A stretch of DNA of 64,000 bases from a marine actinobacterium PHSC20C1 (GTDB lineage Bacteria > Actinomycetota > Actinomycetes > Actinomycetales > Microbacteriaceae), in assembly GCA_000153145.1 (NCBI GenBank), contig CH672415.1:1240750-1304749 (forward strand), written 5' to 3'. This document shows, piece after piece, positions 1 to 64,000 of the stretch. How positions within the stretch are numbered: the first letter of the stretch is position 1; every line of letters starts with the position of its first letter. Below the pieces are notes generated by a model. The model was not told the DNA's origin, ran no database searches, and saw only the letters and a program-made list of their open reading frames with translations. The translations under genes and the position numbers were made by a program.

Positions 1-918
1 GTCATCAGCACGGCAAACCCCAACGTTGACTTCTTGCCTGGCTACTATCTCAACAAGAGCCACGGCATCCCCTACGTTATGGACTACCGCGACACGTGGC
101 ATCTCGATATGTACCGAGGTTCGCGAATCGGCTCGCGATCTTCCCGCTCCGCGCGCTGGGAAAGAAAGCTAATAAAACACTCGAGCGAAGTGTGGTTCGT
201 CAACAAGCCAATTCTCGAGTGGCATGCCAAAGAATTTCCCGCAGACGCCGCAAAATTCCACGTCGTCACCAACGGCTTCGATCCGGAATATCTGCAGGGT
301 CAAGTTGACCGCATATCGTCTGCAGCCGGACTTACCTATGGGTACTTGGGCACAATTTATGGCCCAATGCCTGTTCGCGAGACGCTTGAGGGATGGCGGC
401 AAGCGCGCAAACTCTCTCCAATTTTGGCGAAGTCAACGCTAGAGATCCACGGTCGCCTTGGGCACTATTCCGTACCCAATGCGGAGATCCTAGAACTCAT
501 CGAGAGCTACGCCGGTGACGGTGTTCGCTATATGGGAATCGTTAGCAAGACACAGGTTGCCGAGGTGTACTCCCGGTTCGACGCGCTGCTTCTCATCCTT
601 GGCCAGAGCACCTACATTACGAGCGGCAAGGTCTTCGAGTACGCAGGAACCGGCCTTCCCATCGCATCACTGCACCACCCAGAGACCGCTTCGACCACCG
701 TGCTGCAGGACTACCCACGGTGGGTTGCAGCGGCAGATGTTTCCGTCGACAGTTTCGCTAACGCCATCGTTGAGCTCAGTACGATGGCGCTTGACTCAGA
801 TTCAAACGCTCAGGATGAGGCAAGAGAGTCCGCGGCTCAATTCGAGCGGTTGAGGCAACTCGAACCTCGGATCTCAGAGTGGACTCGTCAAGTGATGTCA
901 GAAGGTGGCAACAAGTGA
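1..918 (+). CDS. Glycosyltransferase, GT4-like (5' end outside window)
   Basis: The frame is open from base 1, so the true start lies upstream and the N-terminal Rossmann half is partly missing. The visible part begins with an acceptor-side segment (PYVMDYRDTW) followed by a linker and the C-terminal nucleotide-sugar domain. The latter has the typical GKVFEYAGTGLPI stretch, where a Glu-containing loop contacts the donor in GT-B enzymes of the GT4 type. It probably transfers a sugar onto a cell-surface glycan, as the surrounding genes are glycan genes. The donor cannot be read from the sequence. The stop overlaps the start of the next ORF (GTGA), so the two are probably co-translated. Confidence 0.75.
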   Translation, partial: VISTANPNVDFLPGYYLNKSHGIPYVMDYRDTWHLDMYRGSRIGSRSSRSARWERKLIKHSSEVWFVNKPILEWHAKEFPADAAKFHVVTNGFDPEYLQGQVDRISSAAGLTYGYLGTIYGPMPVRETLEGWRQARKLSPILAKSTLEIHGRLGHYSVPNAEILELIESYAGDGVRYMGIVSKTQVAEVYSRFDALLLILGQSTYITSGKVFEYAGTGLPIASLHHPETASTTVLQDYPRWVAAADVSVDSFANAIVELSTMALDSDSNAQDEARESAAQFERLRQLEPRISEWTRQVMSEGGNK

Positions 919-1421
919 CACCCCTAACGGTGCTACTCCTCGTGGCCAACGATAGTGAAGCAACTGAGCGACTTGGGTCTCAATACCAGTCTGCGGGCCT
1001 TGCAGAAGCGATTGCCGCCGCGGTTAACCGCAACGTGGTGCTCACTATCGCCACACGCAACCCCGAAAAACACGCCAACAAGTCATACTCCCGCGACGCG
1101 ATTATCCACTCCATGCGAGCAGAACGTGCGCCTCTAGTTGACCGACTCCTGTTGGTGATGGGTGCGGAGAAGTTGCGCACAACTTTGTCCACGTCTCCGA
1201 TCGGCCGGCTCATTAACTCACTGAGCGCAACCGACCCATCCCGCATTTTTGCCAGGGCCTACCGGCAAAAACCTGCGAACGCTTCCGGGCACTTCGATCT
1301 CGTGATTGCGTTCGACACCGCCGCAATCCGAACAGCGTGGTCGTTCAATAAGCGCGACAGCACGACTGCCGCGGTCTTCGGCGACGCTGCCGCGATCGCC
1401 TACCTTCGCGATAACAATTAG
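915..1421 (+). CDS. Unassigned protein in glycan cluster
   Basis: GTG start overlapping the previous stop, with an AGAAGGTGG ribosome site 5 bases upstream; 168 residues. I do not recognise the family. The N-terminus (TPLTVLLLVANDSE) and the later LVIAFDTAAIRTAW segment resemble beta-strand/loop elements of GT-B glycosyltransferase N-domains, but no C-terminal donor-binding domain follows. It could be a stand-alone N-domain, a truncated glycosyltransferase or an unrelated small protein. No signal peptide or membrane helix is obvious. It ends 12 bases before the convergent ABC exporter stop, with no terminator between them. Confidence 0.5.
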   Translation: MTPLTVLLLVANDSEATERLGSQYQSAGLAEAIAAAVNRNVVLTIATRNPEKHANKSYSRDAIIHSMRAERAPLVDRLLLVMGAEKLRTTLSTSPIGRLINSLSATDPSRIFARAYRQKPANASGHFDLVIAFDTAAIRTAWSFNKRDSTTAAVFGDAAAIAYLRDNN

Positions 1422-1433
1422 TCGCTCTTCGCG

Positions 1434-3212
1434 CTAGCTGATCCCCGCGAGTGCCGCCTGCTCCGCGAACTCGGGAACCTGCGATACCAACTCTTCAAAC
1501 GTTCCGACTGCCACGATCCGACCATCCTGCATGAAGCACACTTGGTCATTATCGCGAATCGTCGAAAGCCGATGAGCTACCGAGACAATCGTAATTTCAC
1601 CCCGGAGTGAACGGATCGCTGACGCGACATCCGACTCGGTTTTCGTATCGAGCGCACTCGTTGCTTCATCAAGCACGAGAATCAGAGGGTCAGAGTAGAG
1701 AGCGCGCGCAATGCCGAGTCGTTGACGTTGTCCACCCGAGAGAGACATTCCTCGCTCCCCCACAGCCGAGTTCATTCCCTCGGGGCGCGACTCAACCGTC
1801 GTCCACAGCTGAGCACGTCGAAGCGCACTCTCGACTCGCTCCGCATCAAAATCGGTATTCCACACAAGCGCGACATTCTGCGCTATCGATCCCTCAAAAA
1901 TCGCCACGTCCTGGGGAACGTACCCAACGCGGGCCCTCCACGACGCCAGCACATTCTCCAAAGGCTCGCCATCGAGCTGGATCAGGCCGTCGGATGGAAC
2001 CAAGAGCCCGAGAAGGATGTCAACAAGGGTGCTCTTTCCTGCGCCCGATGATCCGACCAAGCCCAGGGTGCTCCCCATTGGTATGGACAGATTGACATCG
2101 TCAATAGCGGGAGCTGCCGAGCCGTCGTAGGTGAAGCTCACGTTCTTAAGCTCGAGTGACTTTGGCGACTCACTAATGGGGTCGTGGCCAATGGTCTCTG
2201 CCCGCTCGATGTAAACGCGTGACTGGTAAATGTCATCAATAACCGCTTGCACGTGCGGTGAGCTCGCGTGGGTGACGGTCAAAACCGACTGAAAACCGGT
2301 AAGCGCTGGCACAAGTCGGAACCCGGCAACGCCGAAAATCGCGATAGCGGCCAACGCATCCGCAAGGCCACCTCCGACATAAGCAAAGCCACCGACCAAC
2401 AAGAAGCCACCGATGAGGGCTGCATCCAAGACAAATTTGGGCACTGCAGAGAGGAAATTAATGTTCGCTCGTGCTCGCGTTGTGTGGATGCGGTTGGAGT
2501 GCACAACCTCTGCGACTTCGGATGCCTTATTGCGGAGAGTGATCTCCTTGAGCGCCGACACCATGTCAGTCATCAGGGTAGCTACCGCGAACGAGTAGTC
2601 GCGGTTAGCGCGGCCAGCCTGGACTGACTTGCGCGATACGACGACCGCGAGCATTACGGCCATTGCGCCCAAGTAGAGCACGGTAATGAGCGCTGTCGCC
2701 GGCTGCGCAATAACGAGCACAGCAAAAATCGACACCGCCGTAATCACGAGCGTCGGCATTGTCATTGCCGGCAACAAGAAGGAAGAAATTGTGTTGGCAA
2801 TCCCTACGTCGGCCAAGCGCACCAACTGGGCTGTACTGCGCTTGAGACGGTCGGACCATGGCGCCCTGATGTAGGCGTTGAAAAGCTTGTCGCCGATCTC
2901 AAGCTCGTACGATGCGAAGCGACGAGTCGCAACCCACTGGAGACTGATGCTCAGAATCGACTTCGTGATGATTAGGAGAGAAACCGTAAGCACGATCCAC
3001 ACATAGTTTTCCGAGGCCACTGCACCGACGATCGGAAGCTGTACCGGAAGGTTCGCGACCATCGAACTCAGCGAGATCGCGAGGAGTCCAAGTGCAGCAA
3101 TGTCGAGAATCGCCAGAGAGGTCGACGCCGCGATGTAACCCCACAAGAATCTCTGTGCACGCTCTGGAAGCAGCGGTACGAGTTCCCGGAGTGTCCTAAG
3201 TATCAATCTCAT
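1434..3212 (-). CDS. ABC exporter, fused permease and ATPase (polymer/lipid-glycan export)
   Basis: A 592-residue half-transporter: about six membrane helices in the first 310 residues, then one ATPase domain. Walker A is VGSSGAGKST, the signature is LSGGQRQRLGIARAL, Walker B is LILVLDEATSALD and the switch histidine is in SVAHRLS. The architecture matches MsbA/PglK-type exporters that flip lipid-linked sugars. With glycosyltransferases on both sides, a glycan or lipid-linked oligosaccharide is the likely cargo (inference). The start overlaps the upstream glycosyltransferase stop (ATGA), so it belongs to the minus-strand operon that runs down from the N-acetyltransferase gene. Confidence 0.88.
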   Translation of the reverse strand: MRLILRTLRELVPLLPERAQRFLWGYIAASTSLAILDIAALGLLAISLSSMVANLPVQLPIVGAVASENYVWIVLTVSLLIITKSILSISLQWVATRRFASYELEIGDKLFNAYIRAPWSDRLKRSTAQLVRLADVGIANTISSFLLPAMTMPTLVITAVSIFAVLVIAQPATALITVLYLGAMAVMLAVVVSRKSVQAGRANRDYSFAVATLMTDMVSALKEITLRNKASEVAEVVHSNRIHTTRARANINFLSAVPKFVLDAALIGGFLLVGGFAYVGGGLADALAAIAIFGVAGFRLVPALTGFQSVLTVTHASSPHVQAVIDDIYQSRVYIERAETIGHDPISESPKSLELKNVSFTYDGSAAPAIDDVNLSIPMGSTLGLVGSSGAGKSTLVDILLGLLVPSDGLIQLDGEPLENVLASWRARVGYVPQDVAIFEGSIAQNVALVWNTDFDAERVESALRRAQLWTTVESRPEGMNSAVGERGMSLSGGQRQRLGIARALYSDPLILVLDEATSALDTKTESDVASAIRSLRGEITIVSVAHRLSTIRDNDQVCFMQDGRIVAVGTFEELVSQVPEFAEQAALAGIS

Positions 3213-4462
3213 CGTTTCTCGTTCCTAGCTTGAGGCTCTTCGCTCGCGGTCGTGCCTGAGACAAACGTAGTGTCAATAATGAACTGGGCGCCTGCACGTG
3301 CAATTGCCGTAATTGACACGGCCTGACCTGCACGTTCGGCAAGGGCGCCGCGCGCGGCGGCGTCTGTTTCAGTAGTGAGTGCAGCAATCATCGCGTCAGC
3401 GACCTTGACTGAGCTGTAGTCAGCCACCCAGCCAGCATCAAGGTCTGAGACGAACTGAGCACCCGGACCTGCTCCGGCAAATATTGCCGGCGTTCCGCAC
3501 GCAACAGAGGCATAAAGTTTGGTGGGAAAAGCAAGGTCGTAGCCTACCCCGGGCTTCACACTCGCGAGCGAGGCAACCGATGAACGCAACATTTCAGCGA
3601 CTCGAGCCGGAGGTACGCGGGGCAAGAACTCGACGGCGCCTTCCCCTAGACCCTTGCCACGTCGTTCCAACTCCGAACGATCGGCGCCTTGCCCAACGAA
3701 GATGATTCGCGCAGTGGGGTGAGTTTCACGCACGAGAGCTAAGGCATCAACGAAAATCGTTGCTCCATGAACTTCTGAGGCAGTTCCGGCATATAAAAAG
3801 TAGGGCGAATCGTGTGGATAGTGGATGCCCTGCTCAGCAAAAAGGTCAGTATCGACTCCGTTGCCAACTTCTTTCACTCTCTCAGCTACGCCTAGTTCGG
3901 CGAGCCGTTGAGTGACTGTCGATGAAACTGAGAGAACTCCCGCAGCGCCCAGAAGCGCCCAGAGCTCGACCGCGCGAACTGCCTTCACTACGACACTGTT
4001 CGCCACCGTAACCGACGCGTCAGACCAGATATCGGCGGCGTAGTAGAAGTAAGGAATCCGACGAATTGCGCAGACGACGCGGACGACTGCTGCCGTCGTT
4101 GGGGGCGGCTCGACCACGACGGCGGCGATTCCGCGCGAAAACATCAGGCGAAAGACCAGCGGCACGTCAAAGCTCAAATACTGCAAGTAGCCACGGACGT
4201 AGCCGTCTTTATTGCGCACAACCGGGAAGCGCCGAATCTCGACCTCGCTATCGACGGCGTCATTCGCAGCATCCGCCTCCGAGGTGAATGTAGAAGTAAT
4301 GACGACCGTGCGCGCTCCGGAACGCGCCAATGCGTTGGCAAGAGCCGCGAGACGGAACGATGCCGCCGCGGGCTCTGGCGCGAATATTCGTGACGCAATT
4401 GCCACCGCTCCGCGCACGCGCGGGTCACGGCGATCGGAGCGCACAGTGGGGTTCACGCTCAT
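3209..4462 (-). CDS. Glycosyltransferase family 4
   Basis: 417 residues with GT-B architecture. The N-domain begins after a short basic leader with IASRIFAPEPAAASFRLAALA. A linker segment NGVDTDLF marks the start of the donor domain, which contains YAGTASEVHG, IIFVGQGADR and a C-terminal segment FPTKLYASVACGTPAIF, the GT4 sugar-nucleotide loop. It probably adds one sugar to the lipid-linked or wall glycan. It sits 3 bases after the Gfo/Idh oxidoreductase gene, so its donor may be the diacetamido-uronic acid made by the three upstream enzymes (inference). The A/V-rich insert MFSRGIAAVVVEPPP is typical of actinobacterial members. Confidence 0.85.
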   Translation of the reverse strand: MSVNPTVRSDRRDPRVRGAVAIASRIFAPEPAAASFRLAALANALARSGARTVVITSTFTSEADAANDAVDSEVEIRRFPVVRNKDGYVRGYLQYLSFDVPLVFRLMFSRGIAAVVVEPPPTTAAVVRVVCAIRRIPYFYYAADIWSDASVTVANSVVVKAVRAVELWALLGAAGVLSVSSTVTQRLAELGVAERVKEVGNGVDTDLFAEQGIHYPHDSPYFLYAGTASEVHGATIFVDALALVRETHPTARIIFVGQGADRSELERRGKGLGEGAVEFLPRVPPARVAEMLRSSVASLASVKPGVGYDLAFPTKLYASVACGTPAIFAGAGPGAQFVSDLDAGWVADYSSVKVADAMIAALTTETDAAARGALAERAGQAVSITAIARAGAQFIIDTTFVSGTTASEEPQARNEKR

Positions 4463-4465
4463 GGC

Positions 4466-5452
4466 TCAAAAACTCACGGACTGTCCCGTTCGCGCGGACT
4501 CAATCACGCCCTCAACTACAGCGAGGGTTCGCTGTCCTTGCTGCATCGTCACGATCTCGCTCGGAAGTCCAAGGACAGCGTCGCGGAATGCCTCGTGTTC
4601 TACCCGAAGTGGCTCGCGCTTCGGGAATGCGTAGCGTGTGACATCCCCCTCGCTAACGCCCCGGAATGCCGTGACAGACTCCCATTCCAAGGGGAAAGTG
4701 CCGTTGGCGTAGAAGGTCAGGTCTCCCGTGGAGGTGTCAGCGACAAAAGTTCCGGTTTCACCGGTCACAATCGTGACTCGCTCCTTCATTGGGCTGAGCC
4801 AATTGACAACGTGGTTGACGATAATGCCATTCGCCAAGCGGCCCGAGGCAATGATCATGTCTTCGTATTCGCGCCCGCTCTTGAGCGCGGTCTGGGCGAA
4901 CACGGTGGAGTAGGTGCTCTGCGCAACCCAGGCGGTGAGGTCGATGTCGTGGGAGCCTAAGTCTTTACCAACACCGACATCAGCGATGCGAGCGGGGAAC
5001 GGGCCCTGGCGCCGTGTAGCGATCTGAAACACTTCGCCCAGGTCGCCTGCGGCGATTCGTTTCCGAAGTTGCTGGAGAGCAGGGTTGAACCGTTCGATGT
5101 GTCCAACGGCGCCGATGAGTCCAGCGGCGTCAAAAGCATCAACCATGCGCTGGCCGGCTTCGACGGTCTCGGCGATGGGCTTCTCCACCAGAGTGTGCAC
5201 ACCGGCGGCAGCAAGCTTGAGCGCTGCGTCCTCGTGAAAACGAGTCGGAACAGCAACGACAGCGATATCAATTCCCACCGCAATGAGGGACTCGATATCC
5301 GGGAGCACGGTCAGCTCACCGGCTACTCCGTGCGGATCTCCGCCTGGATCGGCGATTGCTACCAGCTCGACACCATCGATTTCTCGAAGCACGCGCGCAT
5401 GGTGTCGGCCCATCATCCCGACGCCGAGCAGCCCGGCGCGCAACGCTGCCAT
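4466..5452 (-). CDS. Gfo/Idh/MocA oxidoreductase, likely UDP-GlcNAcA 3-dehydrogenase (WlbA/WbpB-like)
   Basis: 328 residues. An N-terminal NAD-binding Rossmann fold (GVGMMGRHHARVL, with ADPGGD after beta-2) precedes the EKP motif (LVEKPIAET) that carries the conserved catalytic Lys of the Gfo/Idh family. GHIERFNPALQQL follows; the GHxERFNP motif is known from WlbA/WbpB enzymes, which oxidise C3 of UDP-N-acetylglucosaminuronic acid. Its stop/start junctions are tight: the ATG shares one base with the upstream aminotransferase stop. Together with the aminotransferase and acetyltransferase it forms the core of the 3-amino-sugar pathway. The exact substrate is inferred from the motif and neighbours. 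Confidence 0.85.
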   Translation of the reverse strand: MAALRAGLLGVGMMGRHHARVLREIDGVELVAIADPGGDPHGVAGELTVLPDIESLIAVGIDIAVVAVPTRFHEDAALKLAAAGVHTLVEKPIAETVEAGQRMVDAFDAAGLIGAVGHIERFNPALQQLRKRIAAGDLGEVFQIATRRQGPFPARIADVGVGKDLGSHDIDLTAWVAQSTYSTVFAQTALKSGREYEDMIIASGRLANGIIVNHVVNWLSPMKERVTIVTGETGTFVADTSTGDLTFYANGTFPLEWESVTAFRGVSEGDVTRYAFPKREPLRVEHEAFRDAVLGLPSEIVTMQQGQRTLAVVEGVIESARTGQSVSF

Positions 5453-6552
5453 TAGCTTCCCGCCCCGGCGAGCGAGTTGACTGCGTTCACGATTCGCTCA
5501 AGATCTGCTTTCGACAGCGAGGGGTGGACGGGCAGCGAGAGAACCTCTTGGGCTGCTTTCTCAGTCTGCGGCAGTTCAAGATCGGGCGCGAAGCGTGTGA
5601 GCGACGGTAGTCGGTGATTGGGAATCGGATAGTAGATCCCCGAGGCAACAGCGAACTCTTCGCGCAGCGCTGCGGCGAAACCGTCACGGTCAGCTTCAAC
5701 GCGAATCGTGTACTGGTGATAAACATGCACCGCGTCGTCGGCAACCGGTGGCGTAACGACTCCTCGGAGATTCTCAGTGAAGAACGCAGCATTCGACTGA
5801 CGGGTTGCAGTCCACCCATCGACCTTGGTGAGTTGCACGCGGCCGATCGCTGCATGGATGTCGGTCATGCGCGCATTGAAGCCGATAACTTCGTTTTCAT
5901 ACTGGCGTTCCATGCCCTGATTACGCAGGAGCTTGGTTGCGCGAACAAGGTCGGCAGAATCGCACGCGACCATTCCACCTTCACCGCTCGTCATGTTTTT
6001 AGTTGGATACAGGCTGAACATGCCAAAAGTGCCAAACGTGCCAACTTTGCGTCCGCCCAATGACGCGCCGTGCGCTTGCGCTGCATCCTCAAAAATCATC
6101 AGATTGTGCTTGGTGGCTATGGCCTCGAGTTCAATCATCAATGCCGGATGCCCATAGAGATGCACGGGCATGATCGCTCGGGTTCGCGGGGTAATCGCCG
6201 CTTCGACCGCCGCCGGATCAATGCTGAAGTAGTCAGGTTCGATGTCTACAAAAACGGGTGTCGCGCCGGTGAGTGCGACCGAGTTTGCTGTCGCTGCGAA
6301 AGTGAATGAGGGAACGATGACTTCGTCGCCGGGACCGATGCCAGCGGCAAGTTGGCCGAGGTGTTGTCCGGCCGTTCCCGAGTTGACGGCAACACACGAG
6401 CGCCCGTCGACGAAATGTTCGCCAAACTCTTGCTCAAATGCGGCAACTTCAGGACCCTGCGCGATCATTCCGCTGCGCATAACCCTGTCGACGGCTGCCC
6501 GCTCGTCTTCGCCAATGATTGGTCGCGCTGCGGGGATGAGTTCTAAGCTCAT
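5452..6552 (-). CDS. DegT/DnrJ/EryC1/StrS aminotransferase (WlbE/WbpE-like)
   Basis: 366 residues from the ATG that overlaps the acetyltransferase stop (ATGA); a longer reading to an upstream start is possible but lies inside that gene. It is a PLP enzyme of the sugar aminotransferase family. AVNSGTAGQHLGQLAAGIGPGDEV opens the cofactor site, FEDAAQAHGA carries the PLP-ring Asp/Gln, and SLYPTKNMTSGEGG holds the Schiff-base Lys. It is predicted to transaminate the 3-keto group formed by the next enzyme in the operon, with glutamate as likely donor. The family also includes antibiotic-sugar enzymes, but the neighbours favour a UDP-3-amino-uronic acid. Confidence 0.87.
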   Translation of the reverse strand: MSLELIPAARPIIGEDERAAVDRVMRSGMIAQGPEVAAFEQEFGEHFVDGRSCVAVNSGTAGQHLGQLAAGIGPGDEVIVPSFTFAATANSVALTGATPVFVDIEPDYFSIDPAAVEAAITPRTRAIMPVHLYGHPALMIELEAIATKHNLMIFEDAAQAHGASLGGRKVGTFGTFGMFSLYPTKNMTSGEGGMVACDSADLVRATKLLRNQGMERQYENEVIGFNARMTDIHAAIGRVQLTKVDGWTATRQSNAAFFTENLRGVVTPPVADDAVHVYHQYTIRVEADRDGFAAALREEFAVASGIYYPIPNHRLPSLTRFAPDLELPQTEKAAQEVLSLPVHPSLSKADLERIVNAVNSLAGAGS

Positions 6553-7157
6553 GCGGACACTTCCTCTCTCAAAACTCCATCGATCTCGATGTACTTCTCG
6601 CCGGTCTGCGGGCACTCCCAGGCGTTCTCCGTTTCGACGAGACGCATTCCCGACTTACCGACCCACCCGATTCTTCGCGCTGGTACGCCAGCCACTAGCG
6701 CGAAGTCAGGAACGTCTCGCGTGACGACGGCGCCTGCTGCGACAGTCGCCCACCGCCCGACTTCGACGGGAGCGACGCACACGGCGCGCGCGCCAATTGA
6801 AGCGCCCGTTCTGATGGTGACGCCGACGGGAGTCCAATCATCAGCGCTCTTCAATGAGCCATCAGAGGATATCGCGCGGGGATAGGTGTCATTGGTGAGA
6901 ACCACAGCGGGGCCGATAAATACGCCAGCCTCCAGGATCGCCGGCTCATAGACGAGCGCGTAGTTCTGAACTTTGCAGTTGTTACCGAGAACTACACCAG
7001 AACCGATGTACGCGCCCCTGCCGACGATGCACTGCGTGCCGAGCACGGCATTTTCCCGCACTTGTGCAAGATGCCACACGGAGCTACCCGGGCCGATTTG
7101 CGCACTAGCTGCTACATCTGCCGAGGGCTCAACCCTCGCATCTGACAATTCATCCAC
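6549..7157 (-). CDS. Left-handed beta-helix N-acetyltransferase (WlbB/WbpD-like)
   Basis: Hexapeptide-repeat acyltransferase. Imperfect [LIV]-G-x4 turns run through PSADVAASAQIGPGSS, AVLGTQCIVGRGAYIGSGVVLGNN and RTGASIGARAVCVAPVEVG, with an ATVAAGAVVTRDVPDFALVAGVPARRIG C-cap typical of acetyl-CoA-dependent sugar N-acetyltransferases. A start at the GTG before DELSDARVEP gives 202 residues and puts the first coil where homologues have it; a TTG 45 bases further upstream is an alternative. It should acetylate the 3-amino group made by the aminotransferase. It is the first gene of the minus-strand operon and diverges from the GT2 gene. Confidence 0.82.
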   Translation of the reverse strand: MDELSDARVEPSADVAASAQIGPGSSVWHLAQVRENAVLGTQCIVGRGAYIGSGVVLGNNCKVQNYALVYEPAILEAGVFIGPAVVLTNDTYPRAISSDGSLKSADDWTPVGVTIRTGASIGARAVCVAPVEVGRWATVAAGAVVTRDVPDFALVAGVPARRIGWVGKSGMRLVETENAWECPQTGEKYIEIDGVLREEVSA

Positions 7158-7222
7158 AGGAAATGTGACTCCAAAAATTGCGGCAGGAATGCCGAACTCC
7201 AAGGTTATCGCGTTCTGACAGA

Positions 7223-7939
7223 ATGGACGCTATGCATACCGAATCAAGCTGCGAGGCCGCGGCGCCAGGACTCGACTATTCGACTTGGATCGTTATTCCC
7301 CTCTATAACGAAGCTTCGGTGATCGCCGGTGTTGTTTCGGAGCTGCTCGGCCAGTTCGCGAACGTGGTGTGCGTAGACGATGGCAGCACGGATGGTTCAG
7401 CACAGGCCGCCCTTGACGCTGGCGCGAGGGTGCTCACCCATCCGCTCAATCTTGGGCAGGGCGCCGCGCTGCAAACTGCAATCTCGTATGCAGTAGCTCA
7501 GCCGGGCTGCGAGCACATCATTACGTTCGACGCCGATGGGCAACACCGCATCATCGATGCACTCCACATGCTTGAGCGAGCGCGGGAAGAGAAGCTAGAC
7601 ATCGTCTTCGGTTCTCGATTCTTGGATGACCGCACTAACCCCGGAATCCTGAAACGCATCGTCTTGAAAACTGCGGTTGGTGTCACCAATCTCACCACTG
7701 GTCTAAAACTAACCGATGCCCACAACGGGCTCAGAGTACTCAGCGCTGAAGCTGCATCACGAATCAACCTTCAACAAGATCGCATGGCCCACGCGACGGA
7801 GATCGTTTTGCAACTCGGTCGCACGAGACTTCCCTGGGGAGAGAGCCCCGTAGAAGTGCTCTACACCGACTACTCAAAAGCAAAGGGTCAGTCGTTGCTC
7901 AACTCGATCAACATTCTCTTCGATCTCGTAGTGAACTAG
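7223..7939 (+). CDS. Glycosyltransferase family 2, dolichyl-phosphate-sugar-synthase type
   Basis: A single GT-A domain. It opens with WIVIPLYNEASVI, followed by the nucleotide-binding VCVDDGSTDGS and the metal-binding FDADGQH (a DxD-type motif). NPGILKRIVLK and LTDAHNGLRVLS are typical of DPM1-like enzymes that charge a polyprenyl phosphate with a sugar. No transmembrane tail is visible. The start is uncertain between two ATGs nine bases apart, neither with a clear ribosome site. It is followed after 10 bases by a DUF2304 membrane protein, a pairing common in bacterial glycan loci, where the lipid-bound sugar is used outside the membrane. Confidence 0.85.
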   Translation: MDAMHTESSCEAAAPGLDYSTWIVIPLYNEASVIAGVVSELLGQFANVVCVDDGSTDGSAQAALDAGARVLTHPLNLGQGAALQTAISYAVAQPGCEHIITFDADGQHRIIDALHMLERAREEKLDIVFGSRFLDDRTNPGILKRIVLKTAVGVTNLTTGLKLTDAHNGLRVLSAEAASRINLQQDRMAHATEIVLQLGRTRLPWGESPVEVLYTDYSKAKGQSLLNSINILFDLVVN

Positions 7940-7949
7940 GGATACGCAC

Positions 7950-8315
7950 ATGCTCATTCAAATCATTCTGATCGTCGCATTGCTGGCAATCGCCTTCTAC
8001 TTGATTCGCGCAACCCCGAGCGCACGCCACCTAGCCGTTCGACGGATGCTCGTCTTTCTCGCGGTCATCGGCGGAGTCGTCGTTATTCTCTCCCCCGGTC
8101 TGCTGACCTCGGTTGCCAACGCCGTCGGCATCGGTCGAGGAACTGACCTCCTTCTTTACGGCTTCATCGTCGCTTTCTTGCTCTATGTCGTCACCGACTT
8201 CAAGCGATCAACCCAGCTCAGCCGCGCAAACACCCAGCTCGCGCGCAAGCTAACGCTCGCAGAAGCGCACTTGCAGGACGAAATCTCTCGGCGGGGTGCC
8301 AACCCCGACGACTAA
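7950..8315 (+). CDS. DUF2304-type small membrane protein
   Basis: 121 residues with three hydrophobic helices (about residues 2-20, 31-51 and 66-85), then a charged, probably coiled-coil C-terminus rich in Ala, Leu, Arg and Glu. The size, topology and position directly after a DPM-like GT2 match DUF2304 proteins. Their function is not established; they may anchor or assist the polyprenyl-phosphate glycosyltransferase. The two genes are 10 bases apart and surely form one transcription unit. Confidence 0.75.
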   Translation: MLIQIILIVALLAIAFYLIRATPSARHLAVRRMLVFLAVIGGVVVILSPGLLTSVANAVGIGRGTDLLLYGFIVAFLLYVVTDFKRSTQLSRANTQLARKLTLAEAHLQDEISRRGANPDD

Positions 8316-8384
8316 AGTCGACTACCTGACCACTTCGGTGTTTGCGGATCGCACACCACTTTCAACCAAAGGACTCGTTCTCTA

Positions 8385-9683
8385 GTGAAAATCGCAGTTG
8401 TTGCCCTCGGTAAGATCGGCCTCCCGCTGGCCGTTCAATTCGCCTCAAAGGGCCACGACGTTGTGGGTGTTGATATCAACGCCGAGTTCGTCGACCTCAT
8501 CAACAAGGGCATCGAGCCATTCCCCGGCGAAGCTCACCTTCAAGAGAAGCTGAGCGAACTCGTTCCCGCCGGCAAACTGCGCGCAACGACTAACTATGCT
8601 GACGCTATCCCCGGTGCCGACGCCGTTGTACTCGTTGTGCCGCTCTTCGTCGACAAGGACGCAAAACCAGACTTCGGTTGGATGGATGTCGCCACCCGCT
8701 CCCTCGGCGAACACCTCACTGCTGGCACCCTCGTTTCCTACGAAACAACGCTCCCGGTTGGCACAACTCGCAACCGTTGGAAGCCACTACTCGAGGAGGT
8801 TTCCGGCCTCACCGAAGGCAAGGACTTCCACCTCGTCTTCTCGCCCGAGCGCGTACTCACTGGCCGAGTCTTTGAAGACCTCCGCAAGTACCCCAAGCTT
8901 GTCGGTGGCCTCTCCGCAGAAGGCGCTAAGCAGGCGACCGACTTCTACAACGCTGTACTCGACTTCGACGAGCGCCCAGACCTCACCCGCGAAAACGGTG
9001 TCTGGGATCTAGGGTCGGCTGAAGCATCCGAGCTCGCCAAACTGGCAGAAACAACCTACCGCGACGTCAACATCGGGCTTGCGAACCAATTTGCACGCTT
9101 TGCCGGCCACAACGGCATCGACGTTTACGCCGTGATTCAGGCCACCAATTCGCAGCCCTTCAGCCACATTCACCAGCCAGGCATCGCCGTTGGCGGCCAC
9201 TGCATCCCTGTGTATCCACGTCTTTACCTCTGGAACGACCCCGACGCCACGATTGTTCGCGCCGCACGCGAAGCAAACGCTGGAATGCCCGAATACACGA
9301 TCGGCCTGCTCGAAGGCGCCCACGGAGATCTCAGCGGTGCCCGCATCGTCGTTCTCGGTGCCGCCTACCGCGGTGAAGTGAAAGAGACCGCATTCTCCGG
9401 TGTCTTTGCTGCCGTAGATGCTCTCACCACGCGCGGAGCGACGGTGCTTGTGCACGACCCGCTCTACACCGACGAAGAGCTCACTAAGCTCGGGTTCACC
9501 CCGTACCACTACGGAGAGCCAATCGATGCAGCGGTAGTCCAAGCCGACCACAAGGAATACCGCACACTGAGTGCAGAGCAGCTGCCCGGCATCCGCACCT
9601 TTGTTGACGGACGCCGCGTCAGTAGCGCCGAACAGTGGCCAGGAGTGACCTACCGAATCATTGGAAGCGGTTCGTCAAACTAG
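8385..9683 (+). CDS. Nucleotide-sugar 6-dehydrogenase (WbpA/WecC-like, UDP-HexNAc dehydrogenase)
   Basis: 432 residues from a GTG preceded by AAAGGA. It has an N-terminal NAD-binding fold (VALGKIGLPLAVQFASKGHDVVGVD), then FSPERVLTGR. A central helix carries the conserved Lys in ASELAKLAETTYRD, and GGHCIPVYP holds the catalytic Cys; the usual Asp of the GGHCIPVDP motif is Tyr here. The C-terminal domain starts near ARIVVLGAAYRGEVKETAFSG. Enzymes of this class oxidise C6 of UDP-GlcNAc or UDP-ManNAc twice, giving the uronic acid. It would supply the substrate for the oxidoreductase/aminotransferase/acetyltransferase set encoded just upstream on the other strand. Confidence 0.88.
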   Translation: MKIAVVALGKIGLPLAVQFASKGHDVVGVDINAEFVDLINKGIEPFPGEAHLQEKLSELVPAGKLRATTNYADAIPGADAVVLVVPLFVDKDAKPDFGWMDVATRSLGEHLTAGTLVSYETTLPVGTTRNRWKPLLEEVSGLTEGKDFHLVFSPERVLTGRVFEDLRKYPKLVGGLSAEGAKQATDFYNAVLDFDERPDLTRENGVWDLGSAEASELAKLAETTYRDVNIGLANQFARFAGHNGIDVYAVIQATNSQPFSHIHQPGIAVGGHCIPVYPRLYLWNDPDATIVRAAREANAGMPEYTIGLLEGAHGDLSGARIVVLGAAYRGEVKETAFSGVFAAVDALTTRGATVLVHDPLYTDEELTKLGFTPYHYGEPIDAAVVQADHKEYRTLSAEQLPGIRTFVDGRRVSSAEQWPGVTYRIIGSGSSN

Positions 9684-9712
9684 TCTGCAGCAACTCCGAG
9701 TCGTTGAAAGCG

Positions 9713-11284
9713 CTAGGCCGAAGGAGTTAGTTCCAGCGCACGCTGCTCGACAGCGATCGCTGCTGTGCGAGTGAGTTCCCTCGCCATAATCGTCACCATG
9801 CCGGCAAAAGCGAGCGAGCCGATGCCCCAGACGACCATCGGTGCTGGCACACCAGTCCAGAACCATTCTGCGCCAGCGTTGAGATTCCAGCCGGGAACAT
9901 CGTTGCCGGTGATATATCGGCGCATATTCATGTGCAGAGCAACCAGGTTCGCAACGCTCAGCGCAATGATGACTCCTATTGTCTGCACCCGGCCGAGTTG
10001 GAATTGCTTTTTACCGGCTTGCAGTACGAGTAGTCCGCCCATGAGCACCATGATCGGCAAAATGTAGCGGGGCTGTACTTGCTCCCCCACCTTGTCGCCT
10101 CCCTGCGTGAGGACGTACGTGGGGAGGACCCACAATACAAATCCAACAGCCGCAATGACAAAGGCCTTTCGGCCATTCAGAACCGAGAGTCCCACAAATC
10201 CGACACCGATAAACGCGGCAAGTGCAAGGAACGTAACCGACTCCGGGATTGGTGTGTCGAGCCAACCAAGAGCCCAGCCACCGAATGCTCCAGCCCAGAG
10301 CGAGGGAACATTGAGGAAGTTGTAGGCGAGGAGCCCAAAGCCGGCGAGGTTCGCGGCAGCACCCGCAGCCTCTTCAGTTCCGGCGACAACAATGTCTTGA
10401 CTGCTGAAGCCACTGATGCCACTCGCAGTTTGACGTGATGTGAGAAAGAAGGCTGCCGAAACGGCGATCATCGCTACAGGCAGTATCGCCAACGTCCAGA
10501 AGCGTCGAGAATTCTCGAAAGCGATGATCGCGGCGACACCGATGCCCCCGACGACATACAGTGCCGAGTCACCACGAGACCCCGCCGCCATGAACACCGC
10601 GACTACGAACAGTGCGCCCAATGCGACCCGCCTCGCGCGCGTTGGAGTTTCAAAGTAACCCAGTAGAGCGAGCCACGCTGTGCCAACTCCGGCTACTGCC
10701 CAACCACTTGGGTTGTTGGAGGCAAGCAAGAACAGGCCAAGTGGCACGGTAGTGATGAGCCAACCCCACACGAGCGCAGGGCGACGGTTTACTGGCAAGA
10801 GCACGTACAGCGCTGCCGTGATCGCCACAAAGAGCACGACGTTAAATAGCCTCATTGCCATCACAGACGCGAGCACATCGTCGCCAACAAAATTGCTCAT
10901 CACTGAGTAATAGAAGGGAGGATAAGCGCCAACAAAATTGCCGCGGTTTGTCTCGACAAGTCTGTCGCTGTTGTAGTCAAGCCGCGACTGGCACGCGGCA
11001 CTTTCATCACTGTAAAACGCGTAACAAGACGACTGAAGGACCGCTTGAGGAACCATTCGGGTTTTGGGTGACTCGGTGGACTGGCACAGGTCGGCATCAC
11101 CGGTGGCACACCAAATGCTCACCAAATGGTAATCATCGTCAGGCGCTGCGCCCATGGGCGAAGCAAAAGCCCACGCTGACAACGCGAGCAACGCCAACAC
11201 CGGCGCGAGGTAAATCAGGCGAAAACGCCGAAGAAAACGGGTGCGCGCGGACGCAGAAACAGGTTCAGAACGGCCGGGTACCAT
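9713..11284 (-). CDS. DUF2142-like polytopic membrane protein, copy 2
   Basis: 523 residues with about 11-12 membrane helices. Near the N-terminus, after the first helix, an extracytoplasmic acidic motif GAAPDDDYH precedes a cysteine-bearing SIWCATGDADLC segment. The same layout is seen in GT-C glycosyltransferases, where acidic residues of the first external loop are catalytic, and in DUF2142 proteins of actinobacterial wall loci. Transfer of a polyprenyl-phosphate-linked sugar outside the membrane is a reasonable guess, not shown. It lies directly downstream of a clear paralogue and ends the minus-strand rml/glycosyltransferase operon. Confidence 0.75.
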   Translation of the reverse strand: MVPGRSEPVSASARTRFLRRFRLIYLAPVLALLALSAWAFASPMGAAPDDDYHLVSIWCATGDADLCQSTESPKTRMVPQAVLQSSCYAFYSDESAACQSRLDYNSDRLVETNRGNFVGAYPPFYYSVMSNFVGDDVLASVMAMRLFNVVLFVAITAALYVLLPVNRRPALVWGWLITTVPLGLFLLASNNPSGWAVAGVGTAWLALLGYFETPTRARRVALGALFVVAVFMAAGSRGDSALYVVGGIGVAAIIAFENSRRFWTLAILPVAMIAVSAAFFLTSRQTASGISGFSSQDIVVAGTEEAAGAAANLAGFGLLAYNFLNVPSLWAGAFGGWALGWLDTPIPESVTFLALAAFIGVGFVGLSVLNGRKAFVIAAVGFVLWVLPTYVLTQGGDKVGEQVQPRYILPIMVLMGGLLVLQAGKKQFQLGRVQTIGVIIALSVANLVALHMNMRRYITGNDVPGWNLNAGAEWFWTGVPAPMVVWGIGSLAFAGMVTIMARELTRTAAIAVEQRALELTPSA

Positions 11285-11298
11285 CCGTACAGGCTATC

Positions 11299-12831
11299 TC
11301 AGAGACCGCGAGCGCCGCGCGAAGGCGCCGAGATATCTCCAGCTCCTTCTTCGCGAACCGCGAGCGTGGTATTTCGGTGAGACGGAAGAAGCAGGGCAAG
11401 GGCGCCGGCGAAGCAAAGTGAGCCAACTATCCACGCGACATTGGGTGTGATTACGAGAGCCCACCACCACTCGCGACCGGCGTTCAGATCGGGGCTCAGC
11501 GCATCAATTCCAGTGACATATCGGCGGATGTTGAGGTAGAGCGCCACGAATTGTGCGCCAGAAAGCGCCGCGACAATCAACCACACTTGAACTCGTGAAA
11601 ACCGCACGCGCTGCAGTCCGGAAGTGACGAAGACCACGCCAACAAACACGATGATGAGGGGAAGGAGATAACGGGGCTGGTAGTCGTCACCGACATCTTT
11701 GCCCGCGAGCACCAGCAGCATGACGGGAATGGCGGCGAGTGCTGTTGCTCCTAGAGCCACGACGAGCGACTTTCGCGGTGAGGCTGCTTGGGCCGCCACA
11801 AAGCCAGCGCCGATCACAGCCGCGAGGCCGCTCGCCCAAACAATTGCCGGCATCGAAGTATCGAGCCAACCAAGGCCCCACGACTGTCCAAAGATTCCTG
11901 TCCAAATGGACGGCACCTCAGTGAGGTTATATGCGATGCGCGGAATGATGAGGCCCAAGCTGAGGGGATCGTCCGAGCCGCCCATCACTGAATCTCTTGA
12001 TCGTGACGCTCGGAACAGAAGTGCACAGATTACAAAGCCAGCAACTGGCAACAACGAGGAAAGCCAAAAGTGTCGAGTGCGCTGCGCCGAGAGAAAAACG
12101 GCAGCAAAAACCGCCACGACAAAGAGAATCGTTGCATCGCTGCGAGAACCGGATGCCATGACAGCGCTGAGCAGGAAGAGCGCACCAAGCGCGACCCGCT
12201 TTCGACCGCGCACTTCGTAGAAGCCGAGTAAGGCGAGCCACCCGTAGCCGACGCCCATGAGAGCCCACGCGCTGGGATTATTCGATGACAGCACGAACAG
12301 CCCAAGCGGGACTGTCGTGAGGGCCCACTGCCAGATCAGTATCTGACGCCGGTTGATCGGCAACAGAAGATAGAGCGCAACGCCAAGGCCGACAAACAGC
12401 GCGATGTTGACGAGGCGCATTATGAGAACGGAAGCGTGAACATCCTGCCCGACAAAGACGCTCATGGTGCCGTAGTAAACCACCGGATATCCACCAGCGA
12501 AGTTACCGCGCTCGGTCTCCTCCGTGGCCCCGGCGGTGAAGTCGATGCGGTCTTGGCATGCAGCGCTCTCGTCAGCGTCGTAGGCAAAACACGCTGGGTT
12601 GGCGACGGCGGGAGGCACGAGGCGGGTACCAGGGTCGCCGCTCGGCGCACAGTACTCGGAATCGCCCGTTGCACACCAGATGCTCGTCAGATGAAAATCG
12701 TCGTCGGGACTAGAGCCGACGGGTGACGACAGTGCCCAAGCTGCGAGCGCAACGAAGACCAGAATGGGCGCCACGATCATCCCGATTCGACGGTCTGGGC
12801 GCGACAGCACGGAGCGCAGGCCAGTCAACAT
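11299..12831 (-). CDS. DUF2142-like polytopic membrane protein, copy 1
   Basis: 510 residues, paralogue of the next gene downstream. The shared segments are easily aligned: VGSSPDDDFH with SIWCATGDSEYC, YDADESAACQDRIDF, LLLPINRRQ, TTVPLGLFVLSSNNPSAWA and DDYQPRYLLPL. About 11-12 membrane helices and a DDD motif in the first external loop suggest a GT-C-like or DUF2142 fold. It is separated from its paralogue by 14 bases, so both are likely made together; two copies may act on two different sugars or acceptors. The upstream gap to the glycosyltransferase is 47 bases with no terminator seen. Confidence 0.75.
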   Translation of the reverse strand: MLTGLRSVLSRPDRRIGMIVAPILVFVALAAWALSSPVGSSPDDDFHLTSIWCATGDSEYCAPSGDPGTRLVPPAVANPACFAYDADESAACQDRIDFTAGATEETERGNFAGGYPVVYYGTMSVFVGQDVHASVLIMRLVNIALFVGLGVALYLLLPINRRQILIWQWALTTVPLGLFVLSSNNPSAWALMGVGYGWLALLGFYEVRGRKRVALGALFLLSAVMASGSRSDATILFVVAVFAAVFLSAQRTRHFWLSSLLPVAGFVICALLFRASRSRDSVMGGSDDPLSLGLIIPRIAYNLTEVPSIWTGIFGQSWGLGWLDTSMPAIVWASGLAAVIGAGFVAAQAASPRKSLVVALGATALAAIPVMLLVLAGKDVGDDYQPRYLLPLIIVFVGVVFVTSGLQRVRFSRVQVWLIVAALSGAQFVALYLNIRRYVTGIDALSPDLNAGREWWWALVITPNVAWIVGSLCFAGALALLLPSHRNTTLAVREEGAGDISAPSRGARGL

Positions 12832-12878
12832 TGGACAAAGCTAACGCCCGTAAACCTAGAGACTGCTGTGAGCGGAGA

Positions 12879-14234
12879 CTACCGGCGCAGTCGCGCGAAC
12901 ACTTTGTCTACTGTCGCCTTCACTCCGGTGTGACGCAAATGATGCCAGGCCATCCGAAGGTCGTGCTGCAACCCGTAGGGTTTGCGAACTTTGCCGCCAA
13001 GCACCACCCCGCGACGTCGAGTCGCAGCGTGATCTGCAGCGTGCCGCGGGTTGGCGACGAAGTTCACGAGTGGCGCGAGAGTGCGCTGCCAGTAGAAATC
13101 TTCGCGCACGCGCTCTACGTTGCGCTTGCACTCGGCGATGAAGGCCTCGTCGTAGAGCACGCGATCGAGGGCTGCGGCGAGAGCATCCACATCCTGCGCT
13201 GGCACGGTAAGGCCGAGCCCTTCGTTTTCGATGAGGTCAGCAAAGCTGTCGCCCTCGGTTACCACCATGGGCAGCTCTGCCCAGAGATAGTCGAGAATGC
13301 GGGTACGGAACGAAAACGTCGTCTCGATGTGCGACATATGGGTACTGACACCGGCATCCGCTTCGGTCAGATAGTTTTGGCGATCGGAGTAGTCGACCCA
13401 CTCCTCGTTGAAGAAAACCGAGGTGTTGAGTGCGCCGAGGTCGCTCGCGAGGTCGTGAGATTCGCGAACGATTCCCATCTGGTCGACGCCGGGATGTCTG
13501 GTTCCTAAGAAGTAGAGCTTCGCTGTCGTACGGGTTTGCGAAAGTTTCGCGACAGCACGGATCAGCGTTTTGGGGTCGAACCAGCTGTAGACTCCGCCAC
13601 CCCAGATCATCAGTTTGTCGTCGGCGTTGATGCCAGGCAGCACTCCCTTGAGGGTGTCGCGGGTGTGTGCCGGCGGCGTGCCTTCGAGGCCGAAAGGCAC
13701 AACGCTGAGCAACCCCTCAAGGTGCGGGTCGTTTTCGTACGTGGTGGGGCTGAGGCGCCCGAGCGCTGCCATTTGCCCAAAGTAGAACAGGCGCTGGCGT
13801 TCGGAGGCACACATGAAGAAGTCGCCGAGAGCAAGCTGCTCGTTGAGAACTTCAGTAGCGGTTGTCACACGCAGTTCCCACGTCGCACGCGCGAGTTCAC
13901 GGCCCTGCTCGAGCATCTCAAGGTGCATCGGGTCGTAAATGTCAACGACGGTGATCTTGTCTGTCGTTCGCAACACCTCGAACTGGCGCATCGCGTGCCC
14001 CTGGAAAACCACAACATCGCACCACTGTTCGAGCTTCGCGAAGGCGTCGTTCTCCCCCGGTGTGACGAGCGTAAGTTCGAACGGAGCATCCACTGGTTGC
14101 AGCTTGGTCGTCGTCATGAGCGTGACTTCGTTGCCAGCTTCGGCGAGCGCGAGAGCCATATTCCACGACCGAATGGCAGGACCAGCCATTCGCGGCCCGA
14201 CGGGGTCGCCCGTGATTATCAGTACGCGTGTCAC
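12879..14234 (-). CDS. Glycosyltransferase family 4
   Basis: 451 residues, GTG start overlapping the rmlA stop (GTGA). The N-domain starts [24 protein letters not shown], a pattern of GT4 enzymes that bind a lipid or glycan acceptor. The donor domain contains [20 protein letters not shown] and YFLGTRHPG, and a C-terminal region [26 protein letters not shown] that fills the sugar-nucleotide loop. Translational coupling to rmlA makes dTDP-rhamnose a plausible donor. The tail after residue 400 is basic (ARLRR end) and may sit on the membrane. Confidence 0.83.
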
Positions 14235-15100
14235 CGCGCTGCCGCCAACAGTCCTTCGAGGTATTCTCCATAGCCGCTCTTGACGAGAGGTGCTGCGAGG
14301 GCGGCGAGCTGATCATCCGAAATCCAGCCTGCACGCCACGCGATCTCTTCGATGCAGCCGATCTTGTAACCCTGGCGGTCTTCGATGACGCGCACGAACT
14401 CGGTGGCCTGAACCATTGATTCGAAGGTTCCGGTGTCAAGCCACGCGGTGCCGCGATCGAGCACGTTTACTTGCAGCTGGCCGCGATCGAGGTAGTGCTC
14501 GTTAATGGTCGAGATTTCGAGCTCGCCGCGAGCGCTCGGCGTAATCGACTTGGCGATCTCGATGACAGAGTTGTCATAGAAGTAGAGGCCGGGAACCGCA
14601 TAGTTGCTCTTAGGTTCGAGCGGCTTCTCTTCGATCGACTGCGCAATGAAGTTCTCGTCAAACTCGACAACGCCGTAGGCGCGTGGATTGCGCACGTGAT
14701 AAGCGAAGATCAGTGATCCGTCGACATCGTTGTGTTGACGAAGGTTGGAGCCAAGCCCCATACCGTGGAAAATATTGTCACCGAGAACGAGAGCAACTTT
14801 CTCGTCACCGATGAACTCTTCGCCAATAATGAATGCCTGCGCGAGCCCATCTGGTGACGGCTGCACGGCGTAGCTCAGTTCGATACCGAGCTCGCTGCCA
14901 TCGCCGAGAAGTCGCTGGAACTGCGACTGGTCATCCGGTGTCGTGATAATCAAAATTTCGCGGATGCCAGCACTCATGAGCGTCGACAAGGGGTAGTAGA
15001 CCATCGGCTTGTCGTAGATGGGCATGAGTTGCTTGGAAATGCCCTTAGTGATGGGCCAGAGGCGCGTGCCGCTTCCGCCAGCCAAAATGATTCCGCGCAT
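14231..15100 (-). CDS. rmlA: Glucose-1-phosphate thymidylyltransferase
   Basis: 289 residues, the normal length for RmlA. The nucleotide-binding signature [31 protein letters not shown] is complete, and [28 protein letters not shown] and [10 protein letters not shown] follow in the expected order. It makes dTDP-glucose from dTTP and glucose-1-phosphate, the first step to dTDP-L-rhamnose. Its ATG overlaps the rmlC stop by one base, so the pair is translationally coupled. rmlB and rmlD lie on the other strand a few kilobases away. Confidence 0.96.
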
Positions 15101-15711
15101 TAGTTGCGTTCCTTTCGGTTCGCCTCGTAGTACTCCTTCACGGCAGCGTACGACGGCAGCGAACCATCGGCGAGGCGTTCAGCAAGAGTGGGGGCAATTT
15201 TGTCTTTGGGCGAGAGCACAAGATCGCCGAGCTCGGGCGGGAAGACCAAACCAATCTCCGGGTCAAGCACGTTGATGTCGTGTTCGGCTCCCGGCTTGTA
15301 CACGTCGCTCACAAGGTACGTCAGCGTGGCGTCGTCGGTGAGCGCAATGAAAGCGTGTCCGAGGCCTTCAGCGACGTATACGGCACGGCGGTCGACAGCG
15401 TCGAGAATGACCGAGTCCCACTGGCCGTATGTCGGCGAGCCCACGCGGATGTCGACCACGAAGTCGATGCCGCGGCCGTGAGTGACCGTGACATATTTGC
15501 CTTGCCCTGGAGGAACATCCGCATAGTGGATGCCGCGCACAACGCCGCGCTGCGAGACAGAAGTGTTGGCCTGCCGAAGGTCGAGCGGGTGCCCCACTAC
15601 CTCTTCAAGTTTGTCGAAGCGGTACCACTCTAGGAAAACTCCGCGATCGTCAGCGAATTGTTTGGGGGTGATTTCGTAGGAATCGGGCACCGAGAGTTCG
15701 CGTATCTGCAC
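15100..15711 (-). CDS. rmlC: dTDP-4-dehydrorhamnose 3,5-epimerase
   Basis: 203 residues from a GTG start. It is a cupin-fold epimerase: [11 protein letters not shown], then [19 protein letters not shown] with the catalytic His, and [56 protein letters not shown] follows, with the Tyr that acts as general acid. It performs the third step of dTDP-L-rhamnose synthesis. It is the first gene of the minus-strand rmlC-rmlA-glycosyltransferase-DUF2142 operon. Confidence 0.95.
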
Positions 15712-15784
15712 AGCCAGAATCCTACCCGGCGAGCCTTGGAAGTCAGTTCAGGGCTGCGCGGTGTCAGTTCAGTAGCAGATCGAT

Positions 15785-16777
15785 CTAATCAACAGGCTGC
15801 AGCACATCGCGCACCGCATCGAGTGGCCCGCGGCTATAGCGGTGATAGTGGCCAGCAAAAAACGCGCGAGTAACAGCAGGGATCCGGTGGCTGCGAGCTT
15901 CGGGAAGCGAACTGCGCATCCGCTCATGATCGAGTTTTGCTAGCGCCCGGTGCACTTTCTCGTCGCTGACGCGTGAACCGAGTCGCTGCAATCGATCGAC
16001 CAAGACGCCCATGTTGGCTTCGAGTCGAGCATTGCGGGCGCGACGCGGTTCAACCATGCGCCGGAACTTGCCAGTGAGGCTGAGTTTGGTTGCCCCGATC
16101 TGGTTCGCACCGTGTTGGCGATAGTCGATCGTTGCCTCGTCAATAAAGTCTGTGGATGCAACAGCCGAGGCGATAATTCCCAACCACTCGTCGTGCACCC
16201 AGCCCGACGGAAATGGCGCCGCATATTCGACAAGTGATCGGCGGAACATGGCACACGCGCCAGTGACTAGATTGCGTCGCAACAGCACAGAAAACGCATC
16301 ACCGGCATGGATGCTCGCCACTTCGCCAGCGCTCACTCCGAGCGCTCCAGCGAGGGTGTGTCCCAGCGGAATCCCTGTCGCGTCGACGAGTCGGGCATCA
16401 CTGTGGATGAGCGCGATTAGTGGCTGAGCCGCAAACTCGAAGGCGAAGCGCTCGAGCCGACCCGGATGCCAAACATCATCTTGGTCGCTCAGCGCAATGA
16501 GCTCCCCCGAGCACGCTCGGATCGCTTGCTCAAAGTTCTTGGTGACGCCGAGGGCCGGGTCATTTTCAAAGACGGTGAGCTGCACTGCGGGATAGCGGGC
16601 CGCGATCTCGCGGACGCGAGCAATGGTGTCGTCGCTAGACGCATCATCCGATACGACAATTTGCTGAGGGGCTAGCGACTGTTCAAGGATGCTCACTAGC
16701 TGTTCTTCGATGTACACGGCACCGTTGTGAGTGCACAGGGCCACCGAGATGCTTGGGGTGGGCATTGGTGCGCTCAT
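15785..16777 (-). CDS. Glycosyltransferase family 2 (rhamnosyltransferase-like)
   Basis: 330 residues with one GT-A domain. ISVALCTHNGAVYIEEQLVSI opens the fold; VSDDASSDDT and ALSDQDDVWHPGRL supply the nucleotide and metal sites. The DQDDVW form is common in rhamnosyltransferases of GT2. WVHDEWLGI carries the likely catalytic base region. The C-terminal third is basic and helical. It faces a divergent GT2 gene of related design, so two GT2 enzymes share one short intergenic promoter region. Rhamnose is the likely donor given rmlBD and rmlCA on either side (inference). Confidence 0.86.
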   Translation of the reverse strand: MSAPMPTPSISVALCTHNGAVYIEEQLVSILEQSLAPQQIVVSDDASSDDTIARVREIAARYPAVQLTVFENDPALGVTKNFEQAIRACSGELIALSDQDDVWHPGRLERFAFEFAAQPLIALIHSDARLVDATGIPLGHTLAGALGVSAGEVASIHAGDAFSVLLRRNLVTGACAMFRRSLVEYAAPFPSGWVHDEWLGIIASAVASTDFIDEATIDYRQHGANQIGATKLSLTGKFRRMVEPRRARNARLEANMGVLVDRLQRLGSRVSDEKVHRALAKLDHERMRSSLPEARSHRIPAVTRAFFAGHYHRYSRGPLDAVRDVLQPVD

Positions 16778-16843
16778 TGCTCCAGCCTACGGCGCGCACT
16801 AGGCGGTATTGCGCAACGCCAAGCCAACTATCATTGTGGAGTC

Positions 16844-17782
16844 ATGCCTGCCGATCTCACCTCTGGGGTGCTCCCCCGCGTCGCAGTGCTGCTGGCGACC
16901 CACAACGGCCGACGGTGGCTTCCCGAACAACTCGATAGCGTGCTCAATCAAGAGGGCGTTGAGGTCGAGATTTTTGCGCGTGACGATGCGTCGACGGACG
17001 GCACAGCCGAATGGCTTGCCGAGCGCGCGGCCACCGAACCACGCCTAACGGTGATTCCCAGCGACGGTGCTTCTGGCAGTGCTGCCGCCAATTTTTATCG
17101 CCTAGTGCAACTCGTCCCTGCCGACCGCGAGTTTTACGCTTTTTGTGACCAGGACGACATCTGGGTGCCAACGAAGCTCACCAGCCACGCGCGACTCAGC
17201 GCAGCACTCGGTGTCGATGCCGTGTCGTCAAACGTGACCTCGTTTACTGCCGACGGCACTCAAAGCCTCGTACGCAAAGATTTTCCTCAGCGCCGCTTCG
17301 ACTATTTGCTCGAAAGCCCTGGCCCTGGCTCCACCTTCCTGATGTCGAACCGGCTCATGGCTCTTGCGCGTGACTACCTCAACTCCCCTGACGGAATCAC
17401 GCCTCCCCAGTACCACGACTGGTTGCTGTACGTGCTGGCTCGAGCCCACGGCTGGACGTGGCACATCGACGCCGTCCCCACGGTCGAGTACCGCCAGCAC
17501 GACGCAAATGTCATGGGAGCAAACGTCGGCACCCGCTCCGCACTCTCTCGACTCTCGCTCGTACGAGAACAGTGGCACCGCGGTCAGGCACGCCAGCTCG
17601 TGCGAATCGCACTCAGCGTCGCCGACGACGAACATCGAGCGGAACTACTCCGGATGCGCGAGCTCGTCGATGAGCGAAATCTTCGGGCTCGCTTTGCTCT
17701 CGTTCGCCGCGCGTCACAACTCAGGCGACGCCCAAGAGATCAATGGATAATTGCGCTATTGATTGGCGCTGGTGTGTGGTGA
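16844..17782 (+). CDS. Glycosyltransferase family 2 (rhamnosyltransferase-like)
   Basis: 312 residues from the ATG after GTGGAG; the frame is open further upstream into the divergent gene, but the domain starts right after this ATG (VAVLLATHNGRRWLPEQLDSV). The nucleotide site is ARDDASTDGTAEW and the metal site AFCDQDDIWVPTKL, and YHDWLLYVLARAHG follows. It resembles the divergent GT2 and probably arose from the same ancestor. A TATCAT hexamer ends nine bases before the start and may be the -10 box. It heads the plus-strand operon with an epimerase, rmlB, rmlD and a GT4. Confidence 0.86.
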   Translation: MPADLTSGVLPRVAVLLATHNGRRWLPEQLDSVLNQEGVEVEIFARDDASTDGTAEWLAERAATEPRLTVIPSDGASGSAAANFYRLVQLVPADREFYAFCDQDDIWVPTKLTSHARLSAALGVDAVSSNVTSFTADGTQSLVRKDFPQRRFDYLLESPGPGSTFLMSNRLMALARDYLNSPDGITPPQYHDWLLYVLARAHGWTWHIDAVPTVEYRQHDANVMGANVGTRSALSRLSLVREQWHRGQARQLVRIALSVADDEHRAELLRMRELVDERNLRARFALVRRASQLRRRPRDQWIIALLIGAGVW

Positions 17783-17799
17783 ACGGACAAGGCAACTCT

Positions 17800-18810
17800 A
17801 TGAAGATTCTCGTAGTCGGCGGCAGTGGCTTTATCGGCACTCGCCTCCTTGAAACTTTGCACGAGCAAGGCCACGAATTCACCAACTTCGATCGGCACAT
17901 CTCAGCTCGCTTTCCGGATCGCTCAATCGCTGGGGATGTGCGTTCCGCCGAAGAACTTACTGCAGCCAGCGCAGGACACGACGCGATAATTAATCTCGCT
18001 GCTGAGCACCGAGACGATGTTTCTCCCCTGAGCCTCTACACCGAAGTCAACGTCGGTGGCGCACACGCTCTTGTTTCCGCGGCTGAAGCCAACGGCATCC
18101 AGCGAATCGTCTTCACGAGTACCGTCGCCCTCTACGGGCTGGACAAGAACAACGCTGGCGAAGATTCAATCCCAGAGCCATTCAATGAGTACGGTCGCTC
18201 AAAGCTTGCAGCAGAAGGTGTTTTCAGCGCGTGGGCGAACGCGGATGCTGCCCGCTCTCTTGCGATTGTTCGTCCGTCGGTAGTGTTCGGCGAGGGCAAT
18301 CGCGGCAACGTCTACAACCTGGCCAAGCAGGTTTCCTCTGGTCGGTTCATCATGGTCGGCAAGGGCGAAAACAAAAAGTCCATGGCCTATGTCGGCAACA
18401 TCGTCGGCTACATTGCGAGTCGTCTCGATGCCCCAACTGGTATTGAGATCCGCAATTTCGCTGACAAGCCTGACCTGTCAACGAAAGATCTCATCGCGAT
18501 CTTGCGCGACGAGATGAATGTGCATGCGGCGAGCAGCGTGCGCCTGCCGTTGGGGTTGGGGATAGCTGCGGGCTACGTTTTTGATGCTGCCGCTAAGATC
18601 ACCAGACGCACTTTTCCGATTAGCGCGGTTCGCATCCGCAAGTTTGCGGCCGATACGACAGTGAACACCGACCGACTACGCGACTCTGGCTATACCGCCA
18701 CCTATACCTTGCATGAAGCACTGAAACGCACTCTCGCTTCAGAGTTTCCTGCCAACTCAGTGTCGTCATCCACCGGCACAACGCCCCATACCGACAGGAA
18801 CCCTTCATGA
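17800..18810 (+). CDS. NAD-dependent nucleotide-sugar epimerase/dehydratase (extended SDR)
   Basis: 336 residues. The start chosen is the ATG of MKILVVGGSGFIGTRLLE, the Rossmann glycine motif; the frame runs upstream, but that part is not part of the fold. TSTVALYG holds the usual Ser/Thr, and the downstream EYGRSKLAAEG gives the YxxxK pair of extended short-chain dehydrogenases. The C-terminal part has no extra domain. The substrate is unknown; it may make a second deoxy- or epimerised sugar for the same polymer. Its stop overlaps the rmlB start, so it is part of the rml operon. Confidence 0.84.
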   Translation: MKILVVGGSGFIGTRLLETLHEQGHEFTNFDRHISARFPDRSIAGDVRSAEELTAASAGHDAIINLAAEHRDDVSPLSLYTEVNVGGAHALVSAAEANGIQRIVFTSTVALYGLDKNNAGEDSIPEPFNEYGRSKLAAEGVFSAWANADAARSLAIVRPSVVFGEGNRGNVYNLAKQVSSGRFIMVGKGENKKSMAYVGNIVGYIASRLDAPTGIEIRNFADKPDLSTKDLIAILRDEMNVHAASSVRLPLGLGIAAGYVFDAAAKITRRTFPISAVRIRKFAADTTVNTDRLRDSGYTATYTLHEALKRTLASEFPANSVSSSTGTTPHTDRNPS

Positions 18811-19790
18811 AGATTCTCGTGACCGGCGGCGCCGGATTTATCGGTTCAAACTTTGTTCGACGCACGATCGAAGACACCTACCCCGGGCTCGCTGGTGCGG
18901 ATGTTGTTGTGCTCGATGCGCTGACGTACTCGGGCAACCTCGAGAATCTTGCCCCCGTTGCAAACTCCCCTCGGTACAGGTTCGTGGAGGGTGACATTCG
19001 TGATGCCGACCTGCTCGACACTCTGCTCGTCGACATCGATGCAATTGTTCACTTTGCCGCCGAGTCCCACGTAGATCGATCGGTGCGCGATGCAAGCGCC
19101 TTTGTTGAGACTAATGTTCTCGGCACTCAACGCTTGCTTGATGCTGCCCTGCGGGCGAAGACACCACGCTTCGTCCATGTCTCTACCGACGAGGTTTACG
19201 GCTCAATTGCCGAGGGATCGTGGGACGAACAGCGACCGCTTGAACCCAACTCTCCGTACTCGGCCTCCAAAGCTGGCAGTGATCTTCTTGCCCGCAGCTA
19301 CTTCCGCACCCACGGCTTAAATCTCTCAATCACTCGGTGCTCAAACAATTACGGCCCGTACCACTTCCCTGAGAAGCTGATCCCGCTGTTCGTGACCAAC
19401 CTCATTGACGGCAAACATGTTCCGCTCTACGGCGAGGGAAACAATGTGCGCGACTGGCTGCACGTTGACGACCACTGCCGTGGAATCGCGCTAGTCGTCT
19501 CTGGTGGCCGCGCTGGCGAGATCTACAACATTGGCGGGGGCACCGAGCTAACAAACAAAGAGCTCACCCAGCTGCTCCTAGACCACACCGGAACTGACTG
19601 GTCGTTTGTTGACCGCGTCGAGGACCGCCTAGGTCACGACCTGCGCTACAGCGTCGACATCTCCAAGATCCAATCTGAGCTCGGCTATGAGCCGCAAGTC
19701 CCCTTCGAGTCAGGCTTGGCCGACGTTGTGCAGTGGTATCGCGACAATCGCCAATGGTGGGAGCCGCTCAAGGCCAAGGCTGCTCTGTGA
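18807..19790 (+). CDS. rmlB: dTDP-glucose 4,6-dehydratase
   Basis: 327 residues, the standard length. It has MKILVTGGAGFIGSNFVRR, FAAESHVDRSV, FVHVSTDEVYGS, and PYSASKAGSDLLARSY with the catalytic Tyr and Lys. TRCSNNYGPYHFPEKLIPL and YGEGNNVRDWLHVDDHC complete the recognised pattern. It removes water from dTDP-glucose to give the 4-keto-6-deoxy intermediate. Its ATG overlaps the upstream stop, and its own stop overlaps the rmlD start. Confidence 0.97.
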   Translation: MKILVTGGAGFIGSNFVRRTIEDTYPGLAGADVVVLDALTYSGNLENLAPVANSPRYRFVEGDIRDADLLDTLLVDIDAIVHFAAESHVDRSVRDASAFVETNVLGTQRLLDAALRAKTPRFVHVSTDEVYGSIAEGSWDEQRPLEPNSPYSASKAGSDLLARSYFRTHGLNLSITRCSNNYGPYHFPEKLIPLFVTNLIDGKHVPLYGEGNNVRDWLHVDDHCRGIALVVSGGRAGEIYNIGGGTELTNKELTQLLLDHTGTDWSFVDRVEDRLGHDLRYSVDISKIQSELGYEPQVPFESGLADVVQWYRDNRQWWEPLKAKAAL

Positions 19791-20641
19791 CCCGAATTGC
19801 TGTGGTTGGTGCTGGCGGGATGCTCGGCACCGACCTCATGCGCGCGCTGAGCGACCACGACGCAACGGCTCTAACCCGCAACGAACTCGACATCACTGAC
19901 GCAGACGCCGCAGTAGAAGTTCTCAGCGGCTATGACGTTCTAGTCAACGCCTCCGCGTACACCCGAGTGGATGACGCAGAGTCCGACGAAGAAAACGCCC
20001 ATCTTGTCAACGCGGTTGGCCCTCACAACCTCGCTCTCGCTGCCGCACGGCATGGGTCACGGCTCGTGCAACTTTCCACCGACTATGTCTTCGACGGAAC
20101 AGCAACTGAGCCGTACCCGGAGGACGCACCACGTCATCCAGTGTCGGCGTACGGACGCACGAAGGCGGCGGGTGAACTGCTTGCGCTCGAGCACAATCCT
20201 GGTCGCACAGCTATCGTGCGCACAGCGTGGCTCTACGGCAAGCATGGTTCAAGTTTTCCGCGAACGATGCTCAAGCTCGCAGCCGATCGCGACACGCTTG
20301 ACGTCGTCAACGACCAGCTAGGCCAGCCGACCTGGACCGGCGACCTGGCTGCCCAAATCGTTGCTCTCATTGATGCCGGAACACCATCAGGCATCTTCCA
20401 CGGCACCAACGCGGGACGAGCCTCATGGTTCGATCTCGCGCAAGCCGTTTTCGTTTGTGCTGGACTTGATCCTGATAGGGTCAAGCCGACCGACAGTTCA
20501 GCTTTTCAACGGCCAGCGCCGCGTCCAAGTTTTTCTGTACTCGGTCACCGGGCGTGGTTGGATGCGGGGATCGAACCGATGCGTGATTGGAAGCAGGCGC
20601 TACAAGCCGCCTTTGATTCAGGAGCATTGACTGCAGAATGA
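19787..20641 (+). CDS. rmlD: dTDP-4-dehydrorhamnose reductase
   Basis: 284 residues from the GTG that overlaps the rmlB stop (GTGA); a reading to an earlier start would run inside rmlB. NAD(P)-binding motif VVGAGGMLGTDLM, then VLVNASAYTRVDDAE, LSTDYVFDGTA and PVSAYGRTKAAGE with the YxxxK catalytic pair, and RTAWLYGKHG. It carries out the last reduction to dTDP-L-rhamnose. Unlike some actinobacteria that have fused RmlC/RmlD proteins, this one is a single-domain enzyme. Confidence 0.95.
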   Translation: MTRIAVVGAGGMLGTDLMRALSDHDATALTRNELDITDADAAVEVLSGYDVLVNASAYTRVDDAESDEENAHLVNAVGPHNLALAAARHGSRLVQLSTDYVFDGTATEPYPEDAPRHPVSAYGRTKAAGELLALEHNPGRTAIVRTAWLYGKHGSSFPRTMLKLAADRDTLDVVNDQLGQPTWTGDLAAQIVALIDAGTPSGIFHGTNAGRASWFDLAQAVFVCAGLDPDRVKPTDSSAFQRPAPRPSFSVLGHRAWLDAGIEPMRDWKQALQAAFDSGALTAE

Positions 20642-21768
20642 CCACTCTCCGCGTCATCATCGATGAGATGCTCTCGCCGACTCCCGGCAGTGTTGCCCGT
20701 TACTCAGAAGAGTTGACGAGAGGGCTCATTGCTAGCGCCCCGAGCAACTGTTTCGTTGAAGCGTTCGTGTCGGCATCCACTGAGGCTGAGTACGCGCTCA
20801 TCGCAGATCGGCTACCTAACCTCGCCAGATTGCATAAGAGTGCCCTAAGCCGTCGCGAGCTTCGCGCATCCTGGCAGCACGGTTTTACGCGTGTTCCTGG
20901 CAACGGCATGCTGCACGCCACGAGCCTGCTCGCACCGCTCAGACGTCATGATCGGCTCAATCGCGGCGATCAGATCGTCGTCACAGTGCACGACACGGTC
21001 GCCTGGACTCGCCCGGAGTCGATCGGATCTCGACAGGCCAGCTGGAGCCGAGCAATGCTGAAGCGCGCAGAAAAGCATGCGGATGCAATCGTCGTTCCCA
21101 GTCATACTGTTGCAGAACAGCTTGAGGGAATTGCCAACTTCGGTGACCGCGTACGGGTAATTAGCGGCGCCGCGAGTACTAGCCTGCGAGTGCCAGAGAA
21201 CGTTGACGAACGTGCAGCCGAACTCGAACTTCCTGAGCGATTTCTACTTGCCATTGGCGGACTTGAACCACACCGTGGCATCGATCACTTGATCCGCGCC
21301 CTTCGAGACCTTGACGATGATGTTGAATTGCTCTTGGTTGGTCCAGAACCTGGCGATGAATCAGTCGCCGAATTCGTAGCAGCACAGGGTCTCGGCGCTG
21401 AGCGGGTCCGTTGCCTCGGAACCCTCAGTAACGACGACCTATCGATCGCGTTCGATCACGCAGCTGCATTCATCTACCCGAACCTCGATGTCGGATTCGG
21501 GATGCCAGTGCTTGAGGCTCTCTCGTTCGGTATCCCTGTCGTACATTCGGATGCTCCGGCCCTGCTCGAGCTTGCCGCCGACGCCGGAGTCGTTGTCGAG
21601 CGAGAGCCAAGCGAAGGGTACGCGGAGGCCCTGAGTGAGGGCATTAGTCGAGTACTCAATGACGCTGCCTTCGCCGAGCGCTTGTTTTACGCTGGCCAAG
21701 ATCGCGCACGTGCCTTCAGCTGGCGCATGTCAGCAGAAAAGGTCTGGCAGCTTCACGCCGACCTCTAG
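20638..21768 (+). CDS. Glycosyltransferase family 4
   Basis: 376 residues; the start overlaps the rmlD stop (ATGA), so it is translated with the rhamnose operon. GT-B fold: VPSHTVAEQL precedes the donor domain, which starts FLLAIGGLEPHRGIDHLIRA and ends with AFIYPNLDVGFGMPVLEALSFGIPVVHSD. That last region has the FGMPVLEA Glu that binds the sugar nucleotide ribose. It is very likely a rhamnosyl- or related transferase working on the wall polymer; the coupling to rmlD supports dTDP-rhamnose but does not prove it. It ends 9 bases before the convergent LCP gene. Confidence 0.87.
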   Translation: MTTLRVIIDEMLSPTPGSVARYSEELTRGLIASAPSNCFVEAFVSASTEAEYALIADRLPNLARLHKSALSRRELRASWQHGFTRVPGNGMLHATSLLAPLRRHDRLNRGDQIVVTVHDTVAWTRPESIGSRQASWSRAMLKRAEKHADAIVVPSHTVAEQLEGIANFGDRVRVISGAASTSLRVPENVDERAAELELPERFLLAIGGLEPHRGIDHLIRALRDLDDDVELLLVGPEPGDESVAEFVAAQGLGAERVRCLGTLSNDDLSIAFDHAAAFIYPNLDVGFGMPVLEALSFGIPVVHSDAPALLELAADAGVVVEREPSEGYAEALSEGISRVLNDAAFAERLFYAGQDRARAFSWRMSAEKVWQLHADL

Positions 21769-21777
21769 TCGCGCTGG

Positions 21778-23136
21778 TTACTCAGCGTTCTCGTCGGCTA
21801 CGGTCGGTGCTGTCGCCTCTGCGACGAGTTGACGAATGTACTCGAAGTCGGGGAACTCAGGATCGATGTCGTTCGACGGCGCCAATTCGAGCGATCCGAT
21901 GGGGAGCGTGCGAGTCTTGGATGCCAAGTTCACGAAGTATCCGAGACTTCCCTGCGGGATATCTGTCGTGACCACTTTCGAGCTCGCCGCGGCGATGGCC
22001 TGAAGCTTGGTGAGCACGTTTGACGGCGTGAACTGCTCGACGACGGCCTGCTGGAGTTGCCGTTGGCGTTCCATGCGGTCGTAGTCGGTGGTGTCGTGAC
22101 GCGAACGGGCGTACCAGAGCGCGTGGTAGCCATCCATGACCTGCACTCCGGCAGGAATCCACTCTGCAACGATCGTGAAGTCGGCGTCCGCGTGAATCGG
22201 CACGGCTTCTTCCACATTGATCGTGACTCCGCCGAGGGAGTCGATCAGGTCTGAGAAACCTTGCATGTCGATGAGGGCGTAGTACTGGATGCCCAGGCCC
22301 GTGATTCCTTCGACCGCGTCGCGCATCGCTTCGATACCCGGTGAGCTGCCGTTCGCTGTCGCGTCGGGGTAAAGCTCAGGGGTATTGAGTTCGACCTCGG
22401 TGTAGATGGAGTTAAGCAGGCAGACATCAACATCACAGCCATAAGCCCCATAGCCATCGGGGTACTTGTCTGCCAGCGGCGACCCTGCGACGAATGGTGT
22501 GAGTTCCATGTTGCGCGGAAGTCCAATAATTATGGCTTCGCCGGTCTCGGCGTCAATACTGGCGAGACTGATACTGTCCGGGCGCAATCCGTCACGGTCA
22601 ACTCCGGCATCCCCGCCGAGAAGCATGATGTTGTATCGTCCGTCGATGGGTTCAAGCGTTGGCGCCGCGATAAAGACATCGCTTAGGAATGAGTTCGCCG
22701 TTGTTGCAACATACGCGCCATACCCAGCGGTGCCGGCGACTACAACGAGAACGATGGCGCTGAACGCTGCAACGATGGTTCTACCGGCTGGAGTTGCGCG
22801 CCCCAAATTCGCGAGGTACCAGGCATTGACGGTAAGGATGAGCCACAGCACCGCGTAAAACGCCAAGATAAGGGCGATCGCCCACAGGCCGATAGTGCTG
22901 CTGCTGATCGTGAGCAACGTCGCGGGCGCGGCAGCCGACAATCCGATCCCCGCAGCAACAAGCAAGACAAAAATAAGGCTGGCAACTACCCCGAAACGAC
23001 CCAGCTTTCGGTTTCCCGCGAGTAGCTGAGCAGAACCCGGAATGAGCACGTTGAGCCCCAGGAGCCACCAGGCTCTTTTTGTCATCGTCGCCGCCGAGCG
23101 ATCGGCCGGCTGACGAAGAGAACTTGCTGCGCTCAC
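21778..23136 (-). CDS. LytR-CpsA-Psr (LCP) family polymer ligase
   Basis: 452 residues. Four N-terminal membrane helices (about residues 24-155) precede the extracytoplasmic LCP domain. The latter has the conserved [28 protein letters not shown], and [25 protein letters not shown]. The Asp and Arg residues there bind the polyprenyl pyrophosphate in known LCP enzymes. It transfers the finished polymer from its lipid carrier to peptidoglycan, which fits the adjoining rhamnose/glycosyltransferase operon. GTG start overlaps the purE stop; a later ATG at TKRAWW is an alternative that removes 17 residues. Multiple N-terminal helices instead of one are a variant often seen in actinobacteria. Confidence 0.88.
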
Positions 23137-23636
23137 AGGCTCGCGTTCAGTGCGGCGTTTTTGTCGTCGACGAGCGCTTCAAGCTGCGCCGCATATTCGG
23201 CAAGTTTGCGGGTGAGATCGGCGTCACCCGAGCCGAGGATGCGGGCAGCAAGAATGCCAGCATTGCGGGCCCCACCGATAGAAACAGTCGCGACCGGGAT
23301 CCCCGCAGGCATTTGTACGATTGACAACAGCGAATCCATGCCGTCAAGCCGCGAAAGAGGAACCGGAACCCCGATCACCGGAAGAGTCGTGACAGACGCC
23401 AGCATTCCCGGAAGGTGAGCTGCGCCACCCGCGCCGGCAATGATCACCCGGATGCCGCGATCAGCAGCCTCTTTGCCGAAAGCGATCATCTTCTCGGGGC
23501 TGCGATGAGCAGACACCACGTTCACTTCGTGAGCGATGCCAAAATCTTTCAACGCCGCAGAGGCATCGACCATGACGTTCCAGTCAGAGTCTGATCCCAT
23601 TACGACGGATACTTGCGGTTGAGTCACGGAACCCAT
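23133..23636 (-). CDS. purE: 5-(carboxyamino)imidazole ribonucleotide mutase
   Basis: 167 residues from the ATG of [18 protein letters not shown]; the longer frame upstream lies inside purK. Class I PurE signatures [15 protein letters not shown] and [13 protein letters not shown] are present. It moves the carboxylate from N5 to C4 of the imidazole in purine synthesis. Eight bases separate it from purK, and its stop overlaps the LCP start, so purine and polymer-ligase genes may share a transcript. The same order (purK then purE) is found in mycobacteria. Confidence 0.96.
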
Positions 23637-23644
23637 GCTAGGTC

Positions 23645-24763
23645 TCAATCCTTCAGAATTGCTGCTGCGGCACGCGCGCGGTACACGACATCGTCGAGGT
23701 CGTCGCCGCTCACATTGACGTGACCGACCTTGCGTCCGGGCCGCGGAGCCTTTCCATATTCGTGGAACTTTGCAGTGGGCTGATTGGCCAAAGCGATCGG
23801 ATAACGCTCGGCAATGCTTCCCGAGGTTGGACCACCGAGCACGTTGATCATCACCGTCCACGGAGAGCGCGCATCCGTCGCTCCGAGAGGGAGATCAAGC
23901 ACGGCACGCAAGTGTTGTTCGAATTGGCTCGTGACTGCGCCATCCATGGTCCAGTGTCCGCTGTTGTGCGGGCGCATCGCGAGTTCGTTGATGAGTAGTT
24001 GCCCATCAGCGGTTTCGAATAGCTCTACAGCGAGAACACCCGTTACTCCGAGCTTCTCTGCGACCGTTTGAGCGATCATGGCGGCGGTGGCCGACAATGC
24101 GGCCGTCATCGACGGTGCTGGCGCGATGACTTCGGCACAAACACCATCAAGCTGAACTGATTCCACAAGGGGCCACAAGGCGACCTCACCGCTCGGGCTT
24201 CTCGCCGCCAACTGGGCAAGCTCTCGGGTGAAAGAAACAAGTTCCTCGGCCAGAAGTGCGCCGCCGCCCTCGAACCAATCAGCAACCTCGGCAGCGTCAG
24301 TGACGATTCGCACTCCCTTGCCGTCGTAGCCACCGCGAGGGGTCTTAACGATCACTCGTCCGCCGTTTGCTGCAACAAACGCGTCGAGTTCTTCCGGGGT
24401 CGACACACTCGCCCACGCAGGAACCGGCAGGCCGAGGCGCGTCAATTCTTGGCGCATCACAATTTTGTCTTGCGCAACAGCAAGAGGAGCGGGGCCCGGA
24501 TGCACGGAAACCCCAGCCTCTACGAGCTGAGTGAGCACATCCTGTGGCACGTGCTCGTGATCGAAAGTGATCACATCGACGTCGCGAGCGAAGTCGAGAA
24601 CTGTGGCGGCATCCGTATAGTCGCCAACTGCAGTGGCGGCAAGTGAAGCCGACATTCCGTCGGTCTCAGCGAGTACTCGCAACTCGAAACCAAGCTCGAT
24701 TGCGCGCGGGATCATCATTCTGGCTAGTTGACCTCCGCCAATAACGCCAACGATCGGTCGCAT
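23645..24763 (-). CDS. purK: 5-(carboxyamino)imidazole ribonucleotide synthase
   Basis: 372 residues. The ATG of [17 protein letters not shown] is preceded by AGGAG at good distance; a GTG 15 bases upstream is less likely. ATP-grasp enzyme: [16 protein letters not shown] forms the ATP-binding loop, and [16 protein letters not shown] near the C-terminus gives the typical PurK metal/substrate site. It uses ATP and bicarbonate to carboxylate AIR. It is transcribed away from gtrA across 101 bases. Confidence 0.96.
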
Positions 24764-24864
24764 TCGTGACTCCTGCACTATCTAGGGGATGCCCAGCTTC
24801 GGGCTGACATTGGCGGGTTAGACTTCCAACCGCCCTGCCCATTCTTGTCTACTGGAGAGATCAC

Positions 24865-25461
24865 ATGCGAAAGCTGCTCGGCCAGTTTCTACGTTTTGGC
24901 GTAGTAGGCCTCGGCGGTCTTGTGATCGATGTCGCGATTTTCAATATTTTGCGACTCACAATTCTCTCACCCGATGTGCTTCACGAGGGACCAGTGATTG
25001 CGAAAGTGATCTCTACAAGTCTCGCGATTGGCGCCAACTGGGTAGGCAACCGCCGTTGGACTTTCGCCACTACCCGACGCACAAGAGCAGCTCGTGAGGG
25101 CATCGAGTTCGCTATCGTCAGCGTTGCTGGCATGGGAATCGGTGTGCTGTGCCTCTGGGTCTCGCACTATGTGCTCGGCTACACCTCGCTGCTAGCTGAC
25201 AACATCGCCACCAATGTTGTCGGGCTCGCCCTTGGCGCAGTCTTTCGTTTTGCTCTCTACCGCTGGTGGGTTTTCAGCCCCAGCCGCGGAGTGCTGGCAG
25301 CAGAGCACGCTGCCGTTCACGCAGCACACGTGACAGTGGATGCTGCAGCCGATGTTGCGCTAGGGGCGACCGAGCGCGCGGTAGGTCCAGCCGGCTTCAC
25401 GCCACTGCACCGGGTCCAGGCAGTTTCGACCGTCGAGGATCGCGCGCACCGCAACGACTGA
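24865..25461 (+). CDS. GtrA-family membrane protein with extended C-terminus
   Basis: 198 residues from an ATG behind TGGAGAGA. Four membrane helices (about residues 8-28, 45-60, 78-98, 108-130) and FLRFGVVGLGGLVIDVAIF and NFVANRR-like (GNRRWTF) segments mark the GtrA/DPMS family, thought to flip or handle polyprenyl-phosphate sugars. After the last helix (YRWWVF) an Ala/His/Val-rich tail of about 55 residues follows. Its last 102 bases overlap the convergent ugd gene on the other strand. A GtrA homologue occupies the same place beside purK in mycobacteria (Rv3277). Confidence 0.85.
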   Translation: MRKLLGQFLRFGVVGLGGLVIDVAIFNILRLTILSPDVLHEGPVIAKVISTSLAIGANWVGNRRWTFATTRRTRAAREGIEFAIVSVAGMGIGVLCLWVSHYVLGYTSLLADNIATNVVGLALGAVFRFALYRWWVFSPSRGVLAAEHAAVHAAHVTVDAAADVALGATERAVGPAGFTPLHRVQAVSTVEDRAHRND

Positions 25462-26661
25462 ATCAAGTGAATTCGGCACAATCTCGCGATACTCGCGCCA
25501 CTCAGTGAGCACGAGGATGACGTCGGCATCGTGCGCCGCCTCGTCAACCGTGGCGACGTAGTCGAGATTTGGCCGGATCCGACGGGAAGTTTCGATTGCC
25601 TGTGGGTCAGTTGCACGCACCTGAGCGCCAAGCTCAGCGAGTCGTGCTGCCACATCAAGAGCCGGAGAGTCGCGGACATCGTCAGAGTCAGGCTTGAAAG
25701 CAAGACCGAGCACGGCGATGCGCGCGCCCTTGATGGTGCCGCCGAGTACTTCACGGCAGAGGTCGACCATTCGCTCTCGACGGCGAAGGTTGATTGCATC
25801 AACTTCGCCAAGGAAGTTCAATGCGTCCCCGGCGCCGAGTTCTGATGCCCTAGCCATGAATCCGCGGATGTCCTTGGGCAGGCATCCACCGCCGAAGCCG
25901 AGACCGGCGTTCAAGAATCGACGACCGATGCGCTTGTCGTATCCGATTGCGTCTGCCAGCTGGGTGACGTCTGCGCCGGCGACTTCAGCGACTTCTGCCA
26001 TCGCGTTGATAAAGGAGATCTTGGTTGCCAAGAAGGCATTGGCAGCCACTTTGACGAGCTCCGCTGTGGCGAAATCGGTGACAACTCTGGGAATGTCCTG
26101 CTCGAGCACTGAGGCGTATACCTCGTCGAGCACACTAACCGTATGGTCGTCGTTTGGCGTTACACCGTAAACAAGTCGGTCAGGGCTGATGGTGTCTTGT
26201 ACCGCAAATCCTTCACGCAAGAACTCAGGGTTCCAGGTCAAGTGAGCGCCGACTGCTTCAATGCGCGCGGCCAGTCGCTGAGCTGTTCCAACGGGAACTG
26301 TCGATTTGCCAGCAACAACGTCTCCGGGAGCAAGGTAGGGAACAATCGCGTCGAACGCGGCCTCGACGTAGCGAAGATCAGCGGCGTTTGAACCCTCCTG
26401 CTGAGGGGTGCCCACTGCGATGAAGTGAACCGTCGCGCCCTGGGCCGCACTCATATCGGTGCTGAATCTTAGAGATCCTGCTGCAAGTGTTTCGGTGAGG
26501 AGTTCTGGCAGTCCTGGTTCGTAAAACGGCGCCTGACCTGAGGAGAGTAAATCTACTTTGGCCTGATCAATGTCGATCCCAACCACATCATGGCCAAGCT
26601 TCGCAAGCGATGACGCGTGCACGGCGCCCAGGTATCCACATCCAATTACTGAGATCTTCAC
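25360..26661 (-). CDS. ugd: UDP-glucose 6-dehydrogenase
   Basis: 433 residues from a GTG start. N-terminal fold ISVIGCGYLGAVHASSLAKLGHDVVGIDID, then SPDRLVYGV, KVAANAFLATKISFINAMAE and a cysteine motif GFGGGCLPKDIRGF with the catalytic Cys. The C-terminal domain starts AVLGLAFKPDSDDVRDSPAL. This pattern fits UDP-glucose dehydrogenase, giving UDP-glucuronate, and differs from the UDP-HexNAc enzyme near 9 kb (GGHCIPVYP). Substrate for the same surface polymer is likely; galU in this window would supply UDP-glucose. Its 3' end overlaps gtrA tail to tail. Confidence 0.92.
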   Translation of the reverse strand: MKISVIGCGYLGAVHASSLAKLGHDVVGIDIDQAKVDLLSSGQAPFYEPGLPELLTETLAAGSLRFSTDMSAAQGATVHFIAVGTPQQEGSNAADLRYVEAAFDAIVPYLAPGDVVAGKSTVPVGTAQRLAARIEAVGAHLTWNPEFLREGFAVQDTISPDRLVYGVTPNDDHTVSVLDEVYASVLEQDIPRVVTDFATAELVKVAANAFLATKISFINAMAEVAEVAGADVTQLADAIGYDKRIGRRFLNAGLGFGGGCLPKDIRGFMARASELGAGDALNFLGEVDAINLRRRERMVDLCREVLGGTIKGARIAVLGLAFKPDSDDVRDSPALDVAARLAELGAQVRATDPQAIETSRRIRPNLDYVATVDEAAHDADVILVLTEWREYREIVPNSLDSVVAVRAILDGRNCLDPVQWREAGWTYRALGRP

Positions 26662-26732
26662 GCCGGGAAGCCTATCTGATTAGAGCTGACAGTGAGCATT
26701 CAGCGGCAAGCGTCTGGCAGTGCGAGAAGCGC

Positions 26733-27275
26733 CTAGCGAGATCCCCACGCTGTCGTCTCGTCTGAGGCTTGAGATTCATCGCGCTGCCGCCTCATCGATA
26801 CAACATTTTGATTGTTTTCCATGAGGTCGTGCAGAGCAGACTGCGTGATCAGTACGGACGGGATGTCCCGCAAAACCACCGGGTAGTCGTGGCCAGCATT
26901 GATGAGCAGATCGCCGCTGCCGAACATCCGCTGAATCCACGATTGCCGCACTGTGACGTCATAACCACGACTGTGCAAAAGCTCTTGCCGTACCCGCACG
27001 AAAATTCCGCTGACGAGCACCACCCGCCGGGTAGTGATCGTGTAGTTCTTGGCTAGCCATGCAAAGTACGGAAGAAACCACGCGACAACAATGAGAAGAA
27101 GCGCGGCAGTGAGGAGGGCTAGGTTCTGCCAGTCTTCGGAGAAACTACCAAAGAAGTACCCAAGTGCGCCCGCAGTTGCGACCAAAACGATGCCGGGAAA
27201 GATGAGCGCACGTGCGTGTGAGCGGATGCGGGCGACAATCGCCTCACGCTGAACGCTCACGGTCTCATTTGGCAT
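26733..27275 (-). CDS. Membrane-flanked PH-domain protein (bPH type)
   Basis: 180 residues. Two hydrophobic helices (about residues 23-46 and 52-75) precede a bacterial PH-like domain: NYTITTRRVVLVSGIFVRVRQELLHSRGYDVTVRQSW, ending with DIPSVLITQSALHDLM. The C-terminal 30 residues are polar. The function of these proteins is not established. The gene is 3 bases downstream of birA, in the same order as the mycobacterial Rv3279c-Rv3278c pair, which supports vertical inheritance. Confidence 0.83.
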   Translation of the reverse strand: MPNETVSVQREAIVARIRSHARALIFPGIVLVATAGALGYFFGSFSEDWQNLALLTAALLLIVVAWFLPYFAWLAKNYTITTRRVVLVSGIFVRVRQELLHSRGYDVTVRQSWIQRMFGSGDLLINAGHDYPVVLRDIPSVLITQSALHDLMENNQNVVSMRRQRDESQASDETTAWGSR

Positions 27276-27278
27276 AGG

Positions 27279-28055
27279 TCATTCATACCGCAGGTGAGTG
27301 ACGTCACCCGCCGCGACGTGCTGCACTGCGCCGTTCGCATCGTCTCTGACGGCGAGCTGGCCTTGGTTGTCGATTGTTTCCGCTACTCCGAAGATGCGTC
27401 CCCCTCCGGGGAGCTCGACTCGAACTCGGCGGCCGATCGTTCCGCACTCGGCGCGTACAGCATCCGCGATGCCGCTGCGCACGGGGTCAAGCCCACCCGC
27501 AACGTAGCTGTCTACCAATAGTTTCAACTCTGAGAGGTACGCGCTCAACGCAACATCGAGTCCCGGATCGGCACCCTCGAGCAGAAGCGATGTGGAAACG
27601 GATGTCGGCAGTTCGTCACGCCCGATCGTTAGGTTTAGTCCGGCGCCCACTATCACTCCCCCGCCTCCGCCAACGAGTTCCGAGAGCAGTCCTGACACCT
27701 TCAGCCCCTCGACCTGCACATCGTTTGGCCACTTGAGGGTAACTTCGCGGTCGTCAATCATGGTGCGAACGGCACGGGACATTGCTAGACCAGCGATGAG
27801 TGGCATCCACGACAGCGACTCGATAGTTGCGTCGACTGGCGCAATGATCACTGAGACCGCGAATGTCTTACCCGGAGGCGCAACCCACTCCCTACCAAGT
27901 CGTCCGCGACCGGCGGTTTGGTTGGTCGAAACGAGTGCTGAGAAATGTTGAACTTCACCTCGGGCCGCTCGCGTGAGGAGTTCCTGATTGGTTGAGCCAA
28001 CCTCGTCTAGGTGCTCAAGCAGCGGCAATACGGCAGAACTTAGTGGCAAGTGCAT
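27279..28055 (-). CDS. birA: Biotin--[acyl-CoA carboxylase] ligase, single-domain
   Basis: 258 residues. The biotin-adenylate site is read as TNQTAGRGRLGREWVAPPGKTFAVSV; VTLKWPNDVQVEGLKVSGLLSEL carries the conserved KWPNDI-like motif. No N-terminal helix-turn-helix precedes the catalytic domain, so it is a class I ligase without repressor function. It would biotinylate the carboxylase alpha subunit encoded near 42 kb. Neighbours (PH protein, carboxylase beta/epsilon) repeat the mycobacterial order, but here a 5.4-kb block has entered between birA and accD. Confidence 0.94.
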   Translation of the reverse strand: MHLPLSSAVLPLLEHLDEVGSTNQELLTRAARGEVQHFSALVSTNQTAGRGRLGREWVAPPGKTFAVSVIIAPVDATIESLSWMPLIAGLAMSRAVRTMIDDREVTLKWPNDVQVEGLKVSGLLSELVGGGGGVIVGAGLNLTIGRDELPTSVSTSLLLEGADPGLDVALSAYLSELKLLVDSYVAGGLDPVRSGIADAVRAECGTIGRRVRVELPGGGRIFGVAETIDNQGQLAVRDDANGAVQHVAAGDVTHLRYE

Positions 28056-28390
28056 CGCTTCAGCGTAAAGCCTAAAACGTCAGACTTAGTGGTCTTCATG
28101 GATGGTTGCGCTCTGAATTGTTTTGTCGCTATGGTGAGCGCACGCCAAGCTGATCGAGCTTTGGTTGGAGTCACTGTCGACTGGAGCACAATTGACTGGA
28201 TAGGTCGAGGCCACGCGAACACCGAACCGTTGCGGTTCCGTCCTCGCCACGTTGGCCACGACCTCCCCAGCCCCAGCATTCGCGCATTCGCGCCACCGTT
28301 CCGGTGAGAGCTGAGCTGGCCCGTCTATGCCGCGGCCCTTCCTGCTCCTCTTTCATTGGTTAACTGAACCAACAGTGGAAGGCAGCACCC
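28056..28390. other. Gene-free divergent promoter region (birA / nucleoside hydrolase)
   Basis: No convincing gene is seen. The region separates divergent birA and the nucleoside hydrolase operon. The only clear element is the TTGGTT/AACCAA palindrome near its right end. Short open frames exist on both strands, but they lack ribosome sites and recognisable protein features. Confidence 0.6.
28356..28372 (+). promoter_or_regulatory. Inverted repeat, candidate operator of the nucleoside-hydrolase/ECF operon
   Basis: TTGGTT-AACTG-AACCAA, a 6+6 inverted repeat with a five-base centre, ends 18 bases before the GTG of the nucleoside hydrolase gene. The half-site style fits GntR- or LacI-type regulators, but the regulator is not encoded in the window. 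At this place it would overlap or follow the transcription start and could block transcription. Confidence 0.45.
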
Positions 28391-29422
28391 GTGGCACAAC
28401 CCCTCATATTTGATGTCGACACCGGAATCGATGATTCCCTCGCGCTTCTCTATTTGCTTGCAAGCCCCGAGGCTGAGATTCTCGGAATCACGTGCACGTC
28501 AGGCAATGTGCCCGCCCGACAGGTTGCGATCAACAACCTCGCGTGGTTGGAGTTGTGTGGTTCTCCCGACATTGAAGTGGCGCTGGGGTCTGAAGTGCCC
28601 ATTCTTGCTCCCCTAATGACCACCGAGGAAACCCACGGTCTTCAAGGTATTGGGCACGCCGTGCTCGATGCGCCGGCCCGCAGCATCAGCGAGCGTCATG
28701 CAACACAGGTGTGGATCGAGAATGCTCGAGCACGACCAGGCGAAGTAGTCGGTCTCGTGACCGGCCCGCTGACCAATCTGGCATTGGCGCTCCGCATTGA
28801 ACCAGAACTGCCGCGCCTACTCAAGCGACTCGTGATCATGGGCGGAGCCTTCAATCACGCGGGAAACACTCTCCCGACTACGGAATGGAACATCGCCGTC
28901 GACCCTGAGTCCGCCAAGATTGTTTTCGATGCGTTTTCGGGACTTCCGGCGGAACGTCGCCCCATCGTGTGTGCGCTCGATGTCACCGAATTCATTGAGA
29001 TGAAGCCGCACCACATCGAGCGGTTGGCTCGCGAGTCACTGAGCAGCCCGGCCGAGATCATCGCTGAAAGTGACGTCGATGGCACCCGCTCACAAGCATC
29101 CAACCCGTTGATTCGCCACCTTTCGGATGCCGTGCGCTTTTACATGGAGTTTCACCAAGCCCACGACCAGGGCTTTCTGGCGCACATGCACGACCCTTTT
29201 GCTGCCGCGATCGCTTTGCATCCTGAACTGGGCCAGTCACGGCCGGCAACGGTGGATGTCGAGCTCGCCGGAACCCTCACCCGCGGACAGACTGTTGCCG
29301 ACTGGCGTGGCATGTGGGGCCGGGAGCCCAATGCCGACATTGTCGTTGCGACGGATCCTGCAGCTTTCTTCGACCACCTCATCGAGCGTGTGAGTTCGCT
29401 CGCGCGCACCCTCAACCCTTAG
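28391..29422 (+). CDS. Nucleoside hydrolase (inosine-uridine preferring type)
   Basis: 343 residues from a GTG with GTGGAAGG some 12 bases upstream. The N-terminal calcium cluster IFDVDTGIDDSLAL is complete (DxDxxxDD), and GPLTNLALAL, VIMGGAFNHAGNTLPTTEWNIAVDPESAKIVF and HMHDPFAAAIAL with the second Asp ligand follow in order. It cleaves nucleosides to base and ribose. It heads an operon with a complete ECF transporter, so the imported substrate is plausibly a nucleoside or the transporter takes up a product of the reaction (inference). Confidence 0.93.
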   Translation: MAQPLIFDVDTGIDDSLALLYLLASPEAEILGITCTSGNVPARQVAINNLAWLELCGSPDIEVALGSEVPILAPLMTTEETHGLQGIGHAVLDAPARSISERHATQVWIENARARPGEVVGLVTGPLTNLALALRIEPELPRLLKRLVIMGGAFNHAGNTLPTTEWNIAVDPESAKIVFDAFSGLPAERRPIVCALDVTEFIEMKPHHIERLARESLSSPAEIIAESDVDGTRSQASNPLIRHLSDAVRFYMEFHQAHDQGFLAHMHDPFAAAIALHPELGQSRPATVDVELAGTLTRGQTVADWRGMWGREPNADIVVATDPAAFFDHLIERVSSLARTLNP

Positions 29423-29499
29423 TTATCAAGGAGGCCAAATCCCAGCTTGCCCACTGCTCGATTGTTTTCCGTAAGAACTGCAATACAAGGAGGTATTTC

Positions 29500-30408
29500 A
29501 TGTCAACGTCACACAAACCTGTCGAAGCAAATAAAGTACGCAACCGAGTTTTCGTTGCAATTGGCGCGGTCATCATCATTGCGACCTACCTATATCTAGT
29601 GCTCGGTCAACCAAGCGAGTTCGCTGAAGGTGACTTCGGTCAAGCTTCGCTCATTGCGATTATTGGTTACTTGCTCGGTTCAGTCCTGATCGCTGTAGGA
29701 ACGATCCATCGGTTGCCGACGACGACGATCGCGCTTGTTCCTGTCGCGATCGCGGTCAACATTGTTGTCGGACAAATTTCGGCGTCTATTGGGCTACCGA
29801 TCTACCTCGACTCAATCGGCACGATTTTGGTTGGTGTTCTTGCTGGCCCAGCGGCCGGTGCACTGACCGGCGCGCTCACGAACGTGATCTGGGGAATGAC
29901 GATCAGCCCGATTGCTCTCCCGTTCGCCGTGACAGCGGTGGTAATCGGTGTTCTCGCGGGGTACGCGGGTCGGCTCGGAATGTTCCGTCGCTTCTATCTG
30001 GCACCAATTGCCGGGCTGATCACAGGAATCATCGCAGCTCTGGTCTCGTCTCCGATCGCCGCGTTCATTTTCGGTGGAGCGACCGGCGGCGGCAACGGCG
30101 CCATCGTTGCAGCGTTCCGAGCGGTCGGAAATTCATTGCTCGCATCGACAACCTTCCAGGGCTTGCTCTCTGACCCGCTCGACAAGGTGATCACCTTCAC
30201 GATCGTTGTGATCATCCTGTTTGCGCTTCCGAGTCGGTTCCGTTCGAGGTTCCCGTTTGTTCGCGAGTACAACGTGTTCGGAAAGCAGTCCGAACTTGCC
30301 GCTCCCACCCGGGCGACGCGCAGCGGAGCAGCCAGCACTGACACGACAACATCGACTGTCGGCGACGATTCGGCTTCGGCCGACAACGGAACAACACCGA
30401 GGGGTTGA
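29500..30408 (+). CDS. ECF transporter substrate-binding (S) component
   Basis: 302 residues from an ATG with a strong AAGGAGG site seven bases upstream; the frame is open upstream but inside the preceding gene. Six to seven membrane helices cover residues about 15-240, and the repeated GALTGALTNVIWG-type Gly/Ala helix is typical of S components. The last ~60 residues are a Ser/Thr/Asp-rich hydrophilic tail with no recognisable fold. The substrate is not readable from sequence; position after a nucleoside hydrolase suggests a nucleoside or base. T and two A components follow directly, so this is a dedicated (group I type) ECF system. Confidence 0.83.
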   Translation: MSTSHKPVEANKVRNRVFVAIGAVIIIATYLYLVLGQPSEFAEGDFGQASLIAIIGYLLGSVLIAVGTIHRLPTTTIALVPVAIAVNIVVGQISASIGLPIYLDSIGTILVGVLAGPAAGALTGALTNVIWGMTISPIALPFAVTAVVIGVLAGYAGRLGMFRRFYLAPIAGLITGIIAALVSSPIAAFIFGGATGGGNGAIVAAFRAVGNSLLASTTFQGLLSDPLDKVITFTIVVIILFALPSRFRSRFPFVREYNVFGKQSELAAPTRATRSGAASTDTTTSTVGDDSASADNGTTPRG

Positions 30409-30412
30409 TCCC

Positions 30413-31192
30413 ATGACGACGACGCTCTATGAAGATCGCGAGTCGGTAATCCATCGACTCAACCCGGTCACCAAACTTGTGGCGATGCTGAGCATTATCA
30501 TCATCGTTTTTGCCGTTCAAATTTGGTGGGTTGCACTCGGGATCATTGTGTTCGTCGTCGTGCCTGCCGCCGTGGTCTCTGGCACCGGCGGCAGGCTCCT
30601 CAGCCTGTCTCTTAAGCTTTTGCTTCCCATTTTGATCGTGCTTGTACTCCTGCAAGGTCTGTTCTTTCCCGAAGGCACAACAGTTCTCGCCGAGTTCGGG
30701 CCTGCACGCGTGACTGTCGAGGGGCTCATGTTTGCGCTCGGCATCGGTTCACGCATCGCCGCTCTCGTGCTGTGCTCACTCGTACTGTTGCTCACCACTA
30801 ATCCCGCTCTTCTCATGACGAGCCTCACCCAAAAAGGGATGTCCCCCAAGATGAGCTACGTCATCAGTTCGACCTTGCAAATCATTCCCGCTTTTCACAC
30901 GCGGGCGCAGAGCATTCTGCTAGCGCAACAAGCGCGTGGACTGCGACTGAAGGGCAATCCCTTGCGACGTGCAGGCGCACTGCTCCCGCTCGTGTCCCCG
31001 CTGGTTTTGGGAATGTTCACGGATGTCGAAGAGCGTTCGACCGCGATGGAAGCTCGAGGGTTCAGCTCGCCGGCCACCCACACAAGCTTCGTCATTGTTG
31101 ACGACCCCTTGGGGCAGAAGATCGCCCGCTGGCTGATTGTCGCCATCGCTGTAACGTCAGTTGTGCTCTCGCTGCTTGGAGTGTTCAAGTGA
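30413..31192 (+). CDS. ECF transporter transmembrane (T) component
   Basis: 259 residues. Hydrophobic helices at about 25-60, 66-85, 105-130 and 240-258 surround a cytoplasmic stretch. HRLNPVTKLVAML at the N-terminus is a hallmark of EcfT/CbiQ proteins, and the coupling helices with the A-R-G pattern are seen as AQQARGLRLKG and AMEARGFSS. These contact the ATPases. The ATG lies 4 bases after the S-component stop; the stop overlaps the first ATPase (GTGA). Confidence 0.9.
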   Translation: MTTTLYEDRESVIHRLNPVTKLVAMLSIIIIVFAVQIWWVALGIIVFVVVPAAVVSGTGGRLLSLSLKLLLPILIVLVLLQGLFFPEGTTVLAEFGPARVTVEGLMFALGIGSRIAALVLCSLVLLLTTNPALLMTSLTQKGMSPKMSYVISSTLQIIPAFHTRAQSILLAQQARGLRLKGNPLRRAGALLPLVSPLVLGMFTDVEERSTAMEARGFSSPATHTSFVIVDDPLGQKIARWLIVAIAVTSVVLSLLGVFK

Positions 31193-32040
31193 TTGAACTT
31201 CGGGACGTGGCCTACGCGTACCCCGACACGGATCGCTATGTGCTCGACGGAATCGACCTCACTGTCGCCCGCGGCGAAGTTGTTGGAGTCGTCGGTGCCT
31301 CCGGGGTGGGAAAAACTACCCTGGCAAAAATCATTGCCGGGTTCATCCCCAACGTCGAAGGCGGCACGCTTGACGGTTCGGTAACGGTCGATACCGTGCC
31401 GATTTCCTCGCTCCCGCTCGCGGAGGCAGTCGCCCAAGTTGGCCTCGTTATCCAAAACCCGTTCAACCAAATTTCGGGCGCCAAGTTCACCGTGCGGGAA
31501 GAAATCGCTTTTGGGCTCGAGAACACCGGAGTCCCTCGCGAGGAGATGATCACACGGGTCTCTGACGTCGCCAAACTGCTGCGCATCGAACACCTTCTCG
31601 ACCGTTCGCCCTACGCTCTCTCGGGTGGACAAATGCAACTCGTAGCGATTGCGAGCGTGATCGTAATGGGCACTCCGGTTCTGGTGATGGATGAACCGAC
31701 TTCGCAGCTAGACCCCGGCGGCAGTCGAATGGTCTTCGATATCATCAGCGCTCTCACGGATGCCGGCACAAGCGTTCTCATTTTCGAGCACAAGGTGGAA
31801 CTACTGCGCGAGCATGCCGATCGCATTGCGGTACTTGCGGATGGGCGCATCGTTCACCAGGACACGCCCCGCGCTGTCCTCACTGACGATCGGCTCGAAT
31901 CGTGGTCAGTCGGGAGCACTCGGTACACCAGGGCCGCTCGAGCGGCCCGCGATGCCGGACTCACCAACCCCGAGGCGGCGCTCCCGGTGTCCCTCAGCGA
32001 TTCCACTGACTACTTCACAACTCAGAGAGCGGGCCGCTGA
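31189..32040 (+). CDS. ECF transporter ATPase, A component 1
   Basis: 283 residues. Walker A VGASGVGKTT, Q-loop VIQNPFNQIS, signature LSGGQMQLVAIASVI, Walker B VLVMDEPTSQLD and switch FEHKVE are all present. The H-loop histidine lies in IFEHKVEL. After the ATPase core, a tail of about 70 residues ends in LSDSTDYFTTQ. It pairs with the second ATPase to form the ECF motor. GTG start overlaps the T-component stop. Confidence 0.92.
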   Translation: MIELRDVAYAYPDTDRYVLDGIDLTVARGEVVGVVGASGVGKTTLAKIIAGFIPNVEGGTLDGSVTVDTVPISSLPLAEAVAQVGLVIQNPFNQISGAKFTVREEIAFGLENTGVPREEMITRVSDVAKLLRIEHLLDRSPYALSGGQMQLVAIASVIVMGTPVLVMDEPTSQLDPGGSRMVFDIISALTDAGTSVLIFEHKVELLREHADRIAVLADGRIVHQDTPRAVLTDDRLESWSVGSTRYTRAARAARDAGLTNPEAALPVSLSDSTDYFTTQRAGR

Positions 32041-32041
32041 C

Positions 32042-32857
32042 ATGGAGATTAGATTCGATGGCGTTCGCTACTCCTACCCTTCCGGGGTCGAAGCCGTTCG
32101 CGGAATCAGCCTGACAGTCCCTGCGGGGCAACGACTTGCCATCGTTGGCCAGAACGGCGCGGGCAAGACCACCCTTGTGCGCCACCTCAACGGCATCTTT
32201 CGTCCGTCACACGGGAGCGTTTATGTTGGCGACTGGACAACGAGTGGAAAGCAGATTGCGGATCTCTCCTCCAGAGTTGGATACGTCTTTCAGAACCCCG
32301 ATGAGCAATTGTTCGCCCGCACGGTGCGCGAGGACATCGCCTTCGGGCCCAAGAACCTCGGCTGCGACGAGAAAGAACAAGAACGTCGAGTCGTTGAGTC
32401 GCTCGAACTGACGGGACTCAGCGAGCATGCGGACGTACATCCGCACCACCTGTCATTGTCAGAACGAAAGCGCGTAGCAATTGCTGCAGTGCTTGCGATG
32501 AAGACACCGATCGTTGTGCTCGATGAGCCGACAACAGGCCAAGACGAATTAGGTGTGCGCATGGTCGCCGAAATTACACAGTCGCTTGCGCGTGATGGCC
32601 GCACCGTCATCGCGATTACACACGACATGGATTTCTGTGCCGAGAACTTTGAACGTGTTGTCGTAATGGCGCAGGGTGAGATCCAAGCCGATGGCACTCC
32701 ACAAGAGGTATTCGTGCAAACGCAGGCTCTCGAACATGCCGCCGTCGAACCACCACAGCTCATTCGCCTCGCCAAGAAGCTGGGGTGGAGCACAACTCCA
32801 CTCCGCGTCGACGAATTCGTCAGTGGTCTGTCTACTGAAGGGAAAGCTACGTCGTGA
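32042..32857 (+). CDS. ECF transporter ATPase, A component 2 (variant signature)
   Basis: 271 residues, ATG one base after the previous stop. Walker A VGQNGAGKTT, Q-loop VFQNPDEQLFA, Walker B IVVLDEPTTGQD and switch ITHDMDF are canonical. The ABC signature is LSLSERKRVAIA, in place of LSGGQ; the two glycines after LS are missing. In the heterodimer with A1 one composite ATP site would therefore carry a weak signature. Downstream, the C-terminal part holds a short EcfA-type extension. Confidence 0.9.
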   Translation: MEIRFDGVRYSYPSGVEAVRGISLTVPAGQRLAIVGQNGAGKTTLVRHLNGIFRPSHGSVYVGDWTTSGKQIADLSSRVGYVFQNPDEQLFARTVREDIAFGPKNLGCDEKEQERRVVESLELTGLSEHADVHPHHLSLSERKRVAIAAVLAMKTPIVVLDEPTTGQDELGVRMVAEITQSLARDGRTVIAITHDMDFCAENFERVVVMAQGEIQADGTPQEVFVQTQALEHAAVEPPQLIRLAKKLGWSTTPLRVDEFVSGLSTEGKATS

Positions 32858-33702
32858 CCGGACTCGTGGGTCTTGCCCTCCTTGCCAGCGTCTTTTTCGG
32901 AGTCTCCGACTTTTTAGGCGGCACACTTTCGCGCAAACTTCCGATGCTGACGGTGCTCTTTCTCTCTCAGATCGTCGCAATCGTCTCGCTTACCCCACAA
33001 GCGATTGTTGATCCTTACGACTTCAGCGCAACCCCATCGATCATGTGGGGACTCATCGCCGGGTTCGCCGCAGCAATTGCTGTTTCCTCACTCTTCAAAG
33101 CCCTCGCAATCGGCACGATGGGAGTAATTGCCCCCATCACATCGCTCAGCGTTCTCGTACCGGTTGCGGTCGGGCTGTTCATGGGCGACCAGCTGACGCT
33201 CATACTCGGGCTCGGGCTCGCCGCCGCGGTCATCGGAACGGTGCTCGCGAGCGGACCAGAGATCAACCGTGCTGCGCCGTCGGCCGGAGGAGGTAGAGCG
33301 GTATTGCTTGGCGGTGTTGCTGCCATCTTCTTTGGAGTCGCAAATCTGGCAATTGCGCTGGGCAGCGCGACGAGTGTCACCACGACACTGCTCACCGACG
33401 CTGTGACAGTACTCGTGCTTTACAGCATCGGATTGCTGATCTTCAAGCAGGTTCCGAAGGCTCGCGGGCTATCGCTAGTGGGGATTGCGGCGATTGGAGT
33501 GCTCGGCTTCGCCGCGAACATCAGCTTCGCTTTCGCGAGTCTGAGTGGCGCACTCTCGGTCGTCGCTGTGCTGGCATCCCTGTATCCCGTGATCACCGCG
33601 TTGCTTGGCTGGCGCATCCATAAGGAGAGGTTGATGCGCATCCAAATAGTGGGAGTCCTGCTCGTCTTGGCGGGTGTTGCTGCCATCGCAGCCACTTCAT
33701 AG
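32854..33702 (+). CDS. EamA/DMT-superfamily transporter
   Basis: 282 residues with ten predicted membrane helices in two repeats, the usual EamA layout: GLALLASVFFGVSDFLGG in the first half, VLLGGVAAIFFGVANLAI in the second, and VLASLYPVITALLGW at the end of the second repeat. GTG start overlaps the ECF ATPase stop, so it is co-translated with the nucleoside operon. Substrate unknown; export of a nucleobase or ribose-related product would fit the operon, but this is inference. Confidence 0.82.
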   Translation: MTGLVGLALLASVFFGVSDFLGGTLSRKLPMLTVLFLSQIVAIVSLTPQAIVDPYDFSATPSIMWGLIAGFAAAIAVSSLFKALAIGTMGVIAPITSLSVLVPVAVGLFMGDQLTLILGLGLAAAVIGTVLASGPEINRAAPSAGGGRAVLLGGVAAIFFGVANLAIALGSATSVTTTLLTDAVTVLVLYSIGLLIFKQVPKARGLSLVGIAAIGVLGFAANISFAFASLSGALSVVAVLASLYPVITALLGWRIHKERLMRIQIVGVLLVLAGVAAIAATS

Positions 33703-33782
33703 CGTTTCCTCAATGAAACCGGCCTCAAACTTGTGGGTTCCGCCAACCACACAAGCGGTCGATGGGTGGGTAAAGTGACACA

Positions 33783-35381
33783 GTGACCGAAGACAATACG
33801 ACTCCAGACATGTTCACGACCGCCGGCCGGATCGCCGATCTCAAGAACCGCTATCACGAAGCCGTGACTGCCAGCGGCGACGCGGCAATCGAAAAGCAGC
33901 ACGCCAAGGGCAAGATGACGGCCCGCGAGCGCATCGAACAGTTACTCGATCATGGTTCGTTCGTCGAGCTCGACGAGTTCGTTCGCCACCGCACGCATGC
34001 CTTTGGCATGGAAAAGAAGCGCCCATACGGTGACGCTGTAGTCACCGGCGTCGGCACGATCCATGGCCGACAGGTCGCCGTCTACGCGCAAGACTTCACA
34101 ATCTTCGGCGGTTCGCTCGGCGAAGTCGCCGGCGAAAAGATCATCAAGGTCATGGACCACGCAATGAAGACGGGTGTTCCGATCATCGGCATGCTCGACT
34201 CTGGCGGAGCTCGCATTCAAGAGGGCGTCGTTGCGCTGGGCAAATACGGCGAGATTTTCCGTCGCAACACTCAGGCTTCGGGTGTCATCCCCCAAATTTC
34301 GATCATCATGGGCCCGGCCGCTGGTGGAGCGGTTTACTCCCCCGCGCTTACCGATTTCGTGATCATGGTCGATAAAACCAGCCAGATGTTTGTGACCGGC
34401 CCCGACGTGATCAAGACCGTCACCGGCGAAGACGTTGGCATGGAAGAGCTCGGCGGCGCACTCACCCACAACAAGGTCTCTGGTGTTGCCCACTACCTCG
34501 CGAGTGATGAAGCGGATGCCCTCGACTACGCCCGCACGCTTGTTGGCTTCTTGCCAGACAACAACCTCTCGGATCCCCCGATCTACGAGAGTGAAGTTGA
34601 GTTGGAGATCACGGATGAGGATCGCAAGCTCAACACGATCATCCCTGACAGTCCAAACCAGCCCTATGACGTGAAGACGATCATCGAGCACATCGTCGAC
34701 AATGGCGACTTCCTCGAAACTCAGCCACTCTTCGCCCCCAATATCGTTGTGGGCTTCGGTCGCGTCGAGGGTCGCTCGGTCGGCATCATTGCTAACCAGC
34801 CTCAAGCGATGGCCGGAACATTGAACATCGAAGCTGGGGAGAAGGCAGCGCGCTTTGTTCGCTTCTGTGACGCGTTCAGCATCCCCATTCTTACGCTCGT
34901 GGATGTGCCCGGTTACCTTCCGGGAACCGACCAGGAGTGGACCGGCGTTATCCGCCGTGGCGCGAAGCTGCTCTATGCCTACGCGGAGGCGACTGTGCCG
35001 CTCGTCACCGTGATCACGCGTAAGGCGTATGGCGGGGCCTATATCGTTATGGGTTCCAAGCAATTGGGTGCCGACCTCAACTACGCGTGGCCGACCGCTG
35101 AGATCGCCGTCATGGGTGGCCAAGGCGCCGTCAACATTTTGTACCGTGGAGAGATCAAGGCCGCTGAGGCTGCGGGCGAGGATGTCGCGGCTGTGCGCAC
35201 GCGCCTTGCCAACGAGTACACCTACAACGTTGCAAGCCCGTTCCTTGCAGCCGAGCGTGGTGAGCTGGACGGCGTCATCGAGCCTGCTGCAACGCGAGTG
35301 CAGGTCGTGAAGGCGCTTCGAGCACTGCGCACTAAGCGCGCGAGCATGCCGCCCAAGAAGCACGGGAACATCCCGCTGTGA
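33783..35381 (+). CDS. accD5: Acyl-CoA carboxylase beta (carboxyltransferase) subunit
   Basis: 532 residues from a GTG. Two-domain carboxyltransferase: [12 protein letters not shown] and [13 protein letters not shown] form the first oxyanion hole, and [15 protein letters not shown] and [15 protein letters not shown] the second. It matches propionyl-/acetyl-CoA carboxylase beta of the AccD5 type. It moves CO2 from biotin on the alpha subunit to acyl-CoA, feeding fatty-acid and branched-chain lipid synthesis. The stop overlaps the epsilon subunit. Symbol assigned from family and synteny with mycobacterial accD5. Confidence 0.93.
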
Positions 35382-35614
35382 CCCGTACAGACGCCAACGA
35401 GGAACCAGTAGACATCCGTATCGTCTCGCCTCATGTCACGCCAGAAGAAGTTGCCGCAGTCACCGCGGTTGTTCGGGCTGCGCTGGTCGAGTCCGCAGAG
35501 CTTGCCGGCGAGGATGATGCAGCGCAGATTTCGACGTGGTCGCGCAATCAACGTCCGATTCGTCAGCCGTTGCAGCCTGGCCCCGGCGCGTGGAACGCCA
35601 GCGCTCGCCGTTGA
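35378..35614 (+). CDS. accE5: Acyl-CoA carboxylase epsilon subunit
   Basis: 78 residues, GTG overlapping the beta-subunit stop. It has the short central segment [17 protein letters not shown] and a C-terminal W-x-R segment ([24 protein letters not shown]). These are typical of the small epsilon subunits that stimulate actinobacterial carboxylases. The last tryptophan (GAWNAS) is commonly conserved. Symbol by synteny with Rv3281. Confidence 0.9.
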
Positions 35615-35799
35615 CTTAACAGTCGGTTTGCACCGCGATAAGGTCGAAAGCCTCTGGTTTCGTATTCGTACCCCAGTTTCTCTGTGCGGAATTCGTTGAA
35701 ATCCAGAGAAATGCTGGCAGTTTCATGTTGTCCACCCCAAATTGTCCCCCGAGAGTCCCCCAAAGGACCGACTATGCGCTTCGATTACTTGGGGCAGAA

Positions 35800-35965
35800 T
35801 ATATAGTGCTAGGTGGATCTCCATAGGAGTTACACCGCCAAAGGTTGGCCGACTAGGGTAAGCGGGCCAATTCTTTGGGGGCGGGTCAGGACGGTATTCG
35901 GGTTATCGTCCTGACCCGGGTTCTAGCGAAGGGCCGGAGAAGTGCTTCTTATAGCCACTCCGGCT
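35800..35965 (+). ncRNA. Candidate structured RNA with three hairpins
   Basis: Three stem-loops follow in series. SL1 spans 35838-35878, with CCAAAG/CTTTGG outside and TTGGCC/GGCCAA inside, parted by a single G on one side and TT on the other. SL2 spans 35882-35918, an uninterrupted 11-bp stem CGGGTCAGGAC/GTCCTGACCCG with a 15-base loop. SL3 spans 35933-35964, GCCGGAG/CTCCGGC. A TATAGT-like -10 hexamer lies at 35802-35807. It does not match 4.5S RNA, tmRNA, RNase P or 6C RNA features I can recall. It may instead be a complex 3' end of the accDE transcript; strand is tentative. Confidence 0.4.
35933..35964 (+). terminator. Hairpin between convergent genes, candidate two-way terminator
   Basis: GCCGGAG and CTCCGGC form a 7-bp GC-rich stem around an 18-base loop, ending 9 bases before the stop of the convergent membrane protein gene. 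No long T-run follows on either strand (TCTTCC on plus), so it may act weakly or with Rho. It is also the third hairpin of the candidate RNA. Confidence 0.45.
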
Positions 35966-35973
35966 CTTCCGCA

Positions 35974-37029
35974 TTAACGGGTTGCGTGCTCGTTATCCAC
36001 TCGCGGAATCTCAAGCCAGATGTCGACGACGTCGTCTTCGAGCGAGTCCTGACCGAGAGCACTCGACTCACCATCGCCAGCGCTGTGGAGCCCGACTACC
36101 GTAATCGCGACATCTGAACCTTCAGGAACCGTGCGCGCGATCACTTTGTCGGCGCTCGTAGACTGAATCGCTAATGCCAAACGGTTGAGGACTCGATCTA
36201 GATCGAAGTCTGAGAGATCATCGATGCCGCCCTCGTCGAGGAGCGTCACGGTAGCACCGCGGCGTCGCGCAATCATTACTTGATCGCGCACGGCGTCGTT
36301 GAGCAACTTACGGCCGCGAATCTCGTCACGAATGGCGCCTTCGAGGTTAAGACACTCGCGGCGCTCCGCCTCCGAAAGGTTTCCGTTGGTGTCTTGAATG
36401 CGCTCAAGCATCGTCAGTGCCATGGAACCAGTTTGCTCAAGTCGGAACTGACGCTCGTGAACGTGCGCGTCCTGAGCTGCCTGCCAGTCTGTGGCTTCCT
36501 GCTCTGCCAAAACGAAACGCTGTGCGTCTTTGGATGCTTTAGCTAGGCCGCTGCTGAGAACGTGAGACACCGCTACCCACGATGCACTGCCAACAATGCC
36601 CAAGCTGAAGAGGCCGGCGGGCCCGACCGGCCCGAGACTGAAGGTGTGGGCGACGAGAAAACCGATTCCGAGCCAGGCGAACGTGTGCCGCCCGCGCGTT
36701 GAGGTAATCGTGAGCAGCGTCCCGCTGGCGGCGACATACCAGGTTGCGTACCCGGTGCCGCCCTCACGAGCAAAGTCGAGTTCGTTGGCGACCAACAGGG
36801 TGATGGCGACAACGGTCGCGAAGTTGAACGTTGCCATCCAAATCGGCATCCGTACCGTACCAAAAGGCAGCAGGCTAACAATCGTCGCGATGCCATACAG
36901 CGCCATCGCGACAATGATCGGCGCCGGTCTGTCCGGGATATCAATCGTGTAGAGAGCCAACAGAATGTGGTACGCCGAGAAAAGCGCGGCCATGCCGACA
37001 ATCAGATAACGCGGTACTCCGATGTTCAC
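35974..37029 (-). CDS. Membrane protein with degenerate histidine-kinase-like C-terminus
   Basis: 351 residues; GTG start overlaps the upstream kinase stop (GTGA). The first 180 residues carry about six membrane helices. A predicted coiled-coil/DHp-like helix pair follows (ALTMLERIQ, LSEAERRECLNLEGAIRDEIRG). The C-terminal 90 residues keep the rough strand/helix order of an ATPase domain but show no N-, G1- or G2-box. ATP binding is unlikely. It is most simply a partner or modulator of the adjoining kinase. I cannot name the family; the call rests on position and overall layout. Confidence 0.65.
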   Translation of the reverse strand: MNIGVPRYLIVGMAALFSAYHILLALYTIDIPDRPAPIIVAMALYGIATIVSLLPFGTVRMPIWMATFNFATVVAITLLVANELDFAREGGTGYATWYVAASGTLLTITSTRGRHTFAWLGIGFLVAHTFSLGPVGPAGLFSLGIVGSASWVAVSHVLSSGLAKASKDAQRFVLAEQEATDWQAAQDAHVHERQFRLEQTGSMALTMLERIQDTNGNLSEAERRECLNLEGAIRDEIRGRKLLNDAVRDQVMIARRRGATVTLLDEGGIDDLSDFDLDRVLNRLALAIQSTSADKVIARTVPEGSDVAITVVGLHSAGDGESSALGQDSLEDDVVDIWLEIPRVDNEHATR

Positions 37030-38297
37030 AGGAGCTCCTCACCGAGTTCGTCTTGACCCAAAATTTCGTCGTTCTCGTTTCCGTGGGGCCACTGGATGCA
37101 GATCTGCGTTCCCGCACCCGGAACTGACGCGATTGCGGTGCGTCCTCCCGCGTTTGCGACACGCTCGACGATCGATACCCGCACGCCAAGCCGTTCGTTG
37201 GGAACGTGATCAAGGTCGAAACCTTGACCGGCATCCGTGACGATAATTTCGATGCCGTTACCTTCAAGCCCGCGTACTTCAACGCTGCGCTCAATGTTGG
37301 GTCCGCCGGCGTGCTGAAGGCTATTGACCATTGCTTGCACCGCGGCCGAATGCACAGCTTCTGCGGCAACCGCGGGAAGCGACCGTGCACCAACGCTTCG
37401 AACTGAGTAGGTGAAATTGGATGCGAGCAATTCAGCTGACGTAACGACTCGCTGCGCAAGCTCTGTTGCCTGCACAGTAGAGATGTCGTCAGGCGAGGTG
37501 GCCGCGGCCTCCTTCAAATGACCAATCGCGTTTCCAGCCATGACCGCTCCGAGGCGCTCTGCTTCTGGCGTGTACGCTCGCGCAGCGGAAATCAGGGTTG
37601 TCAATACGCTGTCGTGCACAATCGAGTCGACGTGAACACGCTCAACTTCAGTGGCGTGCTGTCGAACGGCGTTGCCATAGCGCAGCAATGCTGTCGCTTG
37701 TGCGTTATCAACGTTCGAGGCTGCTTGGCGCAGCATTGTCACAATGACCATGATTGCGCTGCCCAGAATGAGGGCGTAGAACGCCTCGAGAACGGCCAGC
37801 TGCCAGGGAGCGTCGCCACCGACGGGCAGAATTCGCACGATGAGATAGATCAGCGGTGCGGCAAAGAGGTAGATGCTTGCGAGCACGCGACCGAACGCGA
37901 TCGCCGCCATCGCCGTGCCAACGGTAATGAGGTAGTTAAGCCAGTGGATGCCGGCAAACACTTCGACACCGGGAAGCACCGCAAACGGCCAACTCAGCAG
38001 CGCCAAAAAGTAGACAACGGCAAACGTGCCGTGAACTCCTCGAACCCAGCGATTGGAGAAGGAGAGGATCACAGCAATTACGAGTAATCCGAACAGGGCG
38101 GGAACAAAAGTCCACAACCACGCAGGCTGGGCCTCGTCCATCTGGCCAAGTAGCCACGGCACCGTTTGCGCACCGAAAACAAGCCCAATTACCGCGACTG
38201 AACGCGAAATTACCCGTTCAACCTGTTTGCGGCTGATCGGGTTTCGCGGCTGCTTTGCCGATGGCGTTTGACGCGCCGTGGCCAAACTAGTGGCCAT
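37026..38297 (-). CDS. Sensor histidine kinase (NarL/LuxR-system type)
   Basis: 423 residues from the ATG preceded by GGAAGG, overlapping the response-regulator stop by 11 bases. About six membrane helices (residues 25-175) lead to a DHp-like segment with VHDSVLTTLI, where the His is the probable phosphoacceptor. A HATPase domain follows: N-box AVQAMVNSLQHAG, G1 TDAGQGFD and G2 RLGVRVSIVERV. No external sensor domain is seen, so the signal is probably sensed in or near the membrane. It would phosphorylate the LuxR-type regulator encoded upstream. Confidence 0.85.
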   Translation of the reverse strand: MATSLATARQTPSAKQPRNPISRKQVERVISRSVAVIGLVFGAQTVPWLLGQMDEAQPAWLWTFVPALFGLLVIAVILSFSNRWVRGVHGTFAVVYFLALLSWPFAVLPGVEVFAGIHWLNYLITVGTAMAAIAFGRVLASIYLFAAPLIYLIVRILPVGGDAPWQLAVLEAFYALILGSAIMVIVTMLRQAASNVDNAQATALLRYGNAVRQHATEVERVHVDSIVHDSVLTTLISAARAYTPEAERLGAVMAGNAIGHLKEAAATSPDDISTVQATELAQRVVTSAELLASNFTYSVRSVGARSLPAVAAEAVHSAAVQAMVNSLQHAGGPNIERSVEVRGLEGNGIEIIVTDAGQGFDLDHVPNERLGVRVSIVERVANAGGRTAIASVPGAGTQICIQWPHGNENDEILGQDELGEELL

Positions 38298-38997
38298 CGC
38301 CGCCTTCCGAATCCAATCCGGGGAGGATACCGTCTTCGACAGCACGGCGCAGGAGGTCAACCTTGGTTGGGGCTGGTCGACCAACTTCTACATACTTGAC
38401 ACGGATCCGGTCTAGATATTCGCGCGCCGTTGAGTAACCGATTCCGAGCTGCTGCGCGGCGAGTTTGAGGGGAAGACCCGAGGCGTAAAGGTGGAGGATC
38501 TCGCGTTCGCGGCGTCCCAGCTGGGCTTTGGAGAAGTCACGGTCAGCGTCAATTGCCGTTGCCCACTCGAGGTTATTGAGCACTTCGCCTCGCGCTACGG
38601 TTGCTGCCGCTGCCAGAACTGTTTTAGTGGCTGACGACTTGGGAATTACCCCCGCCGCGCCTGCGGCCAGTGCTTCACGGACGCTGGCTACACGATCTGC
38701 GATGCTGTGCACCAGCACTGCGGAGCCTGTGGCTTGAACATTCTTAACATTGTCAGTAACCGTCGACCCGTCACCGAGTGACAGATCGAGTACGACCACG
38801 TCGACCTCACGACCGTTGAGACCTTCTACGAGTTCTTTAACCGTGGCCGCCGCGAGAACAAAGTTGTAGCCCTCATCAATAAAGGCGGCCTTCAGCCCGA
38901 GCCGCACCGACTCGTGGTCGTCGACTACTGCTACGGAAATATTACTTCGCTCGTTTTCGCTGGGCGCTGCGGTCCCGGATGGTTCTGTCTGGGCCAT
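38287..38997 (-). CDS. LuxR/NarL-family response regulator
   Basis: 236 residues from the ATG with AGGAGG eight bases upstream; a longer frame is open but has no ribosome site. The receiver domain has VAVVDDHESVRLGL (acidic pair), VVVLDLSLGDG (phospho-Asp) and GVIPKSSA (conserved Lys). The C-terminal HTH contains LGRREREILHLYASGLPLKLAAQQLGIGYSTAREYLDRIR. The recognition-helix turn is STAREYLDRI, slightly unlike the usual STVKxHL. It starts the three-gene regulatory cluster; its target genes are unknown. Confidence 0.88.
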   Translation of the reverse strand: MAQTEPSGTAAPSENERSNISVAVVDDHESVRLGLKAAFIDEGYNFVLAAATVKELVEGLNGREVDVVVLDLSLGDGSTVTDNVKNVQATGSAVLVHSIADRVASVREALAAGAAGVIPKSSATKTVLAAAATVARGEVLNNLEWATAIDADRDFSKAQLGRREREILHLYASGLPLKLAAQQLGIGYSTAREYLDRIRVKYVEVGRPAPTKVDLLRRAVEDGILPGLDSEGGDGH

Positions 38998-39077
38998 GTG
39001 GCGTCCTCCTGAGTATCTGCCCCCATCGTAGTCACGAAAGAGCGCAAACATGGGGGTTAGCTATCCAACACGCCTGC

Positions 39078-40310
39078 TTAGTTGCGCGTAAAAGTTCCCA
39101 CAGCCTCAACGTGATGCGTATGCGGAAAGAGGTCAAAAGCCCGGACTTTCGCCAGCGTGTAGCCGCGATTTGTGAAGAAAGCGACATCTCGCGCGAAGGC
39201 GACAGGGTCGCACGCAACATAGACCACTTGAGCAGGCCGCGCCGCGGTCAGCAACTCGACGACCTCTCGTCCTGCGCCCGAGCGTGGTGGATCAAGCACA
39301 ATCGTCGAGCGCTCGAGGCGTGATCGCTCTGCTGCGCTCGCATTCTTGAGTAGCTCACGAAGCCAGCGATCGACGCGTCCCGTCTCAGCGTGGGCGCCGA
39401 GCCACTCCGAGAGATTCTTAGCGGCGTGATCCGTCGCAATCGCGTCTGACTCAACCGAGGTGATCTTGGTCGAAGGGCCGAACTTATCGCCGACTGCCGC
39501 AGCAAACAGGCCGACGCCACCGTAGAGATCCAAATTGGATGCCGCGGGGTCGAACAGCTCGGGGTCGATCGCGTCTTGAACTGCTGCCGTCAGAACTTCG
39601 GCTGCCCCATGGTGCACTTGCCAGAACCCGGAGTCGAGCAGGGTGAATTCGCGCTCTCCCACAGTTTCGGTGATGACCTGTGGCTTCTGCTTTCCCATGA
39701 TGAGGCGCACACCGCCGCTGCTGGGGTTAAGGATGTCGACGCGGTCGAAGCCAGCAAAGTTTTCGCTGAGCGGCGCTCCTGCGGAGAGTTCAGGGGTTGC
39801 CAGGGGCAAATCGGCGACAGGGATCACACGGTGGGAGCGAGCCGCGAACGGGCCGACGTTTCCTGCTTCGTCTACGTGCAGGCTGACGCGAGTTCGCCAT
39901 CCGAGTCCGTTGCGTTCGTCATCGCCTGGCACTGCTTCAACTTCGGGGGCCAGTGTGAGTTGTGCCATGCGTTCGAGCGATTCGCCGAGAATCTGTGCCT
40001 TGAGTGTGCGTTGGTGGTTGAGGTCTATGTGTCCGAACTCCGCTCCGCCAGCGCGATCGTCGGGATCGCGCTCGACGCTCGCGGCTGACCAGACGTGCTC
40101 GCGGCGATGTTCGCTTGCTGTGACAACTGTGACCGTTTCGGCCCGCCAGAATGACTTCTTTTTGTCGTCAGTGATTCGCACGAGTACGCGTTCGCCCGGG
40201 ATGGCGTCAGAAACGAAAACGACACGACCATCATGACGAGCAACGCTGACACCCCCGTGTGCAATGTTGGTAACGTCTACTTCGATCATTCTGCCAAGCC
40301 ATTCACCCAT
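39078..40310 (-). CDS. TrmA/RlmD-like class I RNA (uracil-5) methyltransferase
   Basis: 410 residues from the ATG of MGEWLGRMIEVDV; an inner ATG at IEVDVTNIAHGG is an alternative. An N-terminal TRAM domain (IAHGGVSVARHDGRVVFVSDAIPGE) precedes the catalytic domain. SAM site LDLYGGVGLFAAAVGD, then VLDPPRSGAG and YVACDPVAFARDVAFF, where the Cys is the expected nucleophile. The four cysteines that bind an iron-sulphur cluster in RlmD/RumA are absent (GGAEFGHIDLNHQ lacks them). It probably methylates a uridine in tRNA or rRNA. It is divergent from maf, the two starts being only 20 bases apart. Confidence 0.85.
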   Translation of the reverse strand: MGEWLGRMIEVDVTNIAHGGVSVARHDGRVVFVSDAIPGERVLVRITDDKKKSFWRAETVTVVTASEHRREHVWSAASVERDPDDRAGGAEFGHIDLNHQRTLKAQILGESLERMAQLTLAPEVEAVPGDDERNGLGWRTRVSLHVDEAGNVGPFAARSHRVIPVADLPLATPELSAGAPLSENFAGFDRVDILNPSSGGVRLIMGKQKPQVITETVGEREFTLLDSGFWQVHHGAAEVLTAAVQDAIDPELFDPAASNLDLYGGVGLFAAAVGDKFGPSTKITSVESDAIATDHAAKNLSEWLGAHAETGRVDRWLRELLKNASAAERSRLERSTIVLDPPRSGAGREVVELLTAARPAQVVYVACDPVAFARDVAFFTNRGYTLAKVRAFDLFPHTHHVEAVGTFTRN

Positions 40311-40330
40311 CCCTAAAGCATAGGAGCCTT

Positions 40331-40975
40331 GTGCGCCTTTATCTTGCGTCCACTTCGCCTGCCCGTCTCGCGACTTTGCGAGCAGCCGGTGTCGATCCGG
40401 TGCTTTTAGCGTCTGGTGTGGATGAAGATGCTGTCGCGGCGGCAGCACCGGGGCCTCTCGATGGCCCCGCGCTTGTTGAGTTACTGGCTCGCGCTAAGGC
40501 AGAAGCGGTCGTTGGTTCGCGAATCAACAACGAACCCATCGATGGCTTCATTTTGGGTGGCGATTCTGCCTTTGAATTGGATGGCGAATTATTTGGAAAG
40601 CCTCACGAGCCGGAGATTGCGCGTCGGCGTTGGCATGCGCAGCGAGGTCGCACGGGTGTTTTGCACTCTGGCCACTGGCTCATTGATCACCGCGGCGGGC
40701 AGTTGCGCGGCGCAACAGGTGCGGTGTCGAGTGCGAGTGTGACGTTTGCTTCAAACATCACTGATGCCGAAATAGATGCCTACGTAGCGACAGGTGAACC
40801 GCTCAAAGTTGCGGGTTCATTCACGATCGACAGCCTCGGTGCGGCCTTCATTGAGCGAATTGAGGGAGACCCACACGCAGTCGTGGGACTTTCTGTCTCT
40901 CTCGTGCGCCAACTGATGCGTGAGTTAGATGCCGAGTGGACTGATCTCTGGAACATCGAAAGACCCACTCTGTAG
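40331..40975 (+). CDS. maf: Maf-family nucleoside triphosphate pyrophosphatase
   Basis: 214 residues, GTG start after TAGGAG. LYLASTSPARLATLRAAGV is the phosphate-binding N-terminus, GFILGGDSAFELDGELFGKP carries the catalytic Asp, and GSFTIDSLGAAFIERIEGDPHAVVGLSV closes the fold. It hydrolyses non-canonical NTPs or dTTP/UTP to monophosphates. It is followed by the carboxylase alpha subunit, as in mycobacteria. Confidence 0.92.
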   Translation: MRLYLASTSPARLATLRAAGVDPVLLASGVDEDAVAAAAPGPLDGPALVELLARAKAEAVVGSRINNEPIDGFILGGDSAFELDGELFGKPHEPEIARRRWHAQRGRTGVLHSGHWLIDHRGGQLRGATGAVSSASVTFASNITDAEIDAYVATGEPLKVAGSFTIDSLGAAFIERIEGDPHAVVGLSVSLVRQLMRELDAEWTDLWNIERPTL

Positions 40976-41053
40976 GCATTCACAGTGCTTGCCCCATATT
41001 TTTGTGCGCTTTACCCCAAGGCTTCGGCCGCAACCACAATAAGCTAGGTCACT

Positions 41054-42808
41054 ATGGCTCGTATTACGAAGGTACTCATCGCCAACCGCGGAGAGATCGC
41101 CGTTCGCGTTATCCGCGCGGCGAAAGACAGCGGCATCGGTTCTGTGGCGGTCTACGCCGACCAGGATCGGGATGCTCGACACGTCAAGCTCGCCGACGAG
41201 GCGTATGCCCTCGACGGATCAACGAGTGCTGAGACGTACCTCGTTATCGACAAAATTTTGTCGATCGCTCGCCGCTCCGGCGCCGACGCGATTCATCCCG
41301 GTTATGGGTTCTTGGCCGAAAATGCCGAGTTCGCTCGCGCGGTTATCGACGCCGGCATCATCTGGATTGGCCCATCGCCTGACGCCATCGAAAAGCTTGG
41401 CGACAAGGTTTCAGCACGCCACATTGCCGAAAAAGTGGGTGCCCCTTTGGCTCCGGGAACGCTAAACCCGGTCACTGGCGCTGCAGAAGTGCTCGATTTC
41501 GTAGATCTGCACGGCCTTCCCGTTGCGATCAAGGCAGCCTTCGGTGGCGGTGGACGCGGACTCAAGGTCGCGCGCACTCGCGAAGAAATCCCTGAACTCT
41601 TTGATTCCGCCACTCGCGAAGCTGTCGCTGCATTCGGTCGCGGCGAGTGTTTCGTCGAGAAGTACCTCGACCAGCCTCGCCACGTTGAGACTCAGTGTCT
41701 TGCGGATGCCCACGGCAACGTCGTCGTGATCTCCACTCGCGACTGCTCGCTGCAGCGTCGCCACCAGAAGCTTGTCGAAGAAGCTCCCGCCCCATTCCTC
41801 AGTGACGAGCAAAACAGGGCCCTCTACGAGTCATCGAAGGCGATTCTGCGCGAAGTCGGCTATCTCGGCGCTGGAACCTGTGAGTTCTTGGTTGCCAAGG
41901 ACGGAACGATATCCTTCCTCGAGGTCAACACTCGACTGCAGGTAGAGCACCCCGTCTCTGAAGAAGTGACTGGCATCGACCTCGTTCGCGAGCAGTTCCG
42001 AATCGCCGAGGGTGGGGTTCTCGACTACGACGACCCCGTTCCCCGTGGCCACTCGTTTGAGTTCCGAATTAATGGTGAGGATGCTGGCCTCAACTTCATG
42101 CCGTCGCCCGGACCTGTGCACGTACTGCGAATGCCAGGCGGCCCCGGTATTCGTGTTGATAGTGGCGTGACGACTGGCGACGAGATTAGCGGAGCTTTCG
42201 ACTCGCTCTTGGCGAAGCTCATCGTCACTGGTTCAAGCCGCGAAGACGCCCTCGAGCGTTCGCGTCGTGCTCTCGACGAATTCGAGGTTGCCGGGCTCCC
42301 GACGGTGCTACCGTTCCATCGCAAGATCGTTCGAGATCCTGCCTTTACGAGCAGCCCGTTCACGATCTACACCCGCTGGATTGAAACCGAGTTCGATAAC
42401 GACATCGAACCCTGGACTGGCTCCCTCGGCGAGCCGACGGTTGCTGCAGCGCGTCACAGTGTTGTTGTCGAGGTCGGCGGCAAGCGTGTCGAAGTGAATC
42501 TCCCGTCGAAGCTTGTTCCCAGCACGTCAACCGGCGCCACACTCTCGGCAGCGCCCAAGCGTCGCACCGCTTCGGCCGTCAACACGATTACTGGAGACTC
42601 AGTAAAGGCTCCGATGCAAGCGACGATCGTGAAGGTCGCTGTCGCTGAGGGCGACAAGGTCGTCAAGGGCGACCTTATTCTCGTGCTTGAGGCAATGAAG
42701 ATGGAACAGCCACTCGTCGCGCACAAAGACGGCATCGTTGCATCGATGAACGCGAGCGTCGGGTTGACGGTGTCTTCTGGTCATCTTCTTCTCAACATCG
42801 CAGACTAG
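41054..42808 (+). CDS. accA3: Acyl-CoA carboxylase alpha subunit: biotin carboxylase with BCCP
   Basis: 584 residues. Biotin carboxylase core begins [23 protein letters not shown]-grasp loop [14 protein letters not shown]; active site [20 protein letters not shown]. After residue ~455 a linker leads to a C-terminal biotinyl domain with EAMKMEQPL, whose Lys is biotinylated. It carboxylates biotin and serves one or more beta subunits, here presumably the accD5 product. birA in the same window supplies the biotin. The alpha gene is parted from beta/epsilon by the regulatory cluster, the methyltransferase and maf. Confidence 0.95.
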
Positions 42809-42826
42809 TTCCACGACCAGTGCAGG

Positions 42827-42855
42827 GGCCTCGCCAGAGGCCGATGAGCGTTTTT
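42827..42855 (+). terminator. Candidate terminator after accA3
   Basis: GGCCTC-GCCA-GAGGCC forms a 6-bp stem with a four-base loop, and a TTTTT run begins eight bases after it. It lies 18 bases past the carboxylase stop. The gap between stem and T-run is longer than in classical terminators, so strength is uncertain. Confidence 0.5.
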
Positions 42856-42995
42856 CAGTTCGCTCGGCGCGCACGAAAAATCTCGGCTAAATAGTCCCCC
42901 AAAATGGTGCTTCCTAAAAAGTGAGCATTACTGGTACCCTGACAAAATCGGCCAGTCAGCCGACGATGACGCCCGCAAGAAGCGACATGTAGCCC

Positions 42996-43018
42996 GGGGG
43001 ACGCTTCACCGTCCACCC
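42996..43018 (+). promoter_or_regulatory. Hairpin in the leader of the subtilisin gene
   Basis: GGG-GGACG and CGTCC-A-CCC form a stem with one bulged base, ending 7 bases before the protease ATG. No good ribosome site is found; the stem occupies the place where it should be. It could limit translation, or the true start may differ. Confidence 0.35.
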
Positions 43019-43025
43019 TCACCAG

Positions 43026-46000
43026 ATGCGGTTAACAATGCGCCGTCGCCTCGCTTCACTGAGCCTTGTGCTCGCCATCACGCTCACAGTATCCGCCACC
43101 CCCCTTGCCGCTATCGCAGCACCGGGTGCACCGCCGCCTCCACCAAAGGGCGCTGGTGTCGAGCACCCCGAGGGCGACGCTCTTGGCCTTATCGTGCGCT
43201 ACGCCCCAGGGGTAAACCCCACGGTTAACGGAGATGTTGCTGGCGCCGCAGGCGTCTCAGTGCAGCTGAACACTGGTGACAACCTCGGTCGCGGGCTGCA
43301 CACTGTTGAGTTCGAACAAATTCTGGGAGCGGACGCTGCGCTCGAGGCCGCCACACAGCTGGCCAAATCCCCGCTCGTGCTCAAGGCCTACCCCGATTAC
43401 GTATATCGGCAAAGCGAGACGATCCAGACAATGGATGCCGAGGTGCTTCCGCCCTCGGTCGTAACAACGCAGACCTCAACGACGTGGGGTTTGGGGCGAA
43501 TCGATCAGACCTCAGCCTCCCTCGACTACCGCTACATTTACGACACTACGGGCGAGAGCGTAACGGCGTACATCGTCGATTCGGGCATCCGTACCACCCA
43601 CAAGCAGTTCTCTGGGCGCCTCGAGGCCGGCTATCACCTGCCGCGGTTCGCGAGCTCGAGCGACTGTAACGGTCACGGCACACACGTGGCCGGCACGGTC
43701 GGCGGCACCACCTACGGCGTCGCAAAGAAGGCAGTCCTGGTACCCGTTCGCGTGTTTGGTTGCACCGGCAGCGTTCAAGATTCGCCGACTACGAGTGACC
43801 TTCTTGGCGCGCTTGACTGGGTCATCGCTGACCACGCGGCTGGTGAACCTGCCGTAGTAAACATGAGCCTTGGCGGACCGGTCGACAACCTGTTAGACGC
43901 TAAAGTGCAGGCTGTCATCAACGACGGCATAACAGTGGTCGTAGCCTCAGGCAATGAGGGAGCATATAGCTGCGACTCCAGCCCGGCCAGAGTCCCCAAC
44001 GCAATTACAGTTAACGCCTCGACCAAGCAAAACACCGATGCTTCCTACTCAAACGTCGGTGACTGCTCTGACCTTTACGCTCCCGGCAGCGATGTCACGT
44101 CTGCCGACTCCGATAGTGACACCGACACGGCGACCTTTAGCGGCACCTCGATGGCCTCTCCCCACGTTGCGGGCGTCGCTGCGCGAATCCTTAGTCACTA
44201 CCCGACGCTCACTCCCGCAGAGGTGACAGCGAAGATCTTGAACGAGGCAACGTTCTTCGACCCTGGTCTCAACGACGACATCGCCTACTACTGCAGCTTC
44301 TATCCGTCTTCCGAAGTCTGCTTCTGGGGACAGGATCCGGAGAAGATCCTCTTCGCCTCGCGACTGCCAGTGTTTTCGCCAGCGCCGACTCCAACGATCA
44401 CCGGCTCCGCCATCGGCTTTTCAACACTCACTGCCGCGCCGGGATCGTGGACCCAGACCTCGTCCGACCCTGATCTCAGCTACCAGTGGAAGCGCTCGGG
44501 CACGGCGATCGCCGGTGCTGTAGGCCTCGAGTACACCCTGACGCCTGCCGATGTCGGCAAGACTATTTCGATCACTGTGACCGCGAACGCCCAAGGTTTC
44601 TCGACACTGTCGAAGACGAGCACATCAACAGCCACAGTTACGAAGCCGGCTCTCACACAGCCACAAACCTTCGGCGTCGTCGCCCGCCCGGGATCAGTTG
44701 ATCTCAGCTGGACCGAGCCTGCATCGTTTGGCGGCACAATCAGCGACTACGTGATCCAATATCGCCCAACATCGACCAGCACGTACACGACCTATAACGA
44801 CGGGGTCTCGGCTGACCTCACCGCTACTCTTGCCGGACTAAAGTTTGGCAGCTCGTACTACGTCAAGGTCGCTGCCAAAACTGAATTCGGCACAGGCACG
44901 AGCACGAGTCCAGTGCTCGTGAAGACTCTCACCGGCCGACCGTCTGCACCAACCGGCCTGCTAGCCACTGCGGCGCCTCGCAGCGTTTCGCTCGACTGGC
45001 TCACGCCGTCCACTAGCAACGGGGGCACGATCAGTGACTACACCGTGCGCTATCGCCTCTCGGGAACCACAACCTGGAAGACCTTCACCGACGGTGTCAG
45101 TACTGACACGACAGCGACCGTCACGGGTCTCTCGGGCAGCCGCAAATATGAGTTTGCCGTGTCCGCAAAGACCCAGTTCGGTTCGGGCTCCTCGGCAACA
45201 GTCGCACGTTCGACGCCTTCGGGGGTTGCTTCAGCACCGACCGGGCTCGTGGGTACTCCATCGCTCACGAGCATGGAGCTGACGTGGAACTCCCCCAGCA
45301 CAACAAACGGTGGCGGCAGCGTAACTGACTACAGCATCCGCTACCGCACCAAGGGAACAACCACGTGGACCACGGTGGTCGACGGAGTCAGCACCTCGAC
45401 AAACCACACGATCTCCGGACTGACAAGAAACAAGTCATACGAATTCGCCATTGCAGCCAAAACCGTCTTCGGAACCGGCTCCTCCGCAGTCCTCGCGAAG
45501 TCAACCCAGAGCGGTATCGCCTCAGCACCCAAGAGCCTCACCGCAACTCGCGCCGCCACAACGCTGTCACTCAACTGGACAGCACCAAGCACGACCAACG
45601 GCGGCACCATCACCGACTACATCGTGCGCTATCGCGTCGCCGGAACCACCACCTGGAAAACCTTCGCAGACGGTGTCAGCACCGACACGACAGCAACAAT
45701 CACGGGACTAACCCGCAGCCGGTCATACGACGTCAACGTCTACGCCCGCACCCTCGCAGGCACAACAGCACTCTCCGGCTCAAGCACAACACTGCGCACC
45801 TCGACGCCTTCGGGGGTTGCTTCAGCACCGACCGGGCTCGTGGGTACTCCATCGCTCACGAGCATGGAGCTGACGTGGAACTCCCCCAGCACAACAAACG
45901 GTGGCGGCAGCGTAACTGACTACAGCATCCGCTACCGCACCAAGGGAACAACCACGTGGACCACGGTGGTCGACGGAGTCAGCACCTCGACAAACCACAC

Positions 46001-46706
46001 GATCTCCGGACTGACAAGAAACAAGTCATACGAATTCGCCATTGCAGCCAAAACCGTCTTCGGAACCGGCTCCTCCGCAGTCCTCGCGAAGTCAACCCAG
46101 AGCGGTATCGCCTCAGCACCCAAGAGCCTCACCGCAACTCGCGCCGCCACAACGCTGTCACTCAACTGGACAGCACCAAGCACGACCAACGGCGGCACCA
46201 TCACCGACTACATCGTGCGCTATCGCGTCGCCGGAACCACCACCTGGAAAACCTTCGCAGACGGTGTCAGCACCGACACGACAGCAACAATCACGGGACT
46301 AACCCGCAGCCGGTCATACGACGTCAACGTCTACGCCCGCACCCTCGCAGGCACAACAGCACTCTCCGGCTCAAGCACAACACTGCGCACCTCAACACTC
46401 TCTGGAGCACCGGCCGCGCCGTCGCTTGCACTGATTGATAATGGTGTCGACAACCTCGTGATCTCGGTCACAGCGACCGCCGACCCGGCCTACCCAATCA
46501 CTGGCTACACAGTGTTGTATCGCCAACAGGGCACGACGACGTGGCTCACCGCAGTCGAGTCCCTCACTGGCTCAGGCGGTCAGCTCACCGTTGCGGGCCT
46601 GCTCGAAGCGACGAACTACGAGTTGCGCAGCACCGCCAAGAGCGCCGCGGGCACAAGTGCCTACAGCACGACCCTCGTAGCGACGACGGCCAGCTCAACT
46701 CCGTGA
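43026..46706 (+). CDS. Secreted subtilisin-like serine protease with seven FN3 domains
   Basis: 1226 residues. Signal peptide (RRRLASLSLVLAITL core, cleavage likely near AIAAPG), then an I9-like propeptide to about residue 130. Peptidase S8 domain with catalytic Asp185 (YIVDSGIR), His217 (NGHGTHVAG), oxyanion Asn310 (ASGNEG) and Ser375 (FSGTSMASPHVAG), of the proteinase K type. An Ig-like segment (YQWKRSGTAI) follows, then seven FN3 domains from residue ~545. Domains 3-4 and 5-6 are copies of one 197-residue unit. No LPXTG or membrane anchor is seen, so it is probably released or held by FN3 contacts. The host function is unknown; extracellular protein or polysaccharide-associated digestion is likely. 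Confidence 0.93.
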   Translation: MRLTMRRRLASLSLVLAITLTVSATPLAAIAAPGAPPPPPKGAGVEHPEGDALGLIVRYAPGVNPTVNGDVAGAAGVSVQLNTGDNLGRGLHTVEFEQILGADAALEAATQLAKSPLVLKAYPDYVYRQSETIQTMDAEVLPPSVVTTQTSTTWGLGRIDQTSASLDYRYIYDTTGESVTAYIVDSGIRTTHKQFSGRLEAGYHLPRFASSSDCNGHGTHVAGTVGGTTYGVAKKAVLVPVRVFGCTGSVQDSPTTSDLLGALDWVIADHAAGEPAVVNMSLGGPVDNLLDAKVQAVINDGITVVVASGNEGAYSCDSSPARVPNAITVNASTKQNTDASYSNVGDCSDLYAPGSDVTSADSDSDTDTATFSGTSMASPHVAGVAARILSHYPTLTPAEVTAKILNEATFFDPGLNDDIAYYCSFYPSSEVCFWGQDPEKILFASRLPVFSPAPTPTITGSAIGFSTLTAAPGSWTQTSSDPDLSYQWKRSGTAIAGAVGLEYTLTPADVGKTISITVTANAQGFSTLSKTSTSTATVTKPALTQPQTFGVVARPGSVDLSWTEPASFGGTISDYVIQYRPTSTSTYTTYNDGVSADLTATLAGLKFGSSYYVKVAAKTEFGTGTSTSPVLVKTLTGRPSAPTGLLATAAPRSVSLDWLTPSTSNGGTISDYTVRYRLSGTTTWKTFTDGVSTDTTATVTGLSGSRKYEFAVSAKTQFGSGSSATVARSTPSGVASAPTGLVGTPSLTSMELTWNSPSTTNGGGSVTDYSIRYRTKGTTTWTTVVDGVSTSTNHTISGLTRNKSYEFAIAAKTVFGTGSSAVLAKSTQSGIASAPKSLTATRAATTLSLNWTAPSTTNGGTITDYIVRYRVAGTTTWKTFADGVSTDTTATITGLTRSRSYDVNVYARTLAGTTALSGSSTTLRTSTPSGVASAPTGLVGTPSLTSMELTWNSPSTTNGGGSVTDYSIRYRTKGTTTWTTVVDGVSTSTNHTISGLTRNKSYEFAIAAKTVFGTGSSAVLAKSTQSGIASAPKSLTATRAATTLSLNWTAPSTTNGGTITDYIVRYRVAGTTTWKTFADGVSTDTTATITGLTRSRSYDVNVYARTLAGTTALSGSSTTLRTSTLSGAPAAPSLALIDNGVDNLVISVTATADPAYPITGYTVLYRQQGTTTWLTAVESLTGSGGQLTVAGLLEATNYELRSTAKSAAGTSAYSTTLVATTASSTP
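45210..46391 (+). repeat. Tandem duplication, 2 x 591 bp, inside the protease gene
   Basis: Copy 1 is 45210-45800 and copy 2 is 45801-46391; no difference was found in the stretches compared. Each unit is 197 codons and encodes two different FN3 domains. The phase of the frame is kept. Such identity at DNA level indicates a recent duplication or ongoing gene conversion, and the array can be expected to vary in number among strains. Confidence 0.93.
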
Positions 46707-46712
46707 GGTTCA

Positions 46713-46746
46713 CCCGCGTGACAGACATCGAGAAATGTCACGCGGG
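46713..46746 (+). terminator. Hairpin after the protease gene
   Basis: CCCGCGTGACA and TGTCACGCGGG form a perfect 11-bp stem with a 12-base loop, starting seven bases after the protease stop. No T-run follows; the next bases are CTCTCGAG. It can also end transcription of the tRNA gene coming from the right. Confidence 0.65.
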
Positions 46747-46780
46747 CTCTCGAGAATAGGTCTTGCTCTAACTTCTACGG

Positions 46781-46853
46781 TGGACCCTAGGAGATTTGAA
46801 CTCCTGACCTCCTCGATGCGAACGAGGCGCGCTACCAACTGCGCCAAGGGCCC
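46781..46853 (-). tRNA. tRNA-Ala (anticodon CGC)
   Basis: 73 bases on the minus strand without encoded CCA. The acceptor stem GGGCCCT pairs with AGGGTCC and contains the G3-U70 wobble pair that is the alanine identity element. The anticodon stem CCTCG/CGAGG encloses loop TTCGCAT, giving anticodon CGC, which reads GCG. The T-arm carries the standard GTTCAAATC. The discriminator base is A. Confidence 0.95.
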
Positions 46854-46912
46854 GTACTGCTGAAGCAACATTATCACTCAGCGTTCGCCACGTTGAACGG
46901 CCAGAAACTCCG

Positions 46913-47851
46913 CTAGCTGGCGCGACGACGACGAGCGAGTGCGGCATCCAAGTCAGGGGCAGTTCCCTCTACATCGACGATGCCCATGCCCGCGAAACGA
47001 TTGGGAACGACCGCTGCAGGAACGGCGACAGGCTTCGACGGCGCCCACCTAGCTTCGCGCGCGAGCTCCGCTTCACGAGTTGCGGCAGCCATTGCAGCAC
47101 TATTGGCGCGGAGTGCGTGTTCGGCTGACTCTGCTGCCTGTCGCAGCTCACTATCGATCTGGGCTGCATGACGGGCAGCAGCAACCGCCGCTTCTGGCGC
47201 GTTACTGCGTGTCAAGTACATGGGCTTGGGCACGGGGACCGGGGTCCAGCTGACTTTTGAGGTGACGTTCTCCACTGGCGCGTCAGACGAGAGCACGACC
47301 CGTCGGCGCGGCGCGGCAGCTCTGGCGGTTGGAGCACCGGCTGCGGCTCTTGCTCGTGAACGCTCGGCAAGCCGCGAGAGCATAGTGCTTGCACTAATTG
47401 CCGCCATCGTCGCTGCGGCGATAACTAACCAGGTTCCTGACAGAACAGCGGCACCAGCGGTGGCAATTAGTGCGACTTGCACACCAACGACAACAACACT
47501 GGCCGCGAGAACCAGAGTGGTGAACGCGCGCGTGCGGCGGAGTCGACGAACCGACAGGGCCAGAGCCTCTTCCCTAGTCGGCGGGGTAACGGCGCGACCA
47601 ACGGCGACAGGGCCCTGAAGGGCACGAGTTTTCGCTAGCTCCGCAGTGCGTCGCGCAACGGTCTCAGCACGAACCTCTTCTGGCAACTCTGATGTTTGTG
47701 CGAGCACCCGAATTGTTTGCTGAAGTCGAACTGCATTGCGTTCGGTCGCAAGGTATTCGCGATTCTTTAACCAGTTGGGAATCAAATACACCAGCCAGAG
47801 GGCTGCTGCGAGCGCGAGCATCGCACCGCCGCCGATGCTGGTGAGTTCCAT
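46913..47851 (-). CDS. SepX/GlpR-like divisome membrane protein
   Basis: 312 residues from the ATG of MELTSIGG; a longer frame is open but lacks a ribosome site. Topology: one N-terminal helix (about residues 8-25) followed by WLKNREYLATERNAVRLQQ, a cytoplasmic linker, two helices (about 116-135 and 141-160), and a long Ala/Arg-rich cytoplasmic tail. The N-terminal pattern (LVYLIPNWLKNRE) and the position beside a RimJ-type gene and galU match SepX/GlpR, actinobacterial proteins that work with septum/pole factors such as Wag31. Identity rests on topology and synteny. The gephyrin-like partner gene (glp/moeA), usually next to galU, is not in this cluster. Confidence 0.65.
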   Translation of the reverse strand: MELTSIGGGAMLALAAALWLVYLIPNWLKNREYLATERNAVRLQQTIRVLAQTSELPEEVRAETVARRTAELAKTRALQGPVAVGRAVTPPTREEALALSVRRLRRTRAFTTLVLAASVVVVGVQVALIATAGAAVLSGTWLVIAAATMAAISASTMLSRLAERSRARAAAGAPTARAAAPRRRVVLSSDAPVENVTSKVSWTPVPVPKPMYLTRSNAPEAAVAAARHAAQIDSELRQAAESAEHALRANSAAMAAATREAELAREARWAPSKPVAVPAAVVPNRFAGMGIVDVEGTAPDLDAALARRRRAS

Positions 47852-47952
47852 GGCTATACGGTACGAGCATCCGCGCACATCAGGCCGTCGGCACGCGGCA
47901 GAGAAATCAAAATTTGCTGAGAATTACTGCCAACTCACAGTTGCGGATGCGG

Positions 47953-48612
47953 CTAACGACGCGGTGGGATCAGCGGGTTCGCTGCACGCGTGCGATCAGT
48001 TGTTGGAATGTGCGCAGCGGATTCGGGAGCAGTTCCAGCCCGCCACCGCCTCAACACGCCCTGAGGAACCTCTTCGACAGTCAACGCGAAACAGAAGTGG
48101 TCGCGCCAGTCACCATCAATATGGATGAAGCGGCGCCTCAGCCCCTCGTAACGAAAACCGAGCTTCTCTACGACGCGCAAACTGGGTGCGTTCTCGGGGC
48201 GAATGCAGATCTCGATGCGGTGCAATCCCAGTTGGAAGAAGCAGAAGTCAGTGGCCATTGCGACAGCTGCAGGAGTCAGTCCCTTTCCGGCGAACCGTTC
48301 AGATACCCAGTACCCGATCGATGCCGAAGCAAGAGAGCCATAAGTGATTGATGACACGTTTAGCTGCCCCGCAACCTCAGAGTCGTTCTCAATCACAAAC
48401 GGCAGCCCAGCGCCCGCGCGAGATTGTTGCAGCAACCCTCGGATGCTCGACTTCACGTCAAAGGTGAATGGTCCAGCTGGGCTCGTAGCCTCCCACTGGC
48501 GGAGCCACCCCCGGTTATCCCGCAACTCTCTCTCTAGTACGCGAGCGTCTCGCACCCGAATGGGGCGAATGCTGATGTCTCCGTCGCTGAGCGTCGGAAT
48601 GCCAAACGCCAT
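47953..48612 (-). CDS. GNAT acetyltransferase, RimJ/RimL type
   Basis: 219 residues. GNAT fold with GYWVSERFAGKGLTPAAVAMAT (acetyl-CoA pyrophosphate loop) and LHRIEICIRPENAPSLRVVEKLGFRYEGLRRRF, the RimJ-type acceptor segment ending FIHIDGDWRDH. It probably acetylates the N-terminal amine of a ribosomal or other protein. Three bases separate it from galU, and both are in the order seen in mycobacteria (galU...rimJ). Confidence 0.85.
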   Translation of the reverse strand: MAFGIPTLSDGDISIRPIRVRDARVLERELRDNRGWLRQWEATSPAGPFTFDVKSSIRGLLQQSRAGAGLPFVIENDSEVAGQLNVSSITYGSLASASIGYWVSERFAGKGLTPAAVAMATDFCFFQLGLHRIEICIRPENAPSLRVVEKLGFRYEGLRRRFIHIDGDWRDHFCFALTVEEVPQGVLRRWRAGTAPESAAHIPTTDRTRAANPLIPPRR

Positions 48613-48615
48613 CCC

Positions 48616-49506
48616 CTAGTCCAGAGTTGAACTGAACTGTTTGAGCCAAGGCCGCAGGTCGGGGCCCAGGTCTTCGCGCTCAACAGCAAGCTGCACGATC
48701 GCCTTGATGTAATCGAGGCGATCGCCGGTGTCATAGCGTCGGCCGCGAAAGACAACGCCGTAGACGCCGCCGGCGACATCATTCTGTGCCATTTCGAGCA
48801 GGGCATCCGTCAGCTGAATTTCGCCGCCCTTACCGGGATCGGTGCGCTCGAGGATTTCAAAGATTTCGGGGCGCAAGACATAGCGACCGATGATGGCGAG
48901 ATTCGATGGCGCTGTGCCCTGAACTGGTTTTTCGACCAGACCAGTGATGCGTACGACATCATTGTCATCGGTGGGCTCGACGGTGGCGATTCCGTACATG
49001 TGGCTCTGGGCGGGATCAACTTCCATGAGGGCAATGACAGTCGCGTTGCGCGAAGTCTGCTCCGCGAGCATCCGCGAAAGCAACACATCGCGCTCGTCGA
49101 TGAGGTCGTCACCGAGCAACACTGCGAAAGGCTCGTTGCCGACGTGCATCCGGGCCCTCAACACAGCGTGCCCGAGACCGCGCGGGTCACCCTGGCGCAC
49201 GTAGTGCATGTCAGCGAGGTCGTTAGAGAACTCAACCTTTGAGAGACGATCGGTGTCGCCTTTCTGCTCAAGTGTCGCTTCGAGTTCTGTCATTCTGTCG
49301 AAATGGTTCTCTAGGGCGTTCTTGTTTCGCCCCGTAATCATCAGCACATCGGTGAGACCAGCGGCGACCGCTTCCTCAACGACGTACTGGATGGCTGGCT
49401 TGTCTACAACCGGCAACATCTCCTTCGGCATTGCCTTGGTAGCCGGCAAAAATCGGGTGCCCAGACCTGCAGCAGGAATAACCGCTTTAGTAATCTTCGA
49501 TGCCAT
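48616..49506 (-). CDS. galU: UTP--glucose-1-phosphate uridylyltransferase
   Basis: 296 residues. ITKAVIPAAGLGTRFLPATKAMPKEMLPVVDKP is the complete nucleotide-binding signature. Further motifs are QGDPRGLGHAVLRA, LLGDDLIDE, GLVEKP and IQLTDALLEMAQ. It forms UDP-glucose for the ugd reaction and for wall glycan synthesis. It is divergent from the 5-formyl-THF cyclo-ligase across 38 bases. Confidence 0.96.
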   Translation of the reverse strand: MASKITKAVIPAAGLGTRFLPATKAMPKEMLPVVDKPAIQYVVEEAVAAGLTDVLMITGRNKNALENHFDRMTELEATLEQKGDTDRLSKVEFSNDLADMHYVRQGDPRGLGHAVLRARMHVGNEPFAVLLGDDLIDERDVLLSRMLAEQTSRNATVIALMEVDPAQSHMYGIATVEPTDDNDVVRITGLVEKPVQGTAPSNLAIIGRYVLRPEIFEILERTDPGKGGEIQLTDALLEMAQNDVAGGVYGVVFRGRRYDTGDRLDYIKAIVQLAVEREDLGPDLRPWLKQFSSTLD

Positions 49507-49544
49507 AGCAACAGGGTACCCGGACTGTCTCGTAGAATGGATAC

Positions 49545-50135
49545 ATGACCGACGACGTCAGTCACGACAAACGTGCACTCCGAGCCGAATTACGCGAACG
49601 CCGCCGCATCTGCACCGCCAAAGAGCGGGACGAATCTGAAGCGGGTGTGACCGCGAACCTCATCGAACTCGCTACACGTCTAGGTTCTACATCGGTAGCG
49701 GCCTATCTCTCCACTACAGACGAACCTCAAACCCGCGGATTTCTTCGCTGGGCCTGCGAACACGACATCCGTGTTCTGCTCCCCATCTCGCGTGCTGACG
49801 GCCTCCTCGATTGGGCGCCCTATGACGGCGAAGAAGAAGACAAAGACCTCATCGGCATGCCTGCGCCCACCAGCGAAGTACTAGGCCCGATTGCTATCAA
49901 CGATGTCGACCTCATCATCGTGCCCGCTGCATCCGTGGATCGCACCGGTATGCGCATGGGTTGGGGCCGCGGCTACTTCGATAAGACTCTCGGCTCGATG
50001 GAAACAAAACCTCCCATTTATGCCGTGATCTTCGAGAGCGAATATGTGGACGCTGTCCCCACAGAACTTCACGACCAACCAGTCAATGGCATAGTTACCC
50101 CCTCGGGAATTGTGACCATTACCGAGCACAACTAA
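49545..50135 (+). CDS. 5-formyltetrahydrofolate cyclo-ligase
   Basis: 196 residues. The N-terminal KRALRAELRERRR stretch, the phosphate-loop VPAASVDRTGMRMGWGRGYFDKTL and the C-terminal PTELHDQPVNGIVTPSGIVT are standard for MTHFS. It turns 5-formyl-THF into 5,10-methenyl-THF with ATP. Seven bases downstream starts the FmdB-like gene. The cluster 5-FCL/FmdB/mscL next to divergent galU is the same as in mycobacteria. Confidence 0.93.
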   Translation: MTDDVSHDKRALRAELRERRRICTAKERDESEAGVTANLIELATRLGSTSVAAYLSTTDEPQTRGFLRWACEHDIRVLLPISRADGLLDWAPYDGEEEDKDLIGMPAPTSEVLGPIAINDVDLIIVPAASVDRTGMRMGWGRGYFDKTLGSMETKPPIYAVIFESEYVDAVPTELHDQPVNGIVTPSGIVTITEHN

Positions 50136-50142
50136 GGATCTA

Positions 50143-50487
50143 GTGCCTACCTATTCTTACCGCTGTACCGAGTGCGAAAACGCGTTCGATATTCAGCAGT
50201 CGTTCATTGATGACTCGTTGACGGTGTGTCCAACCTGCGACGGCAAGCTCCGTAAAGTGTTCTCCGCCGTCGGCGTCACCTTCAACGGTTCAGGCTTCTA
50301 CCGCAATGATTCGCGGGCAACGAAGAGCTCGAGCGACTCGAGTTCAAGCACGTCAAGTTCATCGTCCAGCAGCTCGACACCGAGCAAGTCGACTTCAGAT
50401 TCCGGGTCGTCGGGGTCAACTTCGGGTTCGTCATCCTCTTCCACTTCGACGTCATCTTCGTCTCCCAAGGCCGCCAAAGCGTCATAG
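50143..50487 (+). CDS. FmdB-type zinc-ribbon protein with serine-rich tail (Ruc-like)
   Basis: 114 residues, GTG start. The N-terminal zinc ribbon is PTYSYRCTECENAFDI then VCPTCDGKLRKVFS, with four Cys (two CxxC pairs). FNGSGFYRND ends the conserved part. The last ~55 residues are almost only Ser, Thr, Gly, Lys and Pro, certainly disordered. The mycobacterial counterpart Rv0991c (Ruc) is a redox-regulated chaperone; the same role here is inferred from the Cys ribbon, disordered tail and gene order. Confidence 0.82.
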   Translation: MPTYSYRCTECENAFDIQQSFIDDSLTVCPTCDGKLRKVFSAVGVTFNGSGFYRNDSRATKSSSDSSSSTSSSSSSSSTPSKSTSDSGSSGSTSGSSSSSTSTSSSSPKAAKAS

Positions 50488-50518
50488 TTGACGTTTCCCC
50501 CCACGAGAAGGAGCAACA

Positions 50519-50932
50519 ATGTTAAGCGGATTCAAAACGTTCATTTTGCGTGGCAATGTCATCGATCTCGCGGTCGCAGTCGTCATTGGCGCCGCATTCA
50601 CCGCAGTCGTCAACACGATCGTTGAGGCCGTCTTCAACCCACTGATCGGCGCACTCTTCAACGCCGAGACACTCTCCACGGCACTTCCCGTTACGATTCC
50701 GACCGCTGGCGGCGAAGATGCCGTCATCTACTTCGGTGCAGTAATCGCAGCGCTCGTTCAGTTCTTGCTGGTCGCAGTCGTCGTGTACTTCGCGATCGTC
50801 GCCCCGATGAACTACGCCAACAAGCTCGCTGCCGCTCGCAAGCCGGTGGTCATCGAACCAGAAGCTGGCCCCACCGAGGCAGAGTTGCTTCTACAGATTC
50901 GCGACCTACTCGCGAAGCAGAACAACAGCTAA
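50519..50932 (+). CDS. mscL: Large-conductance mechanosensitive channel
   Basis: 137 residues from an ATG after GAAGGAG. N-terminal LSGFKTFILRGNVIDLAVAVVIGAAFTAVVNTIVEAV is the pore helix M1; M2 is AVIAALVQFLLVAVVVYFAIV; the C-terminal helix PTEAELLLQIRDLL is kept. It opens under membrane tension to release solutes. It ends the 5-FCL/FmdB/mscL group. Confidence 0.96.
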   Translation: MLSGFKTFILRGNVIDLAVAVVIGAAFTAVVNTIVEAVFNPLIGALFNAETLSTALPVTIPTAGGEDAVIYFGAVIAALVQFLLVAVVVYFAIVAPMNYANKLAAARKPVVIEPEAGPTEAELLLQIRDLLAKQNNS

Positions 50933-50978
50933 CAACCGACTCGAGTAGCCCGAGAATTTTCGACGGGCGGCCAAGGCA

Positions 50979-51218
50979 CTACCCCCAATGTGGAGGTTTG
51001 TCGCCCTTGAGTCGCTCGTCATTCTCATTAGCTGGATGCCGCGATGCTTCCCCGGTGGGATGAGGATCTGAGCCCTCTGGCGGTACGGTCGTCACACGGC
51101 GACTCTTACGCGCCTTCGCGGGAGGTTTTGCGCTCTCCGGTTCCTCGACTGCTGGCTCGCCGCACACGTGCGACTGGCTCGGCTCCTCGCTCAATCGTGA
51201 GTCCTCAGTGCCACACAC
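50979..51218 (-). CDS. Small hydrophilic protein downstream of the degenerate helicase
   Basis: 79 residues, GTG start 3 bases after the stop of the large helicase-like gene and in the same operon. It is charged and proline-rich with no hydrophobic segment, probably disordered. The C-terminal part (SRRVTTVPPEGSDPHP then NENDERLKGDKPPHWG) is more ordered in composition and looks like a short conserved peptide motif of actinobacterial proteins. I do not recognise a function. The lack of a clear ribosome site suggests coupling to the upstream gene. Confidence 0.6.
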   Translation of the reverse strand: MCGTEDSRLSEEPSQSHVCGEPAVEEPESAKPPAKARKSRRVTTVPPEGSDPHPTGEASRHPANENDERLKGDKPPHWG

Positions 51219-51221
51219 GAG

Positions 51222-54200
51222 TTAATGCTCGGGACGGGTGGCGGGGATGATCGCAATGGGCTCAGTGTTTGGAGCAGGATCAGCTCCGAGCATCCGCGCC
51301 ACCTTGTCTGCGACCTGATCCGGGTCGCTAAAAAGCTCGAAGGCATGCACGCGCAAGTAGTGCCAGCCCAGTCGACGTAAAAGCTCAGGGCGCAAGCGCA
51401 ACGACTCTCGCAGGCTTGACTCGTGAACCATGGCATCGGTCTCGATTGTTCCGCAGCGACCGCCAAGAGACGCAACGAGACCCAACTTGGCGCGGTGGCC
51501 CAGTGCAACGCGCAGGCCGCGCTTTTCGAGGCGACGTGCAAGATCGACAAGCATTGGATCACTGTCGTCAGGAACAGGAATTTCAGCGTAACGTGCATCA
51601 ACCTCGTCGAGAACCTCCGCCAACGCGACAGCACCGTGTTTCATACGGCCATCGTCGAGATCTTCAGAACGGAATGACGTAACGATCTCAAGCGAACGAC
51701 GGGCTCGAGTCATTGCGACGGCGAGCAAGCGCTCTCCGCCTGGCTCACCAAGCGAACCAAAGTCGGAGAGAACGCGACCGTGAGGTGTGCGGCCGTATCC
51801 AATGGAGAAGATAACTCGGTCGCGGCTTTGGGCAACAGCCTGATCGATCGTCGTGACAGTAAACGGTTCGGAACGGTCGCCGATAATGACATCGATCAGT
51901 TCTGGGCGACGGCGGCCAACAGCATCCAACACCGCCTGCATGACCCGCACAGCGTGCAACGGGCTTGCCGTAATAACCATGAGGGATTCGTGAGGTCGTT
52001 TCGTTGCGTGGTCAAGGACAAGCTCAACCACAGTCGAGACCTCGGCGTCGGGGCTTTCCACCGCGCCAGAGTCGGGGTCGGGCATTCCGACCCCATCTGC
52101 GACATAACTGACCGCGAGGCTGCCGTGGCCCAGGAAGCTTCCCGCCCACGGCAAGGACTCGATTTGGCCGCCATAGAAACGACGGTTCACCAGCTCAGCA
52201 AGCTCTTCGCCGCCGGGGCGATAGCTCCGCGTGAGAGTGAGAGTCGGCAGAAGTCCGCTCAGTCGAGCGAATGCCGAATCTTCCACGAGGGCTTCACGCG
52301 CTTCGTCGTCAACGGGAGGCGGTGCATCCGCGGTCGCGTCACGCACTGCAATTTCGAATGGAGTCGGTGACTGGATTACGGGGTCACCAACGACAACTAC
52401 CTGCTTCGATCGACGGATAGCACCAGTCGCTTCGGCCACGGTCATCGCGCCAGCATCAACGAGGAACACCGTGTCAAACGGCATGGTGTCGACGACGGAG
52501 TCAACTTCGTAGGGCGATGCAAGCCACACTGGCGCGATTGTGCGCGATAGGTGGGGCGCCGATGTTTGCACGTCGAACGACGTAAGCCTGTCTTTCGAGA
52601 GGGCACGTTTGAGTGCACTGGCTTCATCTGGCCAGTCAACGAGCCCAATCTTCCAGTTTTCCGCAATCTGCCATGAGAGCTGTTTGGCATTTGCAGAAGC
52701 GTGCGCTTCGTCGACGAGACGGAAGTCAGCTTCGAGGCGATCTACCACCGAGGTATTGGCGTTGAGGAGTGCGCGATCGATCTCGAGCATGGAGTCGAGC
52801 GCCGACTTCCACCACGACAGTTCAAGCTCTGCCGCGACCTGATTTTCGGGAACGTGCCGTTTGGCCAGATCATCGATGAGGGGATTAAGTTTGAGCTCGC
52901 GCAGGCTACCCATGAGAGCCGTGCGCTCTTGCAAATTATTGAGCACATCGGATTCGGCGGCGAGCGCGGAAATCTTGTCGATCAAGAAGGGGATCGGCAG
53001 GCCAGACAGGTTGACGTGTGAATCAGCGATGCCCAGCGGGATGTCGAGAGCAGCAAGATCTTCCGACACCTGCTGGTACGACCGCTGGACTTCACTAATG
53101 CCGACGGGTACTGCAGGGCTTGCACCCTCCGCCACGAAACGGTGCCAGAGTACGCGCTGTTTCTGAATTCGCATCAGCGCAGCATGCATGTCATTGACAC
53201 GCACACCGGGGCGCACGTACTCGAGCGCGAGCTTCTTGAGACGACGACGATTGCTGTTCGTCATGTCAGGGAAGTCGCGACGCGGTGCGGTCGCGGCAAT
53301 AAGTTCAGTTATCGCCCGGTCGAAGACCGTAGGAACAAACCGGTCGAGGGTCTCGCGAAGATCAACAAGAAGTCGCAAATACACGCCGAGCTCATCGATG
53401 CTCTGGAAGGGGCGCATCCGAGTGTTCGATACAAGTCGGTTGGCGACATCAAGCAGTTCGGACAACTGAAGATTGACCCGTTTGGCAATCTCGTGAGCCT
53501 TGAGAGCCTCACCACCATTCGCAAACTGTGCTCCGTACCAGGGCGAATCGCCGGGGCCGTATTTGAATTCGCCCAGCTTGGCCGCCGCAATAATTACACC
53601 GGTTGCAGCGGTTCGGTCCTTGGCGAGCTTCTCCACCGATTCGCGCGACAGCCGTGCTGTCGTCGATGGCGGGTTCGGCAAGAGAGCAAGTCTGCTGAGC
53701 TCCGATACACAATCGAGAACGGAAACCCCGAGCACGTCATCAGCGACAGACATCGAGCCTCGGTAGTCGAGCATGATCTTGCGCAGACGAAGGAGCGCTT
53801 CATCCACGTCTTCGATTTGGGGCCGAGTGGACTTCTCACTGCGAGAGATCGAACGGATGATGTCGCGACGCAGCGTGCCCGGAGCCACAGAAAGTCCCGG
53901 CAACCCGATGTCACCGAAGCGTTCTGCGATCGACAGTAGAGAGGCGCGACGAGGGCTGACAACGAGCACTCGCTTGTTCTGCGCAACAAGAGCACCGACG
54001 GCGTTCACAATAGTTTGCGTCCCACCAGTGCCCGGTAGCGTGCGAACAACCAACGAGTTGCCCGCTTCAATCTGGGCGATCACGTTTTCTTGTTCAGCAT
54101 CCGCGTCGAGCAATAGGTTGTCAGTTTGCGGCGAGCGCTCGTCTGCCGACAGCGCAGGAACCGGAGAGTAACCCTCCTTGATGGTCCATGCCGCTGCGGT

Positions 54201-55019
54201 ATTACCCGCAAGCGCATCCAGGATCGGATGCTGCAAGTCGGCGGCATCGTCAGCCAGTCCAGGAGCTACGTCAGCAAACGAAGAGACCACAAGTCGTGGG
54301 CTCACGGCAAAGCCGCTCAAGTGGGAGGTGAGGCCGCGAAGGCGATCGATCACCGGGTTTGGCTTGAAGGTGCCATCAGCATCCGTGAGCGCGACAAACG
54401 ACTGCGCGTCGAGGCGCAGCTGGAATTGTTCGTCGAGCGCGCGAGCAAACTCTGGATTGAGGAAAGCAGCACCGCGCAGCTTTAGTTCAAAATCTCGACC
54501 GTGTCGGCGGATCGCGAGCGGACGCAACAAGACCGGGGCACAGTATTCAACGTCGTCATGGTTCCAGCGAGCAATACCGATTCCGAGATGCACTGAATCG
54601 ATTCCGCGAGCCGATGACAGCTCAAGACCCTTCGCCGCAACGGCACCAGCCGCGGTTTTAGCAGACCGAAGCGCAACATCATCGCGAATCAAACTCGACA
54701 GCAGTGTGCGCTTTCCTGTGATGAACTGCGCCAACCCTCCCGGGTGGGTCGTCGAAAGCTCAACGCGCGTGCGGGGCGAATCAACAAAGTGCAATAGCGG
54801 CGACTGGCCACCCAGATCGGACAATTGCGAACGCCATAGCGTCCACATGGGCTCTGCTACGTTTCCGGCCATGATGTTCGGCTCACCAAAACTCAGCGTA
54901 TGGGGCGCTGTTACCTGAATGTGGGGATGTGGGTGCCCATTTTCTTCGTCGTCAACGTTCTCGTCAACCGAATCTGGGTCAACCGAGTAGTCATCTGAAA
55001 CTTTATCTGCACGCCACAC
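51222..55019 (-). CDS. SF1-helicase/REase-fold fusion with altered catalytic motifs
   Basis: 1265 residues, GTG start after AAGGTGG. The layout follows SF1 helicases with a C-terminal restriction-endonuclease-like (MTES_1575-type) domain. Motif Q/Ia context DADAEQENVIAQIEAG precedes LPGTGGTQT (residues 328-336), where the Walker A Lys is Gly. Walker B is FLVDAGAM (852-859), with the catalytic Glu of the usual DEASQ missing. GDPVIQSPT (879-887) replaces GDPKQLPPT. Motif IV/YR (LTRSYRPGGEEL) and the TRAR of motif VI (1104-1107) survive. The nuclease-like tail has LGLVAS in place of the IDLAV-type Asp and keeps IETD. An intact frame this long with losses at all active sites suggests a non-catalytic DNA- or protein-binding role. 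Confidence 0.75.
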   Translation of the reverse strand: MWRADKVSDDYSVDPDSVDENVDDEENGHPHPHIQVTAPHTLSFGEPNIMAGNVAEPMWTLWRSQLSDLGGQSPLLHFVDSPRTRVELSTTHPGGLAQFITGKRTLLSSLIRDDVALRSAKTAAGAVAAKGLELSSARGIDSVHLGIGIARWNHDDVEYCAPVLLRPLAIRRHGRDFELKLRGAAFLNPEFARALDEQFQLRLDAQSFVALTDADGTFKPNPVIDRLRGLTSHLSGFAVSPRLVVSSFADVAPGLADDAADLQHPILDALAGNTAAAWTIKEGYSPVPALSADERSPQTDNLLLDADAEQENVIAQIEAGNSLVVRTLPGTGGTQTIVNAVGALVAQNKRVLVVSPRRASLLSIAERFGDIGLPGLSVAPGTLRRDIIRSISRSEKSTRPQIEDVDEALLRLRKIMLDYRGSMSVADDVLGVSVLDCVSELSRLALLPNPPSTTARLSRESVEKLAKDRTAATGVIIAAAKLGEFKYGPGDSPWYGAQFANGGEALKAHEIAKRVNLQLSELLDVANRLVSNTRMRPFQSIDELGVYLRLLVDLRETLDRFVPTVFDRAITELIAATAPRRDFPDMTNSNRRRLKKLALEYVRPGVRVNDMHAALMRIQKQRVLWHRFVAEGASPAVPVGISEVQRSYQQVSEDLAALDIPLGIADSHVNLSGLPIPFLIDKISALAAESDVLNNLQERTALMGSLRELKLNPLIDDLAKRHVPENQVAAELELSWWKSALDSMLEIDRALLNANTSVVDRLEADFRLVDEAHASANAKQLSWQIAENWKIGLVDWPDEASALKRALSKDRLTSFDVQTSAPHLSRTIAPVWLASPYEVDSVVDTMPFDTVFLVDAGAMTVAEATGAIRRSKQVVVVGDPVIQSPTPFEIAVRDATADAPPPVDDEAREALVEDSAFARLSGLLPTLTLTRSYRPGGEELAELVNRRFYGGQIESLPWAGSFLGHGSLAVSYVADGVGMPDPDSGAVESPDAEVSTVVELVLDHATKRPHESLMVITASPLHAVRVMQAVLDAVGRRRPELIDVIIGDRSEPFTVTTIDQAVAQSRDRVIFSIGYGRTPHGRVLSDFGSLGEPGGERLLAVAMTRARRSLEIVTSFRSEDLDDGRMKHGAVALAEVLDEVDARYAEIPVPDDSDPMLVDLARRLEKRGLRVALGHRAKLGLVASLGGRCGTIETDAMVHESSLRESLRLRPELLRRLGWHYLRVHAFELFSDPDQVADKVARMLGADPAPNTEPIAIIPATRPEH

Positions 55020-55134
55020 ACCGCCACCTTAAGCGTCTATACGCAAGAAAGCCTGCAACAACAACGAGTTTCGTGAGACTCATTCGGCAGCCCCACCCCC
55101 AGTTCTCGCGACAAGCGGCCGTAGAATACCGGGC

Positions 55135-56433
55135 ATGGTGCCCCACGCCCTCCCCCTGTTGGCCGTCACCGATGTCACCGAGCTAGTGCGTGGCACCACG
55201 ATTGCCGTCGCAGCAATCGTCGTGCTGGTGCTGGCATTGGGGGCTGGCGCTTTCGTTGTCTTGTTTCGTCGCGGCGGTGATCGCGGTATCCGCGGCACTG
55301 CGTCGCAGACCGGTCTCGATTCACGGGCCGCCGCCCTGCTGGTCGCGTTAGATGATCGCGTTCGTGAAGCAGAGAATGAAGTCGGCTTCGCTGAGGCTCA
55401 ATTTGGTGTCGCAAGCACGCGCGATTTTGACAGCGCACTCAATGACGCCAGAGAGCAATTGACTGAAGCATTCCGCTTGGGCCAGCAACGGGATACGGAA
55501 GCGAGCACGGCTGACAGAGTACGGCGAAGTCTTAGCCTGCAGATGATCGCGCTGTGCGAGAAAGCCGTAGCGACCCTCGACCACTTCGACACCGAGTTCA
55601 CTCAACGGCGTCGCACCGAAGTGGGGGCGGCAGAAACCGCAAACACCCTTCGTTCACGATTGCAGGCGCTGCGCGATCGGCAGTCGGCTCTGGAAGAACG
55701 GCGCAGCGAGGCAGCCGAGCGGTACGTCGCAGCCGCGATCGAGTCGATGGTGAGACAACTCAGTCAGGCAAGCGAATCGCTCCGAGAGGCGGAGCAACAA
55801 TTGGATGCTGCCTCCCCCGAGATCAGCCCGACTGGAGTGAATGCCGTTGCCGATGTCTTGCGTGCCGTTGCCGTACAGCTGCACCGCGCCGACCAACTGC
55901 TTTCAGCGGTCGAACGCTCGCTCGAGGAGCTGAGTGCGGCGGACGCGGCCGTTGAGCGGATGCGACACTCCAGCACGAGCGACCTGCGCGAAGCGCATTC
56001 TGCGCTCGATTCCGCACCGGACCCCGCAACGGGAGCCCAGATTGTTGCGGCAATAGCCGCGGTTAAAGGAGCACTCAGCGCAGCCACAGTGAACGCTGGC
56101 GATCTCAGGAACCCACTCGGGCAACTAGCCGCGATCAGCGATGCCTCGACACAGTTGGATGGCGCGCTCGCTTCAGCGAGAAATCAACAACAGAGGTTCG
56201 ATCACGCCCGTGCTGCGTATGAGGGGACTCTTGTGGCGGCCCGGAGTCAGATCTCCGTTGCACGCGAACTAGTCGGACGCGGGGGTGCAAGCGCACGTGC
56301 CCGCACGCGACTAGCGGAGGCGGAGCGTCAGCTAGTGATCGCTGAAGCTGAGACTGATCCGGTGGAGGCGTTGGATGCCATCCGCCGGTCGGTGACCCAT
56401 GCTCGAGATGCTGACGCTCTCGCCCGCTACTAG
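55135..56433 (+). CDS. Membrane-anchored coiled-coil protein (TPM-protein C-region-like)
   Basis: 432 residues. One membrane helix (about residues 20-43) with a short external N-terminus, then ~380 residues of heptad-like, Ala/Glu/Arg/Gln-rich helix. The segment LDDRVREAENEVGFAEAQFGVA with DSALNDAREQLTEAFRLGQQ resembles the C-terminal part of actinobacterial TPM-domain proteins, but the TPM domain itself is missing. Function unknown; membrane stress or envelope scaffolding is possible. It is divergent from the helicase-like gene across 115 bases. Confidence 0.65.
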   Translation: MVPHALPLLAVTDVTELVRGTTIAVAAIVVLVLALGAGAFVVLFRRGGDRGIRGTASQTGLDSRAAALLVALDDRVREAENEVGFAEAQFGVASTRDFDSALNDAREQLTEAFRLGQQRDTEASTADRVRRSLSLQMIALCEKAVATLDHFDTEFTQRRRTEVGAAETANTLRSRLQALRDRQSALEERRSEAAERYVAAAIESMVRQLSQASESLREAEQQLDAASPEISPTGVNAVADVLRAVAVQLHRADQLLSAVERSLEELSAADAAVERMRHSSTSDLREAHSALDSAPDPATGAQIVAAIAAVKGALSAATVNAGDLRNPLGQLAAISDASTQLDGALASARNQQQRFDHARAAYEGTLVAARSQISVARELVGRGGASARARTRLAEAERQLVIAEAETDPVEALDAIRRSVTHARDADALARY

Positions 56434-56439
56434 CTCAGT

Positions 56440-56473
56440 GTTGCTACTAGCTAGGCGTTGCTACTAATTAGGC
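56440..56473. repeat. 17-bp tandem repeat covering a stop codon
   Basis: Two copies, 56440-56456 and 56457-56473, of GTTGCTACTAGCTAGGC, differing at two bases (GC against AT in the middle), then another GTTG. The right copy holds the last codon and stop of the HesB-like gene on the minus strand; the left copy repeats this end (with TAG instead of TAA) behind it. A small slippage duplication is the simplest origin. Confidence 0.8.
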
Positions 56474-56749
56474 GTTGTCGACGATGGCGAAGCTAACCGC
56501 GCCATTTTCGCCGACCTCAGCATCAAGCGTCTTGTCACTGAGTGCGATGGCTGCATTTTCTTCAAGGAAAACCTTTGCGCCTTCGGCTTCAACTACAGAG
56601 TCACCGGCCTCAGGGGCAGCGACTACCGCGACCGTGAGGTTGGGGGCGCCGGGCTCTCCATTGATGCGGAGACCAGCAGCTTCTGTGTTGGGATCTTGTT
56701 CAACAATCGTCTTGACGACCGTCGTGGCTGTTTCGGTGAGGGTGAGCAT
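56468..56749 (-). CDS. HesB/IscA-fold protein without cysteines
   Basis: 93 residues from an ATG behind AAGGA. The sequence TETATTVVKTIVEQ, AGLRING and KVFLEENAAIALSDKTLDAEV follows the order of the HesB/IscA fold. No cysteine occurs anywhere in the protein, so it cannot bind an iron-sulphur cluster in the usual way. Annotation pipelines would call it an iron-sulphur assembly protein; a cofactor-independent role is more likely. Low pI, acidic composition. It is an isolated gene between convergent and divergent neighbours. Confidence 0.8.
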   Translation of the reverse strand: MLTLTETATTVVKTIVEQDPNTEAAGLRINGEPGAPNLTVAVVAAPEAGDSVVEAEGAKVFLEENAAIALSDKTLDAEVGENGAVSFAIVDNA

Positions 56750-57054
56750 ATGTTCGTCCTTCCAGGTTCAGCGAGTTGAGTAACCCACGATCCCTTAGTC
56801 AGCAGCTGGCATCAACCGTGAGCGCCGATTCTGAGGCAACTCTCATGCGCAACGGAGCGCGCGGTCAGCCTTGGCCAGGAACTGAGCAGGGCCTTAGCTC
56901 GCTGCGCGCAATACTGGGGCTCCACACAAGCTAACGGTGCTGTCCGGGCCACTCGCCAGCTTCGCACCCGTTAGAATTGCTAGTGGAGTGCCGGGAAGTC
57001 TGGTCGGCGATTGTGTCGGCGACCCCGCCGACGAACCTCAACGTCTGGAATTTT
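56750..57054. other. Gene-free region before nhaA
   Basis: No gene is seen. It holds the divergent control region of the HesB-like gene and nhaA. TAGAAT at 56972-56977 is a good -10 hexamer for nhaA, and competing GTCGGCG/CGCCGAC repeats lie further right (listed separately). The left 200 bases show no structure. Confidence 0.55.
57003..57032 (+). promoter_or_regulatory. Competing hairpin elements in the nhaA leader
   Basis: GTCGGCG occurs at 57003-57009 and again at 57015-57021; one complementary CGCCGAC follows at 57026-57032. Either copy can pair, the second with a four-base loop (ACCC) and the first with a 16-base loop. If nhaA starts at the GTG at 57055 this lies in its 5' UTR; if translation starts at GTG 56983 or 57013, the repeats are wholly or mostly coding. 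Confidence 0.35.
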
Positions 57055-58317
57055 GTGACCACATCCACTAAGAAGCTGAGCCCCCGCAAGCGTGTCCGCC
57101 GGTGGGTAACCATGGAAACCACGAGCGGCATCCTGCTCATGGCCGCTGCTGCGATTGCCCTCATCTGGGCGAACTCACCTTGGCGAGAAGGCTATGCGGC
57201 ACTTGCCGAGACTGTCGTCGGCCCTTCAGCGCTTCACCTCGATCTTTCCCTCGCAACGTGGGCCGCTGACGGACTCCTCGCAATCTTCTTCTTTGTAGTG
57301 GGTGTTGAACTCAAGCAAGAACTTATTGCTGGCAGCCTGCGCAAACCACGTGAGGCAGCGGTACCGGTCTTTGCCGCGATTGGCGGGATGCTCTTCCCCG
57401 CGTTGCTTTTCACTCTCGTTGTTCTCACAATGGGTGACTCTTCCGCTCTGGGCGGTTGGGCAATCCCCACGGCAACAGACATTGCGTTTGCCCTCGCCGT
57501 TCTTGCGATCTTCGGTCGCGGCCTCCCCAGGGCCCTCCGCACGTTCCTACTCACGATGGCCGTCGTTGATGACCTCCTCGCAATCATCATCATCGCGCTC
57601 TTCTACACCGAGAGCATCGATCTGATGTCGCTGCTGTTCTCGCTCGTCTCGATCGTGCTCTTTGGTCTTGTGGTTCGTTCCCGCAAGCCGCGCTGGTGGT
57701 TGCTGATTCCGCTCGCGCTCATTGCCTGGGCCTTTATGCACGACTCGGGCGTTCACGCGACGATTGCCGGTGTCGTACTCGGCTTTACTGTTCCCGCGAA
57801 ACTCGTTCACGGCGAAACAGAAACCCGTACTCACGTCTTCGACGATGCTGTTCGGCCAACGTCTTCTGGTATCGCACTCCCCGTCTTCGCGTTCTTTGCG
57901 GCAGGCGTTTCCCTCGGCGGGGAAGAAAGCGTGAGTTCCGTTCTGGTTCAACCGGTTGTTCCTGCCATCGTCATTGGATTGGTCGTGGGAAAGATCATCG
58001 GTGTCCTCGGAACAACCGCGCTGATTACCAAGGTCACCAAGTTCCGTTTGGCGGACTCGATCGGATTGCGAGACCTGCTTCCGATCGGTTTCTTGACCGG
58101 AATCGGATTCACGGTCTCGTTGCTCATTTCCGAACTCTCGTTCCCTGATAGCGAGCACACCACTGGCGCGAAACTCGCCATCCTCATTGGAACCGCGCTC
58201 GCCGCCATTCTTGCCGCCGTTAGCCTTCGCTGGGACTCACGTCTCGCCCGCAAGCGCGACATGAACGAAGACGGTATCCCCGACAAGAACAAGTTCCTCA
58301 TTGAAGATGAAGACTAA
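57055..58317 (+). CDS. nhaA: Na+/H+ antiporter NhaA
   Basis: 420 residues from the chosen GTG. Core motifs: GILLMAAAAIALIWANSP, FFFVVGVELKQEL, ALGGWAIPTATDIAFALAVLAIFGRGLP with the ion-site Asp, and MAVVDDLLAIIIIALFY with the paired Asp of the transport site. PVFAFFAAGVSL and GLRDLLPIGFLTGIGFTVSLLISELSF complete the family pattern. It expels sodium in exchange for protons. Start uncertain: in-frame GTGs at 56983 and 57013 are alternatives, the first directly behind a -10-like TAGAAT, consistent with a leaderless transcript. Confidence 0.92.
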   Translation: MTTSTKKLSPRKRVRRWVTMETTSGILLMAAAAIALIWANSPWREGYAALAETVVGPSALHLDLSLATWAADGLLAIFFFVVGVELKQELIAGSLRKPREAAVPVFAAIGGMLFPALLFTLVVLTMGDSSALGGWAIPTATDIAFALAVLAIFGRGLPRALRTFLLTMAVVDDLLAIIIIALFYTESIDLMSLLFSLVSIVLFGLVVRSRKPRWWLLIPLALIAWAFMHDSGVHATIAGVVLGFTVPAKLVHGETETRTHVFDDAVRPTSSGIALPVFAFFAAGVSLGGEESVSSVLVQPVVPAIVIGLVVGKIIGVLGTTALITKVTKFRLADSIGLRDLLPIGFLTGIGFTVSLLISELSFPDSEHTTGAKLAILIGTALAAILAAVSLRWDSRLARKRDMNEDGIPDKNKFLIEDED

Positions 58318-58342
58318 CTAGCGAACCACCCGAGGGATGCGC

Positions 58343-58984
58343 ATGTCCGACCCATTAAGTCAGCACACCGACTACGGCCAGATGCCGCTCAATGATTCAG
58401 ACGTGCTCGCGGACCCCATCGAACAGTTCCGACTGTGGCTTTCGAACGCGAGCGACTCCCACGTCTATGAGCCCAATGCGATGGTGCTCTCCACAGTGGA
58501 TGCCTCCGGTTCTCCCAGTAGTCGAACCGTACTGCTGCGCGCAATTGACGCTGCCGGATTCGAATTCTTCACCAATTACAGCTCGATCAAAGGTCGCGCG
58601 CTAGTGGCGAACCCCGCTACTGCGCTCGTCTTCCCGTGGTACGCGATCCACCGGCAGGTGCTCGTGCAGGGAGTTGCCCGGCCCATTGCCGCAGCGCTTT
58701 CAGACGAATACTTCGCCACGCGACCGCGGGGAAGTCAAATCGCGGCGCACGCCAGCGAACAATCGCAACCCATTGCATCCCGAGCACTCTTGGAGCAGCG
58801 GGTCACGGAGCTCGAAGCAGAGTTCGAAGGGCGCGATGTGCCACGCCCTAGTGACTGGGGCGGCTTTGTCGTCGAACCTCGCTCAATCGAGTTCTGGCAG
58901 GGCCGCAGCTCACGCCTGCACGACCGCGTGCGTTTTGTGCGTGCGGAGTCCGGTGCATGGGAGCGGATGCGGCTGCAACCGTAA
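58343..58984 (+). CDS. pdxH: Pyridoxamine/pyridoxine 5'-phosphate oxidase
   Basis: 213 residues from the second of two nearby ATGs, which has GAGGG six bases before it. ADPIEQFRLW, SSRTVLLRAIDAAGFEFFTNYSSIKG with the FMN-binding residues, RQVLVQGVARPI, SRALLEQRV and WGGFVVEPRSIEFWQGRSSRLHDRV are the complete pattern. It oxidises PNP/PMP to PLP with FMN. It is 25 bases downstream of nhaA, so they may be cotranscribed. Confidence 0.95.
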   Translation: MSDPLSQHTDYGQMPLNDSDVLADPIEQFRLWLSNASDSHVYEPNAMVLSTVDASGSPSSRTVLLRAIDAAGFEFFTNYSSIKGRALVANPATALVFPWYAIHRQVLVQGVARPIAAALSDEYFATRPRGSQIAAHASEQSQPIASRALLEQRVTELEAEFEGRDVPRPSDWGGFVVEPRSIEFWQGRSSRLHDRVRFVRAESGAWERMRLQP

Positions 58985-59048
58985 CGCCGACCGACACAGG
59001 TTTGATTGAAGCGGTGCCCGCTCGTTGTGGCGTTTGTTAACACCAAAA

Positions 59049-59082
59049 GAGGGACACGACCGCGATAGCAGTCGTGCCCCTC
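59049..59082 (-). terminator. Rho-independent terminator of amt
   Basis: GAGGGACACGAC and GTCGTGCCCCTC form a 12-bp stem with one A-C mismatch and a 10-base loop. Read on the minus strand it is followed by TTTT. It lies 15 bases after the amt stop. Read from the plus side it can also stop pdxH transcripts, but without a T-run. Confidence 0.75.
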
Positions 59083-59097
59083 CCGAGGTTGTGGGCT

Positions 59098-60315
59098 TTA
59101 CTCAGCCGGTACGGAACCCCGTGCCGACATCGCGTAACCCGACTCGCCGTGGACGGCGAGATCGATGCCTGCGATTTCTTCTTCAGAAGTAACGCGGAAT
59201 CCGATGGTCTTCTGAATGACTGTCGCGATGATCCAGGACATTCCGAAGGAGAAGATTGCTACCGCGAGAACGCTGATCGACTGAACGGCGAGCTGGCCAG
59301 CATCTCCACCAACGAAGAGTCCGGTGTCGGTAGCGAAGAGGCCGAGGTACAGCGTTCCGATGACTCCCGCAACGAGGTGGAGTCCCACAACGTCGAGCGA
59401 GTCGTCAAAGCCGAGGTTGTACTTGAGTTCAATCGCAAGGGCACACACGGCGCCAGCAACGAGGCCGAGAACTAATGCCCAGCCCGGTGTCAGGTTCGCA
59501 CATGCCGGGGTGATTGCTACGAGTCCAGCAACAACACCCGAGACGGCGCCAACGGCGGTGGCTTTGCCGGTGCGGATCTTCTCAACGACGATCCAACCGA
59601 GGATTGCTGCAGCGGGTGCTGCGAGGGTGTTGAACACGATCAGTCCAGCTTCATCGGGATCGCTTGCGGCGCCGGCGTTGAATCCGAACCATCCGAACCA
59701 GAGCAGTGCTGCACCGATGAGAACGAGAGGAACGTTGTGAGGTTGCGTGATGCTCTTGCTGAATCCAACGCGCTTGCCAAGAACTAGGGCGAGAGCTAGA
59801 GCAGCAGCACCGGCGTTGATGTGGACCGCGGTACCACCGGCATAGTCAATTACTGCCGGGAGGCCGCCGAGAATGTCTCCGAGGTTCTGGATCCATCCAC
59901 CGCCCCAAACCCATGCTGCAACGGGGAAGTAGACGAGCGTCGCCCAGATGCCGGTGTAGATCATCCACGGTCCGAAGCGTGCGCGATCGGCGATGGCACC
60001 CGAGATAAGCGCGGTCGTGATGATTGCGAATGTTCCGCCAAAGGCAACGAACAAGAGGTCTGAGCCTGCGACGCCCTCTTGCCCAAAGTTGCTGAACGGG
60101 TTGCCTGAGAATGACCAGACGGAGCCGTCGATCGAGCTCATGTTCGCGCCGATAAGGATCCAAAGAACGGCAACAAGGCCGAGAGCTCCGAAGCTCATCA
60201 TCATCATGCTGACTACTGACTTCTCTTTTACGAGTCCACCGTAAAAGAATGCCAAACCGGGGGTCATGAGCAGCACTAATGCAGTGCTAATGAGTACCCA
60301 TACGACTGTATCCAT
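59098..60315 (-). CDS. amt: Ammonium transporter
   Basis: 405 residues from the ATG behind AAAGAGG; the longer frame is not coding-like. Eleven helices. TPGLAFFYGG, VGATAVHINA-like (GGTAVHINAGAAALALA), LGWFGFNAGAASDPDEAG, and VVGLHLVAGVIGTLYLGLF with the second pore His are present. It conducts ammonium. No glnK/glnD follows; a terminator comes directly. A GlnR-type box lies upstream. Confidence 0.95.
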   Translation of the reverse strand: MDTVVWVLISTALVLLMTPGLAFFYGGLVKEKSVVSMMMMSFGALGLVAVLWILIGANMSSIDGSVWSFSGNPFSNFGQEGVAGSDLLFVAFGGTFAIITTALISGAIADRARFGPWMIYTGIWATLVYFPVAAWVWGGGWIQNLGDILGGLPAVIDYAGGTAVHINAGAAALALALVLGKRVGFSKSITQPHNVPLVLIGAALLWFGWFGFNAGAASDPDEAGLIVFNTLAAPAAAILGWIVVEKIRTGKATAVGAVSGVVAGLVAITPACANLTPGWALVLGLVAGAVCALAIELKYNLGFDDSLDVVGLHLVAGVIGTLYLGLFATDTGLFVGGDAGQLAVQSISVLAVAIFSFGMSWIIATVIQKTIGFRVTSEEEIAGIDLAVHGESGYAMSARGSVPAE

Positions 60316-60451
60316 CTCAACCTCTTTCGCTTTGTGCGCCTGGTGCACACGTGATGCCGTGGCAGATTTCAGTGAGTGCCGGGTTCTTCCACTCCCACCG
60401 ACCCGCACGACACAGCATCCCGCTCTAGCGTTTCGTAGGACCCTCAGTTAT

Positions 60452-60467
60452 GTTTCGCGCACGTTAA
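60452..60467 (-). promoter_or_regulatory. GlnR-like box upstream of amt
   Basis: On the minus strand the site reads TTAAC-N6-GAAAC, near the actinobacterial GlnR half-box consensus GTnAC-N6-GAAAC (one mismatch). It lies about 140 bases before the amt start. GlnR activates amt genes under nitrogen limitation in several actinobacteria. A second GAAAC occurs 17 bases further on but its partner half is not clear. Confidence 0.45.
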
Positions 60468-60611
60468 ACGTGCAGTCAGGGTGTTACGGCTACGTTTCTA
60501 AAAGCCGAGCAATTCCCTAATTTATGTGCACAGTGGATGCCGCAGCGCTTTGTTTTCGCTGAAAACCCCATGTTTACCTCAGCGAGGGCCGAGAGAACAT
60601 AGAGTTGGCGC

Positions 60612-60908
60612 ATGGACGAAAAATCACCCGCGCCCGCTCCCATCGAGAGCGCTCCCCCGGCCAAGACGTCCCTAATAAAGACCCGCATCCGTCAATTGAC
60701 TACCCCGTGGTGGCGACTCGTGTGGCTCATAGGCGGTGTCATCTGGGCCGTAGTTTTCAATGTTCTCTACGTCACGGGCGATGGAACTCAGGAATGGTTG
60801 GGTATTGCGTCGGTTATTCCTATCGCGGCGCTGCTCGTCGATCTATTGCGGGTCGAACGCCTAGAGCGCGCCGCAGCGCAGAAGCGCAAGGCGAAGCTGA
60901 AGCAGTAG
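60612..60908 (+). CDS. Small two-helix membrane protein
   Basis: 98 residues. A Pro/Ala-rich cytoplasmic start, then two helices (WWRLVWLIGGVIWAVVFNVLYV and WLGIASVIPIAALLVDLL), and a basic coiled tail (RVERLERAAAQKRKAKLKQ). No known domain. The gene stands alone between divergent amt and the ABC pair. Size and composition resemble uncharacterised small membrane proteins of Micrococcales. Confidence 0.7.
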   Translation: MDEKSPAPAPIESAPPAKTSLIKTRIRQLTTPWWRLVWLIGGVIWAVVFNVLYVTGDGTQEWLGIASVIPIAALLVDLLRVERLERAAAQKRKAKLKQ

Positions 60909-60917
60909 CTCGCCCGC

Positions 60918-60937
60918 CGTACTGCGAGCGCAGTACG
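60918..60937 (+). terminator. Hairpin after the small membrane protein
   Basis: CGTACTGC-GAGC-GCAGTACG is a perfect 8-bp stem with a tetraloop, nine bases after the stop. No T-run follows. It separates this gene from the ABC transporter genes. Confidence 0.5.
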
Positions 60938-60995
60938 CGCAAGTGTCACCCGGCGGCCGATTCGCCCGTTCGATCGGCCAACGAGACTTGTCATC

Positions 60996-61694
60996 ATGAA
61001 TACCCCGATCATCCGAGTCACGGATGTACACAAGTCTTATGGCCGAGGCCCCAACCGATTCGATGCACTGAAAGGCGTGACCTTCGACATCAACGAGGGC
61101 GAAAGCATCGCGATTATCGGCAAGAGCGGCTCTGGCAAGTCGACGCTGATGCACGTGCTCGCCCTGCTCGATGCGCCAACCTCGGGAACCGTTGAACTCG
61201 AAGGTGTGGACACAAGCACGCTGAAGGGCAAAAACCTCAATCGAGCCCGCAACAAGACTTTCGGTTTCGTTTTTCAACAGTTCTTCCTCACCGCGAACGC
61301 GTCGGTGCTTGAGAACGTGATGCTGCCGATGAAGATCGCCGGCATCCGTCGCAGCGAACGCAAACTGCGGGCTCTCGCCGCTCTTGAACAGCTGGAGATG
61401 GTCGACAAGGCAAAGAACAAGGCCATCAACCTCTCTGGCGGCCAGAAGCAGCGCTCGGTCATTGCCCGGGCGCTCGTCAACAATCCGCGCATCATTTTTG
61501 CCGATGAGCCAACCGGAAACCTCGACACCGTCACCGGCGCTGTCGTAGAAGACATCCTCTTCAACCTCAATCGTGAACACGGCATCACACTGATCGTCGT
61601 CACCCACGACGAAGAGTTGGCGGCACGCTGCGACCGCCGCATGTACATTCGCGACGGGCTGCTCGTCACCGACACCACGGAGGTGGCCGCATGA
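60996..61694 (+). CDS. ABC transporter ATPase, MacB/LolD type
   Basis: 232 residues. Walker A IGKSGSGKST, Q-loop VFQQFFLTANASVLENV, signature LSGGQKQRSVIARALVNNPRII, Walker B FADEPTGNLD and switch VVTHDEELAARC. The order and the YGRGPNRFDALKGV N-terminus are typical of LolD/MacB/FtsE-like ATPases that pair with a FtsX-fold permease. The stop overlaps the permease start (ATGA). Substrate unknown; a lipid, peptide or drug is usual for this class. Confidence 0.93.
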   Translation: MNTPIIRVTDVHKSYGRGPNRFDALKGVTFDINEGESIAIIGKSGSGKSTLMHVLALLDAPTSGTVELEGVDTSTLKGKNLNRARNKTFGFVFQQFFLTANASVLENVMLPMKIAGIRRSERKLRALAALEQLEMVDKAKNKAINLSGGQKQRSVIARALVNNPRIIFADEPTGNLDTVTGAVVEDILFNLNREHGITLIVVTHDEELAARCDRRMYIRDGLLVTDTTEVAA

Positions 61695-63001
61695 AGACCC
61701 TCGACCTCATTAGCTCAGCCGCCTCGAACACGTTCCGTTCAAAAACTCGCACCATCCTGACGGTTCTTGCCATTTTCGTTGGCGCGTTTACTCTCACTAT
61801 CACCAATGGGCTGGGCACCGGAATCAACCGGTATATCGACGACACCGTCACGTCAATTGGTGCAGAGGACGTCATGACTGTGACCGTAACCCCGGATGCC
61901 GATAGCGGCTTCGGTGGCGGCTCGGGCCCCACAGAATACGACCCAGCGGCGGTAGCCGGCGGAGGGTTTGGTCCCGGCGAGGGTGGAACTGTCGTCGCGC
62001 TCACCCCTGACGACCTCGACACGCTAGCTACCATCGATGGGGTTCTCGATGTGGAAGCAACCAAATCCATTTCCCCCGACTGGGTTCAGTATGGGGATGG
62101 AACGCAGTACGTGACATCTATCGGTGGACTCGTCAGTGGGCAGACTGTGCAGCTCGCTGCCGGCGCCGCCCCAGCGACGGATGCCTCTCGACTCGAGTTG
62201 AACTTGCCAGTCTCCTATGTTGAGCCACTTGGTTTTGCGGATGCTGACGCAGCGATCGGCGAGACCATCACCATCGCAATCACGGACGCTGAGCGCACCC
62301 AGCATCTGGTCGAGGCAACCGTTGTTGGAGTCGCCGAGGAAAGCATCGCAGCACCAGGCGCAGGTGGTCTCGTCGTGAATGCCGCGCTCACCGACTCGCT
62401 TTATGAGACTCAAAACATCGGTATCCCTACCGACCAACAGGAGCGTTACGCTCAGGCGAGCATCCGATTTGATCCGAGTACGAGTTCGGAAGAGATCACC
62501 GCGCTGAAGGAACGTCTCAGTAATGCGGGCTTTACTGGCACCACTGTCGCCGACCAGCTTGGCACGGTCAAAACGGTCATCGATGCGATCGTGCTCGTCT
62601 TGAATGCGTTCGCCGTTATCGCACTGCTCGCCGCAAGCTTCGGAATAGTGAACACTCTCTTCATGTCAGTTCAGGAACGCACCCGCGAAATCGGTCTCAT
62701 GAAAGCCATGGGAATGGGAAGCGGAAAAGTCTTCGGACTGTTCAGTCTCGAAGCGGTCTTCATCGGCTTCCTCGGCAGCGCAATCGGCGTTGGCATCGGC
62801 ATGATCGTGGGAACCAGCATAAGTTCGCTGCTCTCCGGCGCAATCCTCGCCGACCTTCCGGGTCTCACCCTGATCGCATTCGACCCGCTATCGATCAGCG
62901 TGATCATCCTCGTCGTGATGGCAATCGCGTTCCTAGCAGGCACCCTGCCCGCCGCACGCGCCGCTAGAGCCGACCCCGTGGAGTCGTTGCGTTACGAGTA
63001 A
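61691..63001 (+). CDS. ABC transporter permease, MacB/FtsX type
   Basis: 436 residues. Helix 1 (TILTVLAIFVGAFTLTITNGLG) is followed by a large extracytoplasmic MacB-like periplasmic domain (to about residue 290). Three helices complete it: LNAFAVIALLAASFGIVNTLFMSV, LFSLEAVFIGFLGSAIGVGIGM and SVIILVVMAIAFLAGTLPAARAA. The MSVQERTREIGLMKAMGM loop is the ATPase contact. No membrane-fusion protein is encoded here, as expected for a Gram-positive. Its 3' end overlaps a convergent gene by 38 bases. Confidence 0.9.
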   Translation: MKTLDLISSAASNTFRSKTRTILTVLAIFVGAFTLTITNGLGTGINRYIDDTVTSIGAEDVMTVTVTPDADSGFGGGSGPTEYDPAAVAGGGFGPGEGGTVVALTPDDLDTLATIDGVLDVEATKSISPDWVQYGDGTQYVTSIGGLVSGQTVQLAAGAAPATDASRLELNLPVSYVEPLGFADADAAIGETITIAITDAERTQHLVEATVVGVAEESIAAPGAGGLVVNAALTDSLYETQNIGIPTDQQERYAQASIRFDPSTSSEEITALKERLSNAGFTGTTVADQLGTVKTVIDAIVLVLNAFAVIALLAASFGIVNTLFMSVQERTREIGLMKAMGMGSGKVFGLFSLEAVFIGFLGSAIGVGIGMIVGTSISSLLSGAILADLPGLTLIAFDPLSISVIILVVMAIAFLAGTLPAARAARADPVESLRYE

Positions 63002-63383
63002 TCAATGCCACCGCTAGCCCGCCAATTAACGCGAAGCCCTGTGCAACAACCGCTATCACTTTGTCTGGGTACCAGACAGGTTCGTAAATCACCGGAAACC
63101 CGATTGCGCTCAAATCCAGTGGCACATAGACCGAAACCACCAGCAGCGCGAGCCCGCCCGCCGCGATCACAGCCGCGACTAACCCGGTCCACCAGCGATA
63201 TACCGCCAAGATCAGGAGGGCCGCAAGGATGTTCACGACGCCCTGAATGCGGAACAGGGCACCCTGGCTCACGAGCGAGCCAACGATGGCATCGAATGGA
63301 GTCGCGAGGAGAAAGTGCACGTAGGCGTTAACCAGCAGCGCGAGTGCAATCCATATCCGTGTCGCAATAACGAAGATTCTCAT
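62964..63383 (-). CDS. Four-helix membrane protein (DoxX-like topology)
   Basis: 139 residues from an ATG after AAAGGG. Four helices: RIWIALALLVNAYVHF, IQGVVNILAALLILAVY, WTGLVAAVIAAGGLALLVVSVYV and VIAVVAQGFALIGGLAVAL. This layout resembles DoxX or uncharacterised small integral proteins. No cysteine or metal motif is visible. It overlaps the ABC permease 3' end and is followed on the same strand by no gene in that stretch. The gene to its right, on the same strand, ends in a strong hairpin, so it has its own promoter. Confidence 0.65.
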   Translation of the reverse strand: MRIFVIATRIWIALALLVNAYVHFLLATPFDAIVGSLVSQGALFRIQGVVNILAALLILAVYRWWTGLVAAVIAAGGLALLVVSVYVPLDLSAIGFPVIYEPVWYPDKVIAVVAQGFALIGGLAVALITRNATTPRGRL

Positions 63384-63423
63384 GTTCTTGCCCTTTCTCT
63401 CAACAACTTCCCGGAAATGCTGA

Positions 63424-63460
63424 AGCCGGCGAGGAGCGATTCGTTCGCTCCCCGCCGGCT
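63424..63460 (-). terminator. Strong hairpin after the last gene
   Basis: AGCCGGCG-A-GGAGCG pairs with CGCTCC-C-CGCCGGCT: a 15-position stem with one mismatch and a 7-base loop. It starts 17 bases after the stop of the minus-strand gene to its right. There is no T-run, but the stem is very stable. It could also stop readthrough in the other direction. Confidence 0.7.
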
Positions 63461-63476
63461 CAATCGTGAATCAGCT

Positions 63477-64000
63477 TTACTGAATGCCCTTGTTGGCTGC
63501 AATTCCCCCAGCGAGTGCCGTTGCGGTCATCGGCATGTGGCCCGCGGCTTCCTTCAAGAGTGCGAAGTAGGCAGGGTCACCGGCGATGTTCGCATCAATC
63601 GCTGCGACCAACGATGTGGCGTGCATCTCAAGCTCAGCCTGCACGGCTTCAGCCGGCAGCTCAGGAACAACTGAGTTGATCAGCTGGCCGAACGACACCG
63701 CGTAGCCACCCAAATCCGACATTGCCTTGTCGATACCAGCCTGGTCATCGGTAGCCTTCGCGACTGCGTAGTCCACGAAGAACGGGATGTGTGAGCGCCA
63801 TGAATCGAGGAACGGCTGCTCGGCGTCTGGGTAAGCAGAGCCCACCAAGGCTGCAATCTCAACCGAGTTGGAGTCGAGGGTTTCAACTGCCCCGGCGACA
63901 TCGTCCGTCGTGAGGTCGCCACCATCGGCGAGTGCCTGGTCAATTGCTGCACCGGCGAGGTAGACGTGGTCGGCGAGCAGCGCGGTTAGCGTTGCGCGCA
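63477..64000 (-). CDS. Helical protein of unknown function (5' part outside window)
   Basis: The frame stays open to the right edge, so an internal GTG (63848) is not the start. The visible 174 residues are helical, with YAVAKATDDQAGIDKAMSDLGGY and DSWRSHIPFFVDY segments and a final HMPMTATALAGGIAANKG. I associate this HIPFFVDY/HMPxTAxALAGGI pattern with secreted actinobacterial and bacillar proteins often annotated only as hypothetical or copper-amine-oxidase-like; no catalytic motif is visible. LADHVYLAGAAIDQALADGG near the edge resembles the later repeats, so the protein probably has repeated ~90-residue helical units. Confidence 0.6.
   Translation of the reverse strand, partial: RATLTALLADHVYLAGAAIDQALADGGDLTTDDVAGAVETLDSNSVEIAALVGSAYPDAEQPFLDSWRSHIPFFVDYAVAKATDDQAGIDKAMSDLGGYAVSFGQLINSVVPELPAEAVQAELEMHATSLVAAIDANIAGDPAYFALLKEAAGHMPMTATALAGGIAANKGIQ

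Follow-up and report, generated by a model that had tools for sequence, protein, structure and literature searches.

A fixed-locus pseudo-helicase of an actinobacterial order as a candidate ATP-independent nucleic-acid scaffold

Introduction

Bacterial pseudohelicases are rarely described, and a gene that encodes the full length of a helicase-nuclease fusion lacking residues of both active sites raises the question of what such a protein is kept for. We have examined one such gene in a 64,000-nucleotide stretch of DNA from the marine actinobacterium PHSC20C1 (hereafter the window). An original prediction from the letters of this stretch had proposed a conserved role without enzyme activity (perhaps as a clamp on DNA, a sensor or a decoy), a link to defence and a small downstream partner. 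We consider it probable, though well short of certain, that the gene encodes an old, vertically inherited core pseudo-helicase that would serve as an ATP-independent nucleic-acid-binding scaffold working with a small protein whose sequence ends in -PPHW.

Results

The predicted 1265-codon frame is real and unbroken, and it lies on the minus strand; frame 1 of the plus strand contains 16 stops in the same span. A Shine-Dalgarno-like AAGG ahead of the GTG start bears out the proposed ribosome site, and this region (TTAAGGTGGCGGTGTGTGG) is conserved in the three close congeners compared (L002, L003 and L005). The locus contains the following features:

48616..49506, minus strand: GalU, a conserved neighbour within the window's family
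49545..50135, plus strand: candidate 5-formyltetrahydrofolate cyclo-ligase (as we presume the product to be), a conserved neighbour within the window's family
50143..50487, plus strand: FmdB-type zinc ribbon protein, a conserved neighbour
50519..50932, plus strand: MscL, a neighbour in convergent orientation, seen across many of the order's families
50979..51218, minus strand: small partner open reading frame, 79 aa (start uncertain), beginning 3 nt past the helicase stop codon and with the end NDERLKGDKPPHWG
51222..55019, minus strand: pseudo-helicase/nuclease gene, 1265 aa, GTG start, read from 55019 to 51222
51282..51539, minus strand: MTES_1575-type REase domain, residues 1161-1246; E-x-D retained, first and last Asp lost
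51678..51737, minus strand: motif VI, residues 1095-1114; MTRARR, Args retained
51801..51863, minus strand: motif V, residues 1053-1073; VAQSRD in place of QGDERD
52209..52241, minus strand: motif IV, residues 927-937; SYR, Arg retained
52362..52403, minus strand: motif III, residues 873-886; Gln lost
52440..52475, minus strand: motif II, residues 849-860; VDAG in place of DEAS
52560..53822, minus strand: insert, almost wholly helical, that separates motif Ia from motif II, residues 400-820; contains the block RRRLKKLALEYVRPG
54015..54047, minus strand: motif I (Walker A), residues 325-335; LPGTGGTQ, Gly and Thr retained, Lys lost
54120..54842, minus strand: N-terminal DUF4011-like region, residues 60-300
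55027..55030, minus strand: Shine-Dalgarno-like AAGG, spaced 7 nt from the GTG of the pseudo-helicase gene

Alignment with motif-intact relatives confirmed the four residue losses originally proposed. The Walker A Lys is replaced by Gly at residue 333 (VRTLPGTGGTQ versus VKGPPGTGKSQ); the Walker B Glu is lost, VDAGA aligning without a gap to DEASQ (D to V, E to D); the motif III Gln is gone (GDPVIQSPT versus GDERQLPPT); and the first Asp of the REase core, which we take to be the catalytic one, has become Gly (LGLVAS versus IDLAV). Motif V, absent from the original list, is changed as well. The broader statement that every visible catalytic motif is altered is too strong: motifs I, II, III and V and the first REase Asp are changed, but the Args of motifs IV and VI and the REase E-x-D remain. 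Taken together, these residues suggest that the window protein has lost catalytic activity. No Pfam model scores above its gathering threshold on this protein, compared with seven (some overlapping) on the intact relative L094. The DUF4011 profile reaches 1.6e-3 over residues 135-184, below gathering, and the MTES_1575 REase model (PF18741) reaches 22.4 bits against a threshold of 38.2; the latter scores 73.2 bits in L094 and 47.3 and 49.3 bits, both above gathering, in the altered relatives L101 and L102.

The same losses extend throughout the window's family, surveyed here as 88 distinct rows of fetched loci rather than as all genomes, with 84-85 rows having letters at most columns. Records from the related-locus search were assigned to the family by title and identity, and some are metagenome-assembled genomes titled only Actinomycetota or Microbacteriaceae. 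The residues of an active SF1 helicase are missing from this set, with the Walker A Lys present in 0/88 rows, the motif II Glu in 0/85 and the motif III Gln in 0/85, and motif V is also lost in every row with letters there. The active REase core is likewise incomplete: its first Asp occurs in 1 of 84 rows, its E in 82 of 84 and its second D in 84 of 84. Intact motifs within the genus, which would have spoken against the original prediction, were sought and not found, as the window's copy and 26 congeneric copies all lack the Lys; copies retaining it were seen only outside the family.

Other parts of the nucleotide pocket are retained. The motif IV Arg is present in 85/85 rows, and those of motif VI in 84/85 and 85/85. 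All 40 rows of A1 also keep the Gln of a Q-motif-like DAEQEN. Among 83 family rows, a set that excludes four fragments (L053 and L078-L080) and the small-genome genera, the P-loop T, P, G, T, G, T and Q are each found in every row, as is an Asp at the motif II Glu position. The backbone T-x-P-G-T-G-[GA]-T-Q therefore holds in most of the family, but not in its small-genome genera, where the pocket is changed further (GCGYTQ, GAQVTQ, GSGITQ), Gly takes the place of the motif II Asp in one member (L268) and the first motif VI Arg is missing from seven of eight copies. Lys-less P-loops are in rare cases active as ATPases, and the invariant motif II Asp, together with the motif VI Args and the REase E-x-D kept in most of the family, might be taken to indicate an ATP-driven enzyme whose chemistry has been rebuilt on other residues. 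We regard this as highly improbable, given that the Lys, the Glu, the motif III Gln and motif V are missing from all family rows with letters there, and that the catalytic-motif residues left over differ again in other families and in the small-genome members.

Across the order, motifs were counted in 184 distinct copies from the fetched loci after the removal of 15 paralogue rows. The Walker A Lys is absent from 176, and the eight copies that retain it all belong to families f5 and f18. In a tree of 70 representatives (identity at most 62% and, apart from two outgroup rows, no fewer than 850 filled positions), 56 rows from 16 other families form a clade without any Lys (SH-aLRT 99), and the f5 and f18 Lys copies branch beside it. 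A mixture-model tree of 47 rows recovers the same split, with support of 100 for 33 Lys-less rows. Families f13 and f17 are known from partial copies and hence fall outside the tree. The locus is common to intact and altered copies: FmdB and/or MscL adjoin the gene in 101 of the 115 order copies with enough flank and in none of seven paralogues, and MscL lies beside all eight intact copies. The gene occupies a fixed chromosomal locus, and its copies track the families on the tree. The ancestor would have been an enzyme of approximately 1250 aa, consisting of a DUF4011-like N-terminus, an Upf1-like SF1 helicase into which a long helical segment is inserted, and an MTES_1575-type REase. Families f5 and f18 still carry a motif-intact form at this locus, whereas on the line to most of the order the ATPase residues would have been lost early.

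Loss of the nuclease Asp came after that of the Lys and was patchy, becoming complete or nearly so in the window's family. Among Lys-less families, the first REase Asp is kept in 8/10 f6, 8/9 f7, 3/3 f8 and 6/9 f16 rows, versus 1/84 in the window's family, and thus some altered relatives may still cut. These counts, along with the above-threshold MTES_1575 scores of L101 and L102, are what would be expected of a nuclease scaffold in transition, in which the ATPase died first, while the REase remained of use to some families and was lost only later in the window's family. However, the last REase Asp is found in none of ten f6 and none of four f8 rows, and the E in none of three f8 rows, and we judge this reading rather unlikely. 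For the window's family, it is compatible with a scaffold role.

Conservation along the protein bears on whether the pocket still has a function. Motif I lies at the 99th percentile both in intact copies and in clade A, but at the 70th in clade B (the altered families f3, f4, f9, f10, f12, f14 and f20), in which motif IV falls to the 27th percentile and the block RRRLKKLALEYVRPG of the helical insert is the best conserved part. One interpretation is that the Lys-less pocket acts as a sensor or switch, binding nucleotide and controlling partners through its bound state. The P-loop residues and motif II Asp invariant in the 83 family rows, the retention of the Args in motifs IV and VI, and the strong conservation of motif I in clade A all favour such a role. 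Nonetheless, the gene is retained in clade B and in the small-genome members of the window's family despite pockets that are eroded or further changed, and so a switch cannot be the order-wide role; we consider this interpretation possible but doubtful. Under the scaffold explanation that we prefer, most of the window's family keeps the P-loop backbone, the Q-motif-like Gln and the Args of motifs IV and VI, so that the pocket may still bind nucleotide as a switch there, without hydrolysis, whereas in distant families the eroded pocket would leave only a scaffold role.

The gene is under purifying selection in close relatives. Against ten congeners its dN/dS is 0.024-0.040, at partly saturated dS values of 1.16-1.57, and in five genome pairs it evolves much like GalU (0.033-0.040 versus 0.031-0.038). 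This low ratio, together with the lack of the Lys in all 88 family rows, shows that the altered motifs are no accident of a single copy. None of 26 same-genus copies is interrupted by an internal stop. Recent decay toward a pseudogene, as might be suspected from the contrast in Pfam matches with L094, is consequently refuted by the low dN/dS and by a Lys loss common to the 56-row clade, and we give it virtually no weight. Counting any match, such that an intact paralogue may stand for the core gene (as in L204), the gene is represented in 196/199 genomes and 85/85 genera of the family, and in 146/149 genomes of the order when an intact relative is the query; the same any-match basis applies to the 26 same-genus copies and to the class-wide tally of the helicase given below. 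At least 13 of the family matches listed have one stop within the aligned span, probably the natural stop near the C-terminal end, since their open frames measure 1251-1603 aa. All nine of the 0.7-1.5 Mb genomes chosen retain the gene, and none of their copies has the Walker A Lys. The combination of lost catalytic residues, order-wide retention and strong selection in close relatives argues that the large protein probably has an important, non-enzymatic function, in agreement with the proposed conserved role insofar as that role does not need the ATPase.

The proposed connection to defence or to a decoy was not supported. The nearest family models are indeed those of anti-phage proteins (antiphage_ProA, 1.4e-82; Hhe, 7.8e-36; PADLOC PDC-S37, 2.7e-85), and one might envisage an anti-phage protein, sensor or decoy that belongs to the ProA/Hhe class but is atypical in its active site. 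Yet the scores lie far under the curated cut-offs (278 versus 1500 bits for NF058533, 123 versus 2000 bits for NF042953), and the gene is near-universal, fixed in locus, family-tracking and about as slowly evolving as GalU; only one plasmid record, and no phage record, carries a counterpart that spans over 80% of it. We therefore rejected defence as the main role on the basis of the fixed core locus, and consider the reading very unlikely.

Motifs I-VI occur in the order of an Upf1-like SF1 fold in the alignment with intact relatives, and a Foldseek search with the predicted full-length structure agrees, its first matches being SETX, Dna2, Sen1 and Upf1 (E 1e-9 to 4e-7), although the model is moderate (pLDDT 69.3, pTM 0.46) and TM-scores are low; the case for nucleic-acid binding therefore draws on the fold family. 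Searched against PDB sequences, the window protein matched only an arginase, at chance level (0.085). For the helical insert, a profile search of the PDB returned nothing credible (best 0.039) and Foldseek gave no PDB match at 0.001.

Among the 167 distinct copies from the order, 152 are followed by a small protein with a -PPHW end, which is fused to the helicase in 17. This is in line with the proposed downstream partner, and the fused state has changed at least nine times on the tree. The tail was not found in Subtercola rows, in family f20 or at the locus of a 0.9 Mb genome, and scanned copies of the protein have no Pfam or NCBIfam match. Its range is wider than that of the helicase (142/197 versus 30/148 genomes of the class, from samples and thresholds that differ), and we rejected the idea that it is specific to the pseudo-helicase. 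Since it is present in most of the class genomes sampled, also where the helicase is lacking, and is often located near MscL, the adjacency may be positional.

Discussion

The most probable explanation, in our view, is that the fold has been retained as an ATP-independent nucleic-acid-binding scaffold, whose working surface would comprise the helical insert and the PPHW protein. A fuller account, which we put forward tentatively and with less than even confidence, is that this core scaffold descends from a DUF4011-SF1-REase enzyme, of a type now familiar from anti-phage systems, that a single actinobacterial order domesticated early on, and that it works with, and has repeatedly been fused to, the -PPHW protein. 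In that account the gene is probably needed for normal growth, as its retention in all nine small genomes chosen suggests; if it is essential, it would point to an overlooked core process in these bacteria. Here a pseudohelicase spans an order, and because motif-intact cousins persist at the same locus, the transition from enzyme to scaffold can be mapped onto the tree, with the ATPase lost before the nuclease, and comparison can show which residues still matter. The locus is also an entry point to the small protein family matched in 142 class genomes. A literature search covering few subscription journals returned nothing on the pseudo-helicase or the PPHW family; the pseudohelicase papers found appear to concern other proteins.

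The nearest known systems are ProA and Hhe (NF058533, NF042953; PADLOC PDC-S37, Hhe), which share with the window protein a DUF4011-like region, an SF1 helicase and an MTES_1575-type REase in the same order. Their models span 1903 and 1797 positions, as opposed to 1265 aa, and the window protein differs in lacking catalytic residues, in its fixed core locus and in scoring far under the cut-offs. MTES_1575 of Microbacterium testaceum likewise joins an SF1 helicase to a Vsr-like REase and additionally has HEPN (listed as active), transglutaminase and wHTH/DUF3320 parts (PMC3710099); the intact paralogues L114-L119, at approximately 2000 aa, are closer to it in size. A DUF4011 gene flanking a Pseudomonas aeruginosa defence hotspot is reported in every isolate (PMC10250203), so that this order is not alone in having a core DUF4011 gene.

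SETX, Sen1, Upf1, Dna2 and IGHMBP2 are among the best solved-structure matches, at 12-18% identity and low TM-scores. These proteins possess active ATPase motifs. RecC of RecBCD, a member of another SF1 subgroup whose partners are RecB and RecD, serves as a scaffold made up of a dead SF1 helicase and a dead nuclease fold; PriA carries no REase domain. The PriA pseudohelicase of Deinococcus radiodurans has lost its ATPase in a bacterial lineage and has kept DNA and partner binding, but differs in that an active form exists in most bacteria and in that its Walker A Lys has become Arg (PMC4504706). Somewhat like RecC or the Deinococcus PriA, the pseudo-helicase studied here would be a motor without activity, retained for binding nucleic acid and organising its partners.

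A helicase/nuclease fusion with altered catalytic residues

The helicase/nuclease fusion named in the original prediction is real; it lies on the minus strand, just upstream of a small partner, and the finding is broader than the window alone could reveal.

51222-55019, minus strand: pseudo-helicase/nuclease gene, 1265 codons, GTG start
50979-51218, minus strand: small partner ORF (PPHW protein), C-terminal end NDERLKGDKPPHWG

The protein begins with a DUF4011-like region and ends with an MTES_1575-type nuclease (REase) domain; between them lies an SF1 core split in two by a helical insert of ~400 residues. A Pfam search with the window protein yielded no match reaching gathering (AAA_12, 4.8e-5; MTES_1575, 1.3e-4; DUF4011, 1.6e-3; AAA_11, 0.02); for the motif-intact relative L094, seven models scored above gathering, including MTES_1575, AAA_11, AAA_12 and DUF4011. 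An AlphaFold2 model of residues 55-1250 (40 rows; pLDDT 69.3, pTM 0.46) gave 60 Foldseek matches to PDB entries at a threshold of 0.001; SETX, spliceosomal helicase-like chains (Aquarius), Dna2, Sen1 and Upf1 headed the list, and HelD was also among the matches. TM-scores were low (query-normalised at most 0.23, target-normalised up to 0.34), which is what loosely placed domains in a multidomain model would produce. The insert alone is predicted to be almost all helical (pLDDT 83.7, pTM 0.56), and its model had no Foldseek match at 0.001.

Alignment with intact relatives reveals that the Lys of motif I (GTGKSQ) is replaced by Gly, that motif II DEAS reads VDAG, with gapless D-to-V and E-to-D changes, that motif III has lost its Gln, that motif V QGDERD reads VAQSRD, and that the first and last Asp of the REase are gone. 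The original claim that every visible catalytic motif is altered thus holds for motifs I, II, III and V and the REase Asp; the Arg of motif IV, the Args of motif VI and the ExD of the REase are, however, all retained. Among 88 distinct rows of the window's family (f1, Microbacteriaceae), Lys occurs in 0/88, the motif II Glu in 0/85, the motif III Gln in 0/85 and the motif IV Arg in 85/85; of the REase residues, the first Asp occurs in 1/84, E in 82/84, the second D in 84/84 and the last Asp in 0/84. In a set of 83 family rows drawn from outside the small-genome genera, the surrounding P-loop is invariant (T327, P329, G330, T331, G332, T334 and Q335, each 83/83), with G (73 rows), A (9) or S (1) in place of Lys. 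In small-genome family members motif I reads GCGYTQ, GAQVTQ or GSGITQ, and the first Arg of motif VI is lost in L267 and L269-L274.

Since the first REase Asp, lost in the window's family, is kept in most rows of f6 (8/10), f7 (8/9), f8 (3/3) and f16 (6/9), nuclease loss appears not to have been simultaneous with ATPase loss. Some f6 and f7 rows, such as L093 and L151, lack the Lys and carry the first REase Asp, often with ExD; these copies could represent an ATPase-dead, nuclease-competent stage.

A shared, probably vertically inherited locus

Matches at 1e-50 were found in 196/199 family genomes, 177/179 good genomes and 85/85 genera, the three genomes lacking one at this threshold being G446 (82% complete), G475 (96%) and G532 (94%). 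The window's own genome (2.77 Mb, a single contig) contains one match; the closest named records belong to Salinibacterium, placing the host in Microbacteriaceae. Across the order Actinomycetales, 146/149 genomes matched the L094 query at 1e-30, and 20/20 sampled families yielded a core-type copy, with only partial copies from f13 and f17. Nine genomes were picked because they are small (0.7-1.5 Mb), five of them being at least 98% complete; all nine matched, and all nine copies examined lack the Lys. One strongly reduced genome (L268; 0.9 Mb, 98% complete) retains a 1175-aa copy whose P-loop is nearly gone (PGAQVTQ).

In the class Actinomycetes, 30/148 genomes matched, with 20/138 outside the order; full-length copies there are mostly from f38, in which Lys is replaced by Arg in 10/10 rows. 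These rows (L211, L213-L221) form an altered lineage with ED or DD at motif II, and several f38 genomes have the PPHW protein, MscL and FmdB close by. Plasmid matches were partial in 103 records, only one of which, a 415 kb record at 28.7% identity, spanned more than 80% of the query; one phage record matched, also partially.

A tree of 70 representatives, built without the motif columns (quick search under LG+G4 on 1086 columns), recovered f1, f4, f6, f7, f9, f12, f15, f16, f20 and f38 as clades; f3, f8, f14 and f18 had no clean clade. All rows bearing the Lys fell within f5 and f18 or were the single f45 row and the outgroup L204, and a 56-row clade spanning 16 other families (SH-aLRT 99) contained none. 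The Lys state changes at least four times on this tree; a mixture-model tree of 47 rows retains the Lys-less clade (33 rows, support 100) with three changes. The Lys was also lost within f18 (L159, L166, L169) and in a partial f5 row (L126). Finer branches are uncertain because the residue composition of many rows is atypical.

Among copies with at least 2.5 kb of downstream sequence, FmdB and/or MscL accompany 43/45 family copies, 58/70 copies from other order families (with such copies in 16/18 of these families; f11, 0/1; f12, 0/6), and 9/10 additional loci with a protein that repeats that of another row. MscL is present at 8/8 intact order copies; the flank examined of the intact f45 copy L210 holds neither gene. 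Given this shared neighbourhood, the altered genes and their intact counterparts are most likely orthologous, occupying a single vertically inherited locus. Some genomes also carry separate motif-intact paralogues of ~1850-2300 aa, the Hhe/MTES_1575 size (L114-L119, L204; L115 comes from the window's genus), with neither MscL nor FmdB in the flanks examined (0/7). In the window, the FmdB zinc-ribbon protein (50143-50487, plus strand), which may resemble the mycobacterial chaperone Ruc, has a long Ser-rich tail.

Constraint has shifted away from the ATP site

Selection was measured within the window's family. Compared with ten congeners, the window gene has an NG86 dN/dS of 0.024-0.040, at dS values of 1.16-1.57 that are partly saturated; the 25 closest pairs within the family give 0.010-0.086. 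On five genome pairs, the pseudo-helicase (0.033-0.040) compares with GalU (0.031-0.038), HesB-like (0.033-0.071), NhaA (0.038-0.061), GNAT (0.056-0.071), FTHF cyclo-ligase (0.024-0.092) and MscL (0.067-0.082); the upstream coiled-coil-like gene was highest of the eight in every pair (0.094-0.183). This divergent neighbour (55135-56433, plus strand) encodes 432 aa with an N-terminal hydrophobic stretch and a coiled-coil look, and has no clear Pfam match (best 0.015).

Sliding 15-residue identity was compared among intact copies, clade A (f1, f6, f7) and clade B (f3, f4, f9, f10, f12, f14, f20). For motif I the conservation percentiles are 99, 99 and 70, respectively, and for motif IV 93, 50 and 27. 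Within the insert, block RRRLKKLALEYVRPG (591-605) ranks first in clade B and fourth in clade A. Among intact copies it falls outside the top 12, the adjoining, overlapping block 601-615 being twelfth. Mean identities, in the same order, are 0.49, 0.39 and 0.37 for the whole protein, 0.85, 0.62 and 0.38 for motif I, and 0.47, 0.45 and 0.48 for the insert core (560-640). By these alignments, the ATP site has lost constraint and the insert core has retained it.

A probable small partner repeatedly fused to the helicase

A stop-proximal P[PA]H[WYF] tail was sought within 700 nt downstream of the helicase and found at 169/194 loci (controls: antisense 7/194, upstream 2/183 and 1/183), or for 153/178 distinct helicases (antisense 7/178). 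The predicted association with a small downstream partner is upheld by 152/167 distinct order helicases, with in-frame fusion in 17. Fusions occur in seven families, and the fused state changes at least nine times on the tree. Intact copies share the arrangement, with the tail downstream at L094, L095, L124, L125, L127 and L135 and fused in L096 and L123. Of the nine small-genome loci, five carry a fused tail (L270-L274) and two a downstream one (L267, L269); L275 has only a weak PPHF candidate, and L268 has no PPHW tail within 700 nt. The strict rule was also negative for Subtercola and related rows (L061-L064, L067, L070, L071, L086), f20, L106, L174, L196, L210, L212 and 8/9 distinct f38 rows, and at L093, though PPHW is present there further from the stop. 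In f38 the tail protein comes further on, separated from the helicase by another gene that looks CBS-like by eye.

The small acidic protein (50979-51218, L237-L266) ends in a sequence like DDTDRGWGExxDDDERLLREKPPHW; the window's own genome contains a single (D/E)(K/R)PPHW-coding pattern, within this ORF. Neither Pfam (5 copies scanned) nor NCBIfam (4 copies) gave a match. Matches to it at E 0.01 occur in 142/197 class genomes (16 inside the order, 126 outside), one each in 140/142, often near MscL, making it an older neighbour, later linked with the helicase gene. Repeated fusion is the main evidence suggesting that the two proteins work together.

Proposed function and relation to known systems

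Taken as a whole, the data are probably best explained by a vertically inherited core pseudoenzyme, kept as an ATP-independent nucleic-acid scaffold with the PPHW protein. The residue losses, the history and the constraint are observed directly; nucleic-acid binding and the partnership we infer. The protein would most likely act as an ATP-independent scaffold that binds nucleic acid through its SF1/REase fold and uses the helical insert, together with the PPHW tail, to bind partners. In the window's family it might perhaps be gated by bound nucleotide. More tentatively, a DUF4011-SF1-REase enzyme may have been domesticated early in the order into a core scaffold, working with, and repeatedly fused to, the PPHW protein. 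We rate both readings lower because several altered families retain nuclease residues and because the pocket is altered further in small-genome members.

The residues point to a putative pseudohelicase, a type to which RecC also belongs. A precedent in principle for such proteins is PriA of D. radiodurans (PMC4504706). As far as the literature searched extends, what is new is a pseudohelicase that is core across an order, shares its locus with motif-intact relatives, and is recurrently fused to a small partner.
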